Source: Chromohalobacter sp. 11-W
Lineage (GTDB): Bacteria > Pseudomonadota > Gammaproteobacteria > Pseudomonadales > Halomonadaceae
DNA length: 64,000 nucleotides
Direction of reading: 5' to 3'
Assembly: GCF_029889905.1 (NCBI RefSeq)
Contig: NZ_JARANZ010000001.1
Location: forward strand, 1-64,000
Below the pieces are notes generated by a model, which was given only the letters and a program-made list of their open reading frames with translations, had not been told where the DNA came from and searched no databases. Position 1 is the stretch's first letter, and each line of letters begins with the position of its first letter. The translations under genes were made by a program, and so were the position numbers. Positions 1 to 64,000 of this stretch are shown one piece after another.

Positions 1-1
1 G

Positions 2-289
2 AAGAAGCTCAAGCGCGAGGAGATGAGCGGTGGCTGCTTCACCATCTCCAGCCTGGGCTCCATCGGTGGCACCGCCTTCACGCCCATCGTCAACGCCCCG
101 GAAGTCGCCATTCTCGGCGTTTCCAAGGCGCAGACGAAGCCGGTGTGGGACGGCGCCGAGTTTGCCCCAAGGCTGATGATGCCGCTGTCGCTGTCCTACG
201 ATCACCGGGCGGTCAACGGCGCCGACGCGGCCCGCTTCACGGCCTTTTTGGCCCAGGCGTTGAGTGATATTCGTCGCCTGCTGATGTAA
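2..289 (+). CDS. aceF: Pyruvate dehydrogenase E2 (dihydrolipoyl acetyltransferase), C-terminal end
   Basis: This is a 5'-truncated reading frame that enters from the left edge and covers the last 95 residues. It is the end of the 2-oxoacid dehydrogenase acyltransferase catalytic domain, which transfers acetyl from lipoyl groups to CoA in the pyruvate dehydrogenase complex. The active-site motif [15 protein letters not shown] is present, with the catalytic His and the downstream acidic/Gly positions. The C-terminus LSDIRRLLM closely matches the end of E. coli AceF, which favours the pyruvate enzyme over SucB. A strong terminator follows, so the gene ends its operon. The lipoyl and subunit-binding domains lie outside the window. 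Confidence 0.93.
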
Positions 290-314
290 TCCAGGCACAT
301 AGGTGACGAGATAG

Positions 315-342
315 AAGCGGCCTCCTCGGGGGCCGCTTTTTT
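315..342 (+). terminator. Rho-independent terminator after aceF
   Basis: Inverted repeat aagcggcc/ggccgctt with an 8-nt loop, followed directly by a run of T. It lies 25 bp after the aceF stop and fits an intrinsic terminator for the pyruvate dehydrogenase operon. Confidence 0.85.
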
Positions 343-457
343 GTCGCGACAAATGGAACCGAGTGTCACGCGCGACGAAAGTACAACGCTTCAGGCAACT
401 CCATGAAAAAAGGCGAATTATGGCGCTTAGAGCAAGCCGAGACCGGGGCGGGTGTGC

Positions 458-486
458 TTGTGCCGCTTGAGCCGTGCAGGTATCGT
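458..486 (+). promoter_or_regulatory. Candidate sigma70 promoter for adk
   Basis: TTGTGC and TATCGT hexamers separated by 17 bp, about 90 bp upstream of adk. Neither box is close to consensus, so this is only a plausible site in the short space after the aceF terminator. Confidence 0.35.
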
Positions 487-578
487 CATGGGCCATTCCC
501 ACTGCGATGGCGTGTGCTTCATGGAGCATGCCATGGCTAATAACGAACATGTGATGACTCGTTCAAGGAGCACTATCG

Positions 579-1235
579 ATGCGTTTGATCTTGTTGGGCG
601 CCCCGGGCGCAGGCAAGGGCACCCAGGCCCAATTCATCTGCGAGCATTTCGACATTCCGCAGATCTCCACCGGCGATATGTTGCGTACGGCGGTCAAGGA
701 GGAAAGTGAACTGGGGCTCAAGGTCAAGGAGATCATGAACAGCGGCGGTCTGGTGTCCGACGATATCATCATCTCGCTGGTCAAGGAGCGTATCGCCCAG
801 CCTGATTGCGCCAACGGTTTCCTGTTCGATGGTTTCCCGCGCACGATCCCCCAGGCCGATGCCATGAAAGACGCCAACGTCAAACTCGACCATGTGCTGG
901 AAGTCGCCGTGGATGATGAGGAAATCGTCAAGCGCCTGGCCGGTCGCCGGGTGCATCCGGGCTCGGGGCGTGTCTATCACATCGACTACCAGCCGCCCCA
1001 AGAAGAGGGCAAGGATGACGTGACGGGTGAAGCGATCGTGCTGCGCGACGACGATCAGGAGTCGACCGTGCGCAACCGCTTGTCCGTGTATCATGAACAG
1101 ACCGAGCCGCTGGTGAAGTATTACCGCGAATGGGCCCAGCAAGACCCGCAAAGCGCGCCAGCCTATCACCGTGTGGAAGGCACCGGCAGCGTCGAATCGA
1201 TCCGCCAGCAGGTGCTGACGGCGCTCGAAGGGTAA
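579..1235 (+). CDS. adk: Adenylate kinase
   Basis: Cytoplasmic enzyme interconverting ATP + AMP and 2 ADP. The 218-aa length is normal for the long-lid class. The P-loop GAPGAGKGT starts at residue 7, the DGFPRT motif is near residue 84, and the LID (about residues 122-159) contains HPGSGRVYH and DDVTGE. The LID lacks the four-Cys zinc site of Gram-positive enzymes, as expected for Gram-negatives. The start has AAGGAG 8 bp upstream. It stands alone between the aceF terminator and a 312-bp gap before tsaB. Many acidic residues in the LID fit a halophilic host (inference). Confidence 0.98.
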
Positions 1236-1547
1236 CCTTCTCCCTCCCGCGCGGCTTTTCAGTGGGGGGGAACTTGTTCCCGATAGGGGGCTGCCAGCTT
1301 CCCTCGTGAATAAATTCACTCCCACTACGTCATGCCCTGGCTAGAATCTGAAAGAAGCTGGCCATTACGCCAAGGCGTTTCGACATGCCCGCGGGCATCA
1401 TAGAGCCACGCTCTGGGCCAGACCCTGGCCCTTTACCGTTTCGTTGACGACCTGCGTCAAGATTGCATCGGGCGGTGCGCCGGGCGTTTTGCCAATGACC
1501 GATGGCACGTTTATAGTGCGGGCTCACCCGTTGCTCGATGATCGCCG
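1236..1547. other. Intergenic region adk-tsaB
   Basis: The gap of 312 bp holds no convincing gene. It contains a 14-bp perfect palindrome at 1385-1398 (atgcccgcgggcat). A weak hairpin gggcca/tggccc lies at 1415-1431 followed by CTTT, which may end adk. A good sigma70 promoter lies at 1489-1517 for tsaB. Confidence 0.6.
1489..1517 (+). promoter_or_regulatory. Sigma70 promoter for tsaB
   Basis: TTGCCA, 17-bp spacer, TATAGT. Both boxes are near consensus with ideal spacing, about 30 bp before the tsaB start. The leader would be short. Confidence 0.65.
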
Positions 1548-2234
1548 ATGCCCACTCTGTTGGCCCTGGATGCCTCTACTAGCGCCTGTTCCTGCGCCTT
1601 GTGGCGCGATGGCCATGTCATCTCCCGTTATCGTGACGCCCCGCGTCAACACACCCAGCTCCTGATGCCGATGGTCGATGACGTGCTGGCCGAGGCGGGC
1701 GTAGGGCTCTCCGATCTCGATGCGTTGGCATACGGTCGTGGGCCGGGCTCGTTCACCGGTTTGCGCATCGCTGCCGGGACGGCGCAGGGGCTGGCTTTCG
1801 CGCTCGAATGTCCCTTGATCGGCGTATCCACCTTGGAAGCCCTGGCGCTGGCTGCACATCGGCGTCTCCATGCGCGCTATGTGGTGGCGGCAATGGACGC
1901 GCGCATGAACGAGATCTATGCCGCTGCCTATCGCTGCCACGATGGCGTGCTCGAGTCGCTCATGGAGGAGACCGTGTTGGCCCCGGAGCGGTTGCGTCTG
2001 CCTGTGGCCTCCCACGATGTCGACTGGGTCGGCATCGGCTCGGGCTGGACCTTACGCGAGCGTATGCCGGTGGAAGTGCAGTCGGCGCTCGGCCAGTGCC
2101 TGAGTGAACCGCAGCCAACTGCCGAGGATATGGTCCATTTGGCAGTGCAGGCCTGGCAGTCGGGTGAACGCCCGTCGCCCGACGTGGCGGTTCCTGTGTA
2201 TCTGCGCAATGAGGTGGCATGGCAGCGCGCTTAA
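1548..2234 (+). CDS. tsaB: tRNA threonylcarbamoyladenosine biosynthesis protein TsaB
   Basis: TsaB partners TsaD and TsaE in forming t6A37 on ANN-decoding tRNAs. It is an inactive ASKHA-fold paralogue of TsaD. The 228-aa protein starts with LLALDASTSACSCAL, the phosphate-1 motif of the fold. The family signature YGRGPGSFTGLRI lies near residue 63, and HTQLLMPMVDDVL is also typical. Family length is about 230 aa. It has its own promoter and is followed 86 bp later by uppP. The assignment is secure from these motifs. Confidence 0.96.
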   Translation: MPTLLALDASTSACSCALWRDGHVISRYRDAPRQHTQLLMPMVDDVLAEAGVGLSDLDALAYGRGPGSFTGLRIAAGTAQGLAFALECPLIGVSTLEALALAAHRRLHARYVVAAMDARMNEIYAAAYRCHDGVLESLMEETVLAPERLRLPVASHDVDWVGIGSGWTLRERMPVEVQSALGQCLSEPQPTAEDMVHLAVQAWQSGERPSPDVAVPVYLRNEVAWQRA

Positions 2235-2320
2235 GCGTTTCTTAAGCCCTCGAGAATAATAATGGCGTGCTCGCACGCTCGTACGCAGCGTCATGTTTTT
2301 CGTTGCTTCAAGGACATTTC

Positions 2321-3118
2321 ATGGATTGGTTGCACGTCGTTGCGCTGGCCATCATTCAAGGCCTTACCGAATTCCTGCCCATTTCGTCATCCGCTCACCT
2401 GATTCTCCCGTCGCAGTTGCTGGGCTGGCCCGATCAGGGCTTGGCCTTCGATGTTGCTGTACATGTCGGCTCGTTGGCCGCAGTGATGCTGGTCTTTCAC
2501 CGTGAAGTGACTCACATCGTGCGTGATTGGGTGGCGCAGTGTCGCGGCGCGCCAGCGACGCCGGAAAGCCGCCTGGGCTGGGCGGTGATCATTGGCACCC
2601 TGCCTGCCGTCATCATCGGTTTTCTGCTGGAAAGTGTCATCGAGTCATATCTTCGCGCCTCGCTGGTGATCGCCATCACCACCTTGGTTTTCGGGTTGCT
2701 GCTGTGGTGGGCGGATGTACGCGGTAGCCGCCGGCATGCGTTGACCGCGATGTCGCTGCGCAATGCGCTGATCATCGGGCTCGCCCAGGCCTTGGCGTTG
2801 ATTCCCGGGACGTCGCGCTCGGGCATCACGATCACGGCGGCCTTGCTGCTGGGCTTCACCCGCCAGGCCGCCGCACGTTTCTCGTTCTTGCTGTCGATCC
2901 CGCTGATTCTTGCCGCCGGTTCGCTCAAGGGTATCGAACTTGTCGAAGCCGGCGAGGGTGTGGCCTGGGGCACGATCGTCGCGGGGACGCTGATGTCGTT
3001 TGTCGCGGCATGGCTGTGTATCAAGTTGTTCCTGGCCGCGTTGGATCGCATCGGTATGCTGCCGTTCGTCATCTATCGCCTGATCCTGGGCGTCGTGCTG
3101 TTGGTATGGGTGGCATGA
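2321..3118 (+). CDS. uppP: Undecaprenyl-diphosphate phosphatase
   Basis: Integral inner-membrane enzyme (BacA family) that recycles undecaprenyl pyrophosphate for peptidoglycan and O-antigen synthesis; extra copies give bacitracin resistance. The 265-aa protein contains both family motifs, [11 protein letters not shown] near residue 17 and PGTSRSGIT in the central region, plus about eight hydrophobic segments. The ATG at 2321 is preferred over an upstream in-frame start because AAGGA lies 6 bp before it and the protein then begins [14 protein letters not shown] as in the family. Its stop overlaps the start of rsmJ (ATGA), so the two are translationally coupled. Confidence 0.96.
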
Positions 3119-3885
3119 GCGAACGGGTTACGGCCATCGGCGAGCCGGTACGCGCGCTGGCAGCGCGCCTCGGGTTGCCCTGGCAACCCGAGGCGGATGC
3201 CGACACCACCTTGTGCTTGGCCATGCGCGATGAGGGCCTGGCGCTGTCGGGCGATGCGCGTCGCTATGGCGCGCCGATTCGGGTCGATTTCGCCGCTGGT
3301 AAAGTCGCGCACCGGCGCCGCTTCGGCGGCGGGCGTGGGCAACTGATCGCCAAGGCATGCGGACTGGCGCATGGCGTGACGCCGAGCATTGTCGATGCCA
3401 CGGCGGGGCTGGGGCGTGATGCCTTCGTGCTGGCGAGCCTCGGCGCCCAGGTGTTGCTGATCGAGCGCGTGGCGGCGATTTACGCCCTGCTCGAAGATGG
3501 CGTGCGGCGTGCCCGAGCGGATGCAGAGGCCGCCGAGATCGTGGCGCGCATGCGGGTGGCGAATGGTGATGCCGCGCATGAGCTGGCGACGCTGGTGGCG
3601 CGTCACGACGTTGCGCCGCAGGTGGTGCATCTCGACCCCATGTTTCCTCACCGTGACAAGAGCGCGTTGGTCAAGAAGGAGATGCGCGTCTTCCGCGAAC
3701 TGGCCGGTGACGATGACGACGCGCCGCGCCTGCTGGAAGCCGCTCTGGAGGTCGCTACGCACCGGGTGGTGGTCAAGCGCCCCCGCCGTGCGCCACCGCT
3801 TGAGGGCCCCTCGCCCGATCACGTGCTCGAGGGCAAGACCAGTCGCTATGATCTCTATGTGCATCGCAGCCTGAAGCCTGCGTAA
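3115..3885 (+). CDS. rsmJ: 16S rRNA (guanine-1516-N2)-methyltransferase RsmJ
   Basis: SAM-dependent methyltransferase that makes m2G1516 in 16S rRNA (family formerly UPF0341/YhiQ). The 256-aa protein has SAM motif [18 protein letters not shown] and the catalytic-region motif HLDPMFPHR characteristic of RsmJ. The start ATG at 3115 overlaps the uppP stop by ATGA; an in-frame ATG at 3106 would add only three residues. The gene is convergent with plsB, 14 bp apart. The family is typical of gammaproteobacteria, which supports the host assignment. Confidence 0.94.
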
Positions 3886-3899
3886 CGTGGCCTCATGGC

Positions 3900-6335
3900 T
3901 CAAGACGCCTGGCGATGCACCAGTTGGGTCAGGCGGTGGCGCAGGCTGGGATCGAAGAGCGCCTGCCCACGCCGCTGAGCGCTTTCGAGCGAGCTGTCAT
4001 AGCATAGCGTGTCGTTTTCCTGCCATAACCAGCCCTGTGCCTCGAGAGTGTCGAGCAAGCCGCTGAAGAGGCGTTTGTCGAAGAACTCCGGCGCGTTAAG
4101 CCCGGAGAGCAGGGTGAGACGTTCAGCCAACTGACGGCTTTGTTCCTCCAACGCCTCGCGGTTCAGGGTGCCGCTTCCTTCGCGCAGCAGTACGGCCAAT
4201 AGCAGATAACCGCGCTCCAGAGTCGGTTGCACCAGCCGGCCCAGCAGGCGCAGATGTTCGCTACTGGCCAGGTGCCCCGCTGGGCGCTCCCAGCCGTGAT
4301 CGGTCTCGATCAGCAAGTCTTCCGACACGAGTGCCGCCAGAGCGCGTTCCAGACGCGGCGCAAAGGCATCAGCGGGCAGGTGAAATTCATGCGCGAGCAC
4401 TGGCCAGGCGGGGCCCAGCAGCGTGAGCAACTCCTCCGTATTAAAGCGGGCGTTATGCCGGTATGCGAAGGCGACCAGTGCCATGTCGATGAACAGATGC
4501 AAGACGTTGTTGCGATACCAGGTCAATAAAGTGGCCTGTTCTGGCGTGGCGAGGACGAGTTCGCCGAGTGCCTGTTGGCGGCGCTCGATGAATTCCAACT
4601 GAGCGGTATGGGCGATCCAGTCCCGAGGCTCGCCCTCGGGCAGAGTGAGTCGCTCGCCGCCCGGGAGGTGCCGCCTTAGGTCCACTAGCAAGCGCATGTG
4701 ACGCTCGAGCAAGTCGGCCTCGATGGCATGGTGCGAATTGGCCAGAAGCCCCAGGGCGACCAGCGAGACCGGCGTGATGGCCGCTGCCGCGTTGATGCGC
4801 TGGGCCAGGGTGGCGCCCAGCGCGGGCACGGCCTGGTTCAGCCAGTCGGGGCGTGTTTGACGGCGATTGTCTCGCCACTCGGGCACCTGGCGGTCGAGAA
4901 AGCCGCTGAGCATGAGCGGTTCGCCGACATTGACCGTGACATGCCCGTATGACGGTCGCAGGCGACGCACGATGCGCAATAGATCGAAGGGCGATTCCTT
5001 CTTCTTGTGCCCGCCACGCAATTCCTTGAGGTAGCTACCGCTTTCCAGCACCTTCTCGTAGCCGACATAGACCGGCACGAAGGCGACCTCGCGGCGGGGG
5101 TCGCGGGCGAATGAGCGAAGGGTCATGGCGAGCATGCCTGGGCGCGGCGCCAGCATGCGGCCGGTGCGCGAGCGTCCGCCCTCGATGAAGTATTCCAGTG
5201 GGTGCCCGCGCGAAATCAGACGATGCACGTATTCGTTGAATACCGCCGCGTAGAGGCGATTGTCACGAAAGCTGCGGCGCAGGAAGAACGCCCCTCCTCG
5301 ACGTAGCAGCGCGCCGATCACCGGCATGTCGAGGTTGCGGCCTGCCGCGATGTGCGGCGGCATCAATCCCTCGCGAAATAGTGCGTAGGACAACAAAAGA
5401 TAGTCGATATGGCTGCGATGACAGGGCACGTAGATCAATTCGTGATCGCCGGCCAGCGCCTTGACGTCATCGAGCCCGTTGACGGTGACGCCGTCGTAGA
5501 GACGATTCCAGAGCCGGCGCAGCAGTTGGTAGAGGAAACGCAGTACCGGGTAGGAGGTGTTGGAAGCGATTTCGCGGCCATAACGCAGTGCCCGGCGTGT
5601 TTCACGTTCGGGGCTGGTGCCACGGGCGGTGGCCGCGTCGGAGATCGCCTGGCGCACTTGTGGGCTGTCGACCACGCCGCGGATCAACGTATTGCGGTGC
5701 GAGAGGTCGGGACCCAGCACACGGGCGCGTACCCGACGAAAGTGAACGCGCAGCACGCGCGCCGTCTTGCGCTGGACGGCCGGTAGCGGACGTGTCTCGA
5801 TCAACGTGCGTAGTTGCAACGGGGCGCCGATATGCACCTGCACGTGCTTGCCATTGACCGCCATCGACAAGAGTCGGCGCAGGCGTCCGCTCCACTGCCA
5901 GCTATCCGCCGCGAGCAGTTTCCAGAAGCCGAAGTCCTTGCCCGGGGCACGTCCCCAGAACACGCTGACCGGTACTAGCTGGACATCTCGATCGGGCGCG
6001 TCGGCTAGTTCTGCCAGCAAGGTGTCGAGATGCAGCGAGCGTCGTCCGTGTACCTGCGTCAACCCGCGACTGAGCCGGGGTAGGGCGATACAAGCGGGAA
6101 GGCGCGCCTCGCCGAGCGCGATGCTGCCTCGGGCGCTGGGCAGCCCCTCGCGGCGTGTCATCAGTTCGAGTGCCAGTCTGTCCGAGAAGGCGGGATGCGG
6201 CAGCACGTAGAGGGTGGGCCGCGTGGCATCGAGCGCGGGCTGCTGCGCTTCGACATGATGGTAGTCGAGCCAGTGGTCGAGCAGCGTGCGGCACAGGGCG
6301 CGCAAGGGAGCGAGGAACGTGCGTAGAACAGCCAT
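3900..6335 (-). CDS. plsB: Glycerol-3-phosphate 1-O-acyltransferase PlsB
   Basis: Inner-membrane-bound enzyme that acylates sn-glycerol-3-phosphate at position 1, the first step of phospholipid synthesis. The 811-aa length matches E. coli PlsB (about 807 aa). Acyltransferase blocks are visible in order: HRSHIDYLLLSY (HX4D catalytic motif), GAFFLRRSFRDN, FIEGGRSRTGRML and a downstream VPVYVGYEKV. The gene is divergent from a cardiolipin synthase, so both early and late phospholipid steps sit together. Start at 6335 gives MAVLRTFLAPLRALC. It is convergent with rsmJ. Confidence 0.97.
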   Translation of the reverse strand: MAVLRTFLAPLRALCRTLLDHWLDYHHVEAQQPALDATRPTLYVLPHPAFSDRLALELMTRREGLPSARGSIALGEARLPACIALPRLSRGLTQVHGRRSLHLDTLLAELADAPDRDVQLVPVSVFWGRAPGKDFGFWKLLAADSWQWSGRLRRLLSMAVNGKHVQVHIGAPLQLRTLIETRPLPAVQRKTARVLRVHFRRVRARVLGPDLSHRNTLIRGVVDSPQVRQAISDAATARGTSPERETRRALRYGREIASNTSYPVLRFLYQLLRRLWNRLYDGVTVNGLDDVKALAGDHELIYVPCHRSHIDYLLLSYALFREGLMPPHIAAGRNLDMPVIGALLRRGGAFFLRRSFRDNRLYAAVFNEYVHRLISRGHPLEYFIEGGRSRTGRMLAPRPGMLAMTLRSFARDPRREVAFVPVYVGYEKVLESGSYLKELRGGHKKKESPFDLLRIVRRLRPSYGHVTVNVGEPLMLSGFLDRQVPEWRDNRRQTRPDWLNQAVPALGATLAQRINAAAAITPVSLVALGLLANSHHAIEADLLERHMRLLVDLRRHLPGGERLTLPEGEPRDWIAHTAQLEFIERRQQALGELVLATPEQATLLTWYRNNVLHLFIDMALVAFAYRHNARFNTEELLTLLGPAWPVLAHEFHLPADAFAPRLERALAALVSEDLLIETDHGWERPAGHLASSEHLRLLGRLVQPTLERGYLLLAVLLREGSGTLNREALEEQSRQLAERLTLLSGLNAPEFFDKRLFSGLLDTLEAQGWLWQENDTLCYDSSLESAQRRGQALFDPSLRHRLTQLVHRQAS

Positions 6336-6480
6336 CCATTAGCCTTGAAGGAACGCAATGCAGCAGTATAGCCAGTCCGGCCGGGTAGGCCCAAGGCTGG
6401 CGCTTTTCAGCGACGTTGAAAACGTGCGTCAATGGCGCACGACCCAGCCGCCGCGCAGGCGGCGAATTCAAGGAGACACC

Positions 6481-7593
6481 ATGCGCGGACGCTGGCAGGT
6501 AGGCAATCGTTTCACCTTGTTGCCGGAAGGCAAACGCTTTCTTCCCGCCTTGTTTACAGCCATCGATGAAGCGCGCACCACGCTTTATCTCGAACTGTAT
6601 TTGATGGAGTCGGGAACGCTCGCCACACGCGTGATCGATGCCTTGTGCGCGGCGGCCGGGCGGGGTGTCACGGTGCTGGTACTGCTCGATGGCTATGGTT
6701 CGATGAAGCTCGCGCATTCTGACCGTGAGCGCTTGCGTGAGGCCGGCGTGGCGCTGCGCTTCTTCAATCCGCTGGCCTGGCATCAACTGGGCAAGAATCT
6801 GTCGCGCGATCATCGCAAGCTGCTGATCGTCGACGAGAAACTGGCATTCACCGGTGGTTTCGGCGCCGTCGATTCCTTCGTCGAGGCGTGGTATGAAGTC
6901 GCCGTACGTATCGAGGGGCCGGTCGTCGCGGATTGGATCGGCCTGTTCGCGCAACTCTGGGAATCGCCCTTGACGCGCCGCAAGGCGGCGCCGCGTCACT
7001 GGCCGTCCCCGCGCTCCATCGCACCGCTCACGGAGGACATGCGCGGACGTATGATCAGTGGGCGTGGGCATCGTTACCAGGCGATTCGGCATTCGCTGCA
7101 TCAGCGTATCGCTACTGCCGAGCGGCGGTTGTGGCTGTGTACGCCCTACTTCGTGCCGACTTTCAGCCTGCGCCGACGCCTGATCCGCGCCGCGCGCCTG
7201 GGCCTTGACGTGCGGCTATTGCTGCCGGGCTCGCGCCACGACCATCCGAGCATTCGCTATGCCGGGCAACGTTTCTACGCGCGACTTTTGCGGGCCGGGG
7301 TACGCATCTACGAGTTTCAGCCGACCTTCATTCACGCCAAGTTCGTGCTGGTCGACGATTGGGCGTCGATCGGCTCGTGCAACTTCGATCACTGGAGCCT
7401 GCAGTGGAATCTCGAGGCTAACCAGGAAGTCGAGGATACGAGATTCGCCCGCGACGTGGCGGCTCTGTTCGAGCGTAACTTCGCCGCCAGCGAGGAAATC
7501 CATTGGGAGCAGTGGCGCTATCGCCCCTGGACTCAGCGCTGCCGTGAGTGGGTTTTCGGCACCCTCAACGGGTGGATGACACGGCTGCGCTGA
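6481..7593 (+). CDS. Cardiolipin synthase-like phospholipase D family protein (ClsB type)
   Basis: The protein is 370 aa with two phospholipase D domains. The first HKD motif is DHRKLLIVDEKLAFTGGFG near residue 113, and the second is HAKFVLVDDWASIGSCNFD near residue 285. Both have the catalytic His and Lys. It lacks the N-terminal transmembrane pair of ClsA, so it resembles ClsB. It probably joins phosphatidylglycerol with PG or PE at the inner membrane. The start at 6481 is chosen because AAGGAG lies 6 bp upstream; an in-frame upstream ATG at 6358 would add 41 basic residues with no RBS. It is divergent from plsB. Exact donor specificity cannot be read from sequence. Confidence 0.88.
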   Translation: MRGRWQVGNRFTLLPEGKRFLPALFTAIDEARTTLYLELYLMESGTLATRVIDALCAAAGRGVTVLVLLDGYGSMKLAHSDRERLREAGVALRFFNPLAWHQLGKNLSRDHRKLLIVDEKLAFTGGFGAVDSFVEAWYEVAVRIEGPVVADWIGLFAQLWESPLTRRKAAPRHWPSPRSIAPLTEDMRGRMISGRGHRYQAIRHSLHQRIATAERRLWLCTPYFVPTFSLRRRLIRAARLGLDVRLLLPGSRHDHPSIRYAGQRFYARLLRAGVRIYEFQPTFIHAKFVLVDDWASIGSCNFDHWSLQWNLEANQEVEDTRFARDVAALFERNFAASEEIHWEQWRYRPWTQRCREWVFGTLNGWMTRLR

Positions 7594-7601
7594 ATGCGTG
7601 T

Positions 7602-8252
7602 CTAGCGGCGACCCTTGCCTCCTGGGCGTCCGGCGGGTTTCTTCTTGCGCGGTGTGGGCTTGGGTTTTTCCTCGGGGACCCGGTAGTGCAGATAGAGATC
7701 CAGGATCAGCTCGGGTAGCTGCTTGACGAGCGCCTCGGCTCGGGGGCCGTCAGCAATCAGTTCGTGCATGTCGGGTTCGTCGTCGAATAGCCCCGACAAA
7801 GCCATGAAGGGCAGCAGCAGCTCGGCGACCCGGGCTTCGTCGTGCTCGAACCAGGCGACTTCATTGAGAAACACACCTTCCATGAAGCCCGCGCACCAAT
7901 CGCCGATGGGCGTTTCCTCGGGGGCGATGTCGCCGAGCTCGAGATCGAACGGCAGTTCGGGTAGATGACCGTGCTCGAGGGCTTCGATGGCGTTTTGCTT
8001 GAGCGTCTCGCAGAGGCCGAGAATCTGTTCGCGCTGCGCGGCGTCGGTGAACTGCGGCTCGCCATGGTAAAGCTCGGCGACCCAGGTCGTGGCCGGTGTC
8101 TCGATCGGCGCGATCGCCAGCGCGACGAGGAAACCGTGCGTGCCGATCAAGTCGAGCGCTTCAGGGTCGACTTGGTCGGATTCAAGGAAATCGTCGAGGG
8201 TCTCGAGCGCTTCGTCGTCGAGCAGGGGCATGGGGGGCGACGTCTCGGACAT
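7602..8252 (-). CDS. UPF0149 (YecA/YgfB family) protein
   Basis: A 216-aa acidic protein with the UPF0149 fold: the N-terminal segment LLDDEALETLDDFLES, then DLIGTHGFLVALAIAP, and the core IGDWCAGFMEGV with the conserved WxxGFxxG pattern. Family members are of unclear function. The C-terminus is a strongly basic tail (KPKPTPRKKKPAGRPGGKGRR) after a long acidic body. This suggests a nucleic-acid- or ribosome-binding extension (inference); no SEC-C zinc motif is visible. Start ATG at 8252 follows AAGAGG; an upstream in-frame start would add 23 residues unlike the family. It is divergent from the SprT-like gene. Confidence 0.85.
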   Translation of the reverse strand: MSETSPPMPLLDDEALETLDDFLESDQVDPEALDLIGTHGFLVALAIAPIETPATTWVAELYHGEPQFTDAAQREQILGLCETLKQNAIEALEHGHLPELPFDLELGDIAPEETPIGDWCAGFMEGVFLNEVAWFEHDEARVAELLLPFMALSGLFDDEPDMHELIADGPRAEALVKQLPELILDLYLHYRVPEEKPKPTPRKKKPAGRPGGKGRR

Positions 8253-8324
8253 GATGGGCCTCTTGCAGGGGAGCGGTCGGTGAGTGGTGGACGCCTGTCG
8301 CGTTGCGCGGCATTCTAGCATCCC

Positions 8325-8867
8325 ATGATGTCTGTCACCTTGCCCTCTCCCGATAACGATTGGTTAGTGTCGCTCGACGAGCCGGCTCTCCACGAGGCGC
8401 TACATGCGCGTGTTGAGGCGGCTTGGCGCGTCGCCCTCGATGTTCATCCTGCCCTGCCGCGCCCCGACGTGTGGTTGGACCTGCGTGGCAAGGGGGCCGG
8501 TCAGGCGCACTTCTCGCGCGGCGGCCTACGTTTCAATCCCGTCCTACTGCGCGAGAACCGCCAGGCGTTCATGGTGGATGTGGTTCCGCATGAGATGGCG
8601 CATTGGCTGGTCTTTCACCTCGAGGGGCCGCCAGCGCGTCCGCACGGCCACGAATGGCGTACCGTCATGCAGAAGCTCTACGGTTTGCCGCCACGTACCA
8701 CGCACCGTTTCGATGTCACGCGTGCCAGTCCCGCACCGTATTGCTACCGTTGTGGTTGTGCCACCGAGCATCAATTTTCCGCGCGGCGTCATTCGCGGGC
8801 ACAGCGAGGCACGAACTATCATTGTCGATATTGTCGACAGCGCTTGCGCTTCGTTGCGAAAAAGTGA
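8325..8867 (+). CDS. sprT: SprT-like zinc metallopeptidase family protein
   Basis: A 180-aa SprT family protein. The metal-binding motif VPHEMAHWL (HExxH) lies near residue 88. A C-terminal zinc ribbon follows, with Cys pairs in YCYRCGC and YHCRYCRQRLRF. Eukaryotic Spartan relatives cleave DNA-protein crosslinks; the bacterial role is not established. Two adjacent ATG codons (8325 and 8328) could start it. The gene shares a 72-bp divergent spacer with the UPF0149 gene. Confidence 0.9.
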   Translation: MMSVTLPSPDNDWLVSLDEPALHEALHARVEAAWRVALDVHPALPRPDVWLDLRGKGAGQAHFSRGGLRFNPVLLRENRQAFMVDVVPHEMAHWLVFHLEGPPARPHGHEWRTVMQKLYGLPPRTTHRFDVTRASPAPYCYRCGCATEHQFSARRHSRAQRGTNYHCRYCRQRLRFVAKK

Positions 8868-8900
8868 TGTAACTCAATGAATTAAAAAGAAAAAATGGTA

Positions 8901-8912
8901 ATACCAAGGTCT
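8901..8912 (+). promoter_or_regulatory. Candidate CrbR/ErdR-type activator site upstream of acs
   Basis: The 12-mer ATACCAAGGTCT matches, at 10 of 12 positions, ATACCAAAGTAT found upstream of the symporter operon (20774-20785, minus strand). It lies 109 bp before the acs start. A TATATG box begins 37 bp after the motif start, and the -35 position has no consensus, which fits an activator-dependent promoter. The link to the response regulator is inferred from context. Confidence 0.4.
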
Positions 8913-9020
8913 AATAGGGAGCCAGGGGGTCTACGGGTATATGCTGGATGGGTATTCTTGGACGGTCACGTGGTCAATCGTGTGGCCGATCATCCATTTC
9001 TCGACCTTTGCGAGGAAGCC

Positions 9021-10970
9021 ATGACCGAACAGCAGAAAGTCTACCCGGTGGCGGAGGACTTCGCCGCCAATGCCTGGGCGGATAACGAGACGTATCTGAG
9101 CCTTTATCAGCGCTCCGTCGACGATCCCGAAGGCTTCTGGGCGGAACAGGCCGAGTCTCTGGATTGGTTCAAGGCGCCGACCAAGATCAAGAACACTTCA
9201 TTCGCCGCCTCCAACGTGGATATTCGCTGGTTCGAGGATGGCGAACTCAACGCCGCCTACAACTGCCTTGATCGCCATCTCGAGACCCGTGGCGATCAGC
9301 CGGCGATCATCTGGGAAGGCGACGATCCGGGGCAGGACAAGACCATTACCTACCGCGAGCTGCATGCCGAGGTGTGCCGCTTGAGCAACGCACTCAAGGA
9401 AATGGGTGTCACCAAGGGCGACACCGTCACGCTCTACATGCCGATGATTCCCGAGGCGTCGGTGGCGATGCTGGCGTGCGCGCGTATCGGGGCGATCCAC
9501 TCGGTGGTGTTCGGTGGCTTCTCGCCGGATGCGCTGGCACAACGCGTGGTCGATGCTCAGTCACGCGTGGTGATCACCGCCGACGAGTCGGTGCGCGGTG
9601 GCAAGCACGTACCGCTCAAGGATAACGTCGACGCCGCGATGACCCGTGACGGCACCGATATCGTCGACAAGGTGTTGGTCGTGCGCCGCACCGGCGGCGA
9701 GATCGAATGGCACGACGACCGCGACGTCTGGTACCACGAGTGGGTCGATCGCCAGTCCAGCGAATGCCCGGCGGAGAAGATGAACGCCGAGGATGCGCTG
9801 TTCATCCTCTATACCTCCGGCTCCACTGGGCGTCCCAAGGGACTCAAGCACACCACCGGGGGCTATCTGCTCTATGCGGCGCTGACGCATCGCTATGTAT
9901 TCGACTACCACGAAGGTGAAGTGTACTGGTGCAGTGCCGATGTGGGCTGGGTCACCGGGCATAGCTACATCGTCTATGGCCCGCTGGCCAACGGCGCGAC
10001 CACGCTGATGTTCGAAGGCGTGCCAAGCTATCCCACGCACGGGCGCCTCGGCGAGATCATCGATAAGCACCAGGTATCGATTCTCTACACCTCGCCGACC
10101 GCCATCCGCGCGTTGATGGCGCATGGCGAGAACATCATGGACTCGAGCCAGCGTGATAGCCTGCGTGTGCTGGGGTCGGTGGGTGAGCCGATCAACCCCG
10201 AGGCGTGGAGTTGGTTCCACCGTGTGATCGGCAACTCGCGCTGCCCGATCGTCGACACCTGGTGGCAAACCGAGACCGGCGGCATCATGATCACGCCGTT
10301 GCCGGGGGCCACCGATCTCAAGCCGGGCTCCGCCACGCGGCCGTTCTTCGGTGTGCGCCCGGCGCTGCTCGACAACGAGGGTAATGTGCTCGAAGGCGCC
10401 ACCTCGGGCAACCTGGTGCTCCTCGATTCTTGGCCCGGTCAGGCGCGCACCATCTGGAACGATCACGAACGCTTCGTGCAGACGTACTTCTCTCCTTACG
10501 AAGGTGTTTACTTCACCGGCGATGGCTGCCGTCGCGACGAGGATGGCTACTACTGGATCACCGGTCGCATAGACGACGTGCTCAACGTTTCCGGGCACCG
10601 CATGGGCACCGCCGAGATCGAATCCTCGTTGGTGGCACACAGCGCTGTGGCCGAAGCCGCTGTAGTGGGATATCCCCACGACATCAAGGGACAGGGCATC
10701 TACATTTACGTGACCCTGGGTGACGACGTCGAACCTAGTGAGGAGCTACGCAAGGAGTTGACGCAATGGGTGCGCAAGGATATCGGGCCGATCGCGACGC
10801 CGGATGTCATTCAGTGGGCGCCGGGGCTGCCGAAGACCCGTTCCGGCAAGATTATGCGGCGTATCTTGCGTAAGATCGCCGCCAACGAGTGCGAGGGCTT
10901 GGGCGACACCAGTACGCTGGCTGACCCGAGCGTGGTCGATGAGTTGATCGAGCACCGCGCCAATCGTTGA
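9021..10970 (+). CDS. acs: Acetyl-CoA synthetase
   Basis: AMP-forming acetate:CoA ligase that activates acetate for the TCA cycle and glyoxylate shunt. The 649-aa protein has the adenylate-forming A3 motif [11 protein letters not shown], the motif WWQTETGG, the hinge region [18 protein letters not shown], and the C-terminal [11 protein letters not shown] whose Lys is the acetylation-controlled residue. Start ATG at 9021 gives [10 protein letters not shown] at the normal family length (E. coli 652 aa); an upstream in-frame frame would add 42 residues without family support. A response regulator of the acs-activating type follows 259 bp downstream on the same strand, after a terminator. Confidence 0.98.
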
Positions 10971-11052
10971 CACGTGTTGGGGTGGGTATCCAGCGTCGGT
11001 TCGTTCGACACGGGGCAGCACGCCAGCTCGCCTCGGGTACCCGCCCGACTTT

Positions 11053-11075
11053 CGCCGGCCGATGGCCGGCTTTTT
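11053..11075 (+). terminator. Rho-independent terminator after acs
   Basis: Stem gccggcc/ggccggc with a 3-nt loop, followed by TTTTT, 83 bp after the acs stop. It separates acs from the response regulator gene. Confidence 0.85.
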
Positions 11076-11229
11076 CGTGCCACCAGGAACGTTCGGGGGT
11101 GCGTCGACGCAAGGCTTGGGTATTGTCTACAGCATGGGGTAACATGCTGAAAACAAGAAGTGAACCTGATGCTTGCCGATGACAATCGCGGCACGACCGT
11201 TCGCTCCAGGGGGATCCGGAGGAGACACA

Positions 11230-11892
11230 ATGGCTTTTGCCCAGAAATTCATCGTCGCCGATGACCACCCGCTATTTCGTGCCGCGCTCAACCAGGCGTT
11301 GCGCCAAGTAGCGCCACAGGCGGAGATCGTCGAAGCCGATACCATGGAGGCGACGTCCGACATGGTAATGCGCCATCCCGATGCCGACCTTATCTTGCTC
11401 GACTTGCACATGCCGGGTGCGCATGGCTTTTCGGGACTGATCCAACTGCGCGGTCAGTCGCCCGAGGTGCCCGTGGTCGTCATTTCGGGCAGCGAGGAGC
11501 CGCCCGTAGTGCGTCGTGCCATCGACTACGGTGCCTCGGGGTTCATTCCCAAGTCCTCGTCGCTGGATGTTATCGCCGAGGCGATCCGACAAGTGCTCGA
11601 AGGGGAGGTTTGGTTGCCCGAGGAGATGGCTGATGTGCTCGGGGAGTCGAACGAAGATGAAGCGCGCTTCGCCGAAGCCATCGCCTCGCTGACACCTCAG
11701 CAGTTCCGCGTACTCAACATGTTGAACGAAGGTCTGCTCAACAAACAGATCGCCTATGAGCTCAACGTGTCGGAGGCGACCATCAAGGCGCATGTCACGG
11801 CGATTCTCCGCAAACTGGGTGTGCATTCGCGTACACAGGCGGTCATCGCCGCACAGAAGCTCGAGGTCGAACCGCCCAAGGTCGAGTCCTAG
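11230..11892 (+). CDS. crbR: LuxR-type response regulator (CrbR/ErdR-like)
   Basis: A 220-aa NarL/FixJ-type regulator. The receiver domain has acidic pocket residues DD at 11-12, the phosphoacceptor Asp58 in LLDLHMPG, and the conserved Lys in IPKSSS. A LuxR HTH covers about residues 155-210 (LTPQQFRVLNMLNEGLLNKQIAYEL). The name rests on context: it follows acs, and a CrbS-type kinase lies nearby. In Vibrio and Pseudomonas this pair activates acs. Start at 11230 has GGAGG 7 bp upstream. An upstream in-frame extension is unsupported. A different cognate kinase cannot be excluded. Confidence 0.82.
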   Translation: MAFAQKFIVADDHPLFRAALNQALRQVAPQAEIVEADTMEATSDMVMRHPDADLILLDLHMPGAHGFSGLIQLRGQSPEVPVVVISGSEEPPVVRRAIDYGASGFIPKSSSLDVIAEAIRQVLEGEVWLPEEMADVLGESNEDEARFAEAIASLTPQQFRVLNMLNEGLLNKQIAYELNVSEATIKAHVTAILRKLGVHSRTQAVIAAQKLEVEPPKVES

Positions 11893-11936
11893 GCTGTCCT
11901 TGGCGACAGCATACGAGACGAGGCCATGTGAGAGAC

Positions 11937-11974
11937 AAGAAGCCGTTCCCGTCGTTTAATGGGAGCGGCTTCTT
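11937..11974. terminator. Stem-loop between convergent crbR and mntR
   Basis: aagaagccgttccc pairs with gggagcggcttctt (one G-T pair) around an inner loop of about 10 nt. The T-run is short on both strands, but its place between two convergent genes fits a shared terminator. Confidence 0.55.
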
Positions 11975-12019
11975 CGTATCTGCGTGTCAGAGCGCGCTCC
12001 TGGGGCCCTCCAGGGCGGC

Positions 12020-12439
12020 CTAAGAAGGCGACTGGCGGCGCAGGAAATCGCGCATGGCGTTCACGGTTTCCTCACTGCAGTGATGCTCGATGCCCTCGGA
12101 GTCGGCACGTGCGACTTCCTCGGGCACACCGAGCGCCCGCAAGGCATCGAGTACTACCCGGTGGCGTGCCATGACGCGCTTGGCGAGCGCATCTCCCTCG
12201 TCGGTCAGGAAGATCCCGCGGTAGGGACGAGCGACGGCAAGTCCGTCGCGTTTCAAGCGTGCAATGACTTTCGACACCGCCGCTGCGCTGACGCCGAAAC
12301 ATTCGGCCAGATCGCTGGCACGTGCTTCGCCCAACTGCGTATGCAGGTGCGCGATTTCCTCGACATAATCCTCGACCAGTTCGGTCTGATGATCCTGCCG
12401 GACGCGTTTGAAATATTCGTGCTTGGGCTGAGACTTCAT
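12020..12439 (-). CDS. mntR: Manganese-dependent transcriptional regulator MntR
   Basis: A DtxR-family repressor of 139 aa that senses Mn2+ and shuts off manganese uptake. The N-terminal winged HTH includes ASDLAECFGVSAAAVSKVIARLKRDGL. The metal-binding and dimer domain has DSEGIEHHCSEET, supplying the conserved Glu and His ligands. No SH3 domain is present, as in E. coli MntR. It lies 13 bp after mntH on the same strand, so the regulator is co-transcribed with its target and probably autoregulated through the palindrome upstream of mntH. Confidence 0.92.
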   Translation of the reverse strand: MKSQPKHEYFKRVRQDHQTELVEDYVEEIAHLHTQLGEARASDLAECFGVSAAAVSKVIARLKRDGLAVARPYRGIFLTDEGDALAKRVMARHRVVLDALRALGVPEEVARADSEGIEHHCSEETVNAMRDFLRRQSPS

Positions 12440-12452
12440 GCAACCCCTGCTT

Positions 12453-13733
12453 TCAGTGTCCCGTGAACGTAGAAAATAGCACGTACGCGTTGAGGGCGAC
12501 GATCAACGTGCACACAATACCGCCCACCACGGTTACCGATTTGTGATTGACTAGATTGCCCATGATACGGCGATTGGCGGTGAAAAAAAGCAGTGGTATG
12601 AGTGCGAACGGTATTCCGAAGCTAAGAATCACCTGACTGGCGACCAAGGCCTTCTGCTCGGACACGCCGAGCATGATGATCACCAGCGCCGGCACCATGG
12701 TGACTAGACGGCGCACCCACAGGGGGATCGTGAAGGCCATGAAGCCTTGCATGATCACCTGTCCCGAGAGTGTGCCGACGATGGACGACGACAGACCAGC
12801 GAGTAGCAAGGCAGCACCGAAGACATGACTGGCCGTGACCTGGCCGAGCATCGGCGCCAGCAATTTATAGCTGTCACTGATGGTGGCGACATCCAGACGG
12901 CCGTTGGCATGGAAGGCCGCCGCTGCCATGGCCAGCATGCTGAGGTTGACCACGCCAGCGATGGCCATGCCGATGATGACATCCAGACGGTAGTAACGCA
13001 TCAAGCGTAGCCGATGGGCATCGTCCTTCACCTGGATCCGCTTCTGCGATAGTGCCGAGTGCAGATAGATGACATGCGGCATGACCGTGGCGCCGAGTAT
13101 GCCCGCCGCTAGATAGAGTGAATAGCTATCCGGGAAGCCAGGGATCAGCAGTCCTTCGAGCAAAGGGGTTGCTTCCGGCCGGCTGAGCACCAGCTCGAGG
13201 ATGAAGCCGCCCGCCACGGCCAGGATCATGGCGCCGATGACGATTTCCATGAGTCGGAAACCGTAGCGGTAGAGATGCAGCGCCAGATAGGTGATCGCCC
13301 CGGTGAGCAACGCGCCTTCCATCAACGATAGCCCGAACAACAGATTGAAGGCTAACGCCGCCCCAAGGAATTCGGCGAGATCGGTGGCGATGGCCACGAC
13401 CTCTGCTTGTATCCAATAGCCCCAGACCACGGGGCGTGGATAGCGTGCGCGGATCACCTGAGGCAGGTTGCGTCCGGTGGCAAGACCCAAACGTGCCGAG
13501 AGAGTCTGGATCAGCATGGCCATCAGGTTGGCGACGAGCACCACCCACAGCAGGGTATAGCCGTAGCGCGAGCCCGCTTCGATATTGGTGGCGAAGTTGC
13601 CGGGATCGATATAGGCCACCGCGGCGATCAGCGCGGGGCCGAAAAAGGCTGTCCATCCCCAGCGTCGGGCCTTGCCATTGAGCGTCGACGCCGCCTGCTC
13701 GCGGATCGCGCTGTCGGAAATCGTACTCAGCAT
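12453..13733 (-). CDS. mntH: NRAMP-family manganese transporter MntH
   Basis: Proton-coupled Mn2+/Fe2+ importer of the inner membrane. The 426-aa protein has the TM1 metal-binding motif DPGNFATNIEAGSRYGY and the TM6 motif MPHVIYLHSAL that supply the conserved Asp, Asn and Met ligands; about 11 hydrophobic segments are visible. Start at 13733 gives MLSTISDSAIREQA; its RBS is weak. A perfect 14-bp palindrome lies 15 bp before the start. It forms an operon with mntR. The pair sits between the acetate response regulator and its likely kinase, interrupting that module. Confidence 0.95.
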   Translation of the reverse strand: MLSTISDSAIREQAASTLNGKARRWGWTAFFGPALIAAVAYIDPGNFATNIEAGSRYGYTLLWVVLVANLMAMLIQTLSARLGLATGRNLPQVIRARYPRPVVWGYWIQAEVVAIATDLAEFLGAALAFNLLFGLSLMEGALLTGAITYLALHLYRYGFRLMEIVIGAMILAVAGGFILELVLSRPEATPLLEGLLIPGFPDSYSLYLAAGILGATVMPHVIYLHSALSQKRIQVKDDAHRLRLMRYYRLDVIIGMAIAGVVNLSMLAMAAAAFHANGRLDVATISDSYKLLAPMLGQVTASHVFGAALLLAGLSSSIVGTLSGQVIMQGFMAFTIPLWVRRLVTMVPALVIIMLGVSEQKALVASQVILSFGIPFALIPLLFFTANRRIMGNLVNHKSVTVVGGIVCTLIVALNAYVLFSTFTGH

Positions 13734-13748
13734 GGTAGCGACTCAATG

Positions 13749-13762
13749 TTAACCATGGTTAA
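13749..13762. promoter_or_regulatory. Candidate MntR operator
   Basis: Perfect 14-bp palindrome TTAACCATGGTTAA 15 bp upstream of mntH. A second half-site, GGTTAAC, lies about 14 bp further upstream (13776-13782). Position and symmetry fit a repressor site for the co-transcribed MntR; this is inference. Confidence 0.6.
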
Positions 13763-13869
13763 TCGAATGTATGAAGGTTAACTTAGAGGCCTTGGATTGA
13801 CCAATAGCCGTTGTCCCGAGAGTCGATTGAGTTTGACTATTAGTCGCATCCGAAGTTGTCCGCGCACGT

Positions 13870-16800
13870 TTAGGTATCCTGTCGAACGGCGCGGTTGGCT
13901 TGCAAGGTGCGTGTCAAAAGCGCCCGCAAGGCGGCGGGGCGCACCGGTTTGAGCAGCAATTGATAGCCATTGCGACGAATCTCCTCGGCGACCTCGTCGG
14001 TACGGTCGGCGGTGATCACGATACCCGGAACGGGGCCTTCGCAGAGCTCCTCGAGCGCTTCCAGCGCCATCAATCCGGTAACCTCGTTGTCCAGATGGTA
14101 GTCGGCGAGAATGGCTTCGGGATCGCTGTCCAGATGGCGTAACACCGACTTGGCGCCGCCGATGGACGTGGCGGTGAAGACTTCGCACTCCCAGCCATCG
14201 AGCATCGCCTTCATGCCCTCGAGGATCAGTGTTTCGTTGTCGATACACAGGATTCTGGCGCCTGCGAGTTTGTTGCCGGGACGCCGCGTGGGCGTATCCT
14301 CGGCGCTTTTTTCCTGTTGGCGTCCCTCGACCCGAGGCACCGACACCGAGAACACGGTGCCGACGTTTTCCCACGAGCGAATCTTGATGGGATGTTCGAG
14401 CACTCGGCTCATACGGTCGGCAATGGAGAGCCCGAGCCCCAGGCCCTTCTCGCTTTCCTTGTGACGCGAGGCCTGATCGAGGCGACGAAATTCCTGGAAG
14501 ATTTCCGCCTGCTTGGCCTCGGGAATGCCCGGACCGGTATCCCAAACTTCGATGGTCAGTTGCTCGCCCTTGCGCCGGCACCCCAGCAGCACACGCCCTT
14601 GCTGTGTATAGCGCAGCGCGTTGGAGAGGAAATTCTGCACGATGCGTCGTAACATCTGGGCGTCGCTGTCCACCCAGGTGCCGGTGGCAACGACATCCAG
14701 GTCGAGCCCGCGATCCGTGGCCATGACCTCGAACTCGGCGCGCAGCGGGCGCAGAATGTCGGTGAGCGGGAACTGTGTCCGGCGGGGTGTCAGGGCGCCG
14801 GCATCGAGTTTGGAGATGTCGAGCAGCGTGCTCAAAAGCTCCTCGGCGGCCTGTAGCGAATTGTCGATGTGGCCGATGGTATGGCGCAGCTCGTCGGCTT
14901 CGACCTGCTGTCCCAGTGCCGAGGTGAAGAGACGTGCGGCGTTGAGCGGTTGGAGCAGGTCATGGCTGGCGGCGGCCAGAAAACGTGTTTTTGAGGCGTT
15001 GGCCTCCTCGGCGACCTGCTTGGCTTGGCGCAGCGCCGACTCGGCCTCGGCGCGCACACGGTTTTCCTGGCGCAGGGCCGCGTTGGCTTCCGACAGCGCC
15101 TGGGTCCGCTCGCGGACGCGTTCCTCGAGGTTTTCGTTGGTCTCGCGCAGGGCAATTTCGGCCAGGCGGCGCTCGGTAATGTCCTGATAGAGGGCGAAGA
15201 ACCCGAGCACGCTCTCGCCTTCGCCGAAGTGGGGCGTGTAGGTCACCAGCATGTAACGCACGCCACCGTCGCCGTCGTCCTGTGAGATTTCGAAGCTCAC
15301 CCGCTCGCCGGCCAGCACACGATGCATCCACGGCGAGCGCTCGCGGATGACCTGGGCGGGCATGACGTGGTCGAAGCGTTCGCCGATCGCTTCGTTGCGG
15401 TCGATGCCCATTGCCGCTTCATAGGCACGGTTGGTGAAGAGGTAACGGCATTCCTTGTCGAAATAGGCGATCAGCGCCGGCACATTGTCGGTGTAGATGC
15501 GGATGTTGTTTTCGGAGCGGATCAGCGCCTCTTCGGTGCGCTTTTGCTGGGTAATGTCCTGATAGGTATAGACGAAGCCGCCGCCTGGCATGGGGTTGCC
15601 CTGAACCTCGAGCACCGTGCCATCCTGGCGGTAACGTACGTAGCGGTGTGGTTGCCCCTGGCGGATGTTGTCCATCAAGAGCTCGACGTGCTCCTCGGGG
15701 TCGCCGGGACCGTATTCGCCGTTATGCGCGTTGTAGCGCAGGATCTTGTCGAACGGCGCGTTGACCCGGATCAAACTGTCGGGGAAGCGAAACAGCTCCA
15801 GATAACGCTGGTTCCATACCACCAGGCGCGCGTTCTGATCGATCACGCTGATGCCCTGGTTGATATTCTCGATGGTCGCTTGCAGCAGGGCGCGGTTGAA
15901 CTCCAGCACCTGCGAGGCTTCGTCGACGATCGAGATGACATCGGAGATACCGATGCCGCGCCCTTGCAGCGCCGAATTGACCACGATGCGTGCCGACGAC
16001 GCTCCGAGTACTGAGGATAACAAGCGCTCGGTGAACTGGATGACGTCGATCGAGGCGCGGGTGTTGTCGTCCACGGACTGGCCGCCACGGCGTGAATAGT
16101 CCTCGAAGGCGCGCTGTACCTGGCTGGTGCCCAGGAAACGCTCGCAGAGGACCTTGAGATCGCCCACCGTGGTGGCGCCGGTCCAGGGGCGGTTGACCGA
16201 GGTCTGGCGAGTCTCGACGCTATCGACGAATAATGATGCCTGGATACGCTCGACGACGCGCTGCGGGGTGATCTGCGAGACAAAGATGTAGCAGAACAGG
16301 TTGAGCCCCAAGGACAGCATGACGCCGTGGGTGAAGCTGTCCCCGACGTTGAGCCCGAACAGGTGTGTCGGCGCCAGCCAGTCGAGCCCCAAGGGACCGC
16401 TGGTCAGCCAGGTCATGGGCAGCAATTCGGCCTGCACCAGCGCCGGGAGCAGCAGCGTGTAGGCCCACACCGCGAAACCGACGTTCATGCCGGCAATGAC
16501 GCCGAGGCGGTTGCCACGCTTCCAGTAAAGTCCGCCCAGCAAGGCAGGCGCGAACTGGGCGGCTGCGGCGAACGACAACATGCCTGTCGAGGCCAAGGTG
16601 CTGTATTCGGCGATCAGGCGATAAAAGATGTAGGCCAGCAGCAGAATGAGGACGATGGTCGCGCGTCGCGCACGTAGCACCAGCTTGGCGTAGTCGCCTT
16701 CGGTGACGAACCAGCGTAGGCGGAACAGCAGCGGGATGATGATCTCGTTGGAGATCATGATCGACACCGCCACGGCGGCCATGATGACCATGCCGGTCGC

Positions 16801-17820
16801 TGCCGAGAGCCCGCCGATAAAGGTGAGCAGCCCCAGCCATTCGCTGCCGCCGGCCATGGGCAGCGCCAGCATGAAGGTATCGGGGTTGACCTCACCATCG
16901 GGGAATATCGTCAGGCCCGCCGCTGCGATAGGCAGCACGAAGAAACCGATGGCGGCTAGATACAGCGGGAATAGCCAGCGGGCGCGCTTGGCGTCGTCTG
17001 CGTGGGTGTTTTCGACCACGGCGAGGTGAAACTGGCGGGGCAGGCAGAAGATGGCCAGCATCGCGAGTAGCGTCTGTGCCCAGAAGCCGTGGCCGAAATC
17101 CTGCTCGGTCAGTTGACGCTGCAATTCCAGATGCGTATCGGCGCGGCCGAACAGGTCGCCGAGGCCGTCGAACATGCCCCAGGTGACGTAGGCGCCGAGC
17201 ACCAGGAAGGCGACCAGTTTGACCAGCGATTCGAAGGCGATGGCGTGAATCAGGCCCTCGTGATGCTCGGTGGCATCGGTATGTCGCGTGCCGAAGAGAA
17301 TGGCGAACAGCGCCATGACGGCCGCGATATAGAAGGCCGTATCGCCGAACACAGGGGCGCGGGTCAGATCGGCGCTGTCGGTCAGCACGGTGAATGCCGA
17401 GGCCACGGCCTTCAGTTGCAAGGCGATGTAGGGCAGCGTGCCGATCAAAGCCACCAGGCTGGCGAATGCCGCCAACGACTGGGTCTTGCCATAGCGCGAG
17501 GCGATGAAGTCGGCGATCGAGGTCACGTTCTGGCGTTTGGCGACGCGGATCATCTTGGCCAATACGGGCCAGAATAGCAGGAAGGTCAGAATCGGGCCGA
17601 CAAAGATGCTGGCGAACGACCAGCCCGACGTGGCGGCCTCGCCGACGGCGCCATAGAACGTCCACGAGGTACAGTAGACCGCCAGCGCGAGGCTGTAGAC
17701 GATGGGTCGCCGTCTGCCCGGTCCATGGCGCTTGGCCTGGCTATCGCCACGCCAAGCGATGGCAAATAATACGGCAATGTAGATCAGCGATATGACGATC
17801 AGTAGCCAGCCAGCAAACAT
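13870..17820 (-). CDS. crbS: Sodium/solute symporter-hybrid histidine kinase (CrbS/MxtR type)
   Basis: A 1316-aa fusion. Residues 1 to about 500 form an SSS-type symporter domain with about 13 membrane helices. Two PAS domains follow, the first containing NINQGISVIDQNARLVVWNQ and the second SENNIRIYTDNVPALIAYF, then a coiled-coil. The histidine kinase core has His953 in ASHDLLQPLNA, N-box NFLSNALRYTQQGR, and G-boxes DTGPGIPE and GLGLGLSIADR. A C-terminal receiver carries Asp1240 in LADYHLDN. CrbS/CrbR-type kinases control acs and related genes in Vibrio and Pseudomonas. CbrA is a close architectural relative, but CbrA pairs with the sigma54 regulator CbrB, which is absent here. Start has GGGGAG upstream. 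Confidence 0.88.
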   Translation of the reverse strand: MFAGWLLIVISLIYIAVLFAIAWRGDSQAKRHGPGRRRPIVYSLALAVYCTSWTFYGAVGEAATSGWSFASIFVGPILTFLLFWPVLAKMIRVAKRQNVTSIADFIASRYGKTQSLAAFASLVALIGTLPYIALQLKAVASAFTVLTDSADLTRAPVFGDTAFYIAAVMALFAILFGTRHTDATEHHEGLIHAIAFESLVKLVAFLVLGAYVTWGMFDGLGDLFGRADTHLELQRQLTEQDFGHGFWAQTLLAMLAIFCLPRQFHLAVVENTHADDAKRARWLFPLYLAAIGFFVLPIAAAGLTIFPDGEVNPDTFMLALPMAGGSEWLGLLTFIGGLSAATGMVIMAAVAVSIMISNEIIIPLLFRLRWFVTEGDYAKLVLRARRATIVLILLLAYIFYRLIAEYSTLASTGMLSFAAAAQFAPALLGGLYWKRGNRLGVIAGMNVGFAVWAYTLLLPALVQAELLPMTWLTSGPLGLDWLAPTHLFGLNVGDSFTHGVMLSLGLNLFCYIFVSQITPQRVVERIQASLFVDSVETRQTSVNRPWTGATTVGDLKVLCERFLGTSQVQRAFEDYSRRGGQSVDDNTRASIDVIQFTERLLSSVLGASSARIVVNSALQGRGIGISDVISIVDEASQVLEFNRALLQATIENINQGISVIDQNARLVVWNQRYLELFRFPDSLIRVNAPFDKILRYNAHNGEYGPGDPEEHVELLMDNIRQGQPHRYVRYRQDGTVLEVQGNPMPGGGFVYTYQDITQQKRTEEALIRSENNIRIYTDNVPALIAYFDKECRYLFTNRAYEAAMGIDRNEAIGERFDHVMPAQVIRERSPWMHRVLAGERVSFEISQDDGDGGVRYMLVTYTPHFGEGESVLGFFALYQDITERRLAEIALRETNENLEERVRERTQALSEANAALRQENRVRAEAESALRQAKQVAEEANASKTRFLAAASHDLLQPLNAARLFTSALGQQVEADELRHTIGHIDNSLQAAEELLSTLLDISKLDAGALTPRRTQFPLTDILRPLRAEFEVMATDRGLDLDVVATGTWVDSDAQMLRRIVQNFLSNALRYTQQGRVLLGCRRKGEQLTIEVWDTGPGIPEAKQAEIFQEFRRLDQASRHKESEKGLGLGLSIADRMSRVLEHPIKIRSWENVGTVFSVSVPRVEGRQQEKSAEDTPTRRPGNKLAGARILCIDNETLILEGMKAMLDGWECEVFTATSIGGAKSVLRHLDSDPEAILADYHLDNEVTGLMALEALEELCEGPVPGIVITADRTDEVAEEIRRNGYQLLLKPVRPAALRALLTRTLQANRAVRQDT

Positions 17821-17844
17821 GCTCTCTCCCCTATGTTTGCGGCC

Positions 17845-17874
17845 ATTCTAGGGTAATCCGCTGGTGCGCGTCAG
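17845..17874 (-). promoter_or_regulatory. Sigma70 promoter for crbS
   Basis: On the minus strand CTGACG, 18-bp spacer, TAGAAT, about 25 bp before the crbS start. Both boxes match consensus at 5 of 6 positions. Confidence 0.6.
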
Positions 17875-17886
17875 TCGTCCATCCTC

Positions 17887-18402
17887 TCAGGACGTTTTAC
17901 ATAGAGTCTGGTAAAGCGGGGTGTCGGCGCCAATGTCGTGCAGTGCGGAGGCGTCTGGCTGGCGCTCATCGCCAACCAGCGGCGCCCATTCCCGTTCGTC
18001 GCAGTTCATCAGATAGGCCTGATGGGTCACACGGTCCGTGACCTGTTTCTCGAAACGATAGAGGATAAATTCCATCATGCGTTGGCCGTTGGCCTCGGTG
18101 GTGCGTAAATGATCGTGATCGATCACCTCGAAGGCGACGGGTAAGGGGTATAGATACGTCCAGGGCCGCCAGAACATCGAATCATATTCGACATCGACGA
18201 CCTCGGCGGAGTCGGGCAGTTGCTGCTGCTTGGACGCCAACCAGTTGTATTCATAGTAGATCTGATAACTGAGCATTCCTACGCCTGCTAGTGCCGGCAC
18301 GATCCAGCGGGGCAAGCGCTTGCCGCTAAGCTGTCGCAGGATCAACCCGATCCCTGCAGCGCCGAGGCCGGCAAATATCACCGCGATCAATTGCCAAATC
18401 AT
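17887..18402 (-). CDS. Unknown membrane-anchored protein beside crbS and the symporter
   Basis: A 171-aa protein I do not recognise. Two hydrophobic helices (about residues 2-24 and 31-48) are followed by a soluble C-terminal domain of about 120 residues. That domain is rich in Tyr, Trp and acidic residues (MFWRPWTYLYPLPVAFEVID) and has two Cys (MNCDERE and the C-terminal TLCKTS). No known motif is visible. Start ATG at 18402 follows GGGAGAG; the upstream in-frame ATG at 18417 lacks an RBS. It lies between crbS and the symporter operon on the same strand, 66 bp before crbS and 93 bp after the symporter, so a shared role in solute sensing is plausible but unproven. Confidence 0.75.
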   Translation of the reverse strand: MIWQLIAVIFAGLGAAGIGLILRQLSGKRLPRWIVPALAGVGMLSYQIYYEYNWLASKQQQLPDSAEVVDVEYDSMFWRPWTYLYPLPVAFEVIDHDHLRTTEANGQRMMEFILYRFEKQVTDRVTHQAYLMNCDEREWAPLVGDERQPDASALHDIGADTPLYQTLCKTS

Positions 18403-18495
18403 AATCTCTCCCTGCAACGAAATCGGGCCTCCCCCAGGGAAGCCCGATAGTGTGATCCCGTGGCCCGGGCCAGCCGAGCCGATGGGTATTATGGC

Positions 18496-20277
18496 TTAGT
18501 GGCTAACGGCACCACCAGCACCTTTGGGATAGCGCACGCTTTCCACCAGTTCCTGAATCTCCCGAGGCGGTTCCTCGGATGATTTGGAAACGAGGTAGGC
18601 GACCGCGAAGTTGACGATCGCACCCACCGCGCCGATGGAGAGCGGCGAAATGCCGAGTACCCAATTTTCAGGCGTATCCGCCAGGTTATTGGTGCCGGGG
18701 ATGAAGAACCAGCCTTTGTAGATGAAGATGTAGACCAAGGTGAAGGTCAGCCCTGACAACATCCCCGCGATGGCCCCTTTGTTATTCACCCGTTTGGAGA
18801 AGATCCCCATCATCAGCACCGGGAATAGCGATGCAGCGGCGATACCGAAGGCTAATGCCACGACCTGAGCTGCGAATCCTGGAGGATTGGCGCCGAGGTA
18901 GGTGGCGACAACGATGGCAATCGACATCGAGATGCGTGCCGCTCGCAATTCCCCTCGTTCCGTTATGCCTGGGTTTATGGCGCCTTTGATCAAGTCATGA
19001 CTGATCGCCGAGGAGATGGCCAATAGCAGCCCGGCAGCAGTGGAGAGAGCCGCGGCCAGACCCCCGGCGGCGATCAGTCCTATGACCCAGGAGGGGAGGT
19101 TGGCGATCTCTGGGTTTGCCAGTACCAGTATATCGTTGTTGACGGTCAACTCGTTTCCGGACCAGCCGCGATCCGAGAAATCGGTGCTGTCGTTGTAGAA
19201 CTGAATGTCGCCGTCGCTGTTTTTGTCGTCGAAGGTGATCAGCCCTGTTTCTTCCCAGGTCCGTATCCACTCCGGCCGGTTTTCGTAAGCGATGGGATTG
19301 GCGGCGGCGGCGTCGTAATTCTCGACTTGACCTGCCATGTCGGGATAGATGGTCGTCATCAGGTTCAAGCGTGCCATGGACGCTACGGCCGGCGCGGTCA
19401 GATAGAGCAGACCGATGAATACCAGCGCCCAGCCGGCGGACCAGCGAGCATCTGCCACCTTGGGCACGGTGAAAAAACGCATGATGACGTGGGGAAGACC
19501 GGCGGTCCCGATCATCAGCGACAGGGTGAACAGCACCATGTTGAGCTTGTTGTCGACCATCGCCGTATAGGCATCGAAGCCCAGCGCACTCACTACTTCA
19601 TTGAGCTTGGACAGTAGCGGTTCGCCGGAGGCGCTGTGCTCGGAGAACAGGCCCAGCGGAGGAAGCGGATTGCCGGTAAGTTCTAGCGAAATGAATACCG
19701 CTGGGATGGTATAGGCAATGATCAGTACGATGTACTGAGCCACCTGCGTGTACGTGATGCCCTTCATGCCACCCAGCACGGAATAGAAGAACACCACGAC
19801 GGCGGCGATGATCAGGCCGGTGGTTGCGTCGACTTCCAGAAAGCGTGAAAAAGCGACACCAGCACCGGCCATCTGACCTATTACGTAGGTCAGGGAAGCC
19901 ACGATCAGACAGACGACGGCAACCATGCGAGCCGTGCGGCTGTAGAAGCGGTCGCCAATGAACTCTGGCACCGTGAACTTGCCGAATTTCCTCAGGTAAG
20001 GCGCCAATAGCAAGGCCAACAGCACATAACCGCCGGTCCAGCCCATTAGAAAGGTGGAGTTGGCATAGCCGCCAGCGGCGATGAGGCCCGCCATGGAAAT
20101 GAAGGAGGCGGCGGACATCCAGTCAGCCCCAATCGCCATGCCGTTGGTAATCGGGTGTACGCCGCCACCGGCCACATAGAAATCTTTGGTGGAGCCCGCC
20201 TTGGCCCAGATAGCGATGCCAATGTATATAGCGAAAGAAGCGCCGACGAACAGGATATTGATGGCAAATTGACTCAT
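18496..20277 (-). CDS. Sodium:solute symporter large subunit (VC_2705-like, acetate/monocarboxylate type)
   Basis: A 593-aa SSS-family transporter with about 13 membrane helices. SSS motifs include DFYVAGGGVHPITNGMAIGADWMSAASF near the N-terminus and IAAGGLAAALSTAAGLLLAISSA, the sodium-site region. An unusual acidic loop of about 90 residues (from about residue 305) interrupts the core, as in the subfamily that pairs with a small DUF4212 subunit. The gene is preceded by exactly such a subunit. The substrate is probably acetate or another small carboxylate, from its ActP-like core and its CrbS-type kinase neighbour. That specificity is an inference. Confidence 0.88.
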   Translation of the reverse strand: MSQFAINILFVGASFAIYIGIAIWAKAGSTKDFYVAGGGVHPITNGMAIGADWMSAASFISMAGLIAAGGYANSTFLMGWTGGYVLLALLLAPYLRKFGKFTVPEFIGDRFYSRTARMVAVVCLIVASLTYVIGQMAGAGVAFSRFLEVDATTGLIIAAVVVFFYSVLGGMKGITYTQVAQYIVLIIAYTIPAVFISLELTGNPLPPLGLFSEHSASGEPLLSKLNEVVSALGFDAYTAMVDNKLNMVLFTLSLMIGTAGLPHVIMRFFTVPKVADARWSAGWALVFIGLLYLTAPAVASMARLNLMTTIYPDMAGQVENYDAAAANPIAYENRPEWIRTWEETGLITFDDKNSDGDIQFYNDSTDFSDRGWSGNELTVNNDILVLANPEIANLPSWVIGLIAAGGLAAALSTAAGLLLAISSAISHDLIKGAINPGITERGELRAARISMSIAIVVATYLGANPPGFAAQVVALAFGIAAASLFPVLMMGIFSKRVNNKGAIAGMLSGLTFTLVYIFIYKGWFFIPGTNNLADTPENWVLGISPLSIGAVGAIVNFAVAYLVSKSSEEPPREIQELVESVRYPKGAGGAVSH

Positions 20278-20283
20278 GCTGGT

Positions 20284-20544
20284 TTACTCCTCGAGTCCGT
20301 ATTGCTTGTCCAGCCGGTTCATCTTCCAGGCATAGAAGAAGATCAGGCCAATGAACGTCAGAATGGAGCCCTGTTGAGCAAACCAGAAGCCCAGGTCAGT
20401 ACCACCGACGGGAATGCTGGATAGCAGGGGGCGCAGCAGGATCGCGCAGCCGTAAGACACCAGCGCCCAGACGATCAGGCAGCCGGTGATAAGTCGCACG
20501 TTGGCTTTCCAGTAAGCTTCGGCATTGGATTTTTCATCTGCCAT
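20284..20544 (-). CDS. Symporter small subunit (DUF4212 family)
   Basis: An 86-aa membrane protein with two helices. The family hallmarks AYWKANVRLITG, FWFAQQGSI and the C-terminal YAWKMNRLDKQYG are present; these define the putative small subunit found immediately upstream of SSS transporters. The ATG at 20544 with GGAGAG upstream gives the normal length of about 90 aa; a longer frame would add 21 residues. It ends 6 bp before the large subunit start, so the two are surely co-translated. Confidence 0.92.
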   Translation of the reverse strand: MADEKSNAEAYWKANVRLITGCLIVWALVSYGCAILLRPLLSSIPVGGTDLGFWFAQQGSILTFIGLIFFYAWKMNRLDKQYGLEE

Positions 20545-21100
20545 GGTGTCGCTCTCCACTGGTAGGGATATGTTGGTGTTGTGATGAGAGTGTGCGAGAC
20601 GCTTCAAAGCAATCGCAGGTATAGAACACTCTGTAGGGTAACGTCATTGATACGATAGTGGCGCTAGACTTTTATCGACCATGACGATGCTATCCGTCCT
20701 GTGTTAACTACCTGGGATTGCCTTGAATTGCCATACTGATGATAGTGGCCAATGACGGGAAAAAAAGAACCCCATACTTTGGTATCGAGCCATTAGTTTA
20801 AAGAGTAATTTTTTGAATTATCATGTTTTTCATGAGGTTGTGCGGGAGTCAAGAATTTATAGCAGGCTTATAAAAAAGGCATCAGCGAGTCTTTAGGTAC
20901 ATAAGTCAATGGCCGTTCTTTGGATGCGATTTCAGCGTAGAACGATAGTCTATGTGTCGTAATAAAAGTCAGTTTTGCTACTCTTGATCGCGTAATATGG
21001 TAAGCATCTTTCGGCCGTGTTACCGAAAAGTATAAGGAACATGAAGCGGTAATGATGACACCAAGTCGTGCCAGGGTCGGCACAGGACGAGGGTACTACC
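20545..21100. other. Divergent intergenic region, AT-rich
   Basis: A 556-bp gap between the symporter operon and the cNMP/CBS gene. It is clearly more AT-rich than its surroundings, especially 20760-21050. It contains the candidate activator site at 20774-20785 and no convincing gene. A 71-codon frame on the minus strand (20868-21083) has no RBS or family features. Confidence 0.6.
20774..20785 (-). promoter_or_regulatory. Candidate CrbR/ErdR-type activator site upstream of the symporter operon
   Basis: On the minus strand ATACCAAAGTAT, in which ATAC and GTAT form an inverted repeat. It matches the acs-upstream motif at 10 of 12 positions. A TATCAT box begins 41 bp downstream of the motif start, similar to the spacing at acs. 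The site lies about 230 bp before the DUF4212 gene. Confidence 0.4.
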
Positions 21101-22918
21101 ATGGTCGATATCAACCTCTCGCAACCACCTTTCAGCTTGCTCGATGAAAAAGGTCGTCAGCGTGTACGGGACGGAGTCGATCTCGCCTATTTCAATGAGA
21201 GCGAGGTTGTACTCGATGCCGGTCAACCCGGTGAGCATGTGTTCCTGATTCACAAAGGCGAAGTGGCGGAGCTCGATCTCAACGCTAGCGAGGGAGAGCG
21301 GCGTATCGGCCACTACACGGCGGGCGATCTGTTCGGGGCTATCAGCATCCTCAACGGTACGAGCCGTTATAGATTTCAGGCCGAGCAAGAAAGTCTGTGC
21401 TATTTGCTTCCCCGCCGGCTTTTCGAGGACATTTGCAGCGCATACCCCGCCTTCGATAATTACTTCCGCCAGCACCTGGCCGAAAAGGCGCGCAATGTGC
21501 TCGAGCGGCGGGCGGAAGGGGGGATGAGCATGGCACGCTTCATGCTGGCACGGGTGGCGGAGTGCATGCGCGAACCCGTCGTGGTCGAAGGGCATACCAC
21601 GATTGCCGAGGCCGTCACGCACTTGCGCGAGCGTCATGCCGATAGCTTGCTGGTCAGCCATGCGGGGCGCTGCGGTATGGTCACCAAGACCGATCTTCTC
21701 GATGCGCTGGTTCAGCAAGGCTTGCCGCATTCCGCCGAAGTGGGCGGCATCGCGCATTTCACGCTGATCACCTCGCATGCCGACGACTATCTCTTTACCG
21801 CGCTGGTCAGCATGACGCGCCATGAAGTGGCGCGTGTCGTGGTCATGGAGGGCGCGCAGGCGGTGGGCGTCGTCGAGTTGACCGATGTGCTGGGGTATTT
21901 TTCGAGCCGCGCCCATACCGTCAGCCTGCAGATCGAGCAGGCGGAGGATATCGAGGCGTTAGCGCGTGCCAGCGCGCGTCTGCCTCAGTTGATTCAGACA
22001 TTGACGGCGCAAGGCGTGAAGTTGCGCTTCGCCATGGAGCTTCTGGCGGCGCTCAACGGTCGGATCATCCACAAGGCGTTCCGGTTCTTGATGCCCGAGG
22101 ATCGTCAGTCTCAGTCATGTCTGCTTGTCATGGGCAGCGAGGGGCGCGGCGAGCAGATTCTCAAGACCGATCAGGACAACGCTTTGATCCTGGCCGATGG
22201 CAGCGATTGGCCGGGTATCGAGGACGCCATGAGGGCCTTGACCGATACGCTGGGCAGGCTTGGCTATCCGCCTTGCCCGGGCAACATCATGGTCTCCAAT
22301 CCGCAGTGGGTAGCGAGCGAGTCGGCGTGGCGCGGCAAAATCGCCCGCTGGGCGTCTAGCCGTGACCCGGATGCCTTGATGAATCTCGCCATCATGCTCG
22401 ACGCCCATGCCATCGCCGGTAACGCGAGCTTGCTCGAAGGTCTCCGTGAGCACTTATTCGCGCGCGGCTCCCACGATGAGTTGCTGCTGTCGTACTTCGC
22501 TCGGGGGGTGTTGCGTTACTCCACGCCGCTGACCCTGTTCGGCACGCTCAAGCGCCCGGAGCATGGCATCGACATCAAGAAAGGTGGGATTTTTCCCATC
22601 GTGCATGGCGTGCGCACGCTGGCGCTGGAACGCCGAGTCGCCGCCACCTCGACGTTTGCGCGTCTCGATGCATTGGTCGATGACGGTCGCCTCGACCGGC
22701 CTTTCGCCGACGACCTGGGCGAAGCCATGGCGCTGTTTTCCGAGCTGCGCCTACGTCAGCAGTTGGAAAACCTGGAAGGCAACGACGCGTCGCAGGAGCC
22801 CAATCGCGTGGTCGTGCAGCGTCTCAGTGGCTTCGAGCGTGACTTGCTGCGCGAGGCGTTGCATACGGTCAAGGAATTCAAACAACGCTTGTCACAGCGT
22901 TTTCATCTTGAATATTGA
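21101..22918 (+). CDS. cNMP-binding/CBS/DUF294 nucleotidyltransferase-like protein
   Basis: A 605-aa cytoplasmic protein with four parts: a cyclic-nucleotide-binding-like domain (about residues 5-130, with HVFLIHKGEVAELD and YTAGDLFGAISIL); two CBS repeats (about 160-280); a GlnD-like nucleotidyltransferase core with GSEGRGEQILKTDQDNALI; and a DUF294 C-terminal helical domain. The G-S-x-G-R-x-E and D-x-D pattern suggests an active transferase. The substrate is unknown. The ATG at 21101 is chosen over a GTG at 21068. It is divergent from the symporter operon and 77 bp before a DnaQ-like exonuclease, a pairing often seen beside such symporters. Confidence 0.88.
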   Translation: MVDINLSQPPFSLLDEKGRQRVRDGVDLAYFNESEVVLDAGQPGEHVFLIHKGEVAELDLNASEGERRIGHYTAGDLFGAISILNGTSRYRFQAEQESLCYLLPRRLFEDICSAYPAFDNYFRQHLAEKARNVLERRAEGGMSMARFMLARVAECMREPVVVEGHTTIAEAVTHLRERHADSLLVSHAGRCGMVTKTDLLDALVQQGLPHSAEVGGIAHFTLITSHADDYLFTALVSMTRHEVARVVVMEGAQAVGVVELTDVLGYFSSRAHTVSLQIEQAEDIEALARASARLPQLIQTLTAQGVKLRFAMELLAALNGRIIHKAFRFLMPEDRQSQSCLLVMGSEGRGEQILKTDQDNALILADGSDWPGIEDAMRALTDTLGRLGYPPCPGNIMVSNPQWVASESAWRGKIARWASSRDPDALMNLAIMLDAHAIAGNASLLEGLREHLFARGSHDELLLSYFARGVLRYSTPLTLFGTLKRPEHGIDIKKGGIFPIVHGVRTLALERRVAATSTFARLDALVDDGRLDRPFADDLGEAMALFSELRLRQQLENLEGNDASQEPNRVVVQRLSGFERDLLREALHTVKEFKQRLSQRFHLEY

Positions 22919-22995
22919 GGTGCTCGTCAGGCAAGGGCCGCGAGTGGTCGAGTCAAACCCCGCGAGCTATCGTCAGAGGCATACGGGAGGTTGCG

Positions 22996-23613
22996 ATGAT
23001 AAAAGCATTGCGTCGTGCCGGTGATCGGCGCCGCCAACTGGGCGGGCATCACGCTTGGCGTTTCGAGCCGTATTGCGGCAGTGAAGTCATCGCTCTGGAC
23101 TGCGAGACGACCGATCTTGACCCGCGGCGTGCGGAGTTAGTGGCGCTGGCGGCGGTCAAGGTGCGCGATGGACGCGTGCTGACCAGCGAGTCGTTGGACC
23201 TGCGCCTGCAGCGTCCGGAGAGCCTGTCGGGCGACTCCATCCGTATCCATGGCTTGCGCGGCGTCGATCTATGGGGCGGCGAGGCGTTGGGCGATGCACT
23301 CGACCGTTTGCTCGATTTCATTGGCAATCGTCCGTTGGTCGGCTGGTGCATCGATTACGACGTGGCGGTCATCAATCGTCACTTGCGCCCGCGTACGGGG
23401 TTTGACCTGCCCAATCGGACGCTGGATGTCTGCCGGTTGTATGCGCGTGAACGCCGGCGCGTGCAGCCGGATATCGAGCCGGATGTGCGTTTCGAGGCCA
23501 TGAGCGAGGCCTTGGGCGTACCCATCATGGGGCGTCATACGGCATTGGGTGATGCCGTGACCACGGCACTGATGTATCTGCGCCTGTGTCACGGGCGCGC
23601 GATCAGCGCCTGA
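22996..23613 (+). CDS. DnaQ-like 3'-5' exonuclease (DEDDh family)
   Basis: A 205-aa single-domain exonuclease. ExoI is ALDCETTD with Asp35 and Glu37, ExoII is WCIDYDVAVINRHL, and ExoIII is HTALGDAVTTALMYL, giving the DEDDh set. It lacks the polymerase III tau- and alpha-binding tail of the true epsilon subunit, so it is probably not the replicative proofreader. GGGAGG precedes the ATG by 5 bp; an alternative TTG at 22915 overlapping the upstream stop is less likely. It follows the DUF294 protein and is likely co-transcribed. Its substrate is unknown. Confidence 0.87.
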   Translation: MIKALRRAGDRRRQLGGHHAWRFEPYCGSEVIALDCETTDLDPRRAELVALAAVKVRDGRVLTSESLDLRLQRPESLSGDSIRIHGLRGVDLWGGEALGDALDRLLDFIGNRPLVGWCIDYDVAVINRHLRPRTGFDLPNRTLDVCRLYARERRRVQPDIEPDVRFEAMSEALGVPIMGRHTALGDAVTTALMYLRLCHGRAISA

Positions 23614-23700
23614 GCGGCTGGGCTCGATACTTCGTCGTAGTAGCCTGCGGTGATAACATGGAAGGATTCACTTACCACGGCAGGCCAAAGCGCTATCGTC

Positions 23701-24555
23701 ATGCATGCACTCAACGGCCAAGACAAACTGGCATTCAATAAGTTGCAAAAACGCCTGCGGCGCCAGGTGGGGAACGCCATCGTCGACTACGGGATGATCC
23801 GTGACGGTGACAAGGTCATGGTATGCCTCTCCGGCGGCAAGGATTCCTACACCATGTTGGATATCCTCATGAACCTGCAGCGTAACGCACCCGTCTCGTT
23901 CGAGCTGGTGGCCGTCAACCTCGACCAGAAACAGCCAGGGTTCCCCGAGCACGTTTTGCCCGAATACCTGGACGGCGTCGGCGTGCCTTATCACATCGTC
24001 GAGCGCGATACCTATTCGGTGGTCAAGGAAAAAACCCCGGAAGGCAAGACTACCTGCGCGCTTTGCTCGCGGTTGCGGCGTGGCACGCTCTATGGCTTCG
24101 CCGAAGAGATTGGTGCCAACAAGATCGCGCTGGGCCATCACCGCGAAGACATGCTGGAGACGTTGTTCCTCAACATGTTCTTCGGCGGCACGCTCAAGTC
24201 GATGCCCCCCAAGCTACTCTCCGACGACAATAAGAATGTCGTCATTAGACCCTTGGCGTATTGCCGTGAGGCCGATATCGCTGAATATGCCGAGTGGCGG
24301 GAGTTCCCGATCATTCCCTGCAACTTGTGCGGTTCGCAGCCCAATCTTCAGCGCCAAGTGGTCAAGGAGATGCTCGCGGAGTGGGAAGAGAAACACCCCG
24401 GGCGCCTGGAAGCGATGTTCAAGTCGATCACCAATGTGGCGCCGTCGCAGTTGGCCGATCGCAACCTCTTCGATTTCGTGGGGCTGGAAGACAAGCAACG
24501 CGAGTTCCAGAGCAAGCGCATCGAGGCACTCGACGTGCTGACCCGCGAAGCGTGA
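23701..24555 (+). CDS. ttcA: tRNA 2-thiocytidine biosynthesis protein TtcA
   Basis: ATP- and [4Fe-4S]-dependent enzyme that thiolates C32 of certain tRNAs. The 284-aa protein has the PP-loop SGGKDSYT at residues 44-51, and cluster Cys motifs CALC (near 120) and CNLC (near 207). The segment [16 protein letters not shown] aligns with the E. coli start region, so ATG 23701 is used; an upstream in-frame GTG at 23650 would add 17 residues. The RBS is weak. It is convergent with fnr, 3 bp apart. Confidence 0.96.
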
Positions 24556-24558
24556 TGC

Positions 24559-25302
24559 TCACTCGCGAAGCGACGTCTCGCCGCGCGCTACGGCAGCGAG
24601 GAGCTCGCCTTCGAGCAGCGTAATCTCGCGGCGTGCTACTTGGAGCAATCCGGCCTGCTGAAAACGACTCATCAGACGGCTGATGGTTTCCACCGCCAGG
24701 CCGAGATGATTGCCGATATCGGCACGTGCCATGGGCAGGCGAAAGCGCGTGGGGGAGAAACCGCAGCGCTTAAAGCGGTGTGACACGTCGATGATGAAGC
24801 TGGCGAGGCGTGCCTCGGCCGTGTGGCCGGCGAGCCGGCAAAGCCAGTGTCGGTCGTCGTGAAGCTCGCGGCTCATGCTGCGGTAGAGCGCATGGCGCAG
24901 CTCGGGCAGATCAACGGAGAGGCGGTCCAGTTGATCGAAGGGAATCGCGCATACGGCAGTGGTTTCGAGCGCTTCGACGAGCCCCGGATGACCACCGCTG
25001 GCGAGGCCATCCAGACCCACGAGTTCTCCGGGCAGGTAAAAGTGCGTGATGCGCTCCTCGCCGTGGGCTTGCGCGACGCTTTGCTTGAGGCTCCCACAGC
25101 GCACCGCGAAGAGGTGCGTGAAAGGCGTCGTCGCGTCGAAAAGCGTGTCACCGCGCTTGAGGGGCGCGCGCCGTCGGATGATGGCGTCGAAGTCGTCAAG
25201 ATCGTCAAGCCCCAGCGCCAGCGGAAGACACAACGAGTTGAGCCGGCATGTCTGACAATGGGCATGCATCGGCGAGGCCGGAATGGCGTTGTCGTCGGTC
25301 AT
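24559..25302 (-). CDS. fnr: FNR-type oxygen-sensing transcriptional regulator
   Basis: A 247-aa Crp/Fnr protein. The four cluster ligands are present: Cys16, Cys19 and Cys25 in HCQTCRLNSLC, plus Cys118 in TAVCAIPF. It should therefore hold an oxygen-labile [4Fe-4S] cluster and switch genes at low oxygen. The cNMP-fold domain is followed by an HTH containing RADIGNHLGLAVETISRLMSRF, with the FNR-type recognition residues E-S/T-x-S-R. Start has AGGAG 8 bp upstream. It is convergent with ttcA; the same neighbourhood occurs in other gammaproteobacteria. Confidence 0.93.
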   Translation of the reverse strand: MTDDNAIPASPMHAHCQTCRLNSLCLPLALGLDDLDDFDAIIRRRAPLKRGDTLFDATTPFTHLFAVRCGSLKQSVAQAHGEERITHFYLPGELVGLDGLASGGHPGLVEALETTAVCAIPFDQLDRLSVDLPELRHALYRSMSRELHDDRHWLCRLAGHTAEARLASFIIDVSHRFKRCGFSPTRFRLPMARADIGNHLGLAVETISRLMSRFQQAGLLQVARREITLLEGELLAAVARGETSLRE

Positions 25303-25400
25303 GGCGTTTTCTCCTAGGGCGAACCTACCTTAGGGTAGCGCGTGAACACCGTCAAAGTCGCATAGTGACGCACCCTGCCACCCAATGAGACACGGCTGAT

Positions 25401-26138
25401 ATGAGCTTCGAACATGCCTATGCAGAGACGCCCCGCTCGCTGACGTCGCTGCACGCGAGCGGCGTTTCGCCCACCGTCGCGGCGCAGCATTATTATCTGG
25501 ATGGTCTGGGCCCTCTGGAGGTGCGTGGGAAGCCGCGTGTGGGGCGCTTGTTGCTGACTCATGGCGCCGGGGCAGGGCAGACGTCGCGCTTCATGCAACG
25601 CTTGCGCGAGTCGCTGGCGCTGCATGGCGTGCAGGTTTGGGCTATCGATTTCGCCTACATGCAGCGGGTATGGCATGAAGGGCGTCGGCGTCCGCCGCCG
25701 CGTGTCGAGAGCCTGGTCGACGAACTGGCCGCATGGCGAGACGCGTTGACACCGCTTGCCGACGAAGCGCGATCGCCGTTGTGGCTAGGGGGCAAGTCAA
25801 TGGGTGGGCGCGTGGCGAGCCTGTTAGCGGCGCGTGATGAGGCGGCAGGCCTGGCGCTCTTCGGCTATCCGTTTCATCCGCCCGGCAAGCCTGAACGTAC
25901 ACGGTTGGCGCATTGGCCGAATCTGGCCTGCCCCACCTGGGTTTTGCAGGGCACGCGCGATCCGTTCGGAAGGGAGGATGAAGTGCGTGAATATGCCTTG
26001 CCGGCGACGGCGCGCGTGCATTTTCTCGACGATGGCGATCATGATTGGCAGCCGCGACGGCGGGTCGGACATGATCAGGCGGCGCTGATCGAGGAAGCGG
26101 CGCGTGTCGTGGCCGCCGCCATGCAGGCAAATGAATGA
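25401..26138 (+). CDS. Alpha/beta hydrolase of the KANL3/Tex30 family
   Basis: A 245-aa cytoplasmic hydrolase-like protein. The oxyanion motif is LLTHGAGAGQTSRFM, the nucleophile elbow is GGKSMGGRVAS (Ser), the acid is in GTRDPFG, and the base is the His in DGDHDW. This arrangement is typical of the small dienelactone-hydrolase-like KANL3/Tex30 group, whose bacterial substrates are unknown. The start at 25401 is the first ATG. It ends 65 bp before a tRNA cluster. Confidence 0.85.
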   Translation: MSFEHAYAETPRSLTSLHASGVSPTVAAQHYYLDGLGPLEVRGKPRVGRLLLTHGAGAGQTSRFMQRLRESLALHGVQVWAIDFAYMQRVWHEGRRRPPPRVESLVDELAAWRDALTPLADEARSPLWLGGKSMGGRVASLLAARDEAAGLALFGYPFHPPGKPERTRLAHWPNLACPTWVLQGTRDPFGREDEVREYALPATARVHFLDDGDHDWQPRRRVGHDQAALIEEAARVVAAAMQANE

Positions 26139-26157
26139 ATCAGATGAATGTAATCGG

Positions 26158-26185
26158 TTGACTTTCCACAGCCTCTCTGTAGAAT
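26158..26185 (+). promoter_or_regulatory. Sigma70 promoter of the tRNA-Val/Asp cluster
   Basis: TTGACT, 16-bp spacer, TAGAAT, 18 bp upstream of the first tRNA. Both boxes are 5 of 6 to consensus, as expected for a stable-RNA promoter. Confidence 0.75.
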
Positions 26186-26203
26186 GCAGCGCCACGTGAC
26201 CAG

Positions 26204-26279
26204 GGGTGGTTAGCTCAGTTGGAAGAGCACCAGCCTTACAAGCTGGGGGTCACTGGTTCGAGCCCAGTACCACCCACCA
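26204..26279 (+). tRNA. tRNA-Val (anticodon TAC)
   Basis: 76 nt with encoded CCA. The acceptor stem is GGGTGGT/ACCACCC. The anticodon stem ccagc/gctgg encloses loop cttacaa with TAC at 26237-26239. It is the first gene in a five-tRNA array. Confidence 0.96.
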
Positions 26280-26329
26280 TTACGTGAAATGCGTTTCAAG
26301 TGATGGGGACACGTAAAGAAGAATGTAGC

Positions 26330-26406
26330 GGACCGGTAGTTCAGTTGGTTAGAATGCCGGCCTGTCACGCCGGAGGTCGCGGGTTCGAGTCCCGTCCGGT
26401 CCGCCA
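26330..26406 (+). tRNA. tRNA-Asp (anticodon GTC), copy 1
   Basis: 77 nt with encoded CCA. The acceptor stem is GGACCGG/CCGGTCC with discriminator G, and the anticodon loop is ctgtcac with GTC. The rest is nearly identical to E. coli tRNA-Asp. It is identical to the two later copies. Confidence 0.96.
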
Positions 26407-26453
26407 GTTCTTCATCGGAAATCCGACAATGTGTGGTTAGCGTTGTATTCAGC

Positions 26454-26530
26454 GGACCGGTAGTTCAGTTGGTTAGAATGCCGGCCTGTCACGCCGGAGG
26501 TCGCGGGTTCGAGTCCCGTCCGGTCCGCCA
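26454..26530 (+). tRNA. tRNA-Asp (anticodon GTC), copy 2
   Basis: 77 nt, identical to copy 1, with a 47-bp spacer between them. Encoded CCA at the end. Confidence 0.96.
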
Positions 26531-26604
26531 CGATTTCCTCGCCGAAGCGTCATTGACGATAAGGCATGCAGCAGCAACATACAGTACCAAGCAGTATGCG
26601 ATCC

Positions 26605-26681
26605 GGGTGGTTAGCTCAGCTGGTTAGAGCACCAGCCTCACATGCTGGGGGTCACAGGTTCGAGTCCTGTACCACCCACCA
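26605..26681 (+). tRNA. tRNA-Val (anticodon CAC)
   Basis: 77 nt with encoded CCA. The acceptor stem GGGTGGT/ACCACCC is the same as in the Val-TAC gene, but the anticodon loop ctcacat gives CAC, reading GTG. The D-loop is one nucleotide longer than in the first Val gene. Confidence 0.94.
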
Positions 26682-26704
26682 ATCCGATTCAAATCGGACA
26701 ATGC

Positions 26705-26781
26705 GGACCGGTAGTTCAGTTGGTTAGAATGCCGGCCTGTCACGCCGGAGGTCGCGGGTTCGAGTCCCGTCCGGTCCGCCA
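26705..26781 (+). tRNA. tRNA-Asp (anticodon GTC), copy 3
   Basis: 77 nt, identical to copies 1 and 2, with encoded CCA. It is the last gene of the array. Confidence 0.96.
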
Positions 26782-26796
26782 CGATCGCCATCGGCC

Positions 26797-26823
26797 AACC
26801 CTGAGTCATTGACTTGGGGTTTT
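26797..26823 (+). terminator. Probable terminator of the tRNA cluster
   Basis: aaccctgagt pairs with acttggggtt (two G-T pairs) followed by TTTT. It overlaps the 3' end of the minus-strand hydrolase gene. Confidence 0.5.
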
Positions 26824-27807
26824 GTCGTTTGGGCCTTCCTTTTTCATGCGCAGAGGCTCCTGTCGCGCTGCTTCCTCAGTATCTTCCTCGCCCGAGACGG
26901 TGTCGCCCTGATGTGCCTGGCACCAGGCGAGTGCCTGCGGGTAGACGTCGTCCACGGCGTCGGGGTGCGTCAGCATGTCCAGATGCCCGTAATCTCGCCC
27001 CTGCCCGTTCGCGCGGCCCAGTACGCGTACTGCATGCCGATGTGGGCCGCATTCCTCGACGAAGCGTGCCACGTCTCGCGGGTGCCCCAACGCCCGGTCG
27101 CGATGCCCGGCCAGATGCAGCGTGGGTGGCAACCCTCCCTGGGCCAGGGCGGCGGCGTAATCGAAGCCATCCTCGGGGTCCTGCCACGCCGTCTCGCGCA
27201 CCCAAGCGACGCTGTCCGCGTGGCTGGCGGCGTATTCGTCGTCACTGCCCCAGCGTAGCGAGCGTGCCGGCAGATAACCGCACACACGACGTGCCAGCGG
27301 CGCGAGCCCTTTCCAGATCAGGTCGATATAGAGCCACTTGCTGGGGTTCTGAACCCGTACCCGACGCTTGGTGCCGAAATAGACCTGGCTGGCGATACGC
27401 TCGCAACTGCCGGAGACGCGCGCCAGGTGCGCGGCGATCAAGACGCCACCCCAGGAATGCGCCATGATATGGCAGCGCGATTGCCCGCTCAGGTTCAGGC
27501 AGGTGGCCAGTGCGGCGGCGACTTCATCGATGACGACTTCGCGCTGCGAGAACGATACGCCGCGTGCCGGATGCGGCGAGGCGCTGCCGCGACCGCGTTG
27601 ATCGATCACCATGACCTCGTGGCCCTGCCGGGCGAGCCAGGGGGCCAGCCCCTTGCCGCTACGGCTGTGGAAGATGCGCCCCGACTCGATGGCGCCATGC
27701 CAGCACAGGATGGGTAGGCCGTGTATGCGTTCCGGCTGAAAGCGGATGAGATCCAGCTCGCCGCCAGTGGCGATGGGAATGCGATGTCGAGAGGTTTGGT
27801 AATCCAT
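26806..27807 (-). CDS. Alpha/beta hydrolase (lysophospholipase-like)
   Basis: A 333-aa alpha/beta hydrolase. The HG motif is LCWHGAIESGRIF, a DQRGRGSASPHPA strand-4 region follows, and the nucleophile elbow is MAHSWGG (Ser). A candidate acid lies in AGHRDRALGHPRD and the His in YGHLDML. The C-terminal 35 residues are charged and look disordered. The substrate is unknown; similarity of layout to lysophospholipases and monoglyceride lipases is general. It is divergent from fadH, with a 145-bp spacer, so a role in lipid catabolism is possible but speculative. Confidence 0.82.
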   Translation of the reverse strand: MDYQTSRHRIPIATGGELDLIRFQPERIHGLPILCWHGAIESGRIFHSRSGKGLAPWLARQGHEVMVIDQRGRGSASPHPARGVSFSQREVVIDEVAAALATCLNLSGQSRCHIMAHSWGGVLIAAHLARVSGSCERIASQVYFGTKRRVRVQNPSKWLYIDLIWKGLAPLARRVCGYLPARSLRWGSDDEYAASHADSVAWVRETAWQDPEDGFDYAAALAQGGLPPTLHLAGHRDRALGHPRDVARFVEECGPHRHAVRVLGRANGQGRDYGHLDMLTHPDAVDDVYPQALAWCQAHQGDTVSGEEDTEEAARQEPLRMKKEGPNDKTPSQ

Positions 27808-27894
27808 GTGAGGCTCGCTTGTCTAGCGTGAGAAGGCAGTAATGCCTGCGCCCTTGGTCGGGATTGTCTCCCGTGACGCCTTCGCTACACTGTT

Positions 27895-27918
27895 CATACA
27901 GTTGTTTGAAAATGTATG
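27895..27918. promoter_or_regulatory. Inverted repeat upstream of fadH
   Basis: CATACA and TGTATG arms separated by 12 nt, 34 bp before the fadH start and in the divergent spacer. It could be an operator for a fatty-acid regulator; the factor is not identifiable. Confidence 0.3.
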
Positions 27919-27952
27919 GTGGTTTAAAACCGAGTGCAAGCGAGGACGCGCC

Positions 27953-29965
27953 GTGACTCAGTATCCGCATCTCTTCCGCCCGTTGACCGTGGGGCCCGTG
28001 ACGCTCGATAACCGCATCCTGATGGGCTCGATGCATACCAACCTGGAGGAAGCCCCCGATGGCTTCGCGCGCCTGGCGGCGTTCTATGCCGAGCGGGCAC
28101 GAGCGGGCGTTTCGTTGATCGTCACCGGCGGTATCGCACCGACGCCCGAGGGGGCGGTGTTCGAAGGCGCCGCCAAATTGAGCGAGCCGGAAGAAGTCGA
28201 GGCGCACCGGCAGGTGACTCAGGCGGTACATGCCGAGGGCGGCCATATCTGCATGCAGATCCTGCACGCCGGGCGCTATGCCTATTCGCCCGCTCTGGTG
28301 GCGCCCTCGGCGCTCAAGGCACCGATCAACCCTTACACGCCCCGGGCGTTGAACGGCGACGAGGTGACGGAGCAGATCGAGGCCTACGTCAATTGCGCCA
28401 AACTGGCTCGCGAGGCGGGTTACGACGGCGTCGAGGTCATGGGGTCGGAAGGCTATCTGATCAATCAGTTCCTGTGTCGGCGCACCAATCACCGCGACGA
28501 CGAGTGGGGCGGGGAATTCGAGAACCGCATGCGCTTCGCGGTAGAGATCGTGCAGCGAATTCGTCGAGCGCTGGGTGATGATTTCCTGATCATCTTTCGC
28601 TTGTCGATGATTGACCTGGTCGAGGACGGTAGTAGCCATGACGAGGTCGTGACACTGGGGCGGGCAATCGAGATGGCGGGCGCCAATCTGATCAATACCG
28701 GGATCGGCTGGCATGAGGCGCGAGTCCCGACCATCGTCACCAGCGTGCCACGGGCGGCTTTCACTGAGGTCACGCGGCGCCTGCGGGAGGTACTCGAGGT
28801 GCCGTTGATTGCCACCAATCGCATCAACATGCCCGAGGTGGCCGAACGTGTGCTGGCCGAAGGGCATGCCGACATGGTCTCGATGGCGCGCCCCTTTCTT
28901 GCCGATCCCGAGTGGGTGGCCAAGGCGCGCGAGGGGCGCGAGGCGTTCATCAATACCTGCATTGCCTGCAATCAGGCCTGCCTGGACCACACCTTCCAAG
29001 GCAAATTGACCTCGTGTCTGGTCAATCCGCGTGCCTGCCACGAGACCGAATTGACGCTTGCGCCCGTGGTAACGCCGCGTGACATCGCAGTGGTTGGAGC
29101 CGGACCGGCGGGATTGGCGACCGCCGTGTCGGCGGCGCAGCGCGGCCATCGTGTCACGCTCTTCGAACGCGAGGCCGACATCGGCGGCCAGTTTCGCTAC
29201 GCGCAGCGTATCCCCGGCAAGGAAGAGTTCAGCGAGACGCTGCGCTATTACCGCAGCATGCTCGAGGCGCTGGATGTGACGGTGTGCCTGAATACATCGG
29301 CTGAGGTGGAACGCTTGCGGGACTTCGATGTCGTGGTGCTGGCATCGGGGGTCGCGCCGCGGGCGTTGTCGCTGCCCGGTAGCGAGGACCCGCGCGTGGT
29401 GGATTATCCCACAGCGATCATGCACCCCGAGCGTGTCGGCGCGCGCGTGGCGATCATAGGCGCCGGTGGGATCGGCTTCGATGTCGCGGAACTCTTGACC
29501 CATGCCGAGCATCCCGCGTTGGACCGCGAGGTGTGGTGTGCCGAGTGGGGCGTCGACTTGTCGTTGGCGGCGCGGGGCGGCCTCGTGACACCGCAAGCGC
29601 CGAGGGTGCCCCGCGAGGTAACGCTGCTCCAGCGCAAGACTAGCAAGCCCGGCAAGGGGCTGGGCACGACCACCGGCTGGGTTCATCGCGCCGCACTGCG
29701 TCAGCGTGGGGTGCGCATGTTTAGCGGCTGCGAATATCTCGGCATCGACGCTGCGGGGCTTCATATCATGCGTGATGGTAACCGGGAATGCCTCAAGGTG
29801 GAGACGGTCGTGGTGTGTGCCGGCCAGGTATCGGTGACGGATCTCGAGGCGCCGCTGTCGGTGGCCGGTTGCGAGGTGCATGTCATCGGCGGGGCACAGG
29901 AGGCGTCGGAGCTCGATGCCAAGCGGGCCATCGATCAGGGAACTCGCTTGGCGGCACGCTTATAA
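27953..29965 (+). CDS. fadH: 2,4-dienoyl-CoA reductase (NADPH)
   Basis: Three-cofactor enzyme of beta-oxidation that reduces 2,4-dienoyl-CoA from unsaturated fatty acids. The 670-aa length matches E. coli FadH (672 aa). The N-terminal FMN TIM barrel is of the old-yellow-enzyme class. The [4Fe-4S] ligands are in CIACNQACLDHTF and SCLVNPRACHE near residues 335-365. FAD binding is at VVGAGPAGLATAVSAAQRG, and NADPH binding at AIIGAGGIGFDVAELL. The start is a GTG at 27953 with GAGGA 6 bp upstream; an upstream in-frame ATG would add 37 unrelated residues. Confidence 0.96.
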   Translation: MTQYPHLFRPLTVGPVTLDNRILMGSMHTNLEEAPDGFARLAAFYAERARAGVSLIVTGGIAPTPEGAVFEGAAKLSEPEEVEAHRQVTQAVHAEGGHICMQILHAGRYAYSPALVAPSALKAPINPYTPRALNGDEVTEQIEAYVNCAKLAREAGYDGVEVMGSEGYLINQFLCRRTNHRDDEWGGEFENRMRFAVEIVQRIRRALGDDFLIIFRLSMIDLVEDGSSHDEVVTLGRAIEMAGANLINTGIGWHEARVPTIVTSVPRAAFTEVTRRLREVLEVPLIATNRINMPEVAERVLAEGHADMVSMARPFLADPEWVAKAREGREAFINTCIACNQACLDHTFQGKLTSCLVNPRACHETELTLAPVVTPRDIAVVGAGPAGLATAVSAAQRGHRVTLFEREADIGGQFRYAQRIPGKEEFSETLRYYRSMLEALDVTVCLNTSAEVERLRDFDVVVLASGVAPRALSLPGSEDPRVVDYPTAIMHPERVGARVAIIGAGGIGFDVAELLTHAEHPALDREVWCAEWGVDLSLAARGGLVTPQAPRVPREVTLLQRKTSKPGKGLGTTTGWVHRAALRQRGVRMFSGCEYLGIDAAGLHIMRDGNRECLKVETVVVCAGQVSVTDLEAPLSVAGCEVHVIGGAQEASELDAKRAIDQGTRLAARL

Positions 29966-30136
29966 GAGGTGCGTGTATAAGAAGGCGCGTGTTGGCGGGC
30001 TTCCGATGAGAGGCGGCGATGAGTAGACTGGATCGAGACGCAATTTTTTGCAGGATAACGGCAGGCGTTGGCACCCGGCGCTTGGCGTTGCGTTTCAAGC
30101 GTCTTTACTTCTCGCCACATATGAGGACAACAAGGC

Positions 30137-31186
30137 ATGGAATCCGACTGTACGCCGCGTTTTCTGGCCAGCGACAATACGTCCGGCATCTGCCCCGAGG
30201 CGCTCGACTACCTGTTGCGCGCCAACGCTAGCGATGATCTCGCCTATGGCAATGATGCCTGGACCCAGAAGGCCGCTGACCGCTTTCGTCGTTTCTTCGA
30301 CTATGACTGCGACGTGTTTTTCGTCTTCAATGGCACCGCCGCCAACTCGCTGACGCTTGCCTCGATGGGGCAGAGCTATCACAGCGTCATCTGCCATGAA
30401 CTGGCGCATATCGAAACTGACGAGTGCGGCGGCCCGGAGTTCTTCTCCAACGGTGCCAAGCTGCTGACATGCTCCGGCGCGGATGGCAAGTTGACGCCCG
30501 AGGGCATCGAGTCGCTGGTCACGCGGCGCAGCGACATCCACTACCCCAAGCCGCGCACGATCTCGCTGACCCAGGCCACCGAGGTGGGCACCGTGTATAC
30601 CCGCGATGAGTTGATGGCGATTCGTGCCATGGCGGATAAACATGGCCTGCACGTGCACATGGACGGGGCGCGCTTCGCCAATGCCTGTGCATCGCTCGAG
30701 GCCACGCCGGCGGAGCTCACCTGGCAGGCCGGCGTCGATGCGTTGTGCTTCTCGGGGACCAAGAATGGCTTGCCGATGGGCGAGGCGGTGGTGTTTTTCA
30801 ATCACGCCCTGGCAGAGGATTTCGGCTACCGCTGCAAGCAAGCGGGGCAACTGTCCTCCAAAATGCGCTTCATCACTGCACCTTGGTTGGGGCTGCTGGA
30901 AAGCGGCGCCTGGCTGCGTAATGCCGAGCATGCCAATGGCATGGCACGTTATCTTGCGGAGGGCTTCGCGGCTTTGCCGGGGGCCGAGTTGATGTTTCCC
31001 GCCCAGGCCAACAGTGTCTTCGTGACGTTGCCCGTGGCTGTCCTCGAGACTCTGCGCCAGCGCGGTTGGACGTTCTACACCTTCATTGGCGCGGGCGGCG
31101 CGCGTTTCGTCTGCGCTTGGAATACCACTCAAGCATTGCTCGATCGGCTGCTCGACGATGCGCGCGATGCATTATCGGCCGCCTAA
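30137..31186 (+). CDS. ltaE: Low-specificity L-threonine aldolase
   Basis: PLP-dependent enzyme that cleaves L-threonine and related beta-hydroxy amino acids to glycine plus aldehyde. The 349-aa protein of the beta-eliminating lyase family starts RFLASDNTSGICPEAL. The active-site stacking His is in HELAHIETDECGGPEF, Asp/Arg in HMDGARFANA bind the cofactor, and the PLP lysine is in FSGTKNGLPMGEA. It stands alone between fadH and the prkA operon. The Pseudomonas-type enzyme has the same length. Confidence 0.93.
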   Translation: MESDCTPRFLASDNTSGICPEALDYLLRANASDDLAYGNDAWTQKAADRFRRFFDYDCDVFFVFNGTAANSLTLASMGQSYHSVICHELAHIETDECGGPEFFSNGAKLLTCSGADGKLTPEGIESLVTRRSDIHYPKPRTISLTQATEVGTVYTRDELMAIRAMADKHGLHVHMDGARFANACASLEATPAELTWQAGVDALCFSGTKNGLPMGEAVVFFNHALAEDFGYRCKQAGQLSSKMRFITAPWLGLLESGAWLRNAEHANGMARYLAEGFAALPGAELMFPAQANSVFVTLPVAVLETLRQRGWTFYTFIGAGGARFVCAWNTTQALLDRLLDDARDALSAA

Positions 31187-31408
31187 TCGACACGCCAGGG
31201 CGAGGGCATTGATGTGCTCTCGCCTTCCCCGCCTTTTTCGGATTTCAACGAACCAATGGCCGTTTGTGGGCTCTCATGTCCAGGGCCGTGCCGCTTCGTT
31301 GAAAGGAAATGCGTTTCGCATCGCCCCTTTCTTCTCCATCCGTCTACGCTGATACATAGACAGCCCAGAATCCGATGAGCGACCCCGGGTCGTGAAAGGA
31401 GGCGTTTA

Positions 31409-33331
31409 ATGAGTATCTTCGATCATGTTCAGAACCGTTACGAGCGCGTTCAGCACGAGGAGATGAGTCTTCAGGAGTATCTGGAACTCTGTCGCCGGGA
31501 GCCCAGTGTCTATGCGAGCGCGCCGGAGCGCATGCTCGAGGCGATCGGCGAGCCGGAGGTCATCGACACCGCCAAGGATTCGCGGCTGTCACGTATCTTC
31601 AGTAACAAGGTCATCCGTCGTTATCCGGCGTTTTCCGAATTTTACGGCATGGAAGAGGCCATCGAGCAGATCGTGGCGTATTTCCGACACGCCGCGCAGG
31701 GGCTGGAAGAGAAGAAACAGATTCTGTATTTACTGGGGCCTGTCGGCGGCGGTAAATCCTCGCTGGCCGAACGGCTCAAGCTGTTGATGGAGCATGTGCC
31801 GTTCTATGCCATCAAGGGCTCGCCGGTTTTCGAGTCGCCGCTGGGGCTGTTCTCGCCGGAGGAGGACGGCGAATTGCTGGAGAAGGAATATGGCATCGCA
31901 CCGCGCCACCTGCGGGCGGTGATGTCGCCATGGGCCGCCAAGCGCTTGCAGGAATACGGCGGCGATATCTCGCAGTTTCGCGTTGTGCGGCTCTATCCGT
32001 CGCGTCTCAACCAGATTGCCGTCTCCAAGACCGAGCCCGGCGACGAGAATAATCAGGATATTTCCTCGCTGGTGGGCAAGGTCGACATTCGCCAACTCGA
32101 GCTCTATTCCCAAGACGACCCGGATGCCTATAGCTTCTCCGGTGGCTTGTGCAAGGCCAATCAGGGGTTGATGGAATTCGTCGAAATGTTCAAGGCGCCG
32201 ATCAAGGTCTTGCATCCGTTGCTGACGGCGACGCAAGAGGGTAACTACAACCCCACCGAGGGCATGGGGGCGATTCCTTTCGATGGCGTTGTCCTGGCGC
32301 ATTCCAACGAAAGCGAGTGGCAGACGTTCCGCAACAACCGCAACAATGAGGCTTTCCTGGATCGTGTCTACATCGTCAAGGTGCCGTACTGTCTGCGCGT
32401 CTCTGAAGAGATCAACATCTACAAGAAGCTGCTCGAACATTCGTCGCTGAATGCCGCACCCTGTGCGCCGGACACGTTGCGCATGCTGGCGCAGTTCTCG
32501 GTACTTTCGCGTCTCAAGGAGCCTGAGAATTCGAGCATCTATTCCAAGATGCGGGTCTATGATGGTGCGAACTTGAAGGACACCGACCCCAAGGCTAAGT
32601 CGCTACAGGAGTATCGCGATGCGGCCGGTGTCGACGAAGGTATGGAAGGTTTGTCGACGCGTTTCGCCTTCAAGATTCTCTCCAAGGTCTTCAATTTCGA
32701 TACTCACGAGGTCGCTGCCAATCCAGTGCATTTGTTGTATGTGCTGGAGCAGCGCCTTGAACAAGAGCAACTGCCCAAGGAAACCTTCGAGCGCTATCTG
32801 CGGTTCATCAAGGAGTATCTGGCGCCGCGTTACGTCGACTTCATCGGCAAGGAAATCCAGACCGCCTATCTCGAGTCGTACAGCGAGTATGGGCAGAACA
32901 TCTTCGATCGTTACGTGACCTATGCCGACTTCTGGATTCAGGACCAGGAATATCGCGATCCCGAGACCGGTGAGCTGTTCGACCGTCAAGCGCTCAACGA
33001 AGACCTGGAGAAGATCGAGAAGCCGGCGGGTATCTCCAATCCCAAGGATTTTCGCCACGAGGTAGTCAACTTCGTATTGCGCGCACGTGCCCAGAACAAC
33101 GGCATGAATCCCAGTTGGCAGTCCTACGAGAAGCTTAAAGGCGTGATCGAGAAGAAGATGTTCGCCAACACCGAGGAGCTGTTGCCGGTCATCTCCTTCA
33201 ATGCCAAGGCTTCTACCTCGGATCAGAAGAAACACGAGGACTTCGTGGCGCGCATGGTCGACAGGGGATATACCGAGAAGCAGGTACGCTTGCTGTCGGA
33301 ATGGTATTTGCGGGTTCGCAAGTCGCATTAG
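31409..33331 (+). CDS. prkA: PrkA/YeaG serine protein kinase
   Basis: A 640-aa AAA-like protein with Walker [18 protein letters not shown] near residue 110 and a C-terminal PrkA kinase-like domain. In E. coli, YeaG is a stress- and starvation-induced kinase that interacts with YeaH and affects survival under nitrogen limitation. It is the first gene of a three-gene operon with yeaH and spoVR. A sigma-S-like -10 (CTACGCT at 31344-31350) lies upstream, which is only suggestive. Start has AAAGGAGG 8-9 bp upstream. Confidence 0.95.
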
Positions 33332-33408
33332 TCGCCCGGAGGTGTCGGGCATTCACTGGCGGCGGCGCGGTCTTGCCATCGCCGGCGACTGGACAAGAGG
33401 AGGTCGCC

Positions 33409-34689
33409 ATGACCTACTTCATTGATCGACGCGCCAATGCCAAGCACAAGAGTGCCGTGAACCGGCAGCGTTTCCTGCAGCGCTATCGTAGTCATATCAA
33501 GCGCTCGGTGGAGGAGGCGGTCAACCGGCGCTCGATCACCGACATGGAGCGCGGCGAGAAGGTTTCGATTCCCTCCAAGGACATTTCCGAGCCAGTGTTT
33601 CAGCACGGCCCCGGTGGCTCACGGACTATCGTCAGTCCCGGCAACAAGGAGTTCGTCGAAGGGGATCGGCTGCGGCGTCCGGGGGGCGCCGGGGAGGGCG
33701 GTGCGGGGGAAGGCGGCGCGTCCAATCAAGGCGAGGGCATGGACGAATTCGCGTTTTCCCTGAGCCGCGAGGAATTTCTCGATTTCGTCTTCGACGGTCT
33801 GGCGCTTCCGCACCTGGAACGCAAGCAACTGCGGGACCTCGACGAGGTGCGGCCGGTACGTGCCGGGGTGACCCGCGATGGCGTGCCGTCGCGAATCAAT
33901 ATCGTGCGTTCGATGCGCGAGGCGCAGGCGCGGCGTATCGGCATGCGCGCGCCTATCAAGCGTGCCCTGCGTGAAGCCGAGGAAGCGCTTCAAGAAGAGG
34001 AGCGCAAGGATCCGGTGCTACGCAATCCGACGCGTATTCACGAGCTCAAAGCCGAAATCGAGCGTCTTGAAAAGCGCCTGGAGGCGGTACCGTTCATCGA
34101 TACCTACGACTTGCGCTACAACAACCTCGTCGACCAGCCACAGCCCTCCAACAAGGCGGTGATGTTCTGTGTCATGGATGTCTCCGGCTCCATGACGCAG
34201 GGCCACAAGGACATCGCCAAGCGTTTCTTTTTGCTGCTGTATCTCTTTCTGGAGCGCAACTACGAGAAGGTCGAGCTGGTGTTCATTCGTCATCACACCG
34301 CGGCCAAGGAAGTCGACGAGGAGGAGTTCTTCTATTCCCGGGAAACCGGGGGGACCATCGTCTCCAGTGCGTTGACCCTCGTCGACGAGATCATTACCAA
34401 GCGTTATTCGCCCGCGCAGTGGAATCTCTACGTCGCTCAAGCCTCCGACGGCGACAATTGGGACGATGACTCGACGACCTGCCGAGACCTGCTCATGTCG
34501 TCGTTGATGGCCAAGCTGCAGTACTACACCTATGTGGAAATCACGCCGCATTCGCATCAGGCGCTGTGGGAGGAATACGAGCGCGTGCAGGCGCGCCATT
34601 CTGAGCGCTTCGCAATGCAGCAGATCGTCGAGCCAAGTGACATCTATCCGGTCTTTCGCAAGCTGTTCCGCAAGCGTATAGCGCAATGA
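33409..34689 (+). CDS. yeaH: YeaH/YhbH family protein (DUF444)
   Basis: A 426-aa protein matching E. coli YeaH (427 aa). It begins with [24 protein letters not shown], and a low-complexity Gly-rich linker lies near residues 85-110. A VWA-like domain contains [21 protein letters not shown], a MIDAS-type DxSxS motif. It works with the PrkA kinase and SpoVR in the stress operon; the biochemical role is unknown. Start ATG 33409 has a GAGGAGG box upstream; a longer in-frame frame overlapping prkA adds 36 residues without family support. Confidence 0.95.
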
Positions 34690-34711
34690 GGCACCGCGCC
34701 GAGGAGGTGAC

Positions 34712-36271
34712 ATGAGTACCGTATCGACCCCCATCGCCACCGGTTCGGATTGGAATTTCGAGATTCTAACGGCGTATGAACGCGAGATCGCGCGGTTCGC
34801 CAAGGAATACCGCCTGGATATTTACCCCAATCAGATCGAGATCATTACCTCCGAGCAGATGATGGATGCCTACGCCAGCGTGGGCATGCCGGTGGGCTAT
34901 CATCACTGGTCCTTCGGCAAACAGTTCTTGTCCGTCGAGCAGGCTTATCGGCGCGGTCAGATGGGGCTGGCCTACGAGCTGGTCATCAACTCCGATCCCT
35001 GTATCGCCTATCTCATGGAAGAGAACACCTTGATGATGCAGATCCTGGTCATGGCGCATGCTTGCTACGGCCACAACTCGTTCTTCAAGGGCAATTACCT
35101 GTTTCGCGCCTGGACCGATGCCTCGGCGATCGTCGATTACCTGGTGTTTGCACGCAAGTACATCGCCGAATGCGAACAGCGCCACGGTGTCACGGCGGTG
35201 GAACAGCTTCTGGATGCCTGTCATGCGCTCCAGAACTATGGGGTCGATCGCTACAAGCGCCCCTCGCCGATCTCCTCGGAGGAAGAGGCGCGTCGCCAGC
35301 AGGAACGTGAAGCCTATCTCCAGGCGCAAGTGAACGCCCTGTGGCGCACGATTCCGGGAAAAGCGCCACGCGATGAGTCGGAGGCGTTCGCGGAGGATGG
35401 CGACGATCCGCTGGGGCTCCATCAGTACGGGCATTATCCCCCCGAGCCGCAGGAAAACCTGTTGTATTTTCTGGAGAAGAACGCGCCGCTTCTCGAGTCG
35501 TGGCAGCGGGAGATCGTACGTATTGTGCGTAAGCTGGCGCAGTATTTTTATCCACAGCGCCAGACCCAAGTGATGAACGAGGGATGGGCGACCTTCTGGC
35601 ACTATACGCTGATGAATCGGCTCTACGATGAGGGGCTGATCGACGAGGGGACGATCCTCGAGTTTCTGCATTCGCATACCGCCGTCGTGCAGCAGCCGGG
35701 GTTCGATAGTCCGCATTTCAACGGTATCAATCCCTATGCCTTGGGATTTGCGATGTTTTCAGACATCCGTCGGATCTGCGAGACACCCAACGAGGAAGAT
35801 CGCGAGTGGTTTCCGGAGATCGCCGGCAGCGACTGGCTGGAGACGGTGCATTTCGCGATGCGCAACTTCAAGGACGAGTCGTTCATTCAGCAGTTCCTGT
35901 CACCCAAGGTGATTCGCGATCTCAAACTGTTCAGCCTCGTCGACGATGATCGCGATGAGATGCTCACCATCAGCGCCATTCACGATGAGCGTGGCTATCG
36001 GCGCGTACGCGAGGCGCTTTCCACGCAATATGCCTTGTCGCTGCGCGAGCCCAATATCCAGGTCTGGGAGGCCGATATTCGAGGCGATCGTTCGCTGACC
36101 TTGCGCCATGTCCAGGATGCACGCCGGCCATTGGGCAAGACGCTGTATCCGGTATTGCGCCACCTGCATCAATTGTGGGGGTTTGCGGTCAAGTTGGAGT
36201 CGGTGGAGGACGATGAGGTCGTGCGCCGCTATCAGTGGCCGCTCCCCGGCGATGCGCGAGATGGTGGCTGA
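34712..36271 (+). CDS. spoVR: SpoVR family protein (YcgB)
   Basis: A 519-aa cytoplasmic protein, close to E. coli YcgB (510 aa). Family blocks include IYPNQIEIITSEQMMDAY, GMPVGYHHWSFGKQF and MAHACYGHNSFFKGNY, and the motif NEGWATFWHYTLMNRLYDEG with conserved His/Glu that resembles a metal site. The role is unknown; it is consistently co-transcribed with prkA and yeaH. It starts 22 bp after yeaH with GAGGAGG in the gap. Confidence 0.95.
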   Translation: MSTVSTPIATGSDWNFEILTAYEREIARFAKEYRLDIYPNQIEIITSEQMMDAYASVGMPVGYHHWSFGKQFLSVEQAYRRGQMGLAYELVINSDPCIAYLMEENTLMMQILVMAHACYGHNSFFKGNYLFRAWTDASAIVDYLVFARKYIAECEQRHGVTAVEQLLDACHALQNYGVDRYKRPSPISSEEEARRQQEREAYLQAQVNALWRTIPGKAPRDESEAFAEDGDDPLGLHQYGHYPPEPQENLLYFLEKNAPLLESWQREIVRIVRKLAQYFYPQRQTQVMNEGWATFWHYTLMNRLYDEGLIDEGTILEFLHSHTAVVQQPGFDSPHFNGINPYALGFAMFSDIRRICETPNEEDREWFPEIAGSDWLETVHFAMRNFKDESFIQQFLSPKVIRDLKLFSLVDDDRDEMLTISAIHDERGYRRVREALSTQYALSLREPNIQVWEADIRGDRSLTLRHVQDARRPLGKTLYPVLRHLHQLWGFAVKLESVEDDEVVRRYQWPLPGDARDGG

Positions 36272-36316
36272 AACGCGTCGCTAGCCGCGGCGCGCAGGGC
36301 TGATATACTGGCTCTC

Positions 36317-36345
36317 GCACCGTCGGCGAAGTGTCGTGACGGTGC
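36317..36345 (+). terminator. Stem-loop after the prkA-yeaH-spoVR operon
   Basis: gcaccgtc/gacggtgc with a 13-nt loop, followed by GTCTTTG. The T-run is weak, but the location after spoVR fits the end of the operon. Confidence 0.4.
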
Positions 36346-36413
36346 GTCTTTGAGCGTGCTGGCCGTAGGCTGGCGCGACGCCCCGAGTGCAGTAGGCAGT
36401 GTAGGAGAGTGTC

Positions 36414-36689
36414 ATGCAAAGCGCGGTGATTTTGATCGACGTGGAAAAGGGCCAGATCAATGCGGTCGCCCAGCGGTTGGCCGAGCTGGAGGGGATCAGC
36501 GAGGTATTTTCCACCTGTGGTCGTTATGACCTGGTGGCCATCGCCCGCACGCGCGACTTCGAGTCGCTGGCGCAGCTCGTGACCGAACGCCTGATGGAGG
36601 TCCAAGGCATTCGTGAAACGGAGACACTCAACGCCATGCAGGTGCATTCGCGTCACGATCTCGAGACCATGTTCTCGTTAGGTTGGTAG
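36414..36689 (+). CDS. Stand-alone Lrp/AsnC ligand-binding (RAM) domain protein
   Basis: A 91-aa protein consisting only of the Lrp/AsnC effector domain: AVILIDVEKGQINAVAQRLAEL, then STCGRYDLVAIARTRDFESL, then VQGIRETETL. No HTH is present, so it is not a DNA-binding regulator by itself. Such stand-alone RAM proteins form oligomers that bind amino acids in archaea and bacteria; their targets are often unknown. AGGAGAG precedes the start. It is a monocistronic-looking gene between spoVR and the nuclease gene. Confidence 0.9.
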   Translation: MQSAVILIDVEKGQINAVAQRLAELEGISEVFSTCGRYDLVAIARTRDFESLAQLVTERLMEVQGIRETETLNAMQVHSRHDLETMFSLGW

Positions 36690-36761
36690 CGGCGCCCTCA
36701 TCGTCTAGGGTAATCGCTCACTTCACGTTTCGTTTTCGCAGGACAAGGATACGTCGCCGGC

Positions 36762-37613
36762 ATGATCGCCGTTATTTCCTATCAGTTTCGGCGCTTAGTG
36801 CGTGGCGCGGGCATTTCCTTAATCTTCGCCGTGGTGGGGTCCGGCTTGTGGTATTGGCAGGAGCGCGAGGTCCGCGACCGGCTTAGCTGGATGGGGGTGC
36901 CCGAGTGGCAAACCACCAGCTGGCAGGGATTCAATCGGGTGCTGCGCAGTCACGCCTTCCTGGTGGGGTGGTCGGATATCCGGGTCAGCCCTTTATGGGT
37001 CAGTTATGCGCTCCATGAAACACCTGATGCGCCGATCGGTGATCGCCCGCATGGCTTTGCGCAGGACTGGCGCTCGTTGTGGCCGGTCATCTCGGATCAA
37101 TACACGCACAGCGGGTATGACCGCGGCCACCTGGCCCCCAACTATGCCATCGCACGCGTACACGGGCGTGCGGCCCAGCTCGATACCTTCCAGATGACCA
37201 ATATCACGCCGCAGCGCCCCGATTTGAACCGGCGCGTGTGGCAACGTCTCGAAGAGGTCGTGATGGATGATTTCCTGCCGCGCTTCGAGCAACTCCGAGT
37301 GGTCACCGGGCCGGTCTTCGATGAGCGCTTCATGCATCGAGTGGGATTCACTCAGGTGCCGTCGGCGTTTTACAAGATCATCGTGGTGCCTGGCGAGCAT
37401 CCGCGGGCGCTAGCGTTTCTGATTCCACAGACAGTGCGTGGCGACGAGCCGCTCGACCGCTTTCTGGTCAGTATCGACGAGCTCGAAGCGAGAACCCGGC
37501 TCGATTTCTTTCCGCGCCTGCCGGAAGACGTCGAAACGCCCTTGGAAGCCAATATCGAGACAAAAGGGTGGGCATTACAGCGCGTCGCGCGGCGGCCCGG
37601 GCGTTACCAATAG
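36762..37613 (+). CDS. Membrane-anchored DNA/RNA non-specific endonuclease (NUC1 family)
   Basis: A 283-aa beta-beta-alpha-metal nuclease. An N-terminal hydrophobic helix (about residues 15-32) can act as signal anchor, so the catalytic domain is probably periplasmic. The active site is YDRGHLAPN, with His123 as general base, and the metal-ligand Asn lies in MTNITPQ. Serratia nuclease and NucA share this motif. No immunity gene is recognisable next to it, as expected for an exported enzyme. The gene is convergent with three tRNA-Leu genes. Confidence 0.92.
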   Translation: MIAVISYQFRRLVRGAGISLIFAVVGSGLWYWQEREVRDRLSWMGVPEWQTTSWQGFNRVLRSHAFLVGWSDIRVSPLWVSYALHETPDAPIGDRPHGFAQDWRSLWPVISDQYTHSGYDRGHLAPNYAIARVHGRAAQLDTFQMTNITPQRPDLNRRVWQRLEEVVMDDFLPRFEQLRVVTGPVFDERFMHRVGFTQVPSAFYKIIVVPGEHPRALAFLIPQTVRGDEPLDRFLVSIDELEARTRLDFFPRLPEDVETPLEANIETKGWALQRVARRPGRYQ

Positions 37614-37671
37614 AATAATAGGGGGAGTTACATAGAGGGGGCTTCGACACTTCGTAAAGTAGCATGCACGG

Positions 37672-37758
37672 TGGTGCCCAGGAGAGGACTTGAACCTCCA
37701 CGTCCATACGGACACTAGCACCTGAAGCTAGCGCGTCTACCAATTCCGCCACCTGGGC
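37672..37758 (-). tRNA. tRNA-Leu (anticodon CAG), copy A
   Basis: 87 nt with a long variable arm and encoded CCA on the minus strand. The acceptor stem is GCCCAGG/CCTGGGC. The anticodon arm is like E. coli tRNA-Leu(CAG). Identical to copy C. Confidence 0.95.
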
Positions 37759-37788
37759 GCGTCATGCACTTTACTGATGTTTTTTTGA

Positions 37789-37875
37789 TGGTGCCCGGAA
37801 GAGGACTTGAACCTCCACGTCCATACGGACACTAGCACCTGAAGCTAGCGCGTCTACCAATTCCGCCATCCGGGC
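37789..37875 (-). tRNA. tRNA-Leu (anticodon CAG), copy B
   Basis: 87 nt, the middle gene of three. It differs from the other two mainly in the acceptor stem, GCCCGGA/TCCGGGC, where base pairing is kept by paired changes. Confidence 0.95.
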
Positions 37876-37906
37876 GTTGCCTTGTATCGATCTAGCGGAA
37901 GATCGA

Positions 37907-37993
37907 TGGTGCCCAGGAGAGGACTTGAACCTCCACGTCCATACGGACACTAGCACCTGAAGCTAGCGCGTCTACCAATTCCGCCACCTGGGC
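37907..37993 (-). tRNA. tRNA-Leu (anticodon CAG), copy C
   Basis: 87 nt with encoded CCA, promoter-proximal copy. Same sequence as copy A. Confidence 0.95.
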
Positions 37994-38005
37994 AAGGCGC
38001 GGTGT

Positions 38006-38033
38006 ATAATACCCATTTTGAGCGTGATTGCAA
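38006..38033 (-). promoter_or_regulatory. Promoter of the tRNA-Leu genes
   Basis: On the minus strand TTGCAA, 16-bp spacer, TATTAT, 12 bp before the first tRNA. A GC-rich stretch follows the -10 (ACCGCGCC), the discriminator type found at growth-rate-controlled stable-RNA promoters. Confidence 0.7.
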
Positions 38034-38087
38034 GCCACGAAGCCATGCTTCATGCCTTGTTTCGTGGAAGGCAGGTAGCCGCCATGG

Positions 38088-38116
38088 TTGGGTCGACTGG
38101 CTGTGCCCGCTATACT
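38088..38116 (+). promoter_or_regulatory. Sigma70 promoter for rnr
   Basis: TTGGGT, 17-bp spacer, TATACT, about 80 bp upstream of rnr. Good -10 and ideal spacing. Confidence 0.6.
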
Positions 38117-38196
38117 GGCGGCATGATTGAATTTCATAACAACGCCATCGGCGCACGACGTTTACTTGCCACCTCGCCTGTAAGGAAGTCATTACC

Positions 38197-40611
38197 ATGA
38201 ATCATTGGAAACTCAGTGACGATCCGCATGCGGAACGTGAAGCGAGTAAATACGATAATCCGGTCCCTAGCCGCGAATACTTGTTCGCCCGGCTGGAAGA
38301 ATACGGTAAGCCCATCACACCCGAAGACCTCAGTCGCATGCTGGCGGTGGACGACGAAGAGCGCCTGGAAGGCGTGCGTCGGCGACTTGCCGCGATGGAG
38401 CGTGAAGGTCAGATACTGCGCAATCGGCGCGGGGCCTTCGCTCTGATCGACAAGCTCGACCTCATCAAGGGGCGGGTACAAGGCCATCGTGACGGCATGG
38501 GCTTCTTGATCCGAGAAGACGGCAAGAAACCCGACCTGGTCATGCCGCCACGTCAAATGCGGCGTGTCTTCGACGGCGACCAGGTGCTGGTGCGAGTCAG
38601 TGGTCGCGACCGGCGCGGGCGCGATGAAGCGACCATCGTCGAGGTCATTGCTCGCAATACGCAGTCACTGGTGGGTATCTACCGCCAGAATACCGCCGAA
38701 TTCGGCGTACTGATTCCCGAGAAATCGCGCATCGCCCAGGAAGTCATCATCCCGCATAGCGTCAGCGGCGGCGCGCGTGATGGGCAGATCGTCTCGGCCC
38801 GTATCACCCAGCAGCCGGCGACGCGTGTACAGCCGGTGGGCGAAGTCACGGAAGTACTCGGCGAACGCATGGACCCGGGGATGGAAATCGACATCGCCAT
38901 CCGCAGTTACGAGATCCCCGCTGAGTTCCCCCCCGAAGTGCATGAACAGATCGCCGACATGTCCGCCTCCGTGGACGAGGCCGACAAGGCGCATCGCATC
39001 GACTTGCGTGATGTGCCGCTGGTGACCATCGACGATGAGTCCGCCAAGGACTTCGACGATGCCGTCTGTGCCTGGAAGACCAAGTCCGGTAGTTGGAAGC
39101 TGCTGGTAGCGATCGCCGACGTATCGCACTATGTGCGCCCAGGCACCGCCCTGGATCAGGAAGCGATCACGCGCGGCACTTCGGTCTACTTCCCCGGCCA
39201 GGTCGTGCCGATGCTGCCGGAGTTGCTCTCGAACGGTCTGTGCTCGCTCAATCCCGAGGTCGACCGTCTGGCGCTGGTCTGCGAGATGAACATTTCGCCG
39301 AATGGGGCGATCAGCCGCTATCGTTTCTACGAAGCGGTCTTCCAGTCCCACGCGCGCCTGACCTACAACAAGGTCGCCTCGATCCTCGATGACGAAGGCC
39401 CCGAAGGCGATGCACTGCGCGAGCAGTATCGCGACCTCGTGCCGTCGCTCAAGAACCTCAAGAGCCTCTACACGATCCTGAGGGAAGCCCGCGAGGCACG
39501 CGGCGCCATCGATTTCGAGACGACCGAGACGGCCATCGTCTTCAACGACGAGCGCAAGATCGAGAAGATCGTGCCGCGCTCGCGCAACGATGCACACAAG
39601 ATCATCGAAGAGTGCATGTTGGCCGCCAATGTGGCGACGGCGCGCTTCCTCGACAAGCATGACCTGCCGGCGCTGTATCGCATTCATGAGAAGCCCTCGC
39701 CGGAACGCCTGGACAAGTTGCGTCTGTTCCTCAACGAGCTGGGGCTGTCTCTGGGCGGGGGCGACGATCCCACGCCGCAGGACTACCGTGACCTTGCCGA
39801 GACGATCAAGGGTCGTCCCGACGCCGACGTCATCCAGACGGTGATGCTGCGCTCGATGAGTCGTGCGGTTTATTCGCCACAGAACGATGGCCACTTCGGT
39901 CTGGCGTATCCTGCCTATGCGCACTTCACTTCGCCGATTCGGCGCTACCCGGACCTGCTCGTGCATCGCGCCATTCGCTCGGTGATTCGCGGGCCGCGGC
40001 AAACCAATACGGTGCTGCGTGCCGAAGGCGCGCCGGTAGAGCCGCCCAGCCAATGGGCGCCGTATAGTTTCGAGCAAATGCTCGAGCTCGGTGAGCATTG
40101 CTCGATGACCGAGCGTCGTGCCGACGATGCCACGCGTGACGTGGAGGACTGGCTGAAGTGCGAGTTCATGTCGGACAAGCTCGGTGAGATCTTCGAGGGC
40201 ACCATCGCCTCGGTGACGCAGTTTGGCGTTTTCGTGCGTCTGGACGACGTCTATGTCGAGGGCCTGGTCCACGTGACCTCGCTGCCGTCCGATTATTATC
40301 ACTACGAGGCCGAGAAACACCGCCTCAAGGGTGAGCGTAGCGGTATGTCCTATCGGCTGGGCGATGGCGTCACGGTGCAGGTGGCGCGCGTCGATCTGGA
40401 CGATCGCAAGATCGACTTCGAGCTGGCCGACGAGAAACCGCGTCCGCAGAACCCCGCTCGGCGCAAGAAATCCGCGACCGATGGTGCATCGGGACGCGGC
40501 AAGCAAGGCGCAGGGCAAGCCGGCAACGCAACGAAGAAGGAGCGTGACGGCAACAAGCCGCGTCGACGTTCGCGAGGCGGCAAGGGCGGCGGCAAAGGTG
40601 ACAAGCGTTGA
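38197..40611 (+). CDS. rnr: Ribonuclease R
   Basis: Processive 3'-5' exoribonuclease that degrades structured RNA and takes part in rRNA quality control and trans-translation. The 804-aa length is normal. Order of domains: an N-terminal HTH-like region, two cold-shock OB folds, an RNB catalytic domain with the Asp cluster in DDESAKDFDDAV and the block SPIRRYPDLLVHRAI, an S1 domain (FEGTIASVTQFGVFVRLD), and a Lys/Arg/Gly-rich tail of about 60 residues. Start has AAGGAAG upstream. It is followed 31 bp later by rlmB, the usual order. Confidence 0.98.
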   Translation: MNHWKLSDDPHAEREASKYDNPVPSREYLFARLEEYGKPITPEDLSRMLAVDDEERLEGVRRRLAAMEREGQILRNRRGAFALIDKLDLIKGRVQGHRDGMGFLIREDGKKPDLVMPPRQMRRVFDGDQVLVRVSGRDRRGRDEATIVEVIARNTQSLVGIYRQNTAEFGVLIPEKSRIAQEVIIPHSVSGGARDGQIVSARITQQPATRVQPVGEVTEVLGERMDPGMEIDIAIRSYEIPAEFPPEVHEQIADMSASVDEADKAHRIDLRDVPLVTIDDESAKDFDDAVCAWKTKSGSWKLLVAIADVSHYVRPGTALDQEAITRGTSVYFPGQVVPMLPELLSNGLCSLNPEVDRLALVCEMNISPNGAISRYRFYEAVFQSHARLTYNKVASILDDEGPEGDALREQYRDLVPSLKNLKSLYTILREAREARGAIDFETTETAIVFNDERKIEKIVPRSRNDAHKIIEECMLAANVATARFLDKHDLPALYRIHEKPSPERLDKLRLFLNELGLSLGGGDDPTPQDYRDLAETIKGRPDADVIQTVMLRSMSRAVYSPQNDGHFGLAYPAYAHFTSPIRRYPDLLVHRAIRSVIRGPRQTNTVLRAEGAPVEPPSQWAPYSFEQMLELGEHCSMTERRADDATRDVEDWLKCEFMSDKLGEIFEGTIASVTQFGVFVRLDDVYVEGLVHVTSLPSDYYHYEAEKHRLKGERSGMSYRLGDGVTVQVARVDLDDRKIDFELADEKPRPQNPARRKKSATDGASGRGKQGAGQAGNATKKERDGNKPRRRSRGGKGGGKGDKR

Positions 40612-40642
40612 ATAGGCGCCATGGAACGGGCAGTGGAGCATC

Positions 40643-41428
40643 ATGAAAGCTAAACCTTCCCGGGCGCGTATCGCGACGCCCGAAGGCTTGGACGCCGTGT
40701 ATGGCGTGCACGCCGTACGGGCCTTGTTCGAGCGTGGCCAGCCGCCACGCGAGCTTTGGTTACAGGAAGGGCGTGCCGAGGCACGCCTGGACAGCCTCTC
40801 GGAGAGCGCCCGTCAGGCTGGCATCAAATGCGTGGGCGTCGCCCGCGAAACGCTGGATGGCGTGGCCAAAGGTGCAGTGCATCAAGGCGTGATCGCTTTC
40901 GCGCCACCGCTGCAAGCCGAGAGCGAGGAAGCGCTCTGGTTTCGTCTCGGCGCCTGGCAGCAGGCGTCTCCGCCGTTGCTATTGATCCTCGATGGGGTGA
41001 CCGATCCGCATAACTTCGGTGCCTGCCTGCGCAGCGCCGACGCGGCAGGTGCGCACGGTGTCATCGTGCCCAAGGATAAGGCCGCGCCCCTCAACGCCAC
41101 GGTGCGCAAGGTTGCCTGCGGCGCTGCCGATGTCACGCCCGTCTATCAGGTCACCAACTTGTCGAGGGCGATGGCGCGGCTCAAGACGCATGGGGTATGG
41201 ATCGTCGGGACAGCGGGCGAGTCGGCGCAGAGCCTTTACGAGGTCGACTTGATGGGGCCTGTGGCCATTGTCATGGGCGCCGAAGGCAAAGGTATGCGCC
41301 GGCTGACGCGCGAAGGCTGCGATCTACTCGCCAAGCTTCCCATGACGGGCAGTGTGTCGAGCCTCAATGTCTCGGTTGCCACGGGCGTGTGCCTATTCGA
41401 AGCCGTGCGCCAACGTCATGTCTCTTGA
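40643..41428 (+). CDS. rlmB: 23S rRNA (guanosine-2251-2'-O)-methyltransferase RlmB
   Basis: SPOUT/TrmH-class methyltransferase that modifies G2251 in the P-loop of 23S rRNA. The 261-aa protein begins with YGVHAVRALFERG (substrate-binding domain). SPOUT motif 1 is LDGVTDPHNFGACLRSADAAG, motif 2 contains IVMGAEGKGMR, and motif 3 is LPMTGSVSSLNVSVATGV, which form the knotted SAM site. It follows rnr as in E. coli. The N-terminal extension of about 15 residues is basic. Confidence 0.97.
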   Translation: MKAKPSRARIATPEGLDAVYGVHAVRALFERGQPPRELWLQEGRAEARLDSLSESARQAGIKCVGVARETLDGVAKGAVHQGVIAFAPPLQAESEEALWFRLGAWQQASPPLLLILDGVTDPHNFGACLRSADAAGAHGVIVPKDKAAPLNATVRKVACGAADVTPVYQVTNLSRAMARLKTHGVWIVGTAGESAQSLYEVDLMGPVAIVMGAEGKGMRRLTREGCDLLAKLPMTGSVSSLNVSVATGVCLFEAVRQRHVS

Positions 41429-41449
41429 TGTCCGGTCGGGCGAGACAAG

Positions 41450-41478
41450 TTGCAAGCGCGCGGGGTGATCACTACAAT
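41450..41478 (+). promoter_or_regulatory. Promoter of the rpsF-rpsR-rplI operon
   Basis: TTGCAA, 17-bp spacer, TACAAT; the leader to rpsF is about 120 nt. Confidence 0.75.
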
Positions 41479-41532
41479 TGATCGGCTTTCCGGGCATCGT
41501 TTCGCGTGTCTGGAAACATAGAGACTTTCTCT

Positions 41533-41598
41533 CCTTGCTTCTCGCGGCCCTGTACCTGGTACTGACGGGCCTCGTGGAAGCTGTCAAACCGTAAGGAG
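41533..41598 (+). ncRNA. Probable S6:S18-binding leader of rpsF
   Basis: The leader just before rpsF can fold as nested stems: cctt (41533-41536) with aagg (41593-41596), gcttc with gaagc, ggccc with gggcc, and an inner gtac hairpin. An asymmetric bulge on the 3' side contains CCG directly before the Shine-Dalgarno, and the outer stem pairs with it. S6:S18 leaders of this kind, with a conserved CCG bulge mimicking 16S rRNA, are known to autoregulate rpsF in many bacteria. The fold here was worked out by eye. Confidence 0.6.
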
Positions 41599-41603
41599 CT
41601 ATC

Positions 41604-42026
41604 ATGCGTCATTACGAAATCGTGTTCATGGTCCACCCGGATCAGAGCGAGCAGGTGCCGGCCATGGTCGAGCGCTATACCGGGCTCGTTACCGAAAACG
41701 GCGGCACTGTGCATCGTCTGGAAGATTGGGGGCGTCGTCACCTGGCCTACCCGATCAACAAGATCCACAAGGCCCACTATGTACTGATGAACATCGAGTG
41801 CAGCGGCGAAACTCTCGACGAAATCGAGAATATCTTCCGCTTCAACGATGCCATCATTCGTAGCTTGGTGGTGCGTTGTAAAGAGGCGGTCACCGAAGCG
41901 TCTCCGATGATGAAGCCGGCCGAAGAAAAGCCGCGTCGTCGTGAAGAGAAAAGCGAGCGTCCGAACGTTGAGCGTTCCGAAACGAACGCCGACGCTGATG
42001 CCGACGCCGAAGCTGAAGCCAACTGA
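41604..42026 (+). CDS. rpsF: 30S ribosomal protein S6
   Basis: A 140-aa S6 protein, starting [18 protein letters not shown], with motif [26 protein letters not shown]. It binds S18 on the small-subunit platform. The C-terminal extension is long and strongly acidic ([11 protein letters not shown]), which resembles the polyglutamate tail region of E. coli S6. The first gene of the operon; the RBS AAGGAG is inside a leader structure, so expression is probably autoregulated. Confidence 0.98.
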
Positions 42027-42049
42027 TTCGTACCTCTGGAGGATAAACC

Positions 42050-42277
42050 ATGGCACGCTTTTTCCGTCGCCGTAAGTTTTGCCGCTTCACCGCCGAAGGC
42101 GTGAAGTACATCGATTACAAGGACCTTGATACTCTCAAGTCCTATATCACTGAAACCGGTAAGATCGTACCCAGCCGCATTACCGGCACCAAGGCTCGTT
42201 ATCAGCGTCAGCTGTCCACGGCCATCAAGCGCGCTCGTTATCTGGCGCTGCTGCCCTATACCGACAGCCACCAGTAA
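42050..42277 (+). CDS. rpsR: 30S ribosomal protein S18
   Basis: A 75-aa S18, of normal length, with [20 protein letters not shown] and the C-terminal [10 protein letters not shown] region. It starts 24 bp after rpsF with GGAGG in the gap. It pairs with S6 in the small subunit and in the leader-binding complex. Confidence 0.98.
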
Positions 42278-42295
42278 AACAAGGCGACTGGCGTG

Positions 42296-43147
42296 ATGCA
42301 GGCACTGGCCCGTTGGGTGATGCGCGGTACGCCGCAGGCGGCAATGGTCGCGCTGATTGCGGCGTTGATTCCCTGGTTGTTTTGGCTGAGTGCCGCCGTC
42401 GCCGCGCTGGTAACGTTACGCCGCGGCCTGGGCCCTGGCCTGCCCGTGTTGATTGCCGCCGCGCTGCCAGCTGGCTGGTGGTGGGTGCAGGGGGACGCCG
42501 TTCCGCTTGCCAGCGTTTTGCTGGTGACGCTGATGGCGACCATACTGCGCGCCCGGATGCGTTGGGGCGAGACCCTGATTGCGGGCATGCTGGTGTGTGT
42601 GGTGCTGGTGCAGTTCGGCATCTTCCTGCCTCCGGGAGGGGCGGGCCCACTGCTCGATCAGGTACGCCAGAACTCGGCGGACGTCGATGCCATGCTCACC
42701 GAGTTGAGTGCCCAAGGTGTCTCCAGCGAACAGCTGGCGGGCATGTTGATCGGCGGCGTTACAGGGTTAGTGGTACTGCTTGCGGCAGTCGCTTGTTTGG
42801 CACTAGCGCGTAGTTGGCAAGCCGGATTGTATAATCCCGGTGGCTTTCGCGACGAGTTCCATGCGCTGCGTTTGAACACCAAGGAGCTTTTGCTGCTGGT
42901 CGGTGTTGGAATATTGGGCGTGCTGGTATCCATGCCGATGGCAACGATGCTGGCGTGGATACCCTTGCTCGTGGCAGGCATTGCGCTGGTGCATGGTTGG
43001 ATTGGATTGAAGGGGATGAGCGGGTTTTGGTTGGTCGGCTTTTACGCATTGCTGCTGACGACCTGGCCCACGATTCTGGTTGTGCTGTTGCTGGCCGCTG
43101 TCGATACTTTCGCGGATTTCCGCGCACGCTTGGCCGGCAACCACTGA
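42296..43147 (+). CDS. DUF2232/YybS-like membrane protein
   Basis: A 283-aa polytopic inner-membrane protein with about eight hydrophobic segments. It lies between rpsR and rplI, the position of the DUF2232 membrane protein in Pseudomonas and relatives. The ATG at 42296 is preferred; a GTG one codon upstream is possible. It is separated from rpsR by 18 bp and from rplI by 15 bp, so it belongs to the ribosomal operon. Its function is unknown; no catalytic motif is seen. Confidence 0.85.
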   Translation: MQALARWVMRGTPQAAMVALIAALIPWLFWLSAAVAALVTLRRGLGPGLPVLIAAALPAGWWWVQGDAVPLASVLLVTLMATILRARMRWGETLIAGMLVCVVLVQFGIFLPPGGAGPLLDQVRQNSADVDAMLTELSAQGVSSEQLAGMLIGGVTGLVVLLAAVACLALARSWQAGLYNPGGFRDEFHALRLNTKELLLLVGVGILGVLVSMPMATMLAWIPLLVAGIALVHGWIGLKGMSGFWLVGFYALLLTTWPTILVVLLLAAVDTFADFRARLAGNH

Positions 43148-43162
43148 TGAGAGGTTAACGAG

Positions 43163-43609
43163 ATGGACGTCATTCTGCTCGATAAGATTGGCAAGCTGGG
43201 TAACTTGGGTGACCAAGTCGCTGTCAAGGCCGGTTACGGCCGCAACTACTTGGTGCCTTACGGCTTGGCCGTGCCGGCCACCAAGGAAAACGTTGCCGCT
43301 TTTGAAGCGCAACGTGCCGAGCTCGAAGCGCAAGCCGCAGAGCGTAAGTCAGAAGCCGAGGCGCGCGCTGAACAGCTGGCTGAAATCGAGCTGTCGTTGG
43401 TCGCCAAGGCCGGTGATGAAGGCAAGCTGTTCGGCTCTATCGGCCCGCGCGATCTGGCCGATGCACTGACGCAGGCGGGTCTCGATGTGGTCAAGAGCGA
43501 AGTGCGCATGCCGGAAGGTCCGATTCGCCGGACCGGTGAGTATGACATTACGCTGCAACTGCACGCGGAAGTCGCTACCAGCGTTCGCATCGTGATCGTG
43601 GCCGAGTAA
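43163..43609 (+). CDS. rplI: 50S ribosomal protein L9
   Basis: A 148-aa L9, starting [19 protein letters not shown], with the conserved [17 protein letters not shown] block, the long central helix, and a C-terminal rRNA-binding domain. The last gene of the operon, followed by a strong terminator. Confidence 0.98.
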
Positions 43610-43639
43610 GCGGTCACCGCCAGGCGACATGCTGGCATG

Positions 43640-43670
43640 GGGCGCGAAGGGTAACCTTCGCGCCCTTTTT
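43640..43670 (+). terminator. Rho-independent terminator after rplI
   Basis: Perfect 11-bp stem gggcgcgaagg/ccttcgcgccc with a GTAA loop, followed by TTTTT. Confidence 0.95.
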
Positions 43671-43813
43671 GTGCCATGAGCCAAGGTCTTGGGGTACGTG
43701 AGATAGGGTCCATGAAGTGCAACGGTAGAGTCATCACGGCATCATGGTGATGGCCGACACGGTGAACGTGTGCACTTCGCCGACCTTCGATATCGACCGG
43801 TCAGGAAACGAGC

Positions 43814-45202
43814 ATGAGCGAATACGTCGAGCACGACCAGGAAACCGCGGCGCTCAAGGTGCCGCCGCACTCGCTGGAAGCGGAGCAATCAGTGCTCGGC
43901 GGGCTGATGCTGGACAACAGCGCCTGGGATACGGTCTCCGAGCGCCTGACCGCCGACGACTTCTATCGCTACGAACATCGTCTGACCTTCAATGCGATGG
44001 CCCAGCTCGCCGAATCGGGGCATCCGCTCGATGTGGTCACGCTCTCGGAGGCGCTGGAAAACCGCGATCAGTTGGAGGGTGTGGGCGGACTGGCTTACTT
44101 GGCCGAACTGGCGCGCAACACGCCATCGGCGAGTAACATTCGCGCTTATACCGATATCGTGCGCGAACGTGCCACCTTGCGCAAGTTGATCCAGGCAGCC
44201 AATCAGATCGCCGAGGGTGCCTTTGCCCCACAAGGCCGCCCCTCCGACGAGTTGGTCAACGAGGCCGAGCGCCTGGTGTTTCAGATCAGCGAGGATCGCC
44301 CCAAGACCGGTGGGGCGATCGGCATGAGCGACCTGCTCAGCAAGGCCGTCGATCGTATCGACGAGCTTTTCAACATGCAGGGCGAGATGACGGGGCTTTC
44401 CTCCGGTTTCCGAGATCTGGACGAGATGACGTCGGGGCTGCAGCCGTCGGATCTGGTGATCATTGCCGGACGTCCTTCCATGGGTAAGACGACATTCGCC
44501 ATGAATGTGGTCGAACATGCGGTCATCTCCAGTGACAAGCCGGTCATGGTGTTTTCCATGGAGATGCCCGCCGATGCTTTGATGCTGCGCATGCTGTCCT
44601 CGTTGGGACGTATCGATCAGACGCGCGTGCGGACCGGGCAGTTGGAAGACGAAGACTGGCCGCGTTTGACCTCGGCGGTCAATTTGCTCAAGGACAAGCA
44701 ACTCTTCATCGACGATACGGCAGGGCTTTCACCCAACGAGATGCGCTCACGCACTCGGCGTCTGGCGCGCGAGCACGGTAACATCGGCATGATCATGATC
44801 GACTATCTGCAGCTCATGCAGATCCCTGGTTTTTCCGAGAACCGTACCGGTGAGATTTCTGAAATCTCGCGCTCGCTCAAGGCCTTGGCCAAGGAGTTCA
44901 ACTGTCCGGTCGTCGCGTTGTCGCAGCTCAATCGCTCGCTCGAGCAGCGGCCCAACAAGCGCCCGGTGATGTCGGATCTTCGCGAGTCGGGGGCCATCGA
45001 GCAGGATGCCGACGTCATCGCCTTCGTCTATCGCGATGAGGTCTATAATCCTGACAACCCCGACAATCATGGCTTGGCTGAACTGATTATCGGAAAGCAG
45101 CGTAACGGGCCGATCGGGACCGTTCATATGGCCTTTATCGGCAAGTACACACGCTTTGAGGATCTCGCCCCCGACAGCTACGGTCAGCACATGGGCGAGT
45201 GA
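43814..45202 (+). CDS. dnaB: Replicative DNA helicase DnaB
   Basis: Hexameric 5'-3' helicase of the replication fork. The 462-aa protein has the N-terminal collar domain (PPHSLEAEQSVLGGLMLDN), the linker, and a RecA-like motor with Walker A GRPSMGKTTF, Walker B MIMIDYLQLM, and QLNRSLEQRPNKRPVMSDLRESG with the arginine finger region. No intein interrupts the Walker A or other conserved motif. It follows the r-protein operon, as often in gammaproteobacteria. Confidence 0.98.
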   Translation: MSEYVEHDQETAALKVPPHSLEAEQSVLGGLMLDNSAWDTVSERLTADDFYRYEHRLTFNAMAQLAESGHPLDVVTLSEALENRDQLEGVGGLAYLAELARNTPSASNIRAYTDIVRERATLRKLIQAANQIAEGAFAPQGRPSDELVNEAERLVFQISEDRPKTGGAIGMSDLLSKAVDRIDELFNMQGEMTGLSSGFRDLDEMTSGLQPSDLVIIAGRPSMGKTTFAMNVVEHAVISSDKPVMVFSMEMPADALMLRMLSSLGRIDQTRVRTGQLEDEDWPRLTSAVNLLKDKQLFIDDTAGLSPNEMRSRTRRLAREHGNIGMIMIDYLQLMQIPGFSENRTGEISEISRSLKALAKEFNCPVVALSQLNRSLEQRPNKRPVMSDLRESGAIEQDADVIAFVYRDEVYNPDNPDNHGLAELIIGKQRNGPIGTVHMAFIGKYTRFEDLAPDSYGQHMGE

Positions 45203-45233
45203 TGATGGCAAGGCAAACATGCCGGTGTTGCCT

Positions 45234-45239
45234 TATAAT
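45234..45239 (+). promoter_or_regulatory. Candidate -10 box (TATAAT) for the 99-aa gene
   Basis: A perfect TATAAT 28 bp before the ATG at 45268; no good -35 at the right distance (AGGCAA with 17 bp spacing). Confidence 0.4.
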
Positions 45240-45267
45240 GCCGGCTCGCAAGTGAACAGGAGGGGAG

Positions 45268-45567
45268 ATGGCGAGCGGATTTCAACGTGGCAAGAAACGT
45301 ACCCCCAAGCTCGAGGGGCGCGGCCAACTGGAAAGCGTCGAGCGTGAAGGGCCGTTCAAGGAATGGTTGGGGATGCCCGACCTCTACCGTTATTCCCTGG
45401 TCGTCGATGGTGAAACCTACAGCTATCAGACCGAAGACGCCGAACTTCCCGTCTCGGTCGGTGATCGGGTGGTGTTTCGTTACAAGGAAACCCGTGCGGG
45501 CAACTGGGTCGATCGGAACTCGCTCGGGGTGGCGATCGATCCATCCACGTACCAGCGCGATTCTTGA
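45268..45567 (+). CDS. Small basic/acidic protein of unknown function
   Basis: A 99-aa protein I do not recognise. It begins with a basic segment (FQRGKKRTPKLEGRG), then a likely beta-rich domain with YRYSLVVDGETYSYQTED and VSVGDRVVFRYKETRAGNWVDRNSLGVAI. The alternation suggests a small beta-barrel (OB- or SH3-like), but this is a guess. GGAGGGGAG precedes the ATG and a TATAAT lies upstream, so it is probably expressed on its own. It has no obvious partner; dnaB ends 65 bp upstream. Confidence 0.72.
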   Translation: MASGFQRGKKRTPKLEGRGQLESVEREGPFKEWLGMPDLYRYSLVVDGETYSYQTEDAELPVSVGDRVVFRYKETRAGNWVDRNSLGVAIDPSTYQRDS

Positions 45568-45650
45568 TACATCGCGTTGGGGCAATGCAGGGGCCGGTAC
45601 GCCGGCTCCTGGCGAGCGTTGTTCGACGTCTCGCTGTTTGAACGTTTCAT
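45480..45650 (-). CDS. Possible small ORF antisense to the end of the 99-aa gene
   Basis: A 56-codon frame (begins MKRSNSETSNNARQEP) with an excellent Shine-Dalgarno, AAGGAAGGAG, just before the ATG. The last 88 nt lie antisense to the 3' end of the upstream gene. No family features are seen; the strong RBS is the only evidence, so it may be fortuitous. Confidence 0.25.
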   Translation of the reverse strand: MKRSNSETSNNARQEPAYRPLHCPNAMYQESRWYVDGSIATPSEFRSTQLPARVSL

Positions 45651-45909
45651 ATCTTCTCCTTCCTTTACGTATTTCCCTCGCCAAGCGCGCAAGTGGTGGA
45701 ACTTCTTGCGCGGCGATGCGTCTCAATGAGTGTATTTTCCTCTTTTCAGTCAATGTTTAGACGAATAGTACGCCCCTCGACAAGACGTTGATCGCTGCTC
45801 CCCGTCATACTTGTTGCAACATGTCTGTCATCTGAATAAGGCAAGCTGGACGTGCGCTGCGGTAGGTGGCGTATGTCTTGTCGAATTTTATTTTCTCAAG
45901 GAGAACATT
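45568..45909. other. Intergenic region before the DUF6482-like gene
   Basis: A 342-bp gap. A gccgg/ccggc hairpin lies near 45592-45607 without a T-run. The start of the possible minus-strand small ORF lies inside. The rest is mostly AT-richer sequence (45640-45760) with no recognised element. Confidence 0.5.
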
Positions 45910-46212
45910 ATGGAAATCAACGAACTCAAACACTTCGTGGGTGCGGAGCATAACTTCGAGATTCGCGTCATCAGTCATGCGGGCAGTCGCCTGTACCGCG
46001 TCGAGGTGGAGGACATCGAAGGTCAGTGCTACCCGCTGATGCGGCGTGGCAAACCGATGCTGTTTCGTGCCCTGGACGATGTCTATGCCGAGCTCAAACA
46101 GGCAGGCATCCATCGTGCCTATCTCGTACAGTGGGTTGCGCATGACGAAGTGATCGGCCGTGACACGCATTATCAGTCCCCGCTGACTTCGCGCATGCCG
46201 TTAGTGTTTTGA
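45910..46212 (+). CDS. DUF6482-like small protein
   Basis: A 100-aa protein, starting MEINELKHFVGAEHNFEIRVIS, with core YRVEVEDIEGQCYPLMRRGKPMLF and HRAYLVQWVAHDEVIG. This resembles the DUF6482 family of Pseudomonas and Halomonas, whose function is unknown; the resemblance is from memory and should be searched. AAGGAG lies 7 bp before the ATG at 45910. A longer frame adds 33 residues without support. The gene looks monocistronic. Confidence 0.7.
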   Translation: MEINELKHFVGAEHNFEIRVISHAGSRLYRVEVEDIEGQCYPLMRRGKPMLFRALDDVYAELKQAGIHRAYLVQWVAHDEVIGRDTHYQSPLTSRMPLVF

Positions 46213-46526
46213 CGTCCTACACATAACCTGCCCAACGCGCGTTCAGCGCCCCATTCTCCAACCGTAATACTGAATTTATCGCCCGGCGAGCAGCCGGGGC
46301 CTGGGTGCGAAGGCACCGGGCATCTCCCTCCTCACGACGTTCTCTTCAAATATTTACGCGCGCTTTTTCAGGGCATGTCGCTTAGGCAGTCCTACACCGT
46401 GTTAAAGCCTTGGACGTATGTTCTCCAAATGTTGTACAAATCGTGTTCATAGTATAACGCGATAAGCCCAACGTGCCCTTGGCTTGTTACACTGACCGAC
46501 TAAGGTCTTTTACAGGAGAGGTTTCA
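46213..46526. other. Intergenic region upstream of hemH with two tandem hairpins
   Basis: A 314-bp gap. Two neighbouring stem-loops are seen: cccggc/gccggg (46282-46298) and ggtgc/gcacc with a GAAG tetraloop (46304-46317); no T-run follows. A possible promoter for hemH uses TTGTAC (46432-46437) and TATAAC (46453-46458), with short 15-bp spacing. Confidence 0.45.
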
Positions 46527-47513
46527 ATGGGGTCAGCTCCCTTCGGCGTCATGCTCGTCAATCTTGGCACGCCCGAGGCCCCGACGGCGTCAGCGGTGCG
46601 TCGTTATCTGGCGGAATTCCTCGGCGACCGGCGGGTGATCGATCTGCCGCGCGCCAAGTGGTTGCCGATTCTGCATGGCATCATCCTGCGCATTCGGCCT
46701 CCGCGGGTCGCCAAGGCCTATGCCTCCGTGTGGCGGGAGGATGGCTCACCGTTGCTCGCCATCGGGCGCCGCCAGCAACGCGCGCTGAAGGAACGGCTGG
46801 CGACGCGTATGGGCACCGAAATCCCCGTCGAGCTGGCGATGACCTATGGCAAGCCCAGTATGGAGGAAGCCGGCCTGGCGTTACGTGACGCCGGGGTCGA
46901 GCGCATCCTGGTGCTGCCTTTGTACCCGCAGTTTTCCGCCACGACGACGGGGGCGGTATTCGACCGCTTGGCGCGCGCCCTGGCACCGTGTCCGCATTTG
47001 CCGGAGTTACGTTTCGTGCGCGACTACCATAACCATCCGGCCTATATCGGGGCGCTGGCAGAAAGCGTTCGCGAGCATTGGGCGGCGCATGGCCGGCAAT
47101 CGCGACTGCTGTTTTCCTATCACGGCATTCCCAAGCGCTACGCCGATGCCGGCGATCCTTACCCACGGCATTGCGAAGAGACCAGCCGTCTCGTGGCCGA
47201 GGCGTTGGGGCTCGAGGCGGATGAGTGGCGACAGACTTACCAGTCGCGTTTCGGGCGCGAAGAATGGCTCAAGCCGTATACCGACGAAACCTTGAAGGCA
47301 TGGGGCGCCGAGGGTCTTGAGGGCGTCAACGTGATCAGCCCCGCTTTTGCCGCCGACTGTCTGGAAACGCTGGAAGAGCTTGAAGTCGAGAATCGTGGCT
47401 ATTTCGAGGAAGCGGGCGGCGGTGCCTACCAGTACATTCCCGCGCTCAACGATCGTCAGGATCATATCGATCTTCTGGCCTCGCTCGTCGAGCAGCATAC
47501 CCAGGGTTGGTAA
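46527..47513 (+). CDS. hemH: Ferrochelatase
   Basis: Inserts Fe2+ into protoporphyrin IX to make heme. The 328-aa protein has GVMLVNLGTPEAPTASAVRRYL at the N-terminus, the catalytic His in SYHGIPKRYADAGDPY, and the conserved Glu in FAADCLETLEELEVE. No C-terminal Cys cluster is present. The ATG at 46527 is chosen because GGAGAGG lies 7 bp before it; an upstream frame adds 18 residues. It is convergent with the Mrp operon. Confidence 0.97.
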   Translation: MGSAPFGVMLVNLGTPEAPTASAVRRYLAEFLGDRRVIDLPRAKWLPILHGIILRIRPPRVAKAYASVWREDGSPLLAIGRRQQRALKERLATRMGTEIPVELAMTYGKPSMEEAGLALRDAGVERILVLPLYPQFSATTTGAVFDRLARALAPCPHLPELRFVRDYHNHPAYIGALAESVREHWAAHGRQSRLLFSYHGIPKRYADAGDPYPRHCEETSRLVAEALGLEADEWRQTYQSRFGREEWLKPYTDETLKAWGAEGLEGVNVISPAFAADCLETLEELEVENRGYFEEAGGGAYQYIPALNDRQDHIDLLASLVEQHTQGW

Positions 47514-47549
47514 CGCCGCTGATCACTTCGACGAGGCGTCTATACGTCA

Positions 47550-47580
47550 GACGCCCGAGGGCATAGAGCCATCGGGCGTC
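47550..47580. terminator. Stem-loop between hemH and the Mrp operon
   Basis: gacgcccga/tcgggcgtc with a 13-nt loop, 36 bp after hemH and 23 bp beyond mnhG. No clear T-run, but the location between convergent genes fits a shared terminator. Confidence 0.5.
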
Positions 47581-47603
47581 GTCTGTTATGCGTCAGGCGC
47601 AGT

Positions 47604-48005
47604 TCAGGGCAGTTTGGAATTACCTTGGGGCGCTTCCTCGAGGGTGCGCTCGTCGTCGTCTTCCTGAAGCTCCTCGGGGTTGCCGCGGGTCCTGGGGTCG
47701 CGTTCGAGCTTCTGATGCAATGCGCTCTTGCTCAGCAGGTGCGCGGAGACGGGAGCGGTAATGAACAAAAAGATGGTGATCAGGAGTTCCTGCAGGCTGG
47801 GACCGCTTTCGAGCAGGCTGAAATAGGCGATCGAGGCCAGCAGTACACAGCCAACGCCGAGCGTAGAAATCTTCGAGGGACCGTGCAGGCGCATGTAGAA
47901 ATCCTTCATGCGTGCCAGCCCCAGTGAACCAATCAAGGCGAAGATGCTGCCGGCGATCAAGAAGAAGGCAATGACGCCTTCCATCAACGTATATAAGGCA
48001 ATCAT
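47604..48005 (-). CDS. mnhG: Na+/H+ antiporter subunit G (Mrp/Mnh)
   Basis: A 133-aa MrpG subunit with three membrane helices and the motif FALIGSLGLARMKDFYMRLHGPSK typical of the family, plus an acidic C-terminal tail (EELQEDDDERTLEE). It is the last gene of the six-gene operon. The start at 48005 with GGAGGG gives the family length; an upstream in-frame codon overlaps mnhF. The complex exchanges cytoplasmic Na+ or K+ for protons, needed for pH and salt homeostasis. Confidence 0.93.
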   Translation of the reverse strand: MIALYTLMEGVIAFFLIAGSIFALIGSLGLARMKDFYMRLHGPSKISTLGVGCVLLASIAYFSLLESGPSLQELLITIFLFITAPVSAHLLSKSALHQKLERDPRTRGNPEELQEDDDERTLEEAPQGNSKLP

Positions 48006-48015
48006 AGTCCCTCCG

Positions 48016-48285
48016 CTATTCGATGATGTCGCCACGTAGCAAGTACTTGCAAACCGCCACGGTGCTCACGAAACCGAGCATGGCGATGAGCAACGCCGCC
48101 TCGAAATAGGTGCGATGGCCCAGCCAGAGACCGAACAGCACGATCAAGGCGATGGAATTTACATACATGGTGTCCAGCGCCAGGATGCGGTCGGGCAGGC
48201 TGGGGCCGACTGCGACACGGTAAAGGTTGAGCACGATCGCGACCGATAACAACGCCACGCTGACCTTGAGGGCAAAATCTAGCAT
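48016..48285 (-). CDS. mnhF: Na+/H+ antiporter subunit F (Mrp/Mnh)
   Basis: An 89-aa MrpF subunit with three membrane helices and the signature YRVAVGPSLPDRILALDTMYVN. It overlaps the end of mnhE by 7 bp and lies 10 bp before mnhG. Confidence 0.95.
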   Translation of the reverse strand: MLDFALKVSVALLSVAIVLNLYRVAVGPSLPDRILALDTMYVNSIALIVLFGLWLGHRTYFEAALLIAMLGFVSTVAVCKYLLRGDIIE

Positions 48286-48776
48286 TCGAAGATCTCCTTG
48301 AGCGGACGCTCGTAGCGCTCATGGATATGACACTTCATATCGTCGATATCGCCCACATCCAAGGCATGGATCAGCAGCGTCTTACCATCCATGCGCAGAT
48401 GCGCCGAGACCGTTCCCGGCGTCAAGGTAATGGTGCTGGCTAGCATGGTGATCGCGAAATTCTCCTGAAGCTCGAGCGGATACTCGATGAAGGCGGGGCG
48501 CGCCCGTCCTCGTGGGTCGAGTATGACCTTGGAGGCCTCCAGGTTGGCGACCACGATATCGAGCAGCACCCGGAAGAAGTAACGCACCATGAGCCAAGGC
48601 TTCTTGATCCTAGGCTGTGCCTCCCAGAAGGGCTTGGTAATCAGCGGGATGACGATGGCCAGAAAGCCGCCGAGCAACCAGTGCCCCAAGGCAACGCCGT
48701 TCATCAACAGCAGCCACACGATCAGTAGCAAGACGGACAACAGCGGCATTGGTAGCCACTTGCGAGGACGAATCAT
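48279..48776 (-). CDS. mnhE: Na+/H+ antiporter subunit E (Mrp/Mnh)
   Basis: A 165-aa MrpE subunit with two to three N-terminal membrane helices. The cytoplasmic domain has LASTITLTPGTVSAHLRMDGKTLLIHALDV, the conserved family block. The start overlaps the mnhD stop (ATGA). Confidence 0.95.
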   Translation of the reverse strand: MIRPRKWLPMPLLSVLLLIVWLLLMNGVALGHWLLGGFLAIVIPLITKPFWEAQPRIKKPWLMVRYFFRVLLDIVVANLEASKVILDPRGRARPAFIEYPLELQENFAITMLASTITLTPGTVSAHLRMDGKTLLIHALDVGDIDDMKCHIHERYERPLKEIFEC

Positions 48777-50284
48777 GTATCACCTCCAGTGTCGCCGCGG
48801 GCGATAATGGATTCTACATACGCATCACGGTCGAGCAATTGGGCGGCGGTCGCCTGGGTGAACGCTGTAAGGGGGCCGGCGAAGGCCACCATTAGCGGCG
48901 CACAGCCGATCAGCATGAGCGTGCCAGTGACGCGCAGTGGTCCGAGCGTGATACCGGTCTTCTCGCCAGACGCCCGCCAGAAGATGGTCGAGCCGGTGCG
49001 TGATAGTGCTATCAAGGAAGCTAGCCCGCTACCTAGAAGAATCGGCCACAACCAATGCTGCTGTGCCGTCGTTGCGGCCTGCAGCAGCAGGGCCTTGCCG
49101 AAGGCACCGGACAGAGGCGGTAAGCCGGCCATGGCGATGGCGCCGGCGAAGAACAGCAGACCCAGCGTGGCGGGCTGCGTCAGCGTACGGGACTGTACGA
49201 TGCGCGCCCCGGCCTTGCCGCGTTGCTGTGCAATGGCATCGACCAGCAGGAACATGCCGCCACTGACCAAGGTGGTGTGGATCAAGTAATACAGCAGTGC
49301 GCCCAGCGCGACTTCGCTGTGCATGCCGATACCCGCCAGCAGGGTGCCCGCCGAGACCAGAATCAGATACGCCACCTGGGTGCGCATGTCGCGTGCCGAT
49401 AACACGCCTACGGCACCGAGCGCGAGCGTGGCCAAACCTAGCCACCATATCCACGGCTGAGCGAGATTGGCCAGTGGGCCGGCCTGCTCGCCGAAGATCA
49501 GCGTATACACACGGATGATCGAATAGATCCCGACCTTGGTCATGATCGCGAAAAGGGCTGCTATAGGTGCCGGCGCGGCGGCATAGGCGCGCGGTAACCA
49601 GAAGTATAGCGGCAACATGGCTGCCTTGAGCCCGAAGACGATCAGCAGCAACAGGGCGCCGGCCTTTACCAATCCCAGATCGGCGGTATCCAGCGTGGTC
49701 ACGACTGCTGACATGTCGGCCATGTTGAGCGTGCCCATGGTGCCATAGAGGATGCCCAGCGCGATCAGAAACAGCATCGACCCTAGCAAGTTGAGCGCCA
49801 CGTAATGAAAGCCAGCATGCGTGCGTGCCTTGCCACCGCCGTGCATCAACAACGCATAGGAGGCGATGAGCAGTACTTCGAAGAAGACGAATAGGTTGAA
49901 GAGATCGCCGGTCAGAAAGGCGCCGTTGATGCCCATCAGTTGCAGCTGGAACAAGCCGTGAAAGTTGGAGCCTTGCTCGTCGTCCCCTGCGCAAGCATAG
50001 AGCAAGCTGCCCAGAGCCAGCAGCGACGTAAGCAGCACCATCAGAGCGGACAGACGGTCGAGTACTAGAATGATGCCGAATGGCGGCTGCCAGTCGCCCA
50101 GAGCGTAATAGCGGATGGTGTCGTCGGTGCTTTCGGCGACCAGCAAGATTCCCACCACTACCAGCGCGACGGTAGAGAGGACGTTGGCTGTGCGGCGTAA
50201 GGTTAGCGCGCCGCCACGATGGATCAGCAATGCCACTCCAGTGAGCAGCGGCAAAAGAACCGGCAGAATGATCAAATGCTGCAT
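48773..50284 (-). CDS. mnhD: Na+/H+ antiporter subunit D (Mrp/Mnh)
   Basis: A 503-aa MrpD subunit, homologous to the ND2/ND4/ND5 proton-pumping subunits of complex I, with about 14 membrane helices. The proton-antiporter domain includes LMHGGGKARTHAGFHYVALN, LLLIVFGLKAAMLPLYFWLPRAYAAAPAP and the conserved Lys/Glu of that fold. Its start overlaps the mnhC stop by ATGA. Confidence 0.96.
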   Translation of the reverse strand: MQHLIILPVLLPLLTGVALLIHRGGALTLRRTANVLSTVALVVVGILLVAESTDDTIRYYALGDWQPPFGIILVLDRLSALMVLLTSLLALGSLLYACAGDDEQGSNFHGLFQLQLMGINGAFLTGDLFNLFVFFEVLLIASYALLMHGGGKARTHAGFHYVALNLLGSMLFLIALGILYGTMGTLNMADMSAVVTTLDTADLGLVKAGALLLLIVFGLKAAMLPLYFWLPRAYAAAPAPIAALFAIMTKVGIYSIIRVYTLIFGEQAGPLANLAQPWIWWLGLATLALGAVGVLSARDMRTQVAYLILVSAGTLLAGIGMHSEVALGALLYYLIHTTLVSGGMFLLVDAIAQQRGKAGARIVQSRTLTQPATLGLLFFAGAIAMAGLPPLSGAFGKALLLQAATTAQQHWLWPILLGSGLASLIALSRTGSTIFWRASGEKTGITLGPLRVTGTLMLIGCAPLMVAFAGPLTAFTQATAAQLLDRDAYVESIIARGDTGGDT

Positions 50285-50634
50285 CAGGACTTGTCCTCCC
50301 GCGGCTCGTCGACACGGTTGCCGTTGACGTGGTCGCTGCCCACGTCACCGCGTACGCGCATGGCGAGGATCACCGAGAAGGCGGTCATGGCGAAGCCGAT
50401 GACGATGGCAGTAAGCACCAATGCCTGCGGTAGCGGGTCGGCATACTTGCCGGCGCCATCGCTGATCACGGCCGCACCGTCGGTGGTGAGCCCCCCGGTT
50501 GAGAACAAGAACAGGTTGACGGCATAGGACAATAACGTCAGGCCGACCACCACGGGAAAGGTTCGCCCGCGTAGCGCCAGATACAACCCACTGGCGGCCA
50601 GGATCCCCGTGGTGGTCGCGAATAGCGCTTCCAT
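50284..50634 (-). CDS. mnhC: Na+/H+ antiporter subunit C (Mrp/Mnh)
   Basis: A 116-aa MrpC subunit, related to NuoK, with three membrane helices and the motif DPLPQALVLTAIVIGFAMTAF carrying the conserved Asp-Pro-Leu-Pro-Gln-Ala-Leu block. The ATG at 50634 overlaps the mnhA stop as TGATG; a GTG directly before it is an alternative. Confidence 0.95.
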   Translation of the reverse strand: MEALFATTTGILAASGLYLALRGRTFPVVVGLTLLSYAVNLFLFSTGGLTTDGAAVISDGAGKYADPLPQALVLTAIVIGFAMTAFSVILAMRVRGDVGSDHVNGNRVDEPREDKS

Positions 50635-53435
50635 CACGCTTTCTCCTTCTGCTTGGAGGGGCGGTGCGATGTGGTTACCTTGCCCAGGTTGGCAAGGATC
50701 ATCAGCGTGGCACCGACCACGGTAAGGTAGACACCGAGATCGAACAGCATGGCCGTCGCCAGCTCCACATCACCGATCAGCGGGATGTGGAAATGGCCGA
50801 AAGCCGAGGTCAAGAACGGATACCCGAAGACCCAACTGCCAACCCCGGTCAGAGCGGCAATGGCGACGCCAGCGACGGCGATCGGCTGATACTGGAACGA
50901 CAAGCGTTGCTGGGCCCATTCGACTCCATGGGCGATGTACATAAGGATCAACGCCACCGCCGTCACCAGCCCCGCGATGAAGCCACCGCCCGGGGCGTTG
51001 TGGCCGCGCAGGAAAATGAAGACCGAGACCAGCAAGGCCATGGGCAATAGCGATTGGGAAACCGAGGCCAGAATCATGGGGTAGCGATCCGGTGACCAGG
51101 GGCGTCCTTCGCTATCGCTGGAGGGCATGAACAGGCGCAAGCGATTGAGTAGCTTGTAGATGCCGATCCCCGCGATACATAGCACCGTGATCTCGCCCAG
51201 AGTATCGAAGCCACGGAAATCGACCAGAATCACATTGACCACGTTATGCCCGCCGCCGCCGGGCACACTGTGCTCGAGGAAATAGTCGGAAATCGAGTTC
51301 AAGGGGCGTGTCAGCAGAGCATAGTTAAGGCTTGCCACCACGCCGCCGAAGCCCGCGGCCATCAGGACATCGCGCACGATGCGCGACGCACTCGACTCTT
51401 TGGGCGTCTTCTGTGGCAGGAAGAATAGCGCCAACATCAAGAGAATGACCGTGACCACCTCGACTGCTAGCTGAGTCAGTGCCAGGTCAGGCGCCGAGAA
51501 GCGCGCGAAAGCCAGCGACGCCATCAGGCCGACCACCGAGAGCATGATCAGCGAAATCAGGCGGCGGCGATGCAGGAAAGCCGTCGCCAAACCAGCGAAA
51601 CAGGTGATCGCGGCACCGACGATGAGCAAGGGGTCGGCCTTCTGAATGGCCAGCTCGCCTTTCAAGGTCTCGATTCCCATCAAACTCATGCCAGACACGA
51701 CCAGGGCGCTGATGACGACCCACAACATGTAGCGTTGCAGTGAACCGTTTTCGAGAGTATCGATGGCCCACTGAGTGAAGCGTATCAGTCGCTGAACGGC
51801 GCCCTCGAAGATGGCCAGCGAGTCGCGCGACGGGAACTGGCGGTGGAAGGTGAAAAGATGCTGGCGAAGCGCGTACACCAGGAGGCCACCGATCAGCGCG
51901 ATCGCGCTCATCAGCAAGGGCAGATTGAAACCGTGCCAGATGCTGAGGTGAAGTTCGGGGGCGGGCATCGTCAAGGCCGCGTCGGCGGCGGCCGTCAGTA
52001 GCCCCGTGGCGGTGAAGGCGGGGAAAAGCCCGATGACGATGCACACGATCGCTAGCACCAGGACGGGCAGGCGCAAGGGAAACGGCGCTTCGTGTGGGGT
52101 CTTTTCCAGCTCGCGCGGCCTGTTACCGTCGAAGAAAGTATTGCGCACGTAGCGTAGCGAGTACGCGGCGGCGAGGATGCTCCCGATGGTAGCCAAAGCC
52201 GGGATCAACCACGCCAAGCCGCCGAGAAGCGGCGTCTCAAGCGTTTCGGCGAGCATCATCTCCTTGGAGAGAAAGCCATTGAGCAAGGGAAAACCGGCCA
52301 TTGAGGCGGCGGTGATGGTGGCCAGCGCGGTAGTCATCGGCATGTAGCGCCATAGTCCCTTGAGCTTGCGAATATCTCGCGTGCCGCACTCGTGGTCGAC
52401 GATGCCGGCGGTCATGAACAGCGCTGCCTTGAAGGTCGCGTGGTTGAGAATATGGAAAAGGCCGGCGACCACCGCCATCTGGCTGTTGAGGCCGAACAGC
52501 ATGGTGATCAGTCCCAGATGGCTGACCGTCGAATATGCCAGAATCGTTTTGAGGTCGAGCTTGATCAGCGCGAAATAGGCGCCGAAAAGCATGGTCACCA
52601 GCCCGGTCAGGCTGACCAGGTAAAGCCACTCTTGCGATCCGGCCAGTGCTGGATGCAGGCGGGCCAGCAGGAAGACCCCGGCCTTGACCATGGTCGCCGA
52701 GTGCAGAAAGGCCGATACCGGTGTCGGTGCCGCCATGGCTTGGGGAAGCCAGAACTGGAACGGAAACTGCGCCGACTTGGTGAATGCGCCGAGCAGAACC
52801 AGTAGCAGCGCTGGCAGATAACGCGGATCTGCAAGGATGACATCGCGGCTATCGAGCACTGTCTGCATGTCGAAGCTGCCCACGATCTGGCCGATCAGAA
52901 TAAAGCCAGCCAGCAGTGCTAGCCCTCCCATGCCGGTGACGGCCAGCGCCATGCGAGCGCCTTTGCGTGCGGCTGATTGATGGCTCCAGAAGCCGATCAG
53001 CAAGAATGACGACAGGCTGGTCAACTCCCAGAACATCCATAGCAGGATCAGGTTGTCGGCCATCACGATGCCCAGCATCGAGGTCATGAAGAGCATCAAA
53101 TACGCATAGAAGCGCGGCATGTTGTCCGCTTCGGCCAAGTAGTGGCGCGCATAGAGGATGATCAGCAGCCCAATCCCCAGGATCAGCAGCACGAACAATA
53201 GCGAGAGACCATCGAGGCGCAAGGCAAGGTCAAGGCCCAGGGCTGGCACCCACGAGAAGGCCAGGCGCGGCACCTCGCCGGCGAGCACGCCGGGCGTCTC
53301 GCGTAATGTGACCAATAGTGCGATGAGTGGCATCGCGGCGGTCAACAGCGCGCATTGATGGCGTCGCTGGTTCGAACTCAGCAATGGCAAAAGACTGCCG
53401 AGCAGCGGCAACAGCACGATCAGTAGCAATGACAT
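50634..53435 (-). CDS. mnhA: Na+/H+ antiporter fused subunits A and B (Mrp/Mnh)
   Basis: A 933-aa protein joining MrpA and MrpB, the fused form (PhaAB type) known from many proteobacteria. Residues 1 to about 500 form the NuoL-like antiporter module ([53 protein letters not shown]). Then come a linker and the MrpA C-terminal domain. The last 140 or so residues are the MrpB domain ([28 protein letters not shown]). First gene of the operon, so the order is A/B-C-D-E-F-G. The RBS is weak. Confidence 0.96.
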
Positions 53436-54013
53436 GCAACTTGCTCTTGTCGTTTAACGTTTGAGGGTACCCGCGACCGTCCGGGCGGAGGTTCGGATAC
53501 GAGTATGGACGGCGGCAGCGCGAACGTCAGTCGCGAACGACGGGAGGGTCCGTCAGATAAGGGCGTCTGATACCTCGGGGTGCCAGCATCCAGGCAGGGG
53601 TGCGGTCGGTTGCATCGCCGGCTGGCATGAGTGACAGACGGTGGGCACCGTAATGGCAGGGCATGCGCAGCGGCAGGCAGCCGGGCAGGGAGTGTCCTGT
53701 CATGGTGTCTCTCCTCCTTCGGAACGCTTCGGCGCGAAGCTATGCGTACAGCGGCTTGTATTGATTGATGATTTGTTGCGTCGGGCGCCAAAACGGGATG
53801 GTTGATCGAATGTACCATGTCCTTTCCTGGCCTCGCCATAGCCTGGGTGGCGAAAGATGCAGCGGTGCATGTTTTTCAGAGCATAAGGGCTCTGGTGGCG
53901 GCGTCGCCGCCTAGGTAGCATGGCCCCTGCGCGGCAGCTGTGCCTGTCGGCCTGATTCGGCCCGCGTCGCTCGGCGCTTGGCCCTCATCGTCGTCATTGA
54001 CAAGGAACGACAC
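53436..54013. other. Intergenic region upstream of the Mrp operon
   Basis: A 578-bp divergent gap between mnhA and the lytic transglycosylase gene. It contains a 58-codon minus-strand ORF (53527-53703) and a hairpin gcttcg/cgaagc with a 3-nt loop at 53726-53740 just upstream of that ORF's RBS. A sigma70 promoter could not be placed with confidence. Confidence 0.55.
53527..53703 (-). CDS. Candidate small protein or leader peptide upstream of mnhA
   Basis: A 58-aa frame starting MTGHSLPGCLPLRMPCHYG. It has a perfect AAGGAGG Shine-Dalgarno 9 nt before the ATG, better than that of mnhA itself. It ends 91 bp before mnhA in the same direction, and a stem-loop lies just upstream. The composition is basic and Pro/Cys-containing, with no family features. 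It may be a leader ORF regulating the antiporter operon or a real small protein. Confidence 0.4.
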   Translation of the reverse strand: MTGHSLPGCLPLRMPCHYGAHRLSLMPAGDATDRTPAWMLAPRGIRRPYLTDPPVVRD

Positions 54014-55306
54014 ATGAAACGACCCATTTGCAGCCTCGCATTGGGGCTTTGCCTGGCGGGATGCCAAGGCATGGCGGCTAGCGATACTGCGACTTCTTCG
54101 GCCCAGGTCGATAACACATCGGCGAAGGCGCCAAGTGCCGACACCGCTACGGCCTCGGACGACGAACAAGCGTCGTCTCGGGGGTTTGCCGCTTGGGTGG
54201 AGGGCTACCGGGAGCATGCGGCGGCGGAAGGCATTGATGCCGTCACGCTGGCGGCAGCCTTCGACGATGTCCGCTTTCAGCCGCGCATCATTGAGCTCGA
54301 CCGCTCGCAACCGGAGTTCTCTCGCCCGGTGTGGGCGTATCTGGACACGGCGGTCTCCGATCAGCGCGTCCGCCAGGGGCGTGCAAAACTCGATGACCAC
54401 CGCGATGCCGCGATGCGGGCGGAGAATCGCTACGCGGTGCCGGCCGAGATATTGACGGCGATTTGGGGCGTGGAAAGCAACTACGGCAGCTATTTTGGCC
54501 ACTTTTCGACCATCGATGCGCTAGCCACGCTAGGATTCGAGGGACGGCGTCAAGACTTCGCCCGCCGCGAACTGCTCGCGGCCTTGGAGATCCTGCAAAG
54601 CGGCGATATCGATCGCGAGCACATGCGTGGCTCGTGGGCGGGCGCCATGGGGCACACGCAATTCTTGCCGTCGAGTTTCCTTTCCTATGCCGTCGACGCT
54701 GACGGCGATGGCCGGCGTGATATCTGGGGCAGCGTGGACGACGTGATGGCCTCGACCGCATATTACCTTGAGCAAGCCGGTTGGCGGGCCGGGCAACCTT
54801 GGGGCGTGGAAGTCACGCTGCCCGATGACTTCGATTACGCTCAGAGCGAGCTCGCGGTGCGTCATTCTAGCGATGAATGGCGCTCGCAAGGCGTACGTGC
54901 ACGAGGAGATACGTGGCCGTCGTTCGACGAGGCCTCGGTGATTGCCCCGGCGGGTGTACGCGGTCCTGCGTTTATGGTGGGCCCTAACTTTCGGGTCATC
55001 ATGCGCTATAACGCCTCCACCAGTTACGCCTTGGCTGTCGCGGCGCTGGCCGAACGCATCGCGGGTGGTGATGGCATCCAAGGCGACTGGCCACGCGATC
55101 TCGAACCGCTTTCGCGCACCCAAGTCAAGGAGATGCAGCGTCGACTCAACGCGCTGGGCTTTTCTACCGGCGGGGCGCCGGATGGCATCGTGGGCCCCAA
55201 CACGCGTCGTGGCCTGCGCGAATTCCAGCGTAGCCAAGACATGACACCGGACGGCTTCCCTACGCATGCCTTGCTCGACAGGCTTCGCGACGCATCCGTA
55301 CGGTAA
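54014..55306 (+). CDS. mltB: Lytic murein transglycosylase lipoprotein (MltB family)
   Basis: A 430-aa GH103 lytic transglycosylase. The N-terminal signal MKRPICSLALGLCLAGCQG has a lipobox ending at Cys18. A Ser/Thr/Ala/Asp-rich linker follows to about residue 60, then the catalytic domain with Glu in WGVESNYGSYFGH and block GSWAGAMGHTQFLPSSFLSYAVDADGDG. A C-terminal peptidoglycan-binding domain (MQRRLNALGFSTGGAPDGIVGPNT) covers the last 65 residues. It cleaves murein glycan strands to 1,6-anhydromuramyl ends and is probably at the outer membrane. Start has AAGGA 7 bp upstream; an upstream frame adds 12 residues. Confidence 0.93.
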   Translation: MKRPICSLALGLCLAGCQGMAASDTATSSAQVDNTSAKAPSADTATASDDEQASSRGFAAWVEGYREHAAAEGIDAVTLAAAFDDVRFQPRIIELDRSQPEFSRPVWAYLDTAVSDQRVRQGRAKLDDHRDAAMRAENRYAVPAEILTAIWGVESNYGSYFGHFSTIDALATLGFEGRRQDFARRELLAALEILQSGDIDREHMRGSWAGAMGHTQFLPSSFLSYAVDADGDGRRDIWGSVDDVMASTAYYLEQAGWRAGQPWGVEVTLPDDFDYAQSELAVRHSSDEWRSQGVRARGDTWPSFDEASVIAPAGVRGPAFMVGPNFRVIMRYNASTSYALAVAALAERIAGGDGIQGDWPRDLEPLSRTQVKEMQRRLNALGFSTGGAPDGIVGPNTRRGLREFQRSQDMTPDGFPTHALLDRLRDASVR

Positions 55307-55315
55307 GTGTGTCGC

Positions 55316-56674
55316 TCAGGCGGTCGCAGGCATAGGCGCCGCGATCGCCTGCGGTGATGGATGGGCCGGTCTCGGTTCATCGCGTCGATCGTCGTCCAGC
55401 GTTGCGGAGAAGCGCTCAATGGCGGCCACCACTTCATTGGCCCCTTGGCGTATGCGTTGAATCGTCTCGCCGGCGTCTTCCGCGCGCCGTACCCCTCTTT
55501 CCACACCGCTCAGGCAGTCGCGCATCCCCGCATCAGCATGTTGGGTCAGCCCGCGCAGGGTATCGATCGTCGAGATGATATCGCGGGTGGCGTGCGCCGT
55601 GCGGGTCGAGAGTTCGCGCACCTCGCGGGCAACCACAGCGAATCCGCGGCCATGTTCTCCGGCGCGTGCCGCTTCGATGGCGGCATTGAGTGCCAGTAGG
55701 TTGGTCTGCTCGGTGATTTTCTGAATATTCTCGATGACGGCATTGATGTCTTGCGAGTGGCGCGTGAGTTCGGCAATGACGGTGGATGTCTGGCGGATTC
55801 GTGCCTCGATGTGGCGGATGTTTTCGACGACCTCGCCGATGATGCGTGTACCGTCGGTGGCGCTGACGTCAGTGTCGCTGGAAATGCGATACGCCATGTG
55901 GGCGCTGTTCGCTTCCGCCTGATGGCGCTCAACACGCTGTGTGATGTCGGTGGCGAACTTGATGATCTTGTACAAGTTTCCATCATCATCGAAAACAGGG
56001 TTGTAGGTGGCCTCGAGCCACAGTGTCCGTCCCCGGCTATCGAGACGCTTGAACTCGCCAGCGATGAATTCTCCGGCATTGAGACGCGTCCAGAAGTCAT
56101 CGTATTCCTGGCTGCTGGCGTATTCGGCCTCGCAGAAAAGACGGTGGTGGGCCCCCACGACCTCTTCGAGACGATATCCCACGGTTGCCAGGAAGTTGGC
56201 GTTGGCGGTCAGGATATCGCCAGCAGGCGTGAATTCGATGATGGCCGTCGAGCGATCCAGGGCGTCGAGGCGGCTACGCATGTCGCTCTCGGCACGCACC
56301 TTGTCGGTGATGTCGCTGGCTGTCTTGACCACGCGCTTGACCTGTCCCGAGCGCCCGATAATCGGCGTATAAGACGCTTCAAGCCAGAGGGTTCGTCCGC
56401 CTTTGCCGAGGCGCTTGTAGCGTCCGGTCATGTATTCGCCATGCGCCAGACGCCGCCAGAAGTCGCGGTAAGCGGGGCTTTGTGCGTGAGTTGGCTCGCA
56501 CAACAAACGATGGTGTCGCCCTTGAAGCTCGTCGAGACGGTACCCCGTTATTTTCAGGAAATTCGCGTTGGCATCGAGCACCGTCCCGTCCGGATGAAAG
56601 TGAATGATGGCGGTGGCGCGATCGAGTGCTTTGAGCGTGGCGACGTCGCGGCGATGCTGGCGGAAATGGGCCAT
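55316..56674 (-). CDS. PAS-PAS methyl-accepting chemotaxis-like protein (BdlA type), copy 1
   Basis: A 452-aa soluble receptor without transmembrane helices. Two PAS domains are followed by an MCP signalling domain with the hairpin tip [35 protein letters not shown]. In each PAS domain the segment HHRL-x-CE recurs (residue context GRHHRLLCEP and GAHHRLFCEA). The architecture resembles Pseudomonas BdlA, which links redox or nutrient signals to biofilm dispersal. Start at 56674 gives MAHFRQHRRD; an upstream TTG frame adds 28 residues. A second paralogue follows upstream in the same orientation. Confidence 0.92.
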   Translation of the reverse strand: MAHFRQHRRDVATLKALDRATAIIHFHPDGTVLDANANFLKITGYRLDELQGRHHRLLCEPTHAQSPAYRDFWRRLAHGEYMTGRYKRLGKGGRTLWLEASYTPIIGRSGQVKRVVKTASDITDKVRAESDMRSRLDALDRSTAIIEFTPAGDILTANANFLATVGYRLEEVVGAHHRLFCEAEYASSQEYDDFWTRLNAGEFIAGEFKRLDSRGRTLWLEATYNPVFDDDGNLYKIIKFATDITQRVERHQAEANSAHMAYRISSDTDVSATDGTRIIGEVVENIRHIEARIRQTSTVIAELTRHSQDINAVIENIQKITEQTNLLALNAAIEAARAGEHGRGFAVVAREVRELSTRTAHATRDIISTIDTLRGLTQHADAGMRDCLSGVERGVRRAEDAGETIQRIRQGANEVVAAIERFSATLDDDRRDEPRPAHPSPQAIAAPMPATA

Positions 56675-56764
56675 GGTGACTCCGTGTCCTGAGGAAGATG
56701 GGCTGGAAAATGTTTCTTTTTGTGAACGATGCCAGGACACAGAGTAGCTCTCGCGCAAAATATA

Positions 56765-56777
56765 TACAATAATTGTA
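56765..56777. promoter_or_regulatory. 13-bp palindrome upstream of MCP copy 1
   Basis: tacaat-a-attgta in an AT-rich stretch, 91 bp before the start. A possible operator or promoter element; no factor is identifiable. Confidence 0.25.
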
Positions 56778-56881
56778 CAAATATGCTGAGCGTTTGAAGT
56801 AATTGCGACGGCAATCGCCCGGCCGGCGTTACAAGACGCGGCCAGGCGGGAAGGGGATCACAGAATATGAACAGCCGGTTG

Positions 56882-58216
56882 TCAGGCGTGAGCGGTACTC
56901 ATGCCACGCAAGGCAGTCGGGAGGTCGTTGTCGGCTTCGAGCTGCGGGAGAGACGAGGCGACGTGCTGAATGGCACTGACTACGTCGTTGGCGCCGGAGC
57001 GAATCTTGTCGATGGCTTGCCCGGCCTCGCCAGCCATGCGTACGCCGTTGTCGACACTGCCTATGCAGGCCTGCATGCCGCTGCTCACTTCCTGGGTAAG
57101 GTCGCGCAGGCTGGCGATGGTCGCGGTGATATCCTGAGTGGCTTGCGAGGTGCGTAGCGAGAGCTGGCGGACCTCATGAGACACGACCGCGAAGCCGCGA
57201 CCGTGTTCGCCGGCGCGTGCCGCTTCGATAGCGGCATTGAGTGCCAATAGGTTGGTTTGTTCGGCGATGTCGTGGATGCTCTCGACCACTTTGTTGATGT
57301 CGGTAGAGCGTTGTTCCAGCGTGGCGAGTTGTTGTGAGGTGCTGGCGACCTGCTCGGCAATACGACGGATTTCCTCGACGGTGTCGTTGATGATGCGTGA
57401 GCCGTCGTTCGCCGACGCTTCGGTCGTCGAGGAGATGCGGTAGGCCATCTGCGCGCTTTCGTTCTCGCGCGTCACGCGATCGGTGATGTTGGTGGCGAAC
57501 TTGACCACCTTGTAGAGATGCCCATCGGGATCGAAGACTGGATTGTAACTTGCTTCGAGCCACAGGGTATGGCCCTGCTTGTCGACGCGTTGAAACTGCC
57601 CTGACATGAACTCACCGGCGTTAAGACGGTGCCAAAAAGCGCGATATTCCTGGCCTTCGGCGTAGTTGCGTGCGCAGAAAATGCGGTGGTGCATGCCCTC
57701 GATCTCCTGGAGAGTGTAGCCCACGGTATCGAGGAAATTCCGGTTGGCGGTGATGATATGGCCATCGGGGGTGAACTCGATGATGGCCATAGAGCGGTCG
57801 AGGGCGTTGAGCCGGCTTTTCATGTCCTGTTCGCGACGAACGCGCTCGCTGATGTCGGTTGCTGTCTTGACTACACGAACGACCTTGCCGTGTCGGTCGG
57901 TGATGGGATTGTAGGAAGCTTCTAGCCAAAGAGGTCGGCCGTCGCGCGCCACGCGCTTGAAGCGACCGGCGATGAACTCTCCCTGGCGCAGGCGCTCGCA
58001 GAAAGCCGCGTACTCATGGCTTACAGCCAATTCGCGATCACATAGCAGCCGGTGATGCTGACCGAGCAGCGTTTCGGCCTGATAGCCGGTGGTAGCGAGG
58101 AAATTGGCATTGGCTGAGAGGATGACACCCTGGGGCGAGAACTCGATGACCGCCATGGCGCGATGGATGGCATTGAGTACGGCTGCATGCTGGTGTGGCA
58201 AACGAAATAAGCCCAT
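56882..58216 (-). CDS. PAS-PAS methyl-accepting chemotaxis-like protein (BdlA type), copy 2
   Basis: A 444-aa soluble PAS-PAS-MCP protein, a close paralogue of copy 1. Both PAS domains keep the HHR-x-x-C segment ([10 protein letters not shown] and [10 protein letters not shown]). The MCP tip is [35 protein letters not shown]. The two copies differ mainly at the N-terminus and the C-terminal tail. Start ATG at 58216 gives [10 protein letters not shown]; an upstream in-frame frame adds 33 residues without support. Signals to the chemotaxis or second-messenger machinery are inferred. Confidence 0.92.
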
Positions 58217-58398
58217 ATCCTGCGTTCCTCTTATTATCCTTGGCGAAACCTTGTCGAGGTCGACTACTGAATATCGACAGTATCGGCAGCGGATTGAGGG
58301 CTCCGCGAATCGCATGCGCGAATAAGCAAACCGAAGGCAAGTTAGCGCCTTAATCTTGCCTCATACAGAGGCGGTGCGGATGGGGCGCCGGGTGAGGG

Positions 58399-59109
58399 TC
58401 AGAAAAGGCGTGCGAGCAGCGCGGTCACGGCGGTTTCGACGCGCAGGATACGCTCGCCCAGGTGCACGCCTTCGAAACCGAGGGCCTGGAACCGCTCGAC
58501 TTCGTAAGGCACGAAGCCGCCTTCGGGGCCGATCGCTAGTGTGACGGGTTCGTCGAGGCCGCGTGGGCAGGTCGTGGCCATGCCGGGATGTGCGATCAGC
58601 GCGCGACGCCCGCTCAGTTGTACAGGCAGGCGATCCTCGATGAAGGGCTTGAAACGTGGCTCGAATGTCACGCATGGCAGATGCGTGTCGCGTGCCTGCT
58701 CGAGTCCGAGGATGAGATGATGGCGGATCTTCTCGGGGGTTAGTTCCGGCGACTGCCAGTAGCTTTTTTCGACGCGCCGAGTATGCAGCAGGGTAAGCTG
58801 TTTCACCCCCAAAGCGGTGACGTGCTCGAGCGTGCGGGCTAGCATGCGAGGACGCGGCAGCGCCAACAGCAGATGGACCGGCAACGGCGCGGGGGGATCG
58901 CGATCCAGGGTGACCGTGAAAACGGCACCCGTGTCATCCAGTGACTGTAGCCGCCCGCGCCCCAGCGCGCCGCCGACCAGGCCCACGCTCAGTTCGTCGC
59001 CGGGCACGGCGCGATGTATTTCGCGCAGATGGCGTAGGCGTACGGGGTCGCGCAGATGCATGCGCTGGGCATCGAGGCGGTCGTTGTCGTCGAAGAGGAT
59101 GAGGTTCAT
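58399..59109 (-). CDS. rsmE: 16S rRNA (uracil-1498-N3)-methyltransferase RsmE
   Basis: SPOUT methyltransferase that makes m3U1498 in 16S rRNA. The 236-aa protein has an N-terminal PUA-like domain (FDDNDRLDAQRMHLRDPVRLRHL) and C-terminal SPOUT motifs AIGPEGGFVPYEVERF and LGERILRVETAVTALL, the knotted SAM-binding site. It is divergent from phaR; the start at 59109 gives MNLILFDDNDR. Confidence 0.96.
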   Translation of the reverse strand: MNLILFDDNDRLDAQRMHLRDPVRLRHLREIHRAVPGDELSVGLVGGALGRGRLQSLDDTGAVFTVTLDRDPPAPLPVHLLLALPRPRMLARTLEHVTALGVKQLTLLHTRRVEKSYWQSPELTPEKIRHHLILGLEQARDTHLPCVTFEPRFKPFIEDRLPVQLSGRRALIAHPGMATTCPRGLDEPVTLAIGPEGGFVPYEVERFQALGFEGVHLGERILRVETAVTALLARLF

Positions 59110-59226
59110 GAAAGCTCCGCGAATGGCGCGCGTAGTCTACTATTATGCCCCCGTGCTGTCGTGGGTGGCTTGCGCTGCTCGAATGTCGGTGCACAATGCA
59201 ATGAAAGCCTTAGTAAGGACTGCGCC

Positions 59227-59685
59227 GTGCGCGTGATACGCAAGTATGCCAATCGTCGTCTCTACGATACTCAGCAGAGTCACTATGTGACGCTGGAGGA
59301 TTTGCGTTGCCTGGTACTCGACGAGGTGCCGTTTCGCGTCGAGGATGCCAAGAGCGGTGAAGATCTGACCCGGCCCATCCTGCTGTCGATCATCACCGAG
59401 CAGGAGCAGCGCAACGACAACGATGCCGATGTCTTCTCCAATAACTTGCTCGAACAATTGATCCGTATTTACGCCATGGGGCAGTCTTTGCCGCTGGCCC
59501 GTTATCTCGAGCAAGGCACGCAACTGATGCTCGAACAGCAGCGCCATATGCAGGATCAGTGGCAGCAGGCGATTCGTCACTCGCCAGTAGAGACTATGCA
59601 GGAGCTGGCCGAGGAAAATCTGCGTTTCTGGCAACGCATGATGCGTCAGCACCAGGCGCCCGACGATGATATGCCGGAACGCTGA
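59227..59685 (+). CDS. phaR: Polyhydroxyalkanoate synthesis regulator PhaR
   Basis: A 152-aa PHA/PHB accumulation regulator. The N-terminal DNA-binding domain is RVIRKYANRRLYDTQQSHYVTLED, the family signature, followed by the PHB_acc domain with LLEQLIRIYAMGQSLPLARYLEQGT. It represses phasin genes and senses PHA granules in other bacteria. The start is a GTG at 59227 with TAAGGA 7-8 nt upstream; upstream in-frame extension is unsupported. The synthase and phasin genes are not in this window. Confidence 0.93.
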   Translation: MRVIRKYANRRLYDTQQSHYVTLEDLRCLVLDEVPFRVEDAKSGEDLTRPILLSIITEQEQRNDNDADVFSNNLLEQLIRIYAMGQSLPLARYLEQGTQLMLEQQRHMQDQWQQAIRHSPVETMQELAEENLRFWQRMMRQHQAPDDDMPER

Positions 59686-59765
59686 CGTCGCGCTCTGTCG
59701 TGGCGCACGCTTTCTGCCATAATGGTTCGATCTTTTTCGTCATAGCTCCATAAGGTCTTATCCAG

Positions 59766-61064
59766 ATGAAGGTTTTGATCATCGGCGGCGGTGGCCGCGA
59801 GCACGCACTCGCCTGGAAGGCGGCCCAATCTCCACGCGTCGATGCCGTCTTCGTGGCGCCGGGCAACGCCGGCACGGCGCGCGAGTCGAAACTCACTAAC
59901 GTGGATGTCGCCGCCACCGACCTGCCGGGGCTAGAGGCCTTCGCCCGCGACAATGGCGTGGAGCTGACCATCGTTGGCCCCGAAGCGCCGCTGGTCGAGG
60001 GTGTGGTCGATCGTTTTCAAGCGGCGGGGTTGGCTGTCTTTGGCCCCACTCAGGCTGCCGCTCAGTTGGAGGGTTCCAAGGCCTTCGCCAAGGACTTCCT
60101 TGCTCGGCATGCGATTCCCACCGCCGCCTATGCCACCTTCACCGATCTCGAACCGGCACTGGCCTACGTGCGTGAGCAGGGGGCTCCGATCGTCATCAAG
60201 GCCGACGGTCTCGCTGCCGGCAAGGGGGTGATCGTGGCCATGACACTGGAAGAGGCCGATGCGGCGGTACGTGACATTCTAGCCGGCAATGCCTTCGGCG
60301 ATGCCGGTGCGCGGGTGGTAATCGAGGAGTTTCTGCAAGGCGAGGAGGCCAGCTTCATCGTCATGGTGGACGGCGAGCACGTGTTGCCGATGGCCACCAG
60401 CCAGGACCACAAGCGTGCCGGTGATGGAGATACGGGCCCCAACACCGGAGGCATGGGCGCCTATTCGCCGGCGCCTGTCGTCACTGCGGCGGTCGAACAG
60501 CGCATCATGGATGAGGTCATCCTGCCCACCGTGCGCGGCATGGCCGCCGAAGGGCGCCCCTATACCGGCTTTCTGTATGCCGGGCTGATGATCTCGCCGC
60601 AAGGCGCGCCCAAGGTGATCGAGTACAACTGCCGTTTCGGCGACCCGGAAACCCAGCCCATCCTGCTGCGCTTGAAGTCGGATTTGGTGGCGCTGTGCCT
60701 GGCGGCGACCCAAGGGCAGCTCGCGGCTCAGCAATGCGATTGGGACACTCGTGCGGCGGTGGGCGTGGTCATGGCGGCCGGCGGTTATCCCGATGCCTAC
60801 CGTAAGGGCGATGTCATCGAAGGGTTGGACGGCGCCGAGGCCGTGGGCTGCAAGGTATTCCACGCCGGCACCGCTTTGCGCGACGATGGTCGGGTCGTGA
60901 CCAGCGGTGGCCGCGTACTATGTGTGACGGCCTTGGGAGCACGTGTCACGGTGGCGCGCGAGCATGCCTATGAAGGTGTGGCAGCGATCGATTGGCCAGA
61001 GGCGCTGTATCGCCGTGACATCGCCCATCGCGCGGTGGCCCGGGAGCGTGACGCCGGCGCATGA
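59766..61064 (+). CDS. purD: Phosphoribosylamine-glycine ligase
   Basis: ATP-grasp enzyme of purine synthesis (GAR synthetase). The 432-aa protein begins MKVLIIGGGGREHALAWK, then FGPTQAAAQLEGSKAF, and the ATP-grasp region GAPIVIKADGLAAGKGVIVA and NTGGMGAYSPAP, with the metal site in YNCRFGDPETQ. Normal length. It lies 80 bp after phaR with a possible CATAAT -10 in between. purH is not visible nearby. Confidence 0.98.
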   Translation: MKVLIIGGGGREHALAWKAAQSPRVDAVFVAPGNAGTARESKLTNVDVAATDLPGLEAFARDNGVELTIVGPEAPLVEGVVDRFQAAGLAVFGPTQAAAQLEGSKAFAKDFLARHAIPTAAYATFTDLEPALAYVREQGAPIVIKADGLAAGKGVIVAMTLEEADAAVRDILAGNAFGDAGARVVIEEFLQGEEASFIVMVDGEHVLPMATSQDHKRAGDGDTGPNTGGMGAYSPAPVVTAAVEQRIMDEVILPTVRGMAAEGRPYTGFLYAGLMISPQGAPKVIEYNCRFGDPETQPILLRLKSDLVALCLAATQGQLAAQQCDWDTRAAVGVVMAAGGYPDAYRKGDVIEGLDGAEAVGCKVFHAGTALRDDGRVVTSGGRVLCVTALGARVTVAREHAYEGVAAIDWPEALYRRDIAHRAVARERDAGA

Positions 61065-61202
61065 GGCGTTCGGCATGCCGCTCTACTAACGATAAGTGAC
61101 GAGCAGGGTAACGCGACATGGAAGCTGTACGATCGAGCAGTGCCGAGCGCGCGGCCAGCATGCGCCGAGTGTCGAGGATTTCGCTAATCGGAGAAACGCG
61201 CC

Positions 61203-62075
61203 ATGTCGCGTGAATATCCGATCATCGCGGTAACCGGCTCCTCTGGAGCCGGTACCACGACCGTCAAGCGGACATTCGAGCGCATGTTCGCGCGCGAGGA
61301 TATTCACGCGGCGTTTGTCGACGGCGATGCCTTTCATCGCTACACGCGCGATGAGCTGGCGCGCATCTTCGAGGAGGAGCCTAGCCGCAAGTCCGAACTT
61401 TCGCATTTCGCGGTGGAAGCCAACCTGCTCGATCGCCTCGAGGGCCTGTTCCAGGAATACGGCGACCTGGGCATGGGCATGCATCGTCATTACATCCATG
61501 CCGAGGACAAGCAGCATATCGAGGCGGGGTATCAGGTGGGCACGTTCACCGAGTGGGAGCCAGTCCCCGGCGGCACCGACCTGCTATTCTACGAAGGCCT
61601 GCATGGCGGGTTGGTGACGCATGAATACGATATCGCCAAGCATGTCGATCTGTTGGTCGGCGTAGCGCCGACGATGAATCTCGAGTGGATCCAGAAGATT
61701 CACCGCGATACCAATCTGCGTGGCCATTCGCAGGAATCGGTGATCGATACCATCCTGGGGCGCATGCACGATTATGTGCGTTATATTCAGCCGCAGTTCT
61801 CCCGCAGTCACATCAACTTTCAGCGTGTGCCGACGGTAGATACGTCCAACCCCTTCGAGGTACAGGACATTCCCACCGATGCCGAGTCCATGGTGGTGAT
61901 TCGCTTTCGCGACCCGCATGCGGTGGATTTCCCGTATCTACTGACCATGATTCGCGACTCCTTCATGACGCGCCCGCATACCCTGGTGGTGCCGGGCGCA
62001 CGCATGTCGCTAGCCATGGATTTGATTCTGGCACCGCTGGTGACGCAGTTGTTGGATCAGCGCCGCTTCCGCTAG
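61203..62075 (+). CDS. prkB: Phosphoribulokinase-like protein PrkB
   Basis: A 290-aa P-loop kinase with Walker A VTGSSGAGTTTVKRTFE near residue 10, DGDAFHRYTRDELARI, and HIHAEDKQHIEAGYQVGTFTEWEP. This matches the PrkB family found in E. coli and other non-autotrophs, about 290 aa. Related proteins make ribulose-1,5-bisphosphate in autotrophs, but RuBisCO genes are not in view and the physiological substrate is unknown. The start at 61203 is the family-like MSREYPIIAVTGSSG. Confidence 0.92.
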   Translation: MSREYPIIAVTGSSGAGTTTVKRTFERMFAREDIHAAFVDGDAFHRYTRDELARIFEEEPSRKSELSHFAVEANLLDRLEGLFQEYGDLGMGMHRHYIHAEDKQHIEAGYQVGTFTEWEPVPGGTDLLFYEGLHGGLVTHEYDIAKHVDLLVGVAPTMNLEWIQKIHRDTNLRGHSQESVIDTILGRMHDYVRYIQPQFSRSHINFQRVPTVDTSNPFEVQDIPTDAESMVVIRFRDPHAVDFPYLLTMIRDSFMTRPHTLVVPGARMSLAMDLILAPLVTQLLDQRRFR

Positions 62076-62134
62076 GCACTTTTCAGATGAGGCCTAGGCA
62101 GCTATTTCTACATCGACGCGAGGAGGAAAGGCCC

Positions 62135-62476
62135 ATGGATTGTCTGTTCTGCAAGATGGTCAACCGCGATATCGAGCCGGATATCGTCTACGAGGACGAT
62201 CACGTATTGGCGTTCAACGACATCAATCCCCAGGCGCCCACGCATGTGTTGATCATCCCCAAGAAGCACATCGCCACGCTCAACGACATCGAAGAGGACG
62301 ATCTGGCGTTGGTCGGGCGGCTACAGCATACCGCCGCACGCCTGGCGCGGGACCTCGGTTTTGCCGAGGACGGTTATCGTGTGGTGATGAATTGCAATGA
62401 ACATGGCGGCCAGTCGGTCTATCATGTGCATATGCATTTGATGGGCGGTCGTCGCTTCACTTGGCCAGCGGGCTGA
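62135..62476 (+). CDS. hinT: HIT family nucleotide-binding protein (HinT-like)
   Basis: A 113-aa histidine-triad protein. It starts MDCLFCKMVNRDIEPDIVYED and ends with the triad HVHMHLMGGRRFTWPAG. The family hydrolyses AMP-lysine or aminoacyl-adenylates and purine phosphoramidates. AGGAGG lies 8 bp before the ATG at 62135; a longer in-frame frame adds 150 unrelated residues. It lies between prkB and coq7. Confidence 0.95.
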   Translation: MDCLFCKMVNRDIEPDIVYEDDHVLAFNDINPQAPTHVLIIPKKHIATLNDIEEDDLALVGRLQHTAARLARDLGFAEDGYRVVMNCNEHGGQSVYHVHMHLMGGRRFTWPAG

Positions 62477-62531
62477 CCGTAACGCGCCAGCATCTTGCGC
62501 GTTTCTTCCCAGCGATGGACGCATCGATGCT

Positions 62532-62564
62532 ACCGGGCCGCTCGCTCCTCGAGTGGCCCGGTTT
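62532..62564 (+). terminator. Terminator after the HIT gene
   Basis: accgggccgctcg pairs with cgagtggcccggt (one G-T pair) around a 5-nt loop, followed by TTT. It lies 56 bp after the HIT gene and just before coq7. Confidence 0.6.
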
Positions 62565-62614
62565 CACGATGGCCGCGCTTTTTACACTCCGCTTCGTTGC
62601 ATGGAGACTCCTAC

Positions 62615-63256
62615 ATGTCCCGTCAGCTTTCCCGCACCGATAACCTGATCCAGCAGTTCGATACTATCCTGCGCACGCTGGTGCCGCACGCCGCCAGTGC
62701 CTCGCGCGCCAACCCCGCCGTAGGCACGCAGGATGCCGAAATGACCGACGCCGAGCGTCGCCATGCTGCGGGGCTGATGCGCATCAATCATACCGGTGAG
62801 GTGTGTGCCCAGGCGCTCTATCAGGGCCAGGGGTCAACCGCCAAGCTGCACGAGACGCGCGATCAAATGGAACAGGCGGCGGCCGAGGAAATCGACCATC
62901 TTGCCTGGTGCGATGAACGTTTGCGCGAGCTCAATGACCGGACCAGCTATCTCAACCCGGCGTTCTACGCGGCGTCATTCGGCATGGGGGCACTCGCTGG
63001 GGTACTGGGCGATAACATCAGCTTGGGCTTCGTCGCTGCTACCGAGGAGCAGGTGGGTCGTCACCTCGACGATCACATGCACAAACTGCCGCAGGGCGAC
63101 AGGCGCTCGCGGGCGGTGCTCGAGCAGATGCGCACCGACGAAGCGCATCACGAACGTTGGGCGCTGGAGGCGGGCGGCTCGCGCTTCCCTGCTCCTCTCA
63201 AGCTGGGCATGCGGGTGATGTCGCAGGTGATGACCAGATCGGTTTATAAGCTATAA
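62615..63256 (+). CDS. coq7: 2-polyprenyl-3-methyl-6-methoxy-1,4-benzoquinone monooxygenase (Coq7)
   Basis: Di-iron hydroxylase of ubiquinone biosynthesis. The 213-aa protein has the ferritin-like carboxylate ligands: Glu in RINHTGEVCAQALYQGQ, EEIDHLAWC (ExxH), Glu in ATEEQVGRHL, and TDEAHHERW (ExxH). It associates peripherally with the inner membrane. Start ATG 62615 gives MSRQLSRTDN; an upstream in-frame frame adds 40 residues. The terminator after it is very strong. Confidence 0.97.
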   Translation: MSRQLSRTDNLIQQFDTILRTLVPHAASASRANPAVGTQDAEMTDAERRHAAGLMRINHTGEVCAQALYQGQGSTAKLHETRDQMEQAAAEEIDHLAWCDERLRELNDRTSYLNPAFYAASFGMGALAGVLGDNISLGFVAATEEQVGRHLDDHMHKLPQGDRRSRAVLEQMRTDEAHHERWALEAGGSRFPAPLKLGMRVMSQVMTRSVYKL

Positions 63257-63305
63257 GCGCATTACAGCTATAAGCGCGAAGCCGGGCGCTAGAAGAGAAA
63301 TACCC

Positions 63306-63352
63306 AAAAGCGACCCCCACCTCGGCCTAGCCAAGGTGGGGGTCGCTTTTTC
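63306..63352. terminator. Bidirectional terminator between coq7 and speD
   Basis: Near-perfect 16-bp stem aaagcgacccccacct/aggtgggggtcgcttt with an 11-nt loop and T-runs on both strands. It serves two convergent genes. Confidence 0.92.
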
Positions 63353-63399
63353 TTCTCACTTCAAACTGACGGATCAAGGCGTCGCCGCGCAGCGGCAAA

Positions 63400-64000
63400 T
63401 CAGTCGAGGTTGCGGGAATAGAAGATTTCCAGCATCTCCTTGCGCAGCCGATCCTCGATGTTGCGGGCTTCCTCGAAGGTCAGGTCGCGACGCGTGCTGC
63501 CGAACAGGTAATTGTCGAGTTCGAAGTCCTTCAGCAACATCTTGGTGTGGAACATGTTTTCCTGATAGACGTTGACGTCGACCATCTGATAGGCGCGCTT
63601 GGTATCTTCCGCCAGGTAGTCCTGGATGGAGGTGATGTCGTGGTCGATGAACAGCTTGCGGCCGTCGACGTCGCGCGTGAAGCCGCGCACGCGATAATCC
63701 GTGGTCACGATGTCGGAATCGAAACTGTGGATGAGATAGTTCAGCGCCTTGAGCGGGCTGATCATGCCGCAGGTAGACACGTCGATGTCCAGGCGAAAGG
63801 TGCTGATGCCGTTGTCCGGGTGCGACTCCGGATAGGTATGCACCGTGACGTGACTCTTGTCGAGGTGCCCGAGTACGGTTTCGGGGAGCGGCCCCGGCCC
63901 CGGCTCGATATGCTCGGGATCGTGCTCATCGAGCTCATGTTCGGCGATGAGGATGGTCACGCTGGCGCCGTGCGGCTCGTAATCCTGGCGCGAGATATTG
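63400..64000 (-). CDS. speD: S-adenosylmethionine decarboxylase, C-terminal part (5' end outside window)
   Basis: Polyamine-pathway enzyme that decarboxylates SAM for spermidine synthesis. About 200 residues are visible; the frame continues past the right edge, so the M at 63960 is not the start. The E. coli-type (class 1A) blocks are present: [16 protein letters not shown] at the edge, then [19 protein letters not shown] with the Lys-Ser site where self-cleavage makes the pyruvoyl group, [17 protein letters not shown], and [20 protein letters not shown]. Normal C-terminus IFYSRNLD. Confidence 0.96.

Follow-up and report, generated by a model that had tools for sequence, protein, structure and literature searches.

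A CBS-containing DUF294 nucleotidyltransferase paired with a DEDDh exonuclease-fold protein beside an SLC5-type symporter in Chromohalobacter: a candidate nucleotidylation unit

The window analysed here, a 64,000-nucleotide stretch of Chromohalobacter sp. 11-W, carries a cNMP-CBS-DUF294 nucleotidyltransferase gene followed by a DEDDh exonuclease gene (Table 1). Both are divergent from the symporter operon, as an earlier note on this DNA had described; the gene order of that operon is DUF4212 small subunit, symporter, 176-aa protein and CrbS-like kinase. The names CrbS, CrbR and acs are our assumption and follow resemblance; acs and the CrbR-like regulator lie 9–12 kb away, and a homologue of the regulator is present in 63 of 80 loci. 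The best ACTU-like (CrbR) site of the divergent control region, near 20937–20953, is weak (score 8.2) and not significant, as this score is reached by 24% of shuffles in a relative (L039) that has the same site and a 98% identical transferase; across halomonads, the sites in 40 of 46 divergent regions beat 95% of shuffles. The top ACTU-like site of the whole window, at 8899, falls inside the apparent 5′ end of acs, the true start of which is probably 9021. Scans for promoter patterns (3 found, 1.4 expected) and terminator-like elements (3 found, 2.8 expected) gave counts near chance.

Table 1. Genes and features of the window discussed in the text (. marks a feature without strand).
Feature	Position	Strand	Evidence
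Acetyl-CoA synthetase (acs), presumed	8895..10970	+	ORF
CrbR-like response regulator	11173..11892	+	ORF
CrbS-like SLC5-PAS hybrid histidine kinase	13870..17820	-	Pfam SSF, PAS, HisKA, HATPase_c, Response_reg
176-aa protein	17887..18417	-	no Pfam or NCBIfam match; homologues beside symporter in many loci
SLC5-type sodium/solute symporter, VC_2705 family	18496..20277	-	TIGR03648, 837 bits
DUF4212 symporter small subunit	20284..20607	-	PF13937, TIGR03647
Divergent control region, DUF4212-symporter operon/transferase	20608..21100	.	ACTU-like site scan
cNMP-fold/CBS/DUF294/DUF294_C nucleotidyltransferase, 605 aa	21101..22918	+	Pfam, alignment of homologues, model
Catalytic motif codons, G345 to D359, G-X11-D-X-D spacing	22133..22177	+	sequence, alignments
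DEDDh 3′-5′ exonuclease, PRK09145 family, 205 aa	22996..23613	+	NF006601, DEDHD residues, GGGAGG ribosome site

Every domain of the transferase scores above its curated Pfam cut-off (cNMP_binding at residues 30–114, CBS at 152–204, DUF294 at 293–423 and DUF294_C at 462–601), and PF03445 at 139.1 bits (cut-off 21) followed by PF10335 at 138.3 bits (cut-off 22.5) place it in the DUF294 family. Its core sequence is GSEGRGEQILKTDQDN, which obeys the spacing rule for the catalytic motif of such transferases; an alignment of 40 homologues shows no change in any of them at G345, S346, R349, E351, D357, Q358, D359 or N360, so that the intact GlnD-type core proposed earlier holds. Inactive cores among homologues, which the earlier note had regarded as evidence against its proposal, were looked for: the GSxxRxE...DxD motif was recovered in 79 of 80 loci (L109 was unreadable by the script), and the fused protein L276 is the one clear exception. 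GlnD carries HD and ACT domains and GlnE two transferase domains; Pfam finds no HD, ACT or second transferase domain in the window protein, which is therefore not the GlnD or GlnE of nitrogen control. A separate weak PF03445 match in an 899-aa frame is presumably the GlnD of the same genome.

The sensor front end is conserved in part. The adenosine-binding motif of CBS domains, [ST]xxD, is retained in the first CBS domain as TxxD, with T195 and D198 in 40 of 40 homologues, whereas in the second a Glu stands at the Ser/Thr place of the motif in 26 of 40 rows. The phosphate-binding cassette of cAMP/cGMP-binding domains is defined by a Glu and an Arg. The N-terminal domain matches the fold of these domains though the cassette Glu is missing: aligned PKA cAMP-binding domains carry it (FGE, against FGA in the transferase), and it is absent from 40 of 40 homologues. 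Because the cassette residues are absent, the alignments make cAMP sensing by this domain unlikely, and the reading of it as a cAMP sensor was rejected. The 'sensor domains for nucleotides' of the earlier proposal thus fit the CBS part and are unlikely to extend to the cNMP fold.

For the exonuclease, the most likely start is not 22915 but ATG 22996, which is preceded by GGGAGG and lies 77 nt past the transferase stop. The protein matches PF00929 as well as NF006601 (245.4 bits against a cut-off of 189), whereas the DnaQ proofreader models fall far under their cut-offs (TIGR01406, 33.7 against 222.7 bits; NF004316, 28.2 against 196 bits), in agreement with the description of this gene as a DEDDh exonuclease without replicative-proofreader features. 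All five DEDDh residues are present in the window protein (D35, E37, D122, H181 and D186). A defence system was also considered and set aside; PADLOC gives the transferase no model and the exonuclease just a generic DEDDh model and PDC-S48.

Pairing of the two genes was surveyed in Pseudomonadota. From 62 DUF294 matches above 100 bits, the window gene and G073:C1:3678463 were omitted as already studied, leaving 60 genes; both of the omitted genes adjoin an exonuclease. A DEDDh exonuclease, counted after DUF294 frames had been excluded from the exonuclease profile matches, is near or fused to 55 of these (less than 2.5 kb away in 53, at 4.3 kb in 1 and fused in 1), and one of the five remaining cases (L176) ends at a contig edge. 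An SLC5-type gene lies within 6.5 kb of 41 of the 60 and is absent from the fetched region of 19, among them the paralogue in the window's own genome; both distance limits were fixed after the layout was visible. Neither an exonuclease nor an SLC5-type gene occurs in 20 control regions, which were hand-picked as weak PF03445 matches in 900–1100-aa frames of the surveyed genomes and are presumed to be glnD. Fisher values for these counts overstate independence, because the 60 genes come from 44 related genomes. In the order of G163 (alphaproteobacterial, at a guess), which lies outside the window's class, exonuclease, CBS pair and DUF294 are fused in 20 of 40 genes, as confirmed by Pfam in all 4 that were scanned, and an exonuclease is near in another 14, giving 34 of 40 near or fused. 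When longer stretches are read, 13 of the 19 unfused cases have one no farther than 2.5 kb off; two of the six genes with no exonuclease lie at contig ends. Strong DUF294 matches also occur in Thermus and Corynebacterium, which served as controls. All three DUF294 classes encountered are accompanied by an exonuclease. The conserved linkage that had been suggested as a check is therefore found, and these data support the transferase and the exonuclease as a unit linked to SLC5-type genes.

Across 61 genomes of the window's family, Halomonadaceae, one and the same set of 49 carries the transferase, the exonuclease and the symporter, whereas crbS is present in all 61 and 12 of these lack the transferase. 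Although genes that lie side by side can all be lost in one deletion, which makes their co-occurrence weak evidence, this pattern ties the pair to the symporter more than to the kinase. The kinase was rejected as an obligatory partner, and of the two targets named in the earlier proposal it is consequently less likely than the symporter.

The catalytic state of the exonuclease is far less uniform than that of the transferase. The DEDDh site is changed in 22 of 72 partners, beside intact transferases, with a catalytic carboxylate missing in 18; altered residues are found in 22 of 44 Halomonadaceae partners against 0 of 28 others, and no exonuclease lies downstream of the transferase in 8 of 80 loci. 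Degenerate partners are nonetheless under purifying selection, with dN/dS point estimates of 0.03 to 0.43 in 16 pairs, drawn from 25 hand-picked pairs of which those with dS above 1 are saturated. Gains and losses are indistinguishable on the tree that was built, which is a quick one without bootstraps and with long branches (L117, L084, L085, L116 and others). Judged by its residues, the exonuclease half appears to be a pseudoenzyme in many halomonads, still retained while the transferase core is intact. A patch made up of LFxxYxGxE, GNRPxxG and FxLP is likewise kept. The claim that the exonuclease reverses the transferase lacks support as worded: with the changed sites and the loci that have no exonuclease, reversal by the exonuclease is not required, at least there, and 'add and remove' is not the sole mode of the pair.

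For the transferase model (pLDDT 85.5), the best structural match is 3k7d, the adenylylation domain of GlnE (Z 26.1, 298 residues, rmsd 3.0); next come 1v4a, the N-domain of GlnE (Z 25.1), and 6yx5, the AMPylase DrrA (Z 24.5 over 294 residues). The model thus points to a GlnE/DrrA-type fold with a catalytic and a helical domain, a fold that cannot separate writer from remover, because the half of GlnE represented by 1v4a is the deadenylylating one. The transferase shares with GlnE and GlnD the pol-β-fold catalytic domain, the G-X11-D-X-D spacing and the helical C-domain, and differs from them in having a single transferase domain, no HD or ACT and a cNMP/CBS front end. DrrA/SidM, a secreted effector, has the same arrangement of catalytic and helical domains at 14% identity; we know of no CBS domain or exonuclease partner for it. 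AcuB, which acts in the control of acetate activation, resembles the transferase in its CBS pair (29% identical over 119 columns), and AcuB structures hold AMP, ADP, ATP or Ap4A, but it has no transferase domain and the CBS likeness is generic. A nuclease acting as deAMPylase is reported in the text excerpted from PMC12663964, where RNase Z removes AMP from SelO substrates. Its likeness to the exonuclease lies in a nuclease removing AMP from proteins, whereas its metallo-β-lactamase fold and its writer are different.

A link to acetate is already published, as homologues are CrbR/ErdR targets in Pseudomonas. In the excerpted parts of three reports (PMC5715377, PMC9927547, PMC8402216), the cNMP-CBS-nucleotidyltransferase genes Pflu5625 of P. 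fluorescens and PP_0354 of P. putida are under CrbS/R (MxtR/ErdR), PP_0354 is followed by the RNase_T-family exonuclease gene PP_0353, the P. aeruginosa homologue adjoins actP-yjcH, and the exonuclease gene of the P. putida pair matters for growth on pyruvate. The excerpts further describe the effect of transferase deletion on acetate growth as negligible in P. fluorescens (PMC5715377) and as none in P. putida (PMC9927547), and nucleotidylation upon binding of cAMP or other ligands was already proposed for the P. fluorescens gene (PMC5715377). These earlier tests of growth used 20 mM. The window pair is unlike these in facing away from a VC_2705-family symporter whose operon includes crbS; PP_0354 and Pflu5625 are likened to it by description, and the Pseudomonas and Vibrio relatives that were compared are 46% (L091) and 41% (L116) identical. 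Among the matches listed from the open-access literature, no activity, substrate or target of a DUF294 protein was found, and the exonuclease pairing and SLC5 survey, the fusions in one order, the shared presence in 49 of 61 genomes and the degenerate exonucleases under purifying selection are new.

We give roughly even odds (a probability of about 0.5) to a mechanism in which the transferase, GlnE/DrrA-like and gated by its CBS domain, attaches a nucleotidyl group to some protein of the symporter system; the exonuclease-fold protein would be its partner and, where intact, might act as eraser. Within the CrbS/CrbR acetate regulon, the two proteins would work as a single regulatory unit tied to the SLC5-type symporter. 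The CBS domain would sense an adenine nucleotide and gate the catalytic domain, which would put AMP or UMP on a protein of the symporter system and so lower or raise uptake to suit the energy state. The exonuclease-fold protein may be a permanent partner, docking onto either the transferase or its product, with a presumed contact in the unfused pairs as well; with an intact DEDDh site it might in addition cleave the phosphodiester and thereby erase the mark, whereas in many halomonads, devoid of catalysis, it would be a binding or regulatory subunit only. A more specific form, in which the SLC5 symporter, or else its small subunit, receives AMP or UMP that the DEDDh protein takes off again, the halomonad eraser having repeatedly turned into a dead reader or regulator of the mark, is doubtful. 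To our knowledge, there is no known case of the DEDDh exonuclease fold as eraser of a protein modification.

It is quite unlikely that the transferase instead makes a small nucleotide signal, a cyclic or linear oligonucleotide, which the DEDDh protein degrades as oligoribonuclease does dinucleotides. Pol-β-fold enzymes do make nucleotide signals, fusions of maker and breaker have precedents, and the exonuclease profile reaches oligoribonucleases in the PDB, though PolC and DnaQ rank first; the nearest folds, however, belong to enzymes that adenylylate proteins and share the helical C-domain, and the supposed breaker is without a catalytic carboxylate, or not seen at all, in the loci counted above. 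Less likely again is action on RNA, with the transferase extending and the exonuclease trimming 3′ ends so as to tune transcripts of the regulon. Neither window protein has an RNA-binding domain by Pfam, the genes are linked to membrane transporters and degenerate exonucleases are retained, even though DEDDh proteins mostly act as nucleic-acid exonucleases and Cas2-DEDDh and Orn join PolC and DnaQ among the sequence relatives of this one.

The transferase might also be the eraser, GlnE-N-like, of a nucleotide added by another enzyme, with a purely structural role for the exonuclease. The deadenylylating half of GlnE does rank with the adenylylating half and the exonuclease site has been lost repeatedly, but the motif spacing suits writers too and no second kind of transferase was noticed beside the pair within the window, which leaves this reading a slim chance. 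That the two genes are co-regulated neighbours of the symporter without joint function would fit the negligible or absent acetate phenotype of single mutants in the excerpted reports (PMC5715377, PMC9927547), and is very improbable in view of the 20 fusions and the exonuclease beside each of the three DUF294 classes, with 0 of 20 in the controls.

Uptake of acetate and other monocarboxylates is switched on by CrbS/R, and the gene pair has so far been reported as genes of that regulon. If the CBS-gated transferase nucleotidylates the symporter or its small subunit and the DEDDh protein takes the nucleotide off again, the pair would control solute transport by a reversible nucleotidylation of protein; we know of no account of how the acetate symporter protein itself is tuned. 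The pairing, the fusions and the apparent pseudoenzyme exonucleases provide a testable lead to post-translational control of the transporter and possibly to a new class of eraser.

The gene pair singled out by the earlier note is borne out in the window, where a transferase with an intact core has a DEDDh exonuclease behind it and the symporter operon divergent from it (see table). Within the core, GSEGRGEQILKTDQDN, residues G345, S346, R349, E351, D357, Q358, D359 and N360 are invariant in 40/40 aligned homologues, and a script search reads the motif in 79 of 80 further transferase loci (L109 being unreadable by the script). The closest named record among the matches listed is from C. beijerinckii (Halomonadaceae), with a transferase 98% identical. 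The window exonuclease scores 245 bits against NCBIfam NF006601 (cut-off 189), and the scores of the NCBIfam DnaQ models fall far under the cut-offs of those models. An acs gene and a CrbR-like regulator lie 9-12 kb from the pair. The 176-aa protein is found beside the symporter in many loci, including the exonuclease-less L091, L104, L105 and L114.

Coordinates of the features discussed (window positions unless a fetched locus, L, is named)
Feature	Position	Strand	Remarks
Transferase, 605 aa	21101-22918	+	Pfam scan: cNMP_binding, CBS, DUF294, DUF294_C
Exonuclease, DEDDh, 205 aa	likely start ATG 22996	+	77 nt past transferase; GGGAGG ribosome site
Divergent genes			DUF4212 small subunit, VC_2705-family SLC5 symporter, 176-aa protein, CrbS-like SLC5 kinase
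176-aa protein	17887-18417		zero Pfam/NCBIfam matches
Best ACTU-like match in the 64-kb window	8899		inside apparent 5' end of acs (from 8895)
Second-best ACTU-like match	21094-21110		across transferase start codon
Second cNMP-CBS-DUF294 gene and exonuclease, window genome	L119:7032-9689 (7032-8957 and 8964-9689)		contig C1, ~132.0-134.7 kb; exonuclease directly behind
Symporter, DUF294, long exonuclease, kinase	L203:484-9223; L206:4407-13111		possible operon
Two DUF294-exonuclease pairs	L193:4826-12104; L194:461-8216		back-to-back, divergent, by one SLC5 symporter
Orphan degenerate exonuclease, genome G130	L131:5027-9773		next to crbS
Fusion with both motifs lost	L276:5266-7470		divergent from CrbS-like kinase

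Among the best 80 of at least 568 loci, picked on transferase similarity alone (Halomonadaceae 47, Oceanospirillaceae 19, Alcanivoracaceae 6, Pseudomonadaceae 2, Vibrionaceae 2, unplaced 4), an exonuclease-like frame lies directly downstream of the transferase in 72, a symporter match is present in the surrounding stretch examined in 78, and a symporter or CrbS match in 79, so that linkage to SSS symporters, the co-occurrence that the earlier note proposed to check, is conserved. A downstream exonuclease was not found in eight of these loci (L045, L070, L087, L091, L104, L105, L114 and L115), seven of which keep the transferase beside the symporter, the exception being L115. Across 61 genomes of the window's family, one identical set of 49 carries the class I transferase, its exonuclease and the symporter; such co-loss is not independent evidence, the genes being neighbours. 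As CrbS is found in all 61 genomes, the link of the pair points to the symporter more than to the kinase, and of the two targets suggested earlier the former gains and the latter loses ground. In genome G130, an orphan degenerate exonuclease occurs with zero matches to transferase, symporter or DUF4212.

The pairing extends well beyond these loci. A search with PF03445 in 120 Pseudomonadota genomes gave 62 matches above 100 bits, of which 60, in 44 genomes, were inspected. A separate DEDDh exonuclease lies within 2.5 kb of 53/60 DUF294 genes, at 4.3 kb in one and fused in one, and is absent from the regions examined around five (one at a contig end); an SLC5-type gene lies within 6.5 kb of 41/60. 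In contrast, 20 presumed glnD control regions of the same genomes contain neither (0/20 for each; Fisher p 1.5e-14 for the exonuclease and 1.9e-8 for SLC5, ignoring kinship of genomes). Transferase and exonuclease are genuinely associated with each other as part of the acetate/SLC5 system.

Within the window's family, DUF294 genes fall into at least three recurring classes: the window's own type, a paralogue carrying its own exonuclease, and a short form (~380-410 aa) that has as neighbours an exonuclease frame of ~680-700 aa, a protein resembling a receiver (by eye) and another SLC5-type kinase. The paralogue is exemplified in the window genome by L119, in whose exonuclease Glu replaces the third acid (DEEHD), as it does in 17/57 rows; the gene convergent with this pair is presumably a BCCT-type transporter. 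Outside the family, L203 encodes a comparable long exonuclease with PAS and weak HisKA matches ahead of RNase_T; in both L203 and L206 the protein, of ~706 aa, is an exonuclease fused to this sensor module. In L193, one exonuclease of the two pairs is short and without catalytic residues.

The five DEDDh catalytic residues (DEDHD) are kept in 50/72 partner exonucleases and altered in 22, by His-to-Asn only in 4 and with at least one carboxylate missing in 18. All 22 fall within the 44 Halomonadaceae partners, with 0 among the 28 others. On a quick transferase tree, the carboxylate losses amount to 6 parsimony changes and all states together to 13; the starred branches alone force 3 rather than 4 changes for the largest group. 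At positions that at least 90% of 51 intact exonuclease rows share, Vreelandella-type partners (12 rows) keep 5/60 catalytic cells and 365/672 other conserved cells, the latter clustering in LFxxYxGxE, GNRPxxG, FxLP and close to the C-terminus; in the remaining ten degenerate rows, 29/50 and 516/560, respectively, are retained. A Pfam scan of the L050 degenerate partner returned 0 families. Codon comparison gives dN/dS of 0.03 to 0.43 across 16 pairs with a degenerate partner (the L050-L083 pair has 35 synonymous vs 4 nonsynonymous changes), whereas nine intact pairs span 0.01 to 0.31, indicating somewhat relaxed constraint in the degenerate partners; the exonuclease evolves faster than the transferase in most of 25 pairs. 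Judged from these sequence patterns, the degenerate partners look like maintained proteins rather than genes in decay, which speaks for a non-catalytic role of the exonuclease and against its being an eraser that the system must have. The idea that the pair adds and removes a nucleotidyl group survives only in modified form. Other exonucleases of the same genomes (6 matches in G073) could supply the activity in trans.

In L216, from an order outside the window's class that we presume to be alphaproteobacterial, exonuclease, CBS pair and DUF294 form a single 712-aa frame. Matches occur in 39/101 genomes of this order, and 40 of the 41 genes listed were inspected: 20 encode fusions of this kind (L216 plus 19 distinct frames), for another 14 a separate exonuclease lies no more than 2.5 kb away (L261 and 13/19 unfused cases on longer stretches), and in the regions examined around six no exonuclease was found (two at contig ends). 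In these 13 unfused cases, a longer frame, mostly of ~470-755 aa, has the exonuclease as its C-terminal portion. All four fusions scanned with Pfam contain RNase_T, two CBS, DUF294 and DUF294_C, the exonuclease occupying the position of the cNMP domain. An SLC5 symporter or CrbS-like kinase adjoins 15/20 fusions in the stretch examined, and DEDHD is intact in every fusion except L276, a double pseudoenzyme from which the exonuclease and transferase motifs are both gone.

The transferase was modelled with AlphaFold2 (pLDDT 85.5, pTM 0.66), and residues 268-602 of the model match 3k7d, the adenylylation domain of GlnE, best (Z 26.1, rmsd 3.0, 298 aligned), followed by 1v4a, the N-domain of GlnE (Z 25.1), and DrrA 6yx5 (Z 24.5). 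These matches of a predicted structure favour protein nucleotidylation over nucleotide cyclisation but suit an adding as well as a removing enzyme, since the GlnE N-domain is described in PMC12663964 as removing AMP. The N-terminal domain has a cNMP fold (Z ~17-19) from which the phosphate-binding Glu is absent in 40/40 homologues, whereas the aligned PKA domains do carry it; CBS1 TxxD is kept in 40/40, and many CBS structures are similar to the transferase's CBS pair, AcuB with AMP, ATP and Ap4A among them. Adenylate sensing through CBS is therefore the better guess.

A weight matrix for CrbR-type sites was built from 17 published ACTU sequences. As its best match falls within the first stretch (8895-9021) of the apparent acs frame, the true acs start is probably 9021; the second-best match may arise by chance from ACCATGGTC. 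Among halomonad divergent regions, 40/46 score higher than 95% of shuffles (the median of the best scores is 15.0, that of the shuffles 6.9); the site in the window's divergent region is weak (8.2, reached by 24% of shuffles in the near-identical L039).

Because Pseudomonas homologues have been studied, the pair and its regulon are already known. Deleting the P. fluorescens transferase gene makes a negligible difference on acetate (PMC5715377); in P. putida, the PP_0354 promoter is a binding target of ErdR (PMC8402216), PP_0354 and PP_0353 form one operon, each deletion is silent at 20 mM acetate, and PP_0353, a putative exonuclease, matters on pyruvate (PMC9927547); in P. aeruginosa, PA3232-PA3235 are up during growth on propionate and PA3233-PA3235 down once propionate is added (PMC9765439). 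The most useful new facts, which were not found among the matches listed in the open-access literature searched, are that the exonuclease can be fused to the transferase, that the pairing is widespread and that the partner has lost catalysis repeatedly.
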